DNA of 28,122 nucleotides from Spirogloea muscicola (Eukaryota > Streptophyta > Zygnematophyceae > Spirogloeales > Spirogloeaceae). The notes under the pieces were generated by a model. It was not told the DNA's origin. It worked only from the letters and a program-made list of their open reading frames with translations, and ran no database searches. Made by a program: the position numbers and the translations under genes. Each line of letters starts with the position of its first letter. The stretch's first letter is position 1. Below are positions 1-28,122 of this stretch, piece after piece. Where the stretch lies: NCBI GenBank assembly GCA_009602725.1, contig WELB01000182.1, positions 128,667 through 156,788 of the forward strand, given 5' to 3'.

Positions 1-934
1 CCCCCCAATGCTCACCCCCCTTTGCTCCACCCTCAGTGTCCCAGCTTTCACTCCACTGCTCCTGCCTACCATCTCATTCACCAACTACCAGATAAAGAAT
101 ACAGAGAATTGATTAGTGTGCCTGCAATCATTCCCTTGTTGCAGCCCGGCATGTACAAATACCAGGACTGCAAATCTCTGCACACCATGGCCGGAGAGAT
201 TGATGTCGTCGACATGGCATCCAAGAAGAGCCATGCGAGCATACGTAGACACAGGGGAAGAGTCGACCACACAACAAAGAAGGGCAACAGGATCCTTCCT
301 CCGTTCAGGAAGGGCAGGCGGAGGGCCGCTCCAGATTCAGCTGGGAGGAGCGTCAAGCTCTGACAATCCAGCTCTGATTCTCCACAATTTGGTTGACAGC
401 TGTGCTGCTGCAGGCTTATGAGCTTAGACATGATTTTGAAAAATATATAGAATGTCGCCACGAGTCCTGAGGTAGACCCGCTACCTGGAGGTTCATTCTT
501 TTGACCTGCAGCTGCTGAATAGGGGATCGTGAGCACCAGTTGCCACTTGAGTAGCAATATGCTTTAGCGCATTCCTTGCCCCTCCAACCTTTTGTTCGAT
601 TCTTACTCTGGTGGCTTGTCACAGCCATCGCCGTCTACTAGAGAGCTTTTCTTCTGAGATAGTAGCCCCATTCAATTGCTGCCAATTCCTCTTTCAAGGT
701 AACCCAGTTCCATCAATGCGGGTGTGTTGTGATTGGTATGCACAATGTCGCTCACCATTGGACAAGGATAGCCAGTGGTAGCAGTGGTGTGCACATAGGT
801 GCTCGATTTCAGAGGACAGCGGCACATATGTTTTGTTCCCTACTAAGAGCGACAGTTCAAGCTCAACTCCATGCTAGACCTAGATGAAGTGCGCACGCAT
901 ACACTAAGTCATTAGCTGCAATATGTGTGCGACT
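1..934. other. Downstream region of UTP10, mostly non-coding
   Basis: This stretch lies 3' of the UTP10 stop codon and would include its 3' untranslated region on the minus strand. Apart from a weak candidate terminal exon at 145-363 on the plus strand, no frame shows extended protein-like composition. The first bases are C-rich (runs of six C at 1-6 and 15-20). No tRNA-like or repeat structure was seen. Confidence 0.5.
145..363 (+). CDS. Possible terminal exon of an unknown plus-strand gene
   Basis: A plausible 3' splice site (pyrimidine-rich stretch ending in TTGTTGCAG) ends at 144. It is followed by an open frame to a TGA at 361-363. The predicted tail is strongly basic, with segments such as KKSHASIRRHRGR and FRKGRRRAA, and codon use looks acceptable for this genome. 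If real, it is the C-terminal exon of a gene that begins before the window and runs convergently toward UTP10. I do not recognise the sequence. The opposite strand also has an open frame here, so this could be chance. Confidence 0.25.
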   Translation, partial: PGMYKYQDCKSLHTMAGEIDVVDMASKKSHASIRRHRGRVDHTTKKGNRILPPFRKGRRRAAPDSAGRSVKL

Positions 935-16059
<15,125 letters not shown>

Positions 16060-16669
16060 NNNNNNNNNNNNNNNNNNNNNNNNNNNNNNNNNNNNNNNNN
16101 NNNNNNNNNNNNNNNNNNNNNNNNNNNNNNNNNNNNNNNNNNNNNNNNNNNNNNNNNNNNNNNNNNNNNNNNNNNNNNNNNNNNNNNNNNNNNNNNNNNN
16201 NNNNNNNNNNNNNNNNNNNNNNNNNNNNNNNNNNNNNNNNNNNNNNNNNNNNNNNNNNNNNNNNNNNNNNNNNNNNNNNNNNNNNNNNNNNNNNNNNNNN
16301 NNNNNNNNNNNNNNNNNNNNNNNNNNNNNNNNNNNNNNNNNNNNNNNNNNNNNNNNNNNNNNNNNNNNNNNNNNNNNNNNNNNNNNNNNNNNNNNNNNNN
16401 NNNNNNNNNNNNNNNNNNNNNNNNNNNNNNNNNNNNNNNNNNNNNNNNNNNNNNNNNNNNNNNNNNNNNNNNNNNNNNNNNNNNNNNNNNNNNNNNNNNN
16501 NNNNNNNNNNNNNNNNNNNNNNNNNNNNNNNNNNNNNNNNNNNNNNNNNNNNNNNNNNNNNNNNNNNNNNNNNNNNNNNNNNNNNNNNNNNNNNNNNNNN
16601 NNNNNNNNNNNNNNNNNNNNNNNNNNNNNNNNNNNNNNNNNNNNNNNNNNNNNNNNNNNNNNNNNNNNN
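16060..16669. other. Assembly gap (610 Ns) over a divergent promoter region
   Basis: The bases are unknown. The gap separates the 5' end of UTP10 (minus) from the 5' end of the J-domain gene (plus). It must therefore contain both start codons and very likely both promoters and 5' untranslated regions. The true length may differ from 610. Confidence 0.98.
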
Positions 16670-19600
16670 TGCGCTGGCCATCCTGGCCTGGCGCTGCGCC
16701 GGCCGCGGCGCCCGCTCCCTGGCCGCCGCCGGCACCGCCGCCGTCCTCCTCCTCCTCTGGACCGCCGCCGCCGCCGTCGCCCTGCTCGCCGGCTGGCCCC
16801 TCTTCTCCGCGGTCGCGGTACGACCCCCTGGCCCTGTCGGAAGCCCCTGGCTCCGCTGCAGCTGCAATGCCCTGGCGCGTCGATATGACCATCTGGCCCT
16901 GTCGGAAGGTCCTGGCTCTGCTGCAGCTCCATAGCCCAGGCGGTCACCGCACCCGCAAAGTCAACGGACTCCCTGTTCCTGTTGGGACCCCCTGCTCCCT
17001 CCCCTGCTTCTGCTGCAAAGCCCTGGCAGTCACCATTTCTGCAAAGTCAGCGAGGACTTCCTGGTCCTGTTGGGACCCCTGCTCCCCATTTCCCCCCTCC
17101 CCTGGCTCTGCTGCAAAGCCCTGGCGGTCGCCGTTCCTGCAAAGTCAACGGGGCCGCTGCTGACTTCGCCTGCCCCCTCTCGGCTGCAGGCACTGGCAAC
17201 TGGTGCCGCGGTATTCGTCAGCCCCATTGTGGCAATTGTCGGTTTTGCGGGATTCTCAACTATCGTCGTGGCCCTCTACGGCAGCATCTGGATGTCGGCT
17301 GCCGCTGCCGGCTGTGGAGGTCAGTAATGTGAAGTGCTAATGACAAATACTTGAGTAGATGGGCTTCCAGGTAATGCTATGATGCCCCAGAAGGCGCCAG
17401 CACGTTATATTACCTGCATAGACAGATACTTCAATGGTCTCGGTGATTAGCTACGTATCTCCTTTGAGGGAGTGGCTTTTTAGCAATGCCGTGTCCTTGA
17501 TTGGCGCCAACATGCAGAAGTTGCCCCGCTTAGACAGACACTGTATTCCAGTTATCAGCTCATTGAGTGTAGTCATTGTTTCTGATGGATATACCTCAAT
17601 AAGATCACCGGTCAGCGGACTGGCTGGCTGGCTACTTGACTGACAGGCTTTAGCACGATTGAGATAGTTGGTAGTATAGTAGCTCAACTTCGGACTGAGA
17701 TTCAGCTAGCTAGCCAGACTAGCAGCTAGCTAGACCAGTCAAATCATTTTCGAGCAATCAATGCAGCACTTTAATTTCTTTGCAATGTCTTGGCAGGCGC
17801 GCTGTATGCGGCAGGGCAGTTGAAGCCGGCGGTCTGCTTCCTGCTGCTCTACTCGATGTACTCGGCATGGAGCCGCGGCGGCGTGCGCATCGTGGCGCTC
17901 TGCGCTGTGCTCGCGTTTGTCACCAGCGACATCCTCCTGTACGTCATGGCCGACGAGCTCAGCAAGGACGGCGGCGCCGCCCGGCGGCGCAGCGCATGGA
18001 GCACCGGCAGCAGCCGGACGTACCCAGTTCATGCGAGGGCCGCCGCCGCCGCCGCCGCCGCCGCCTCCGCACCAGCCGGCGAGGCAGCCGGCTACGGCCA
18101 AGACCCAACTGGGAAGGGCGATGCCACGCAGGACTCTGAGTCGTGGCAAAGATCCGCAAGCTCAGAGGACACGTCTACGTCGTACACCTCACACGCCGCT
18201 GACAGCGGCAGCAGCTCGTGGGCCAGGCGCCGGCCCCCTGCCGCCGCTTCCGCCAACGGTCATGGTGCCGCCGGAAGCAGCAGCTCGTTCAGTAAGTACG
18301 GTCAGTGGTTCTGGAGGACCAACTCTTTTTCCGGCTTCCGGCGTGCCACGGCAGGCGAGCACCGCCACGGGTTCAGCCGGTCCAACTCGGTGCCGTCGTC
18401 GGCCTCGGAGGACGTGCCAGACGCAGCGCCGGCGGATAGCTGCTCGCCTGAGGAGGAGATCGCGCGGCTCCTGACGTGCCATGACCACTATGCGGTGCTG
18501 GGCTTCAGCAAGTATGGCGAGCCCGACAGTCTGGACCTCAAGCGCGAGTACCGCCGCAAAGTACGCTGTGCTTTTCCAATCCCAAGTCAACATAATCTGC
18601 CTTCACTTGTGTTTGTACCATTGGTGGAGCCAGGCTGGGTCTAGGCTAGTGTTGTGATTAGTATGTCGTGAATGCCGCACCCCTGGTACACGGGCTGCAA
18701 TTGGCAAGGTAAGTTGGAGCATCTACTCATTTCATTGCTGTCTCTGGGTTGACTTTGCGGGCCGTCTGGATGCGCAACCGCATAGAATTGTAAGCCATTG
18801 GCTTTATCTGTAAGCAGTTATGAAGGTCTCATAGGTGATCTTTATGAGCACTTGGGTTCTGACGGCCATTGTGCCATGGTGGGGGTCTCCGAAGCAAGCT
18901 ATGAGCAGCCGCTTGGATGCAAGCCCAAGCTCTGAGCCGCATCTGGTGGTTTCGAGCCCTGAAGCAGTGGTGCGAGTCGAGCCGTGTGCATTTACAGGCC
19001 ATGCTCGTGCATCCGGATAAGAATCAGGGCAACACGGATGCGGAGGAGGCCTTCAAGCGCCTGCAGAATGCGTTCGAGGTGAGACGCCTACGCATTGCCC
19101 TTGTTGATCATGGTTTGAGGGCTCAGGGCTTCTGGGGTGAGCTCCTTGGCCTGGTCCAGCACCCGCTTGACAAGGATATGGGGCTCGGACCAACTACATG
19201 CACGGCACGTCGCGGGACTTGTGGCCAGGTCCTCTCTGATGAGGCTAAGAGGGATGAGTACGACGAGCTGGAGAAGCAGAAGGAGTTCGTCGAGCGCTGG
19301 AAAAGGAGGAATGGCCACAGCCAGGCAAGCTCGCAATATCTTCAGGTGCCCTTGCTAAGTGACACAGTGGCTACAAGTGCATTGACAGCTGCCAGAATGT
19401 TGACAATCATGTCCATGAAGAGACGGTAGAAATGAAGGTAGGAGCTAGGAGCATGGTTGCACTTCACATGAGAGCAACAAGCTTGCACTGACAAGTTCAA
19501 GTAGCACGTGCTTTGAAATCAATCACTATTGCAGCTGCACTGTTGTGGTCCCTCCAAGTCTCTGTGTTTGCGGGCTGACAGCAGGCCTTATATATCTTGT

Positions 19601-21442
19601 ATACTTAGAATTGGGTAGCGAAATTCGCATTTGATAAACACTGACAATGTCCTGGTACGCGGGTTGTGTGTGGCCAGTCGAATGGTCTTGCTGAGGACAG
19701 TCTGCCAGAGGGGTCGACGAGGACGGCATGTAGCACGTGCGGCGAGTCCCACATCTGGGTGGTCACTGACAAGGAAAAGACTAAGGCACGATGGTGCCAG
19801 GTACGGGCCACGTGTCTTTGACCCTTTTTGAAATTCCTGAATTTTATCTCCGACCTGCCCTTAGTTGAAGGCGCAAGGGTTGTGTTTCATGGTCAAGGTC
19901 TAGGCTTTGTGTGTGAAAGAGAAATGCAGGGCTGACACTCAGAAGTTATGCTTCATTAGCTTGGCCAATACCAGAACAAAGAGGGGGGACTTGCAAAGGC
20001 AGCATCGAGGGCATTACCACCGGTCTCACAGGGATTATGGTTGCTACTTGAAAATTGTGTCTAGGACTGTTGACCTTCTCAGGACCAAACTGTATGAGTC
20101 AATTGGAAAAGTCAGGCGTAAGTATTCGGAGCAGCTGAGAAAGGGGACAGGCCAGGGGTCTGGGGCGTTGTCGTGTAGGCGTGTACATCCATCGTGAAAG
20201 GCTCTTAAGTATGATTATATGGACTTGCATTGTCACTGACAAGTATTTTGGGGTTGTGTGAGCAGGCAGGCTTTCTTTCCCATTGCATTGCTCTTATCAG
20301 CAAGTCTTGCCTCATTGATATGCTTGGGCAGGACTGCCAAGAGCTGCACGCAGCCAAGGATGGCGATGGGTGGGTTGAGCAGTCGAGCACGGGCCTTTTC
20401 TTCAATCTGCTGCGCAAGGTAACACTGGAAGATCCTGATGTCAAATGACCTCTGATACTAGTCCTCGCTTGCACACCTTCAGCTTAGCTGTGCTTTCCAA
20501 CTAATTTTTGTGGAAAGGAGATGATGATGGTGTAATCCGCCATCACAATGCTGCCCACATCATATTGGTCAAATGTGGACAATGAGAAGAGGCATATGGT
20601 TGTTTGATACCAATTTATCTGTCTGTAACCCTGCGTTCTTGCTCCCGGCCCCAGCCGGACGAGCCTCGGTCATTCGCATGCTCGGACGGTGTTGTGTACG
20701 ACATCAGCGAGTGGGTGCAGTGCCAGGCAAGTCATCATGTTTGTCAAAGTACAGTCTCTCATGCAAGTGAACTCCACATCTTTCACAGTAGATGACGGTT
20801 CAGGGGCTCTGCTGTGGCACCAGCACAAGCGCTTTCAGCGTGGATTGTTCTGGTAGCTGATCAAGTCAGGACAACTATTCAACGATATGTGGGGTGGAAT
20901 TGGGGGGGCTTGCGCTTATTGTATCAAGGCAGCTTTGAAGTCAAGGATATTTGAAAGTTATCACTGAAGTACTTTGCAACAGTATGACTTGCTACTTATG
21001 AGATTTTGTTGTGACGAGTACTCTGTGCATGGCTCTTACCCACTTGGTTGGATTGCGTATACAGGGCATGGTGTGCCCACCAAACACCCACAAGCCGTCC
21101 TTCCAGGTGAGCACCACCAGGACGACAGCAGGGACAGGAAAGGGCGGCAGCGGCAAGAATGGCGGGCGAGCCGGCGGCGGTGGGCGTGGAAGTGGCGCCC
21201 GTGACGGCGGGCGGCGGGACTTTTTTGCGGATCTTGATGACAACATGACAGCCGACGAGTTTGCCGATTGGTACACGGCCGCCGTTGCGGGTGGCGCGTT
21301 CGATGGCGCTGAGATTCCACACAGGTATGACAGTGAACAGCGTGCGGCAGCCGGCGGCAGCCGGCGGGCAGGCCCTGGAGCCGCCATGGGGGGTCCCTCT
21401 TCAGCGAAGAAGAAGAAGAAGTCGCGACGAACGCAATTCTGA
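16670..21442 (+). CDS. Membrane-anchored J-domain co-chaperone, plant DNAJC14-like (5' end in gap)
   Basis: An Hsp70 co-chaperone that resembles the plant DnaJ-superfamily proteins related to DNAJC14, probably in the ER or another endomembrane. Exons in phase: 16670-16817, 17190-17319, 17797-18560, 18998-19078, 19229-19345 (or to 19324), 19678-19800, 20332-20418, 20655-20726, 21065-21442 (TGA). The first three exons encode hydrophobic helices (AAAGTAAVLLLLWTAAAAVA, VFVSPIVAIVGFAGFSTIVV, AVCFLLLYSMYSAW, VALCAVLAFVTSDILLYVM). A low-complexity Ala/Ser/Gly linker follows. The J domain begins at HYAVLGFSKYGEPDSL, with the catalytic HPD motif in AMLVHPDKNQGN, then LSDEAKRDEYDEL. A zinc-ribbon-like segment has paired cysteines (CSTCGESHIWVV ... 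ARWCQDCQELH), then KDGDGWVEQSS, a VCPPNTHKPSF motif and a terminal KKKKK patch. This order matches the Arabidopsis At5g49580-type proteins as I remember them. The intron after 20726 has a GC donor. Start codon and any further N-terminal exons are missing. Confidence 0.9.
16830..17157. repeat. Degenerate minisatellite in first visible intron of the J-domain gene
   Basis: Four imperfect tandem units begin near 16830, 16895, 16975 and 17063. They share the order GGYCCTGTYGGRA, CCCTGGCTCYGCTGCA, GCCCTGGCGGTC and GCAAAGTCAACGG. Unit length grows from about 65 to about 95 bases. The array starts almost at the splice donor (16818) and ends about 30 bases before the acceptor (17190), so it fills nearly the whole intron. 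Confidence 0.75.
17703..17737. repeat. CTAGCTAG-rich inverted repeat in an intron
   Basis: Two copies of AGCTAGCTAG, itself palindromic, are separated by about 12 bases in the intron between the exons ending at 17319 and starting at 17797. The region could fold into a hairpin. No function is evident. Confidence 0.5.
18039..18066. repeat. (GCC)n triplet repeat encoding poly-alanine
   Basis: About nine consecutive GCC codons sit within the J-domain gene exon 17797-18560. They give a poly-Ala tract in the linker between the membrane helices and the J domain. Such tracts are prone to length variation. Confidence 0.85.
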
Positions 21443-21793
21443 TGGGACTGAGCAGACTTGCCATAGGCTTGCCTTGCTTTGGAAAGCGGACTGCTGTCAA
21501 GCTCCATACAAGCTCAATATGCAAGTACCGCTGAGTATAACACCACGGCTATCGTCTGCAACTGAGTAAATGAGCTCCTCTAAGGCGCCTGGTTACAAAT
21601 TGTTTGCAAACTTCAGGTGACATCAAAGGCGTGCCTCCTTACAGTCCAAAAAATTGTATATAGGCGACATCCTTGAGGGCATTGGCCACCCAGAAGATAA
21701 TCTTAGGTGGGTAAGCCTCGCATGTCTAAAATACAGTGGTGCGACCACCGAAGAGAGTTCTAACAACCCATTAATGGTGGTAAGGCAAGCATG
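21443..21793. other. Convergent 3' intergenic region
   Basis: This short stretch lies between the stop codon of the plus-strand J-domain gene (21442) and that of the minus-strand membrane-protein gene (21794), so it carries both 3' untranslated regions. A TTACA at 21593-21597 reads TGTAA on the minus strand, the polyadenylation signal used by many green algae, about 200 bases after the minus-strand stop. No coding frame is convincing. Confidence 0.5.
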
Positions 21794-22778
21794 TCATTGC
21801 AACTCCTGACCACTGCCGCTACCGCGAGTGCCGACCTCGGCAGGCAACAAGCCGCGGAGGAGGGGCGGGGGCTCAACAAAGTCACCAGCCAGGAGCACGG
21901 CCGCGAGCCACACAGGTAGGATGACGGCTATGACCCACAGGAACGTGTTGCTGCCTGAGCTCGCGCACATTCAGCCGCAATTGATTGGAGATTGGTCAGC
22001 ATATTAGCGAGGTTTTGCATACAGCACGACGCCTGAACCCTACGCCACATGCTTCACAACTACTGGATGAAGCTGATCAAATCTTACTCATATTCACCTT
22101 AGACCGGAAACATAGCACCCCCTCAAGTCGGGCTGCCTAATAAGAAGTGGAGACTGACGCTAGACATCACCAAAGTGCCGCCTTCGAACCCCAAGATAGA
22201 TGATCAAAATAGAAAATATAACATTATCACGGCCACAGCCAGTCCCTGGCCCCTGCCACGGGCATTTGGGCCAATGCACGTACCCTCTGCGCCCTCGTCG
22301 GGCTGCGAGCGCTCCACCAGCCACTCGCCGGCGCGCCGCAGCTGGCGGAGGACTGCGCCGTCGCCCTCTCGGCGCCGACGCTCCTCGTCGGGCTCCGCGA
22401 ATGCCTCGCGCTCAAGCTCGTCCAGCAGCGACCAAGGCGTACCATCTGGCTTCCTGCAGACGCAAATGGGTCACATAGGGCAACCACCCACAAGCCGTCA
22501 GTTACTGCGCTGGAAAAGTGGCGGTTCATTTCCTGCTGCTCTTGACAGCCAGGATTTGGACTTGAATTCAGACTCGAGCGCCAGCACCAGGCCCTCCTTG
22601 GTGGTCATTGCCGTGACGGTCTCTCAAACGACTTCTGCTGCTGGTTTGGCATCCTCCTTTGTAGGCACAATCACAGCACAGGAGCCCAACACTTTGCCCA
22701 GCTCCACAGACGCGCCAGGCCGGAGCTCTAGACCGCCAGATACCTCTCATGCTGCTCGGAGACATCGCCGAAGCCATC
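21794..22778 (-). CDS. Unrecognised protein with C-terminal transmembrane helix (5' part unresolved)
   Basis: Assembled from four minus-strand exons with matching phases and good splice borders: 22734-22778 (DGFGDVSEQHERYLA), 22562-22620 (TVTAMTTKEGLVLALESEF), 22284-22453 (KPDGTPWSLLDELEREAF, then a charged segment ending LRRAGEWLVERSQPDEG) and 21794-21954 (SNTFLWVIAVILPVWLAAVL, a membrane helix, then a short Pro-rich tail and TGA at 21794-21796). The visible part is about 145 residues: a soluble, acidic, helical N-terminal part and a single C-terminal anchor. I do not recognise the family with confidence. The pattern AGEWLV...plus anchor vaguely recalls uncharacterised plant plastid membrane proteins, which is only a memory-based hint. 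An upstream exon may lie near 23000-23160, beyond a telomere-like array. Alternatively the first exon could start at an ATG at 22775-22777 in another frame (MASAMSPSSMRG, transit-peptide-like), but that frame does not join the next exon in phase. Confidence 0.6.
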
Positions 22779-22799
22779 CTGTTGTGTTGGCATCGGGGC

Positions 22800-22910
22800 T
22801 AAAACCCTTCAGGGCTAAACCCTAAACCCCTAAAAGTGAACCCTAAGACCCCTAACTTAAACTCTACCTTAACCATAAAGCCTAACCCCGGAACCCTAAA
22901 TTCATGGTCT
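22800..22910. repeat. Second interstitial telomere-like repeat (CCCTAAA type)
   Basis: Degenerate units such as GGGCTAAACCCTAAACCCC, GAACCCTAAGACCCC and GGAACCCTAAATTC occupy this stretch. It lies just upstream, on the minus coding strand, of the 3' splice site at 22779, so it would sit within an intron or the 5' region of the minus-strand gene. Genes and a 5S gene continue beyond it, so it is internal. Confidence 0.8.
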
Positions 22911-22998
22911 GGACTTGGGCCATAGACAATGGTCTCCCAATGTGAGCTTTCTGAGTACTTTGAGGTAAGCTTGTCAATTAGCTTAAATGACTTCATAA

Positions 22999-23165
22999 TG
23001 AATTAGGCTGAGGGCAAGCGCCTACATCCGCACCACCGGCGGCGTCGGCGACGGGGGCTTGCGGGGGCCGCCGGCGGCGGCGGGCTTGTCCAGGACCTCG
23101 GCCTCTAGCTGCGCCAGCGAGCGGCCGCTGTGCCAGTCGTCGCCGTTGGGCCCCTCATCTGCCGC
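22999..23165 (-). other. Possible upstream exon of the minus-strand membrane-protein gene
   Basis: One minus-strand frame reads DEGPNGDDWHSGRSLAQLE and continues into a Pro/Ala-rich segment, PTPPVVRM, then TAG. A GTAGGC donor overlaps that stop, so this may be an exon rather than a C-terminus. The acidic, non-repetitive part looks protein-like, but I could not join it in phase to the exon at 22778. It passes 5' into GC-triplet repeats with an N at 23228, so the start cannot be set. Confidence 0.3.
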
Positions 23166-23320
23166 CGCCGCCGCCGCCAGAGAACGCCGCCGTCGTAGCC
23201 GCGTCGGCAGCGACGGCGGCGGCGGCGNTCGCCGACGGCGAAAGCCGTGCCGCGGAAGTTTCCGGCGGCGTCAGCGGCGGCGGCGGCAGCGGCGGCGGCG
23301 GCGGCGGCAATGGCAACGGA
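23160..23320. repeat. GC-rich triplet-repeat zone with ambiguous base
   Basis: Long GCC/GGC-type triplet runs (23160-23178, 23214-23227, 23270-23310) flank a single N at 23228. Both strands stay open over this stretch because of the repeat composition, so open frames here are not evidence for genes. The N may hide a length error. Confidence 0.7.
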
Positions 23321-23439
23321 ATGACAATGGCAATCAGTGTGAATTTTGCAGCCACAATTAAATTGCTTTTGTGACGGTGGAAAGGGGTCCTCAATTCATC
23401 TGCTATCGGTGTTAGTGTGTACTGGCTAAAATCGGCAAA

Positions 23440-23461
23440 CCCTTCTTTCTCGGAAGAAGGG
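23440..23461. other. Perfect inverted repeat downstream of the 5S gene
   Basis: CCCTTCTT and AAGAAGGG form an 8-bp stem around a 6-base loop (TCTCGG). It lies just past the oligo-T stop of the 5S gene on the minus strand. It may be a transcript 3' hairpin or simply a chance palindrome. Confidence 0.45.
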
Positions 23462-23465
23462 TCAC

Positions 23466-23469
23466 AAAA
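23466..23469 (-). terminator. RNA polymerase III oligo-T terminator of the 5S gene
   Basis: AAAA on the plus strand is TTTT on the minus strand, immediately after the 3' end of the 5S rRNA homology. This is the expected position of a simple Pol III stop signal. Confidence 0.6.
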
Positions 23470-23603
23470 GTGGATACGACACGAGGATTTCCCGGGAGGT
23501 CACCCATCCCAGTACTATTCTCGCCCAAAGGAGCTTAACTTCGGAGTTTAACTTCGGAGCTCTGATGGGATCCGGTGTAGTGGACCTGGTATGATCGTAT
23601 CAC
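23470..23603 (-). rRNA. 5S rRNA gene with internal 13-nt tandem duplication
   Basis: The minus strand carries the hallmark 5S segments in order: GATACGATCATACC at the 5' end, CACCGGATCCCATCAGA, CTCCGAAGTTAA, GGGCGAGAATAGTACT, GGGATGGGTGACC, and a 3' end GTCGTATCC that pairs with the 5' end. A normal plant/algal 5S is about 120 nt. Here CTCCGAAGTTAA is present twice in tandem (plus-strand units CTTAACTTCGGAG and TTTAACTTCGGAG, about 23532-23557), making the gene about 133 nt. The extra copy falls in the helix III/loop C region, upstream of most of the internal promoter. A TTTT stop follows. The duplication would disturb the conserved fold, so this copy is likely a pseudogene or variant, although the ends and the rest of the gene are well preserved. 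Confidence 0.88.
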
Positions 23604-24442
23604 GTCAGCTGCGTGACGCGAGTAACACCATGGTTTGATAAAAATCAACAATTCCATGGCAGCGTGGTAATGCATTGTACTGACACGTTGCGCTGCGGAA
23701 ACGCCTCGCCACCTTCTTCGTCGAGAGGGGGCTCGGCTGCTTAGCAGAGGTTACTGAGTGATTCGTAGCTGCTTTGTTTCTCTGTGTGCTTGTTTCCCTT
23801 AGCGCTTCGCCTGGCCCCCTTCTCGTACTCTGTTCATTCTTTTCTGGGCTGGCTTTTCCAGCCCCTATCCTGAATGGGCCAGCACTTTCTGTCTGGGGGC
23901 GGGGGCGCCTCACGCATTTCTGTGCACCAATGTTCCTGCTGGGTCAATTCAGGTCAACGACACTAGGTAGCTCTTACCTGAGTGGACTTTGCATGAGCCC
24001 GCCCCCCCCCGAACCCCGGTGGGCAACTTCCATGCGGGCCGCCCCGATCCGTGGCCTAACATGAATGGACGAATGGCGAAATACCCCCACATGGTGACTC
24101 TTTCTGTGGGGCTCCAAAACTGTCCGATCCCCATCACAGCCCTTCGCCGCCCCCCCCGCCTCGGCCCCGCCTCGGGCTTGCTTGCCTCCGTGTCCCCCAT
24201 AGCCACGACCTCGGCGCCGCCGCCGCCGCCTCCGCCGCCCCCCCGGTTGCCGCCGCCGCCGCCGCCGCCGCCGCAGTGCCCTCGCCGCGTGTGCGCCCCG
24301 CTGATATTGTCGTGAGCATCGGAGCTCGGCCAGTGGCAGTCGCTGAGCGAGGAGCTCCAGCTCCGGGGGCAGCGGCGGCGGCGGCGGCGTCGGCGTCGAC
24401 GGCTGCGCAGCTCAGACGACATCCAGAAGGAGGGCCATCGCC
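23604..24442. other. Intergenic region between 5S gene and the 24443 gene, with 5' UTR
   Basis: No convincing gene was seen. The open frames here follow C-rich and triplet-rich composition. The last part should contain the promoter and 5' untranslated region of the plus-strand gene at 24443. Short runs of eight or more C occur near 24002-24010. Confidence 0.5.
24210..24274. repeat. (GCC)n-rich tract upstream of the 24443 gene
   Basis: Interrupted GCC/CCG triplets lie about 170-230 bases before the start codon at 24443, probably in the 5' untranslated region or promoter. They create long spurious Pro, Gly or Ala frames. Confidence 0.7.
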
Positions 24443-26047
24443 ATGGAGGCCGCTCGCCGAGACGCCGCTGGCGCCGAGCAGCTCATCGCCCGGGGCGTGC
24501 AGGCCTGCCCCTTCCTGCGCAATATTGCGGAGCCGACGGCGTTCACCTTCAATAGCTTCGGAGCTGCGGCGTGGACGGCCATGGACGGCGTCCGGGGCCT
24601 GGGCAAGGGCCTGGCGCAGCAGCGGCGCGGGCCTATCTTCGAGGACGGCCCGAGCTTCGACGCCGCCTTCCGCCTCTTCCATGGCCGCGACGGCATCGTG
24701 CCACTGACAGGCTCGCGGCGCGTTGCTAATGGCGCTCCAATGGAGCCCTTGCCGGCGACGGCGGCGCCGCTTCGAGCGCATTCCATAGCCACTGCCTGCC
24801 CGGCGGCTGCCATCAGCCTGTCAGCTTTCGGTCCCGCCGGCCCCTTCAGCTTCGACTCGTTCATGGACAGCCAGAGGTCCCGTCCGCCAGCTAACGGCAG
24901 CGATGGCAACGGCGATTTTGTGGACAAGCGCAGCAAGGCCGAGCCACAGCCCGAGCCTGATGCCAAGGTCAGTCCTGATGTCACCCCATCTGAGGCTCCT
25001 ATGAACATTGTACAAAAGTCATAGCTGTGCATAAGTGGCCATTGACGCTGTATTGTAGCACTTTCTTTGTGGACGTCTGCAAGTCAGCTGCAGATGAAGC
25101 ACTGCTTTAGTGTGCTCCGTACTGCCTGATAGGTCCTTGCTTGTCACCATTGGGCTGACTGTTATCAGCCCTTGCTAGGCTTATCAGCTATTGTTAGAGT
25201 ATAACCAGGAAATATTCGCCTGACTGGTAGGCCATGGCTAGCATAAGGTCCTGAGAGTAGGGGAAATGTATCTGTTGATCTCTGCTGGAAGGTTATGGGG
25301 TATTTGAGGATATTTCTTGGCAGCAATACCTGCAGGATTTCAGATCTTTAATGCTGTGCTCTTATACTCTGTGTCTGTGATATGCAGCCATCAGGCAAGC
25401 TGCACGAGGCCCTTGGTGAGGACTGGCTGGCAAGCGGCAACTGCCCGCTGGCGCGGTCGTACCGCGCAGCGGCCAACATCCTGCCGCTGGTGGCGGGCAT
25501 GCTGAAGCCACCGCCTGGAGTGAAGTACAAATGCCCGCCAGCCATTGTCGCGGCGCGGGCTGCTCTTGCACGCACGACGGCAGTGCGGTCATTGCGACCA
25601 CAGCCCCTGCCAAAGCGCATCCTTGCCATTGGCATGCTGGGGTTTGCCATCAACGTGCCACTGGGCATGATACGGGAGCACACTACAAAGTTCTCGCCAC
25701 AGTGGTTCCTCGCTGTGCATGCCGCGGTGCCACTCGTGGTTATGCTCCGCAAGGCCGTGCTGCTGCCCAAGCGTGCCATGGCCTTCACTATTGCGTCGGC
25801 GATCCTTGGTCAAGCCATTGGCGCCCGTCTTGAGCGGCTACGATTGCACACGAGTGTTGAAGCAGATGGTACGATGAGCGGCGCAAGGACGGGACAGGCT
25901 GCAGCAGCAAGGAGAGATAAGAAGCCCTTGCTTGCCTCTGCGCCCATATGTGGAACAAGTCCGCATCGCTGCTGGCGGCGCCGCTGCCACAACCAATGCT
26001 TTGTGCTGCTCAGGGATAAGGGCTTGCATGCTCCTTACACCACTTGA
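24443..26047 (+). CDS. Uncharacterised plant/algal-type membrane protein (two exons)
   Basis: Exon 1 is 24443-24967 and exon 2 is 25388-26047 (stop TGA), joined in phase 0 by a GT...AG intron of 420 bases (donor GTCAGT, acceptor ATATGCAG); 394 residues. The start ATG has a strong context (GCCATCGCCATGG). The N-terminal part contains a notable CPFLRNIAEPTAFTF, then GPIFEDGPSFDAAFRLFHG and DGIVPL. The second exon has about three hydrophobic segments: ILAIGMLGFAINVPLGMI, WFLAVHAAVPLVVML and AMAFTIASAILGQAIGA. From memory this arrangement resembles an uncharacterised family of plant transmembrane proteins, but I cannot assign a reaction. The last 60 residues or so (Ala/Arg-rich, then Cys/Arg-rich) look less conserved; a further splice donor near 25869 could replace them. 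Confidence 0.82.
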
Positions 26048-27743
26048 ATTATTGGACCTCCATTCTTTGTTGAGCACATGCACTTGCATGCTGCTTCATG
26101 CTCCAATGTCAACGGTACATGCCTGCCTGTTGGCCGCAGCTCCAGCTTGGCAGGGGGCATGCGCTCATGCAGCAGGTCATTATCCTGTCACATAAGCATA
26201 TTATCTCACGCTATGAGTGTCCTGCAGCTGACTGTTGGCCTCTGCAACATGGGCTATATTAGAGTGCGAGAAGTCGTCCAGGTGCCATCAGATTTTAGCT
26301 TGCATATCCATATGACAGGTGCTCAGGCCGTGGTGAGAACGAATGCTTTGGCTAGCTAACGGTTAGCTGGATCAATGTCAAGGTTCTAGATTGGTTGGTC
26401 TGCCTGCATAGGCTCTACTTGTAACGGTTACTCCAGTAATGCAGTTGCAGCCCACATGTGATCCTTTGACCTGACTCTGAGCTGCATTAGACACATGGCC
26501 CTTCTCATAATCAGTGACTGATATATATGCTTGCAAACCATGCGAAGGAGGCATTGTAGAGCTTCTAGAATGTCGGAGGCGGCAGCAAAGAGCCAAGCAT
26601 TCGGAAAGCTGGACCGTGTTGCAGTAGACAGCACAGCAGAGCTCACTGTCCTCTGGGCACAAGGTTGCCACTGTATGATGGGGCAATGTCGCTTAGGAAC
26701 TCTTTGCTCAAGCAGATGACCAAATCTGAGGCGTCACGTTTTCTTCAGCTTGATGTGTAGCCTATATACCCTGGAGGCCCAGTCCAGCTGGCTCTAAGAC
26801 TTGAGAGTGACAATTGGTGCCTAGACGTCATTCCTTGACTGTCAAGAAACTTTGCAATTAGGATTAGTGACAATTGCGGCGTTGAGTGACAGCTGAAGAT
26901 ATATGCGAGTTGTATCGTAGCTAAGAACAGGAAGACAAGCATTGTGATGTGAGGTATTGAGATGCTACTTTGCAGGGCATGCCACAGCATGCGAATGCTT
27001 GGGAAGTCCTTGACAGCCACGGGGCGATGTTTATGTCTGAAGATAATTGACAATGCCCCGCAAGCTCTAGCATCAGCATGCCTGGCATGGCGACCAATAG
27101 CTAGACCAATTGTAGCTGTGTACAGATACCAATACATCTCATTTTGTCACGGCAATGGTTTGTATGCCTCCTTTGTGCTGGCCCGTCACAACCATGCCCC
27201 TTCAATGAAGGTGGCCTTGTGACTAATCACAAGCCACTAGGCTGCAGATTGGAAAAGAAGACAGTCTGAGCTGCAATGCCCCTAAGTCATAGTCACATTC
27301 CGTGTCACTGATGGTGCTGACATTCATTTAGTCTTGGATTGCTGCGTATCCCGCAAAACGAGGAGGTTGGCTTTTAAGCTGCAAGCTCTTCAGAGCTGTG
27401 CGGCGGCTCTATGGTGCGCACTCGAGCCTATGATGCACAGCGGTGACGGCCAACAGAAAGCACTTCTGGACAATCTAATTCTAAAGGCAAGGCTATTAGG
27501 GAACGCTTATGAATATTGTGCAAAGCGCAGGTGTTTTCTTAAGCTGTTTCACGAGTCACGAGCTGTGCCTAGGTTCACTTAGCGCTGCAAGATACAGCAG
27601 TGCCAGTAGTAACTTTAGTTACTCACTCACGCACTCAGCATGCTGGCTGAAGTCTTTAATGTGCCGGCAGCTGATTATTATTACTACGTGCCAGACCTCG
27701 GTCTGGCAACCGCAGGCAGGGCTGCTTTCAGCTCTGCTCAGCG
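26048..27743. other. Long region with no recognisable gene
   Basis: It contains the 3' untranslated region of the plus-strand gene ending at 26047 and, at its far end, that of the minus-strand gene ending at 27744. Open frames on both strands are short and have no protein-like pattern. I saw no tRNA, transposon terminal repeat or tandem array. Confidence 0.5.
26420..26424 (+). promoter_or_regulatory. Possible TGTAA polyadenylation signal
   Basis: TGTAA, the common green-algal poly(A) signal, occurs about 370 bases after the stop codon at 26047. The motif is short and could be chance. Confidence 0.3.
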
Positions 27744-28122
27744 TCACGCCTGGACAGCTACGGCGCCAGCGACAGCCTCGCCGTTAGTTTCGGCAGTGGC
27801 TGCCATGGTGGCGGCGGCATCATCGGTGGCAGCAGCGGAGGCGGCATCTGCGGCGGCATCGGCGATTAAGTGCGCAGCACAGAGGGCAGAAATGTCCTCA
27901 GAGACGACCTCGTCGACAAGCGCGGTGGCCATGGAGACCAAGAGCTCGGCGCGGATCTCGGCCTCCTCGGCGGCAACGTCGCCCCAGCCGTGGAGCGCGG
28001 CGACGTCGCGCGCCGCGGCGGCGCCAAGCTCCTCGTAAGCGTTGCCGGTGGAGCCCGGCTGCGGCGCCCAGCCCTGAATCTCGGCCCAGACGTCGGAGGC
28101 GAGCCGGCCCTCCGGCAGCGGC
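27744..28122 (-). CDS. C-terminal fragment, DUF4378-like (gene continues past window)
   Basis: A minus-strand frame enters from the window edge and runs 125 residues to a TGA at 27744-27746. The first part, SDVWAEIQGWAP then AAARDVAALHGWGD and EEAEIRAELLVSMATALVDE, follows the pattern I know from the end of DUF4378 domains: an aromatic-led helix, a D-x-A...GW turn, then an E/I-rich helix ending L-x-D-E-hydrophobic. That domain closes the plant TRM/LONGIFOLIA-type microtubule-associated proteins. The final 50 residues are an Ala-rich low-complexity tail. The family call is tentative; that this is coding is more secure, because the third-position GC bias and absence of stops hold over the whole stretch. 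Confidence 0.6.
   Translation of the reverse strand, partial: PLPEGRLASDVWAEIQGWAPQPGSTGNAYEELGAAAARDVAALHGWGDVAAEEAEIRAELLVSMATALVDEVVSEDISALCAAHLIADAAADAASAAATDDAAATMAATAETNGEAVAGAVAVQA

Follow-up and report, generated by a model that had tools for sequence, protein, structure and literature searches.

A 5S rRNA gene copy with a 13-nt internal tandem duplication, probably a degenerate member of a dispersed nuclear 5S family

The 5S gene copy and its surroundings

The window, the whole 28,122-nt stretch of DNA analysed here (G000:C182:128667-156788, from a 153-Mb assembly of 471 contigs), carries a 5S rRNA gene copy on the reverse strand at 23471..23602, delimited with the full RF00001 model and by alignment with other copies. 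An Rfam search of the window matched 23602..23471 (-) to the complete model (1-120) at 78.8 bits (E 2.1e-15), exceeding the family gathering score of 38 over the whole of RF00001; 5S rRNA is the sole RNA family in the window at gathering score, with one match. Between the model ends the copy measures 132 nt, compared with 119 nt for the standard gene of this genome, which scores 100.4 bits. Directly upstream lies CG (23603..23604, -), the G at 23603 being the probable +1, and a terminator-like TTTT (23466..23469, -) begins 2 nt beyond position 119. The complete model match and the Pol III-type TTTT at 23469-23466 bear out a preliminary description of this DNA, which had noted a 5S gene with matching ends and a Pol III stop; its 134-base interval fits a gene running from the probable +1 G (23603) to the position-120 C (23470).

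The 13-nt internal tandem duplication noted in that description was confirmed at 23535-23560, where two 13-nt units adjoin: unit 1, GCTCCGAAGTTAA (23548..23560, -), and unit 2, ACTCCGAAGTTAA (23535..23547, -), the latter identical to standard 5S positions 43-55. Both units contain the 12-mer CTCCGAAGTTAA without mismatch, and the thirteenth base, the first of each unit, is G in unit 1 and A in unit 2; this difference at one of 13 bases suggests that enough time has probably passed since the duplication for its units to diverge. The array was likewise called by Tandem Repeats Finder, at 23530-23561 with period 13, and in the standard gene AA bounds the 13-nt unit on both sides. Short tandem duplications are not in themselves rare: with a gap of up to 1 allowed and words built from two letters or fewer omitted, exact 12-nt tandems occur twice in the window, at the 5S duplication and at 14577. 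Since five other loci have the same gene with the unit once, the duplication is not a chance resemblance.

Outside the repeat, the window copy differs from the standard gene by three substitutions only, two of which are of C-to-T or G-to-A type, and it matches standard positions 64-101 exactly. Specifically, G19T (23584, -) breaks the helix II pair 19-59, and C61T in standard numbering (23529, -) converts the helix II G-C pair 17-61 to G-U; both thus fall in helix II and neither compensates for the other. The third, G102A in standard numbering (23488, -), affects a position that is unpaired in the model.

Elsewhere in the window, an open frame at 1976-2740 (-) matches BP28CT (PF08146, 1.9e-27) and is presumably of HEATR1/UTP10 type, and another at 18917-19426 (+) matches DnaJ (PF00226, 6.4e-10); the other eight of the ten window frames scanned gave nothing above cut-off, and ARAGORN, run with bacterial settings, reported no tRNA gene anywhere in the window. 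At 15939-16669, 121 A residues run directly into an N stretch starting at 16060, which is likely an assembly artefact. Degenerate plant-type telomere-like CCCTAAA repeats occur inside the contig at 22800-22900 and 15324-15387. The stretch 23780-23900 belongs to an abundant, dispersed repeat that contains an internal GGGCTGG/CCAGCCC hairpin and has at least 44 matches (40 of 1470 candidates scored), most at 91-95% identity.

Other 5S copies in the assembly

The assembly contains at least 33 RF00001 matches (47 of 4114 candidates scored); querying its DNA with the window copy located 38 nuclear-type 5S places. We compared 32 stretches covering all 33 matches, with ~1 kb of flank unless the contig ended sooner, and also fetched six partial places seen in the DNA search alone. 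Twenty-five end-to-end nuclear copies were retained (L009-L031, which number 23, with L033 and L035), omitting L032 and L036, which look organellar; L034 and L037-L040, with diverged or truncated ends in spite of a model match over 1-120; and the six partial places. The 5S matches on C457 and C262 look organellar, that on C457 being plastid-like, and were excluded from the nuclear set.

We take as the standard gene the 119-nt 5S sequence found in identical form in C53, C83, C118, C150 and C158, and with eleven further copies these make 16 of the 25 end-to-end nuclear copies indel-free at exactly 119 nt. The other nine, window copy included, carry indels and have lengths of 108, 116, 117 (two), 120, 124 (two), 132 (window) and 137 nt. 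Among the longer ones, C71 and C377 repeat TAAGC (+5) and have identical nearby flanks, C66 has gained 23 nt and C16 1 nt; among the shortened ones, C2 has an 11-nt deletion and C12, C151 and C40 have deletions of 2-3 nt, with truncated pieces elsewhere. The +5, +13 and +23 changes are different events in the same stretch, at approximately positions 43-75, and copies with duplications or deletions of their own give the picture of a dispersed 5S family undergoing routine decay. The proposed test that all other copies be of normal length thus held for the 16 of 25 copies at 119 nt, and failed for the other indel copies.

The duplication itself is confined to the window. A pattern search of the whole 153-Mb assembly, allowing up to three mismatches, found the duplication at one place, in the window only, and its reversed control nowhere; the 38-mer of standard positions 64-101, with the same tolerance, gave 24 matches. 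The suggestion in the preliminary description that other 5S copies might share the duplication is therefore excluded within this assembly. An intact parent gene, as a pseudogene should have, is present as five identical indel-free copies, and the lesion is absent from the intact copies. Among the literature matches listed (titles and abstract starts of open-licence papers), no paper describes this duplication, which is weak evidence.

The 5S copies are mostly scattered singletons with no array seen in the assembly, from which a true 5S array may possibly be missing; if true arrays are absent, the arrangement would, to our knowledge, be uncommon for the green lineage. Truncated 5S pieces accompany several longer copies downstream: positions 1-67 at a distance of 63 nt in C118 (L011), positions 55-119 at 35 nt in C82 (L019), and two weaker pieces just downstream in C40 (L031). 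These pieces hint at former tandem pairs. Among the matches listed, several 5S pairs share flanks further out, and the C53 and C82 flanks are 87% alike over 914 nt, ending ~55 nt upstream of the gene. The diverged 5S-like copies L037 (C35) and L040 (C14), which have altered ends, share downstream flanks at 87% over 1009 nt; beyond the 5S part, the queried C35/C14 flank matches those two places only. In L049 (C220:155137-157214; 1001-1086 and 1353-1378) a 5S sequence is split after approximately position 26 by 266 nt containing two copies of the abundant repeat found near window 23780-23900. In L052 (C281:16861-18920; 961-1576), 5S positions 2-61 at 1004-1063 (+) overlap the weakly aligned end of an opposite-strand large-subunit rRNA match (1576..961), a possible chimeric fragment.

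Predicted folding and flanking signals

To compare predicted folds, the Rfam pairing was transferred to the standard gene and pair probabilities were computed with ViennaRNA. The standard gene has mean pair probabilities of 0.84 for helix I, 0.40 for helix II, 0.84 for helix III and 0.58 for helices IV/V. In the window copy, helices I (0.84) and IV/V (0.57) are as in the standard gene, and helices II and III stand at 0.00 and 0.00, with helix III placed on either repeat unit; 8 of 8 standard helix III pairs are possible in both registers. Enforcing the 5S pairs costs 5.8 kcal/mol relative to the free minimum for the standard gene versus 17.8 or 17.0 kcal/mol for the window copy, and when a structure need only be compatible with those pairs, the best lies 5.7 above the free minimum for the former and 15.4 or 14.9 above it for the latter. 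The predicted structure of the window copy mixes insert and core, unlike an expansion segment, in which an intact core would be accompanied by a self-folding insert.

Eleven other indel-free copies, including a second perfect one, were folded for comparison: ten have helix III at 0.46 or above, with helix II weak (0.11-0.26) in three of those ten, and the enforced cost is 5.8-8.0 in nine of ten indel-free variants. The exception is C28, an indel-free copy with six substitutions that also loses helices II and III (0.00 and 0.01) and has an enforced cost of 15.7. The +5 copy in C71 has helix III at 0.57, helix II at 0.10 and an enforced cost of 9.9. The window copy thus has the worst fold among the copies tested, with C28 close, and in silico neither favours the 5S fold when folded alone. 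Folding in isolation ignores ribosomal proteins, and such predictions may serve as a guide to function rather than as proof.

We take the duplication to lie just before the internal promoter region and to overlap its beginning, with the promoter largely kept. Pol III measures its start from the internal promoter, which, taken at its usual place, is 13 nt further from the start in the window copy. The CG start and TTTT are retained, so that transcription of the window copy may still occur. In an upstream tally of 20 copies, which includes both L024 and L025, the base directly before the gene is G in 19 and the one before it C in 15; T4 or longer occurs within 30 nt in 15 copies of a set of 23, which omits L035 as well as L025, whose flanks equal those of L024. 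Taken together, the dispersed copies have a peak in A+T content at -30..-26 (0.76, versus 0.37-0.58 in thirteen 5-nt stretches from -95 to -31). TATA or ATAT occurs at -36..-21, a stretch chosen after seeing the alignment, in 10 of 23 copies, whereas 10,000 random draws from these flanks gave 0.58 such copies on average and never more than 5. By this strict test the element is missing at -36..-21 from 13 of the 23, which include the window copy and four of the five perfect ones. Searching the upstream sequences for 8- and 10-mer motifs yielded AT-rich words only, none clearly exceeding shuffles. Plant 5S genes have a TATA-like motif at -28..-23, with which the AT peak and TATA element of the dispersed copies agree, insofar as the available part of that account describes it (PMC8928438). 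The upstream sequences point to a family of genuine gene loci in dispersed positions, and do not decide whether the window copy is active.

With regard to insertion signatures, the 25 nt flanking each side of 32 loci were compared for strings of at least 6 nt in common, which would mark a target-site duplication; 30 loci, the window copy included, gave none, the remaining two being C53 (6 nt) and C16 (10 nt). Among the matches listed, the window-copy flanks recur only as the abundant repeat (~130-290 nt upstream) and as a 66-nt GC-rich match.

Origin of the window copy and comparison with known systems

We consider it highly probable that the window locus is a single degenerate 5S copy, a pseudogene of a dispersed nuclear 5S family in which decay has begun. 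The first alternative of the preliminary description, a single degenerate copy, is accordingly the one supported, with the duplication at one place and most copies free of indels. A replication slippage or microhomology event may have duplicated the 13 nt of positions 43-55, after which three further substitutions would have accumulated. The longer distance from start to internal promoter, together with the misfold, would presumably mean that no functional 5S RNA comes from this locus, intact copies elsewhere supplying the ribosome. Some features count against decay, namely the retained CG and TTTT, the exact match over positions 64-101, the small number of substitutions (three) outside the repeat, and the fact that G102A breaks no model pair. 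Decayed 5S copies with indels have been described in many organisms, and this one matters little alone; it is a clean example of how a striking internal duplication in a near-perfect structural-RNA gene can be resolved through a count of its sister copies. Of mild interest is the setting, in which the copies are mostly scattered singletons and many have a TATA-like element close to where plant 5S genes have theirs.

The same retained start, terminator and exact 64-101 stretch could instead be read as marks of an expressed and functional 5S rRNA variant, enlarged at loop C/helix III and present in a minority of ribosomes. The insert lies where bacterial and archaeal expansion segments occur, according to the available portion of a survey (PMC7812874), and either repeat unit could in principle supply the helix III pairing. 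Such a variant is nevertheless very improbable, given that one copy alone in the assembly carries the duplication, that this internally duplicated insert is predicted to cause misfolding of the core, and that helix II is further damaged by the non-compensating G19T and C61T. We give a slightly smaller chance still to the specific expectation that the locus is transcribed into a minor ~133-nt 5S rRNA with a 13-nt loop C/helix III expansion and two helix III registers. Were it true, this would be an expressed eukaryotic 5S rRNA with an internal expansion, defining a small class of structurally distinct ribosomes.

That the 13 nt were inserted by an error of assembly or consensus is likewise very unlikely: a single N at 23228 and the long N run from 16060 indicate that the consensus is imperfect, but the units differ at one base, three other substitutions separate the copy from the standard gene, and the flanks adjoining the gene are its own, making a mix-up of different 5S loci unlikely. 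Hardly credible is a 5S-derived mobile element, either a Cassandra-type LTR element or a 5S-derived SINE, in place of a gene copy. The dispersal of 5S-like copies, the flanks shared by some pairs over hundreds of bases, and the diverged C35/C14 sequences with their common downstream flank would suit such an element, whereas the window has one 5S match, running end to end, and the direct repeats of at least 18 nt in 21500-25600 comprise nothing beyond runs of GC-rich triplets and a single 18-nt pair (83%). In Cassandra the 5S part sits in the middle of paired LTRs, as stated in the accessible part of one report (PMC10853983); Cassandra or another 5S-carrying element was rejected on the single 5S match and the lack of a paired-LTR-like repeat in 21500-25600, and a retroposed copy with target-site duplication on the lack of a common flanking string of 6 nt or more in the 25 nt to each side of the window copy.

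As a degenerate copy, the window locus has counterparts in known systems, compared here through the parts of the cited sources that were available. Pistia stratiotes likewise has 5S length variants beside normal copies, which were judged non-functional because their predicted fold departs from the standard; those variants are shortened (114, 110, 106 and 42 bp) and lie in arrays, whereas the window copy is lengthened by duplication and dispersed (PMC8928438). Neurospora likewise has scattered 5S units without typical tandems and with many decayed copies, a pattern that fits birth-and-death evolution (PMC10462631), although the host here is apparently of the green lineage, judging by the plastid-like 5S on C457 and the plant-type CCCTAAA repeats. 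Bacterial and archaeal expansion segments resemble the window copy in being 5S insertions, in a region where many of them lie (PMC7812874); that of Halococcus morrhuae measures 108 nt (PMC7530397). As far as these excerpts describe them, known expansion segments leave the core intact and fold largely alone, whereas the insert in the window copy is predicted to misfold the core, and the expansion-segment survey discarded sequences with internal duplication (PMC7812874).
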